DNA of 5,275 nucleotides from Dehalococcoidales bacterium (GTDB lineage: Bacteria; Chloroflexota; Dehalococcoidia; Dehalococcoidales; UBA3254): the NCBI GenBank assembly GCA_028718465.1, contig JAQULX010000243.1:1-5275 (forward strand), given 5' to 3'. Below, piece after piece: positions 1-5,275 of the stretch. Position 1 is the first letter of the stretch, and the number at the start of each line of letters is the position of its first letter. A program made the translations under genes and the position numbers. Under the pieces are notes generated by a model that saw only the letters and a program-made list of their open reading frames with translations, had not been told where the DNA came from and searched no databases.

Positions 1-17
1 ATGTTGTCCGATGCCAT
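1..17 (-). CDS. 5' end of a minus-strand gene, probably a TRAP transporter membrane subunit (partial)
   Basis: Only the first five codons plus two bases are inside the window, reading Met-Ala-Ser-Asp-Asn. The start at 17-15 is supported by GGAGG on the minus strand at 28-24, six bases upstream. An in-frame ATG at 35-33 has no ribosome binding site, and a stop at 50-48 limits further extension. The gene follows the solute-binding protein gene in the same direction after 146 bases. In DctP-type TRAP operons the next gene is usually the small (DctQ) or the large or fused (DctM) membrane subunit. The product is inferred from context alone, because five residues carry no family signal. Confidence 0.5.
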
Positions 18-107
18 GAGGTTCCTCCACGTCATCTTGCAGGGTTTTTAAAAGGGTACAGCTGAAATTATGTCTCGGTAAGATCTATGAAAGCCTTTAA
101 ACCTTTA

Positions 108-145
108 AGGTTAGTGCCGGACACCGCGGTGTCCGGCACTAACCT
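108..145. repeat. 38-bp perfect palindrome between the TRAP genes
   Basis: The left arm AGGTTAGTGCCGGACACCG (108-126) is followed immediately by its exact reverse complement (127-145). In RNA this gives a stem of about 17 pairs closed by a CGCG tetraloop, with a GC-rich core. On the minus strand it lies 18 bases past the stop of the solute-binding protein gene. The sequence beyond it on that strand is mixed A/T/G with no run of T, so it lacks the U-tract of an intrinsic terminator. It could stabilise the 3' end of the upstream message, cause partial termination, or be a copy of a dispersed palindromic element. Two shorter inverted repeats overlap its edges: 100-112 (AACCTT-T-AAGGTT) and 142-150 paired with 165-173 (ACCTAAGTA/TACTTAGGT). 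The second includes the upstream stop codon. Confidence 0.85.
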
Positions 146-163
146 AAGTATAAACAGGTAAGT

Positions 164-1297
164 CTACTTAGGTGTAGCCAGGAATTGCTGGATGGTTTCA
201 TAAGCCGCCTGGGCAGGCAGCCCTTTGGCTTCCTTTTCGGCTACCCATTGCTGGGCGACGGTATCAGCTACTTGCTTAAAACGAGCTTTTTCAGCATCTG
301 AGAGGGTATAGACATCCATACCGGTTTTCTTAAGAGATTCAAATCCAATGTCATCTTTATCCGCATAAAAGTTCTTAACTTCTGTCTTATAATCTATGAT
401 CACCTGATCGATAATCTCCTGAATGTCGGTAGGCAGGCTGTCCCAGGCCTGTTTACTCATGACGATTGTGGGACCTCCAATTCCGACCGGCGGATCCCAA
501 ATACAGTATTTAGATACCTCATAAAGTTTGATTGCCAAAACATATGACCAGGCTGTGGTGTATCCATCAATAACTTTGCGGTCCATAGCCATATAGATTT
601 CCGGCCCGGTTATGGCCACCGTAGAAGCTCCCAACGCCTCGAAGTAAGCATTAAAAGGAGGAGCAGATCCTCTCATTTTCAGGCCCTTATAATCCTCTAC
701 CGTCTGTACTTTTTTTGAGCCGAAAAATTGGTTTAGCGGGGCTCCTCCCTTAAATCCCATGACCTTGAATTGATTAAGCCCCTTGAAGTAGCCCTTGTTA
801 TAAACTTCCCACATAATATCAATAAGGGTATTTCTATCAGGGATTCCCACCAGAGGCAAGTCGGTTATGGTCTCGAGTTCAAATACACCGGGATATACGG
901 CCAGCATTAATGAACCCATTTGAGCCACCCCACCATTCAGCATATTAACCCAATCTGGCGCTTTGCCCAGACTTTCTGTACCGTAGTAAACCGCATTCAC
1001 TCGTCCCCCGGTACGTTCATTGATCATCCTGGCCAGTATCATATCCGCTTCAGCATCATCGCTTCCAGGAACCCACTGGCTGGTCCATCTGAGCTCAATG
1101 GTTTTTGCAGCAGGCGTTGTCGCCGCTGCCTGGGTAGTCGGGGGAGCAGTGGTCGTAGTAGTTGCAGGAGTTGTAACACCGGGAGCCGGGGAGGTGGCCG
1201 GAACGGTTGGAGTTGACGTGGAGCAGGCTCCTACAATTCCGACTGTCAGAACCATTACCAATACCAAACTAATACAGAATAATGTTTTCCTGGACAT
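164..1297 (-). CDS. TRAP transporter solute-binding lipoprotein (DctP family)
   Basis: This 377-residue protein is the extracytoplasmic receptor of a tripartite ATP-independent periplasmic (TRAP) transporter, which binds an organic anion and delivers it to ion-driven membrane subunits. Residues 1-24 form a lipoprotein signal peptide: Arg-3/Lys-4, a hydrophobic stretch, then a lipobox Val-Gly-Ala before Cys-25. Residues 26-65 are a Thr/Pro/Ala-rich tether, and the DctP-type domain runs from about 67 to the end. Arg-209, in the Gly-Leu-Lys-Met-Arg segment, matches the family's conserved arginine that salt-bridges a substrate carboxylate. The following Ala-Leu-Gly-Ala, Glu-Ile-Tyr-Met-Ala-Met and Val-Ile-Asp-Gly stretches also fit the family. 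The start has AAGGAGG (1312-1306) eight bases upstream. The substrate cannot be read from the sequence; a carboxylate is likely. A membrane-subunit gene probably follows at the window edge. Confidence 0.9.
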   Translation of the reverse strand: MSRKTLFCISLVLVMVLTVGIVGACSTSTPTVPATSPAPGVTTPATTTTTAPPTTQAAATTPAAKTIELRWTSQWVPGSDDAEADMILARMINERTGGRVNAVYYGTESLGKAPDWVNMLNGGVAQMGSLMLAVYPGVFELETITDLPLVGIPDRNTLIDIMWEVYNKGYFKGLNQFKVMGFKGGAPLNQFFGSKKVQTVEDYKGLKMRGSAPPFNAYFEALGASTVAITGPEIYMAMDRKVIDGYTTAWSYVLAIKLYEVSKYCIWDPPVGIGGPTIVMSKQAWDSLPTDIQEIIDQVIIDYKTEVKNFYADKDDIGFESLKKTGMDVYTLSDAEKARFKQVADTVAQQWVAEKEAKGLPAQAAYETIQQFLATPK

Positions 1298-1367
1298 TGG
1301 ATATCCCTCCTTATTAAATAATCCTCCGATGCATTACCGCTTCTGTTATTGATGGCGAAGAGAAATC

Positions 1368-1395
1368 ATTATAGCTCTTGTATGATCATTGATCA
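1368..1395 (-). promoter_or_regulatory. candidate promoter and operator for the TRAP genes
   Basis: On the minus strand a perfect TATAAT lies at 1373-1368, which would start the transcript near 1361 with a leader of about 64 bases. The expected -35 position (1396-1391, 17-base spacing) reads CTGATC, a poor match, so the promoter may need an activator. That position falls inside TGATCA-T-TGATCA (1383-1395), two copies of a 6-bp palindrome separated by one base, which could be a protein-binding site. The evidence is sequence resemblance only. Confidence 0.4.
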
Positions 1396-1433
1396 GGTTC
1401 TTCAATATAATATATCATATATATCACGATTTA

Positions 1434-1452
1434 TTGACATGTATTCTGTCAA
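1434..1452. promoter_or_regulatory. 19-bp inverted repeat, candidate operator on the transporter side
   Basis: TTGACATGTATTCTGTCAA has perfect 6-bp arms (TTGACA/TGTCAA) around seven bases. Read on the minus strand, its right arm is a consensus -35 (TTGACA, 1452-1447), but the hexamer 18 bases further (CGTGAT, 1428-1423) is a weak -10. The length, spacer and arm pattern match the second inverted repeat at 1688-1706. It lies about 75-90 bases upstream of the start implied by the TATAAT at 1373-1368, a place suited to an activator. The binding protein is unknown, and no regulator gene is in the window. Confidence 0.45.
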
Positions 1453-1687
1453 AATACTCCTGAAACCTTTACATGATAATGTCGAGAAACCATTTTGAAT
1501 AACCATCAGGTAGATTAACTGGTACAATATGTTATGGACGACTATTATATCGCAATCGATTGTGACTTGCAATAGTCTCTTCCAAATTATGCACGATCTA
1601 AATGAAACCTTTCAAAAGTCGTGAGCTTATTCGATATCAGTGAAATACTGCTGATTAGACCAGGTTGGAGACTTTCCCGGTTTTTCA

Positions 1688-1706
1688 TTGTCACTATACG
1701 TGACAA
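1688..1706. promoter_or_regulatory. 19-bp inverted repeat overlapping the -35, candidate operator
   Basis: TTGTCACTATACGTGACAA has perfect 7-bp arms (TTGTCAC/GTGACAA) around five bases and is placed on the -35 and first part of the promoter spacer, the usual position of a repressor site. It also fits the pattern TGTNA-N7-TNACA described for TnrA-type nitrogen regulators, but that pattern is loose, and the companion site at 1434-1452 does not fit it. I therefore do not assign a regulator family. Confidence 0.5.
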
Positions 1707-1717
1707 AGCATTATGAT
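1688..1717 (+). promoter_or_regulatory. promoter of the nitroreductase / glycyl radical enzyme operon
   Basis: The -35 hexamer TTGTCA (1688-1693) and the -10 hexamer TATGAT (1712-1717) each match the sigma-70-type consensus at five of six positions and are 18 bases apart. Transcription would begin near 1724, leaving a leader of about 112 bases before the first gene. This is the best plus-strand promoter I found in the intergenic region. The -35 and most of the spacer are covered by a perfect inverted repeat, so access by RNA polymerase is probably controlled there. Confidence 0.55.
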
Positions 1718-1824
1718 AGTATATAAACACTCGAAATAGGTTGTTAAAAATCATCAAGAAAAATTTAAAAATCCAACCTGATAAAAAGAAGAGGCCAATA
1801 AATACCGGTCAATAACAAAAAATC

Positions 1825-1830
1825 GGAGGA
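1825..1830 (+). promoter_or_regulatory. ribosome binding site of the nitroreductase gene
   Basis: GGAGGA lies six bases before a GTG (1837) and nine bases before the directly following in-frame ATG (1840). Both starts are acceptable and differ by one residue. The ATG is the stronger start codon, while the spacing slightly favours neither. Confidence 0.75.
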
Positions 1831-1836
1831 GTCAGA

Positions 1837-2526
1837 GTGATGGATTTGGTACAGGTTGTAAAGCAGCGGAAAAGCATTCGGGCTTTTACTTCCCAGTCGG
1901 TTCCACAATCTATTCTGGAAGAGATAATGACACTGGCGCTGCGAGCTCCATCCTGGGCTAACACCCAACCCTGGGAATTTGCAGTAGCTACCGGTGACAA
2001 GTTAGCAGAAATACGCAGGAAATACGTGGAAAAGGCTGGGGATACTCCAATGCCGGATATTCCGAGCATCGCCTATTACCCGGAGCCTTACAACTCACGG
2101 ATGCATACGGCAGTATCCAAATCGCATGCCGCCAAGGGTATTCAGCGAGAAAACAAGGAGCAAAGAAGGGAATGGGAAATTATACAATTGAACAACATGG
2201 GATCTCCCTGTGAAATCTACGTCTGTATCGATCGGTCTTTTTATCTGCATGACGGAAGCACTAACGTCTGGCCGATATACGATTGCGGTGCTATAGTCGG
2301 AATGATCACACTTCTGGCCACAAATTTTGGTTTGGGGACAATCATCCAGGCCCGAGCTGTGATTTATCCTGATATCATTAGAGATGTCCTGGGGCTGCCG
2401 CAATCCAAGCTCCTGCTCGTTGGCGTTGCCATCGGCTACCCTGATTGGAATGATCCACTTAACCAGTATGCAACCGATAGAGAGCCACCTGACAAGATCA
2501 TTAGCTGGCATGGTTTCGAAAAATAA
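1837..2526 (+). CDS. nitroreductase-family flavoprotein
   Basis: This 229-residue protein belongs to the FMN-dependent nitroreductase fold family, whose members reduce nitro groups, quinones, enones or other acceptors with NAD(P)H, usually as homodimers in the cytoplasm. The N-terminal Arg-11-Lys-Ser-Ile-Arg-15 is the family's FMN phosphate-binding motif. Pro-38-Ser-Trp-Ala-Asn-Thr-Gln-Pro-Trp-46 is the second flavin-contact segment. Asp-149-Cys-Gly-Ala-Ile starts the helix carrying the dimer-interface region, and Gly-164 onward (Phe-Gly-Leu-Gly-Thr) and Ile-199-Gly-Tyr-Pro are the usual C-terminal flavin motifs. The protein has full family length, ending in Trp-His-Gly-Phe. A charged stretch at about 94-115 (many Lys, Arg, Glu) is probably the variable substrate-lid region. 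It is the first gene of the presumed operon, 79 bases ahead of the glycyl radical enzyme. The substrate is unknown; an ene- or quinone-type reduction linked to the pathway is only an inference. Confidence 0.88.
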   Translation: MMDLVQVVKQRKSIRAFTSQSVPQSILEEIMTLALRAPSWANTQPWEFAVATGDKLAEIRRKYVEKAGDTPMPDIPSIAYYPEPYNSRMHTAVSKSHAAKGIQRENKEQRREWEIIQLNNMGSPCEIYVCIDRSFYLHDGSTNVWPIYDCGAIVGMITLLATNFGLGTIIQARAVIYPDIIRDVLGLPQSKLLLVGVAIGYPDWNDPLNQYATDREPPDKIISWHGFEK

Positions 2527-2605
2527 CTTTTATTAATGATACAGCTTTGGGCTGAAATATCTATTACTATTTTATGCACTATACTTTTTAAGTAGAAGGC
2601 CAAAA

Positions 2606-5014
2606 ATGAGTACAAAGGAATCAATCAACGTTCAGAAGGAAATAACCCGAAGCCAAAGGTTATGGGAGCGTCTATTGGAAACTCGCAGTACTGCTCCGGT
2701 TTCCCAGTGGCGAGCCAGGCTGCTGACAGCTTCATGGAAGGAAACTGAAGGCCTCCCGATTCCAATAAGAAGGGCCAAAGCCTTTGAAAAAATAATGAAC
2801 GAAGTCCCGATATTCCTGGACGAAGATCAACTCCTGGCAGGTAATTATGGGAGCTGGCCGATGGCAATAGAATGGAGGCCGGAAACTACCGTTGAATGGA
2901 TAAATGAACGATTCGAGGCTGGTATCGGCCGACTGATAATTAAAGAAGAGGATATCCCGGAGATCAAAGAGATTGCCGCCTATTGGAAGGATAAAGACGT
3001 CTTCTCGCGTTATCATCGCTATATAGGAAAAGAGGAGGAACAACGCCTTAAAGACCGCGATTTCATGGGAGCTTATCTGGGACATAGCTATTATCCTGCC
3101 CTGTGGGCGTTGGGATGGTTTATACCGGATTACCCCAAGGCTATCCGCAAGGGACTGCTGGGCATTCTTGCTGAAGTCAAACAGGAAATTCAATCTACGC
3201 CCCTGCTTGATGAAGCTTCACAGAATAAGCGATTCTTCCTCGAATCACTGGAGATAACAATAAAAGCAGCGATCCAGTATGCTAAAAGGCATGCGGCTCT
3301 AGCCAGGGAATTGGCTCAGACTGCCGAAAGCAAACGAAAAGACGAACTGGAGAAAATAGCTGAAATCTGTGAATGGGTTCCCGCTAATCCAGCCCGCACG
3401 TTTTATGAAGCCTTGCAAACACTCTGGTTCTGTAACCTGTTTATATTCTGGGACTCCCAATATGAGGGAGTTTCCCCTGGACGGGTAGATCAGTATCTCT
3501 ATCCTTACTACCGGAAAGATATCGAAGAAGGAAGAATAACCAGAGAAGAAGCCATAGAGATTTTGGAACTTCTAAGGTGTCTATTCAGCACATACCGCGT
3601 ATTTCTCGAAGCCGCTCACGCTACACGGACAGCCGGAGAAGCCAACTGGTTCAACTGCATGCTGGGTGGTCTAACCGCAGATGGTCAGGATGCCACCAAC
3701 GAACTTTCCTATCTCTGGCTGGAAGCAGCCAAAAGATTGGGTACGCCTCATCCAACACTTTCGGTTAGAGTCCATGATAAGATGAATGAGGACTTTGCTT
3801 TAAAGGCGGCCGAGTTATGTAGTCTGGGGCGGGGCTACCCGGCCTTCTTTGGAGATGAAAGCAACATCGGTTTTTTACGCAAGCAGGGTATCCCTGAAAA
3901 CGAAGCCTGGGATTATGCTATCGCAGGGTGTACATTGACTCAAGTCCCTGGAAGGATGGCGCCGGCTAATCCATTTGGAATGAATATTCCCAAGTTCCTG
4001 GAATTAACCCTTCATAACGGAGTAGACCCCCGAACCGGCAGGCAATTCGGACCTCAGACAGGCAGCCTGGAAAGTTTTGAAAATTATGAAGACTTATGGG
4101 AAGCTTACCGACAACAGGTAAGAAGCTATATCCGGCAAGGAGCGGATGATTTCCGAAAAGCCTCTCTCTTCCAGGCAACTGTTCTGCCTCACCTGTTCCC
4201 TTCAGTTCTGGCCGATGATTGCATAAAACGCGGTCAACCTCATAACGGACAGGGATGCCGCTATCAACAGGGAATGTGGTATCTTCTTCCTCAAGGACCT
4301 ATCGATGTAGCGGATTCGCTGGCTGCTATCAAGAAATGTGTTTATGAGGATAAGACCATTACCAAGAGGCAGCTAATGGAAGCCCTGGCGGCCGATTTTG
4401 AAGGAGAGAAAAACCAGACCGTACGACAGATCCTGTTATCAGCTCCTAAATACGGCAACGATGATGATTATGTCGATCTTATTGCCAGAGATGTCTATTC
4501 TATGCTGGATATTGAGCTGGCTGATATCAATGCCTGTTATGGCGCCAAATATGTCCAGGCTCCACACAGTCTCACCGGACATGGTGCTTTCGGGAGAGCG
4601 GTCGGAGCTCTCCCAAGCGGTCGAAGGGCCTGGGTGGCTCTGGCGGATGGGAATGCCTCTCCTTCTCAGGGTATGGACAAGAAGGGGGTAACGGCAGTTC
4701 TCAAATCAGCGAGTAAACTGGACCAGCTACCCATGCAAGGCTGTCTATTGAACCAGAAACTTCATCCTTCCACTTTGAAAAGCAAGGAAGATTTAAATAA
4801 ATTTGTCTCCCTTACCAAGACCTATCTTATTAATCTTAAAGGCAAACATATTCAATTTAACGTTATCAGCAAAGATATATTACTGGATGCCAAAGCTCAT
4901 CCGGAGCAATACCGAACCCTGGTTATCCGGGTAGCCGGCTACAGCGCCTTATGGGTAGACCTGGATAGTGTTATTCAGGACGAAATCATAGCTCGCACAG
5001 AACAAGAACTATAG
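2606..5014 (+). CDS. glycyl radical enzyme, PFL/glycerol dehydratase family, atypical active site
   Basis: The 802-residue product aligns over its whole length with the pyruvate formate-lyase-like family, close in size to glycerol dehydratase (787). The N-terminal PFL domain includes Glu-47-Thr-Glu-Gly, Pro-291-Gly-Arg-Val-Asp-Gln-Tyr and Gly-354-Gly-Leu-Thr-Ala-Asp-Gly. The C-terminal loop Arg-775-Val-Ala-Gly-Tyr-Ser-Ala carries the radical-bearing Gly-778, and Cys-442 is the expected thiyl residue. Gly-669-equivalent signatures (Gly-Ala-Leu-Pro-Ser-Gly-Arg, 667-673) and His-748-Ile-Gln-Phe-Asn-Val are intact, so the gene looks functional. What is odd is the catalytic motif: Gly-Cys-Thr-Leu (441-444) instead of Gly-Cys-x-Glu. 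Compared with glycerol dehydratase from memory, Trp-171 replaces His-164 and Glu-287/Gly-288 replace His-281/Ser-282. A specific reaction (diol dehydratase, choline lyase, isethionate lyase, decarboxylase) is therefore not assigned. The start has AGAAGG six bases upstream. The enzyme needs a radical-SAM activase, which is not in the window. Confidence 0.93.
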   Translation: MSTKESINVQKEITRSQRLWERLLETRSTAPVSQWRARLLTASWKETEGLPIPIRRAKAFEKIMNEVPIFLDEDQLLAGNYGSWPMAIEWRPETTVEWINERFEAGIGRLIIKEEDIPEIKEIAAYWKDKDVFSRYHRYIGKEEEQRLKDRDFMGAYLGHSYYPALWALGWFIPDYPKAIRKGLLGILAEVKQEIQSTPLLDEASQNKRFFLESLEITIKAAIQYAKRHAALARELAQTAESKRKDELEKIAEICEWVPANPARTFYEALQTLWFCNLFIFWDSQYEGVSPGRVDQYLYPYYRKDIEEGRITREEAIEILELLRCLFSTYRVFLEAAHATRTAGEANWFNCMLGGLTADGQDATNELSYLWLEAAKRLGTPHPTLSVRVHDKMNEDFALKAAELCSLGRGYPAFFGDESNIGFLRKQGIPENEAWDYAIAGCTLTQVPGRMAPANPFGMNIPKFLELTLHNGVDPRTGRQFGPQTGSLESFENYEDLWEAYRQQVRSYIRQGADDFRKASLFQATVLPHLFPSVLADDCIKRGQPHNGQGCRYQQGMWYLLPQGPIDVADSLAAIKKCVYEDKTITKRQLMEALAADFEGEKNQTVRQILLSAPKYGNDDDYVDLIARDVYSMLDIELADINACYGAKYVQAPHSLTGHGAFGRAVGALPSGRRAWVALADGNASPSQGMDKKGVTAVLKSASKLDQLPMQGCLLNQKLHPSTLKSKEDLNKFVSLTKTYLINLKGKHIQFNVISKDILLDAKAHPEQYRTLVIRVAGYSALWVDLDSVIQDEIIARTEQEL

Positions 5015-5043
5015 AACCACTATTCAAATCGAGGTGGAACAAA

Positions 5044-5275
5044 ATGGAGAGACGTTTTCTGGGGAAATCCGGCCTTTTGGTATCTGAATTATGCCTCGGA
5101 ACCGCAACGTTTGGGGGACTTGGCGAATACGGTAAGTCAGGGCATATTAATCAGGATGAGGCCAATCTGATAATAAGTACGGCGCTGGACTCAGGAATAA
5201 ACCTTTTTAACACAGCCGAAACGTATTCGGAGGGACTGGCCGAAGAGATATTGGGAGAAGCGCTGGGAAAGAGGC
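5044..5275 (+). CDS. aldo/keto reductase, N-terminal part (partial at window end)
   Basis: Seventy-seven complete codons are visible before the window ends. The start is supported by GAGGTGG (5031-5037), six bases upstream, and lies 29 bases after the stop of the glycyl radical enzyme, so the two are probably co-transcribed. The opening Arg-Phe-Leu-Gly-Lys-Ser-Gly-Leu-Leu-Val-Ser-Glu-Leu-Cys-Leu-Gly-Thr (4-20) is the first strand signature of bacterial aldo/keto reductases. Gly-51-Ile-Asn-Leu-Phe-Asn-Thr-Ala-Glu-Thr-Tyr-61 corresponds to the catalytic-tyrosine segment, followed by the Glu-Glu-Ile-Leu-Gly-Glu-Ala-Leu helix. These enzymes reduce aldehydes or ketones with NADPH on a TIM-barrel fold. 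Tyr-61 is present, but the usual catalytic aspartate five residues earlier is Asn-56. The Lys and His of the catalytic set lie beyond the window. Its role may be to reduce a carbonyl product of the radical enzyme (inference). Confidence 0.88.
   Translation, partial: MERRFLGKSGLLVSELCLGTATFGGLGEYGKSGHINQDEANLIISTALDSGINLFNTAETYSEGLAEEILGEALGKR

Follow-up and report, generated by a model that had tools for sequence, protein, structure and literature searches.

The stretch of DNA analysed here, 5275 bases in all (hereafter, the window), encodes a glycyl radical enzyme (GRE) of the clade that contains the arylacetate decarboxylase (AAD) of Olsenella scatoligenes, with a pocket that has been further remodelled; the kind of enzyme is already known, and the variant is new. 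On the alignments made here, the lack of glutamate two residues after the thiyl cysteine (Cys+2, the last position of the Cys-x-Glu or CXE motif) appears as the hallmark of the whole AAD-containing clade. We tentatively propose, with confidence a little short of even, that the enzyme would use its thiyl radical, independently of glutamate, to decarboxylate a TRAP-imported and probably aromatic carboxylate, as a member of a subfamily separate from AAD and with a substrate unlike that of AAD.

Sequence features and radical machinery

Residue counts refer to an alignment of 200 clade rows, made up of 195 proteins longer than 755 amino acids (of 203 listed, 8 of 755 or fewer being omitted from the counts) and five loci, with 20 outgroup GREs. 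Four of the five locus rows duplicate a protein row, leaving 196 independent clade rows. The clade rows come from searches with the window GRE and AAD, the best 120 listed for each, so that the size of the clade is a lower bound and the sampling favours both queries. One outgroup row, 8iof, is titled N-methyl-cis-4-hydroxy-D-proline dehydratase in its entry; one listing calls it a benzylsuccinate synthase alpha subunit, and it was included under this incorrect name. The features of the window are as follows.

164..1297, minus strand: divergent gene for DctP, the solute-binding protein of a TRAP transporter (PF03480)
1837..2526, plus strand: nitroreductase-family flavoprotein gene (PF00881), upstream of the GRE gene with a gap of 79 bp
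2606..5014, plus strand: GRE open reading frame of 802 amino acids with an ATG start (PF02901, PF01228; trees)
3116..3118, plus strand: Trp171, aligned with His164 of glycerol dehydratase (GDH), equivalent to AAD Trp176 (Trp in 154 and Tyr in 42 of 200 clade rows)
3596..3598, plus strand: Arg331, clade signature, equivalent to AAD Arg337 (198/200 clade rows, 0/20 outgroups)
3647..3649, plus strand: Trp348, subfamily mark, aligned with HypD Phe340 and AAD Phe354 (Trp in 28/28 subfamily rows, Phe in 36/37 of the AAD set)
3749..3751, plus strand: His382, clade signature, equivalent to AAD His389 (200/200 clade rows, 2/20 outgroups)
3929..3931, plus strand: Cys442 (TGT), thiyl radical site (200/200 clade rows, 20/20 outgroup rows)
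3935..3937, plus strand: Leu444 (TTG), at the position of the CXE glutamate, aligned with GDH Glu435 (Glu in 0/200 clade rows)
4565..4567, plus strand: His654, in the beta-8 segment, aligned with GDH Tyr640, equivalent to AAD His660 (His in 155 and Tyr in 44 of 200 clade rows)
4937..4939, plus strand: Gly778 (GGC), glycyl radical site in RVAGYSALW (200/200 clade rows)
5044..5275, plus strand: start of an aldo/keto reductase gene (PF00248), 29 bp past the GRE stop and cut by the end of the window

The protein, which looks intact, is a member of the GRE superfamily of oxygen-sensitive radical enzymes and comes from a branch that has received little study, with the PFL-like (PF02901, 584 bits) and Gly_radical (PF01228, 103 bits) domains and both the cysteine and the glycine loops. 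Its predicted fold has a mean pLDDT of 93.5. When this fold was compared with solved structures, diol dehydratases scored above AAD in both Foldseek and VIA-align; the fold is therefore non-discriminating, and this ranking counts against an AAD-type decarboxylase.

The initial annotation had described Cys442 and Gly778 as intact and Leu444 as standing where glutamate is expected. Both observations are confirmed, the radical residues being invariant in the 200 aligned relatives and Leu444 falling at Cys+2 in the alignment with GDH (1r8w). Equally, its comparison with GDH held when aligned by MAFFT L-INS-i: His164, His281, Ser282, Glu435 and Asp447 of GDH, in the numbering of 1r8w, correspond to Trp171, Glu287, Gly288, Leu444 and Asn455 of the window GRE, all five residues being replaced and the acid/base set lost. 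The glycerol and diol dehydratases, CutC, HypD and IslA own both the glutamate of Cys-x-Glu and a histidine or polar residue at the beta-1 site, whereas the window GRE has neither.

The loss of the glutamate is common to the clade. The Cys+2 residue of the 200 clade rows is Leu (129), Val (29), Ile (26), His (6), Gln (3), Thr (2), Asn (2), Ser (2) or Ala (1), and never Glu or Asp; the outgroups have Glu in 15 and Asp in 2 of 20 rows. Since Cys442 and Gly778 are invariant and glutamate never appears at Cys+2, the altered site is neither chance nor simple decay. AAD (7e7l) itself reads GCVLHQVPGK, that is, GC-V-L, with Leu at Cys+2.

Other residues at this position were seen beside the clade. 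Two neighbouring GREs of SURF_39 (L023 and L028, genome G001) have Asp at Cys+2 (GC-L-D) and form a sister branch to the Glu-less clade, and a Bathyarchaeota GRE (L007:9785-12412) has Gly (GC-L-G) and its own long branch.

Placement among glycyl radical enzymes

In a search of the PDB, the solved structure nearest in sequence was 7e7l, with 580 bits (runner-up, 461 bits); it is labelled hydroxyphenylacetic acid decarboxylase, and its entry title names the arylacetate decarboxylase of Olsenella scatoligenes. This AAD structure is reportedly that of Lu et al. 2021. The window GRE and AAD are 36% identical (289 of 792 aligned columns).

Three trees were built: a quick one of 54 rows, another quick one of 48 rows, to which the AAD search contributed bridging relatives, and a careful one of the same 48 rows; BssA, MasD, PhdB and PFL are absent from them. 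The window GRE and AAD fall in one clade in all three (SH-aLRT 100 in each quick tree, 100/100 in the careful tree), and membership of the AAD-containing clade is firm. In the careful tree, the window + AAD clade comprises 28 rows (100/100), with an inner set of 22 (97/99), and excludes the rows of HPAD, IAD, the diol dehydratases, IslA and HypD; within it, the window subfamily is distinct from AAD (100/100). AU tests, whose groups were chosen after the first tree had been inspected, rejected two arrangements: AAD, HPAD and IAD as one group (p 9e-7), and AAD external to all other clade members (p 0.001). In a FastTree of 220 rows, the 200 clade rows stand apart from the 20 outgroups (support 1.0), as do the window GRE and its nearest listed relatives (P0001-P0028) from everything else (support 1.0).

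The GRE of Dethiobacter SURF_39 (L001) shares with the window GRE 49% identity, the clade, a leucine at Cys+2 (GC-V-L) and a DctP gene in its locus; unlike it, it keeps the AAD-like His349, His445 and Trp455 and has an adjacent activase gene. At the thresholds applied, no relative closer than this one appeared in the genome samples searched (G001 phylum, 149; G001 class, 97; G002 phylum, 345; G005 phylum, 247; G006 phylum, 250), of which the G005 phylum sample overlaps the G002 sample and three of the five yielded nothing above the cut-off, which alone is no evidence of absence. Viral contigs gave no match to the window GRE; among plasmids, the 15 listed of 142 matching records are 35.2-36.6% identical to it. 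From the names of a few hits alone (P0035, P0066, P0198, P0221, P0234), the host may belong to the Chloroflexota.

HPAD (L037) and IAD (L026 and L031), so named by NCBIfam, have the GRE fold and the chemistry suspected here, arylacetate decarboxylation, in common with the window GRE, and differ from it in their GC-x-E motif, their separate branches and their length (899-913 amino acids). Glu1 (Cys+2) and Glu2 (Glu637) of HPAD are Leu444 and Leu561 in the window GRE, which scores 382 bits against an NCBIfam cut-off of 1150; Glu502 and His514 of IAD are Leu444 and Asn455, with 555 bits against a cut-off of 1100. An X-succinate synthase, which the initial annotation had already set aside, likewise finds little support in sequence, the scores with MasD (336 bits) and TutD (298 bits) being well below that with AAD. 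None of the small subunits of such synthases lies directly beside the GRE in the window, whose flanks are short.

Several relatives came in company. The GREs of the Desulfovibrionaceae MAG E02__bin324 (G002; L002, L011, L031, L033, L035, L037) form an unusual collection of arylacetate decarboxylase types: two belong to the AAD branch, one is an IAD equivalog and one an HPAD equivalog, another narrowly misses the HPAD cut-off, and one has Gln at Cys+2 (GC-V-Q). The proteins P0022 and P0023, P0021 and P0026, and P0035 and P0066 have equal longest contigs (15436, 37402 and 62701, respectively), and each pair is probably encoded on a single contig; in the first two, a GC-T-L type is paired with one of the GC-V-I type.

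Residues of the pocket

Besides Arg331 and His382, Glu89 marks the clade (198/200 clade rows, 3/20 outgroups), and Lys747 (174/200, 2/20) and Tyr559 (173/200, 2/20) are frequent in it and scarce among the outgroups. Position 171 holds Trp or Tyr in 196/200 clade rows, with a single Trp among the outgroups, and position 654 is never His and 9 times Tyr in the 20 outgroups. AAD and the window GRE both have Arg331, His382, Glu89, Trp171, Tyr559, His654 and Lys747, each present in at most 3/20 outgroups. The column of Trp171 is His in the HypD row, and the beta-1 site, close to this column, supplies substrate-interacting residues in IslA, CutC and HypD, according to the available part of PMC8473560. 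His654 stands two residues ahead of the column of HypD Thr645 and IslA Phe682, described in the portions available of PMC7077986 and PMC8473560 as binding or packing near the substrate. These correspondences suggest that the signature residues, 171 and 654 among them, may line the active-site pocket.

Against this common background, the window GRE and its 27 nearest listed relatives (P0001-P0028, 28 rows) were compared with 37 proteins of the AAD set. AAD has Trp at the site of GDH His164 and lacks either glutamate of HPAD, as does the window GRE; other pocket positions set them apart. Position 349 is Phe in 27/28 subfamily rows, including the window, and His (AAD His355) in 37/37 of the AAD set; position 445 is Ser, Thr or Ala in 28/28 (Thr in the window) and His (His452) in 37/37; position 455 is mixed in the subfamily (Arg 16, Asn 3, others, no Trp; Asn in the window) and Trp (Trp462) in 37/37; position 553 is Tyr in 28/28, window included, and His (His560) in 32/37; and position 561 is Leu in 28/28, again with the window, and Val (Val568) in 36/37. 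The 135 remaining clade rows have His349 in 118, His445 in 80, Trp455 in 62 and Tyr553 in 103. Histidines at 349 and 445 are thus commoner in the sampled clade and it is the window subfamily that departs, while His553 belongs mainly to the AAD set.

The replacement of His355, His452 and Trp462 in the subfamily, residues expected of an isofunctional AAD, makes it likely, judging from these columns, that the substrate of the window GRE differs from that of AAD; it is the strongest argument for such a difference and, with the change at His560, also counts against an AAD-like reading.

The arginine of 16/28 subfamily rows at the residue-455 column, after the cysteine loop, is possibly a carboxylate anchor; the window has Asn there.

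Gene neighbourhood

The window, which ends 261 bases past the GRE gene, contains no gene for a radical-SAM activase; a Radical_SAM gene adjoins the GRE gene in L001, L002, L003, L004 and L011. In L001 the genes are a sigma-54 regulator, the GRE, the activase and DctP, the last lying downstream of GRE and activase. A search for a sigma-54 site in the window gave 2 matches against 3.9 expected and was rejected. Beside the sigma-54 regulator of L001 and upstream of its GRE lies a short ORF with the middle region of RACo, a corrinoid reductive activator family (L001:6101-6700), which hints at methyl-transfer genes nearby.

The divergent DctP gene of the window fits the import of a carboxylate. However, the window and L001 DctP proteins are just 31% identical over 171 residues and thus need not bind the same compound. 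In a comparison of two lists, no listed DctP homolog was traced to the same contig as a listed GRE relative, which counts against a reading linked to DctP. Among four AAD-like loci, two (L004 and L011) have an MFS gene; the next downstream gene encodes a cNMP-binding regulator in L002 and IF-3 in L003, so that the transporter context is inconstant even among AAD-like loci.

Proposed reaction and alternatives

The initial annotation had attributed a glutamate at Cys+2 to arylacetate decarboxylases. This is true of HPAD and IAD and not of AAD, which has Leu, nor of PAD, the phenylacetate decarboxylase PhdB, for which the accessible text of PMC9248008 implies Gln. Its interpretation, a different substrate and reaction, is partly supported: the substrate probably differs, given a pocket unlike that of AAD, but reading an unknown reaction from a Glu-less motif alone is not supported. 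It had itself named clustering with a characterised GC-x-L enzyme as the result that would speak against it, and AAD is such an enzyme. This clustering leaves decarboxylation open to the window GRE, and the published work on AAD already documents decarboxylation by a GRE that has Leu where CXE enzymes have glutamate.

For HPAD, a Kolbe-type route with two glutamates has been proposed, for IAD hydrogen abstraction at the alpha carbon has been argued for, and AAD decarboxylates despite the absence of residues conserved in HPAD (all from the available part of PMC9248008); a different radical mechanism for AAD is mentioned in the portion available of PMC13285125. In the pathway that we propose, a carboxylate would be delivered by the TRAP transporter, with the DctP of the window taking part in its uptake. 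A radical-SAM activase encoded outside the window would generate the radical at Gly778, which would move to Cys442. The thiyl radical of Cys442 would then, on the most economical scheme, abstract, without any glutamate, a hydrogen of the substrate next to its aryl group, and loss of CO2 would be followed by return of the hydrogen, abstraction and CO2 loss being as proposed for PAD and IAD. We infer that a decarboxylase is the best-supported single guess, although 36% identity to AAD lies in a range where GREs can differ in reaction, which counts against it.

A GRE of the same clade might instead cleave a C-O, C-N or C-C bond, or carry out a radical addition, its substrate not requiring the CXE glutamate. 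We regard this as a serious possibility, though a doubtful one: four pocket columns are unlike AAD, which has His or Trp there, the clade is broad (L/V/I/H/Q/N/T/S/A at Cys+2), nitroreductase-family and aldo/keto reductase genes flank the GRE gene, and the chemistry of GREs is hard to predict from sequence, as stated in the part available of PMC8473560. However, AAD, the one clade member found to have been characterised, is a decarboxylase and shares with the window GRE the residues conserved throughout the clade. With about the same probability as this alternative, the window subfamily (Trp348, Phe349, Ser/Thr/Ala445, no Trp455) might perform an undescribed GRE reaction on an environmental carboxylate, the set His382/Arg331/His654/Trp171 taking the catalytic place of the Cys-x-Glu acid/base pair; if so, the Glu-less clade as a whole would have radiated over many substrates around a single mechanism independent of glutamate.

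The remaining explanations are much less probable. That the protein is a true AAD, decarboxylating p-hydroxyphenylacetate, is very unlikely in spite of the clade and GC-x-L motif that they share: their identity is low, the subfamilies are distinct, the His and Trp residues of the AAD set are replaced, and the window has a TRAP protein where L004 and L011 have an MFS gene. An eliminase of the CXE type, with a different acid standing in for the lost glutamate, is only slightly easier to credit; Glu287 lies at the beta-2 column of HypD Asp278 and Glu89 is nearly invariant in the clade, yet Glu287 occurs in just 6/28 subfamily rows, the beta-1 His is Trp in the window, and the tree separates the window GRE from the sampled CXE eliminases. 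Loss of the known acid/base residues might also suggest an inactive or decaying paralogue, which we consider extremely improbable. The initial annotation was right to dismiss a decayed gene, with a full-length ORF, Cys442 and Gly778 kept and a Cys+2 residue that is never Glu in 200 rows; moreover, the pocket columns are much alike across the 28 subfamily rows. We take the enzyme to be functional and probably active.

Implications

Where the proteins of this clade have names, they are mostly called formate C-acetyltransferase or pyruvate formate-lyase/glycerol dehydratase family GRE. The tree sets the clade apart from the glycerol and diol dehydratases (pyruvate formate-lyase is not in the tree), and one characterised member was found in it; searches of the PDB and the literature found no assay or structure of any member besides AAD. 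The substrate of any other member would show if Glu-free GREs break bonds in one way, and it could be relevant to carbon turnover in anoxic environments.
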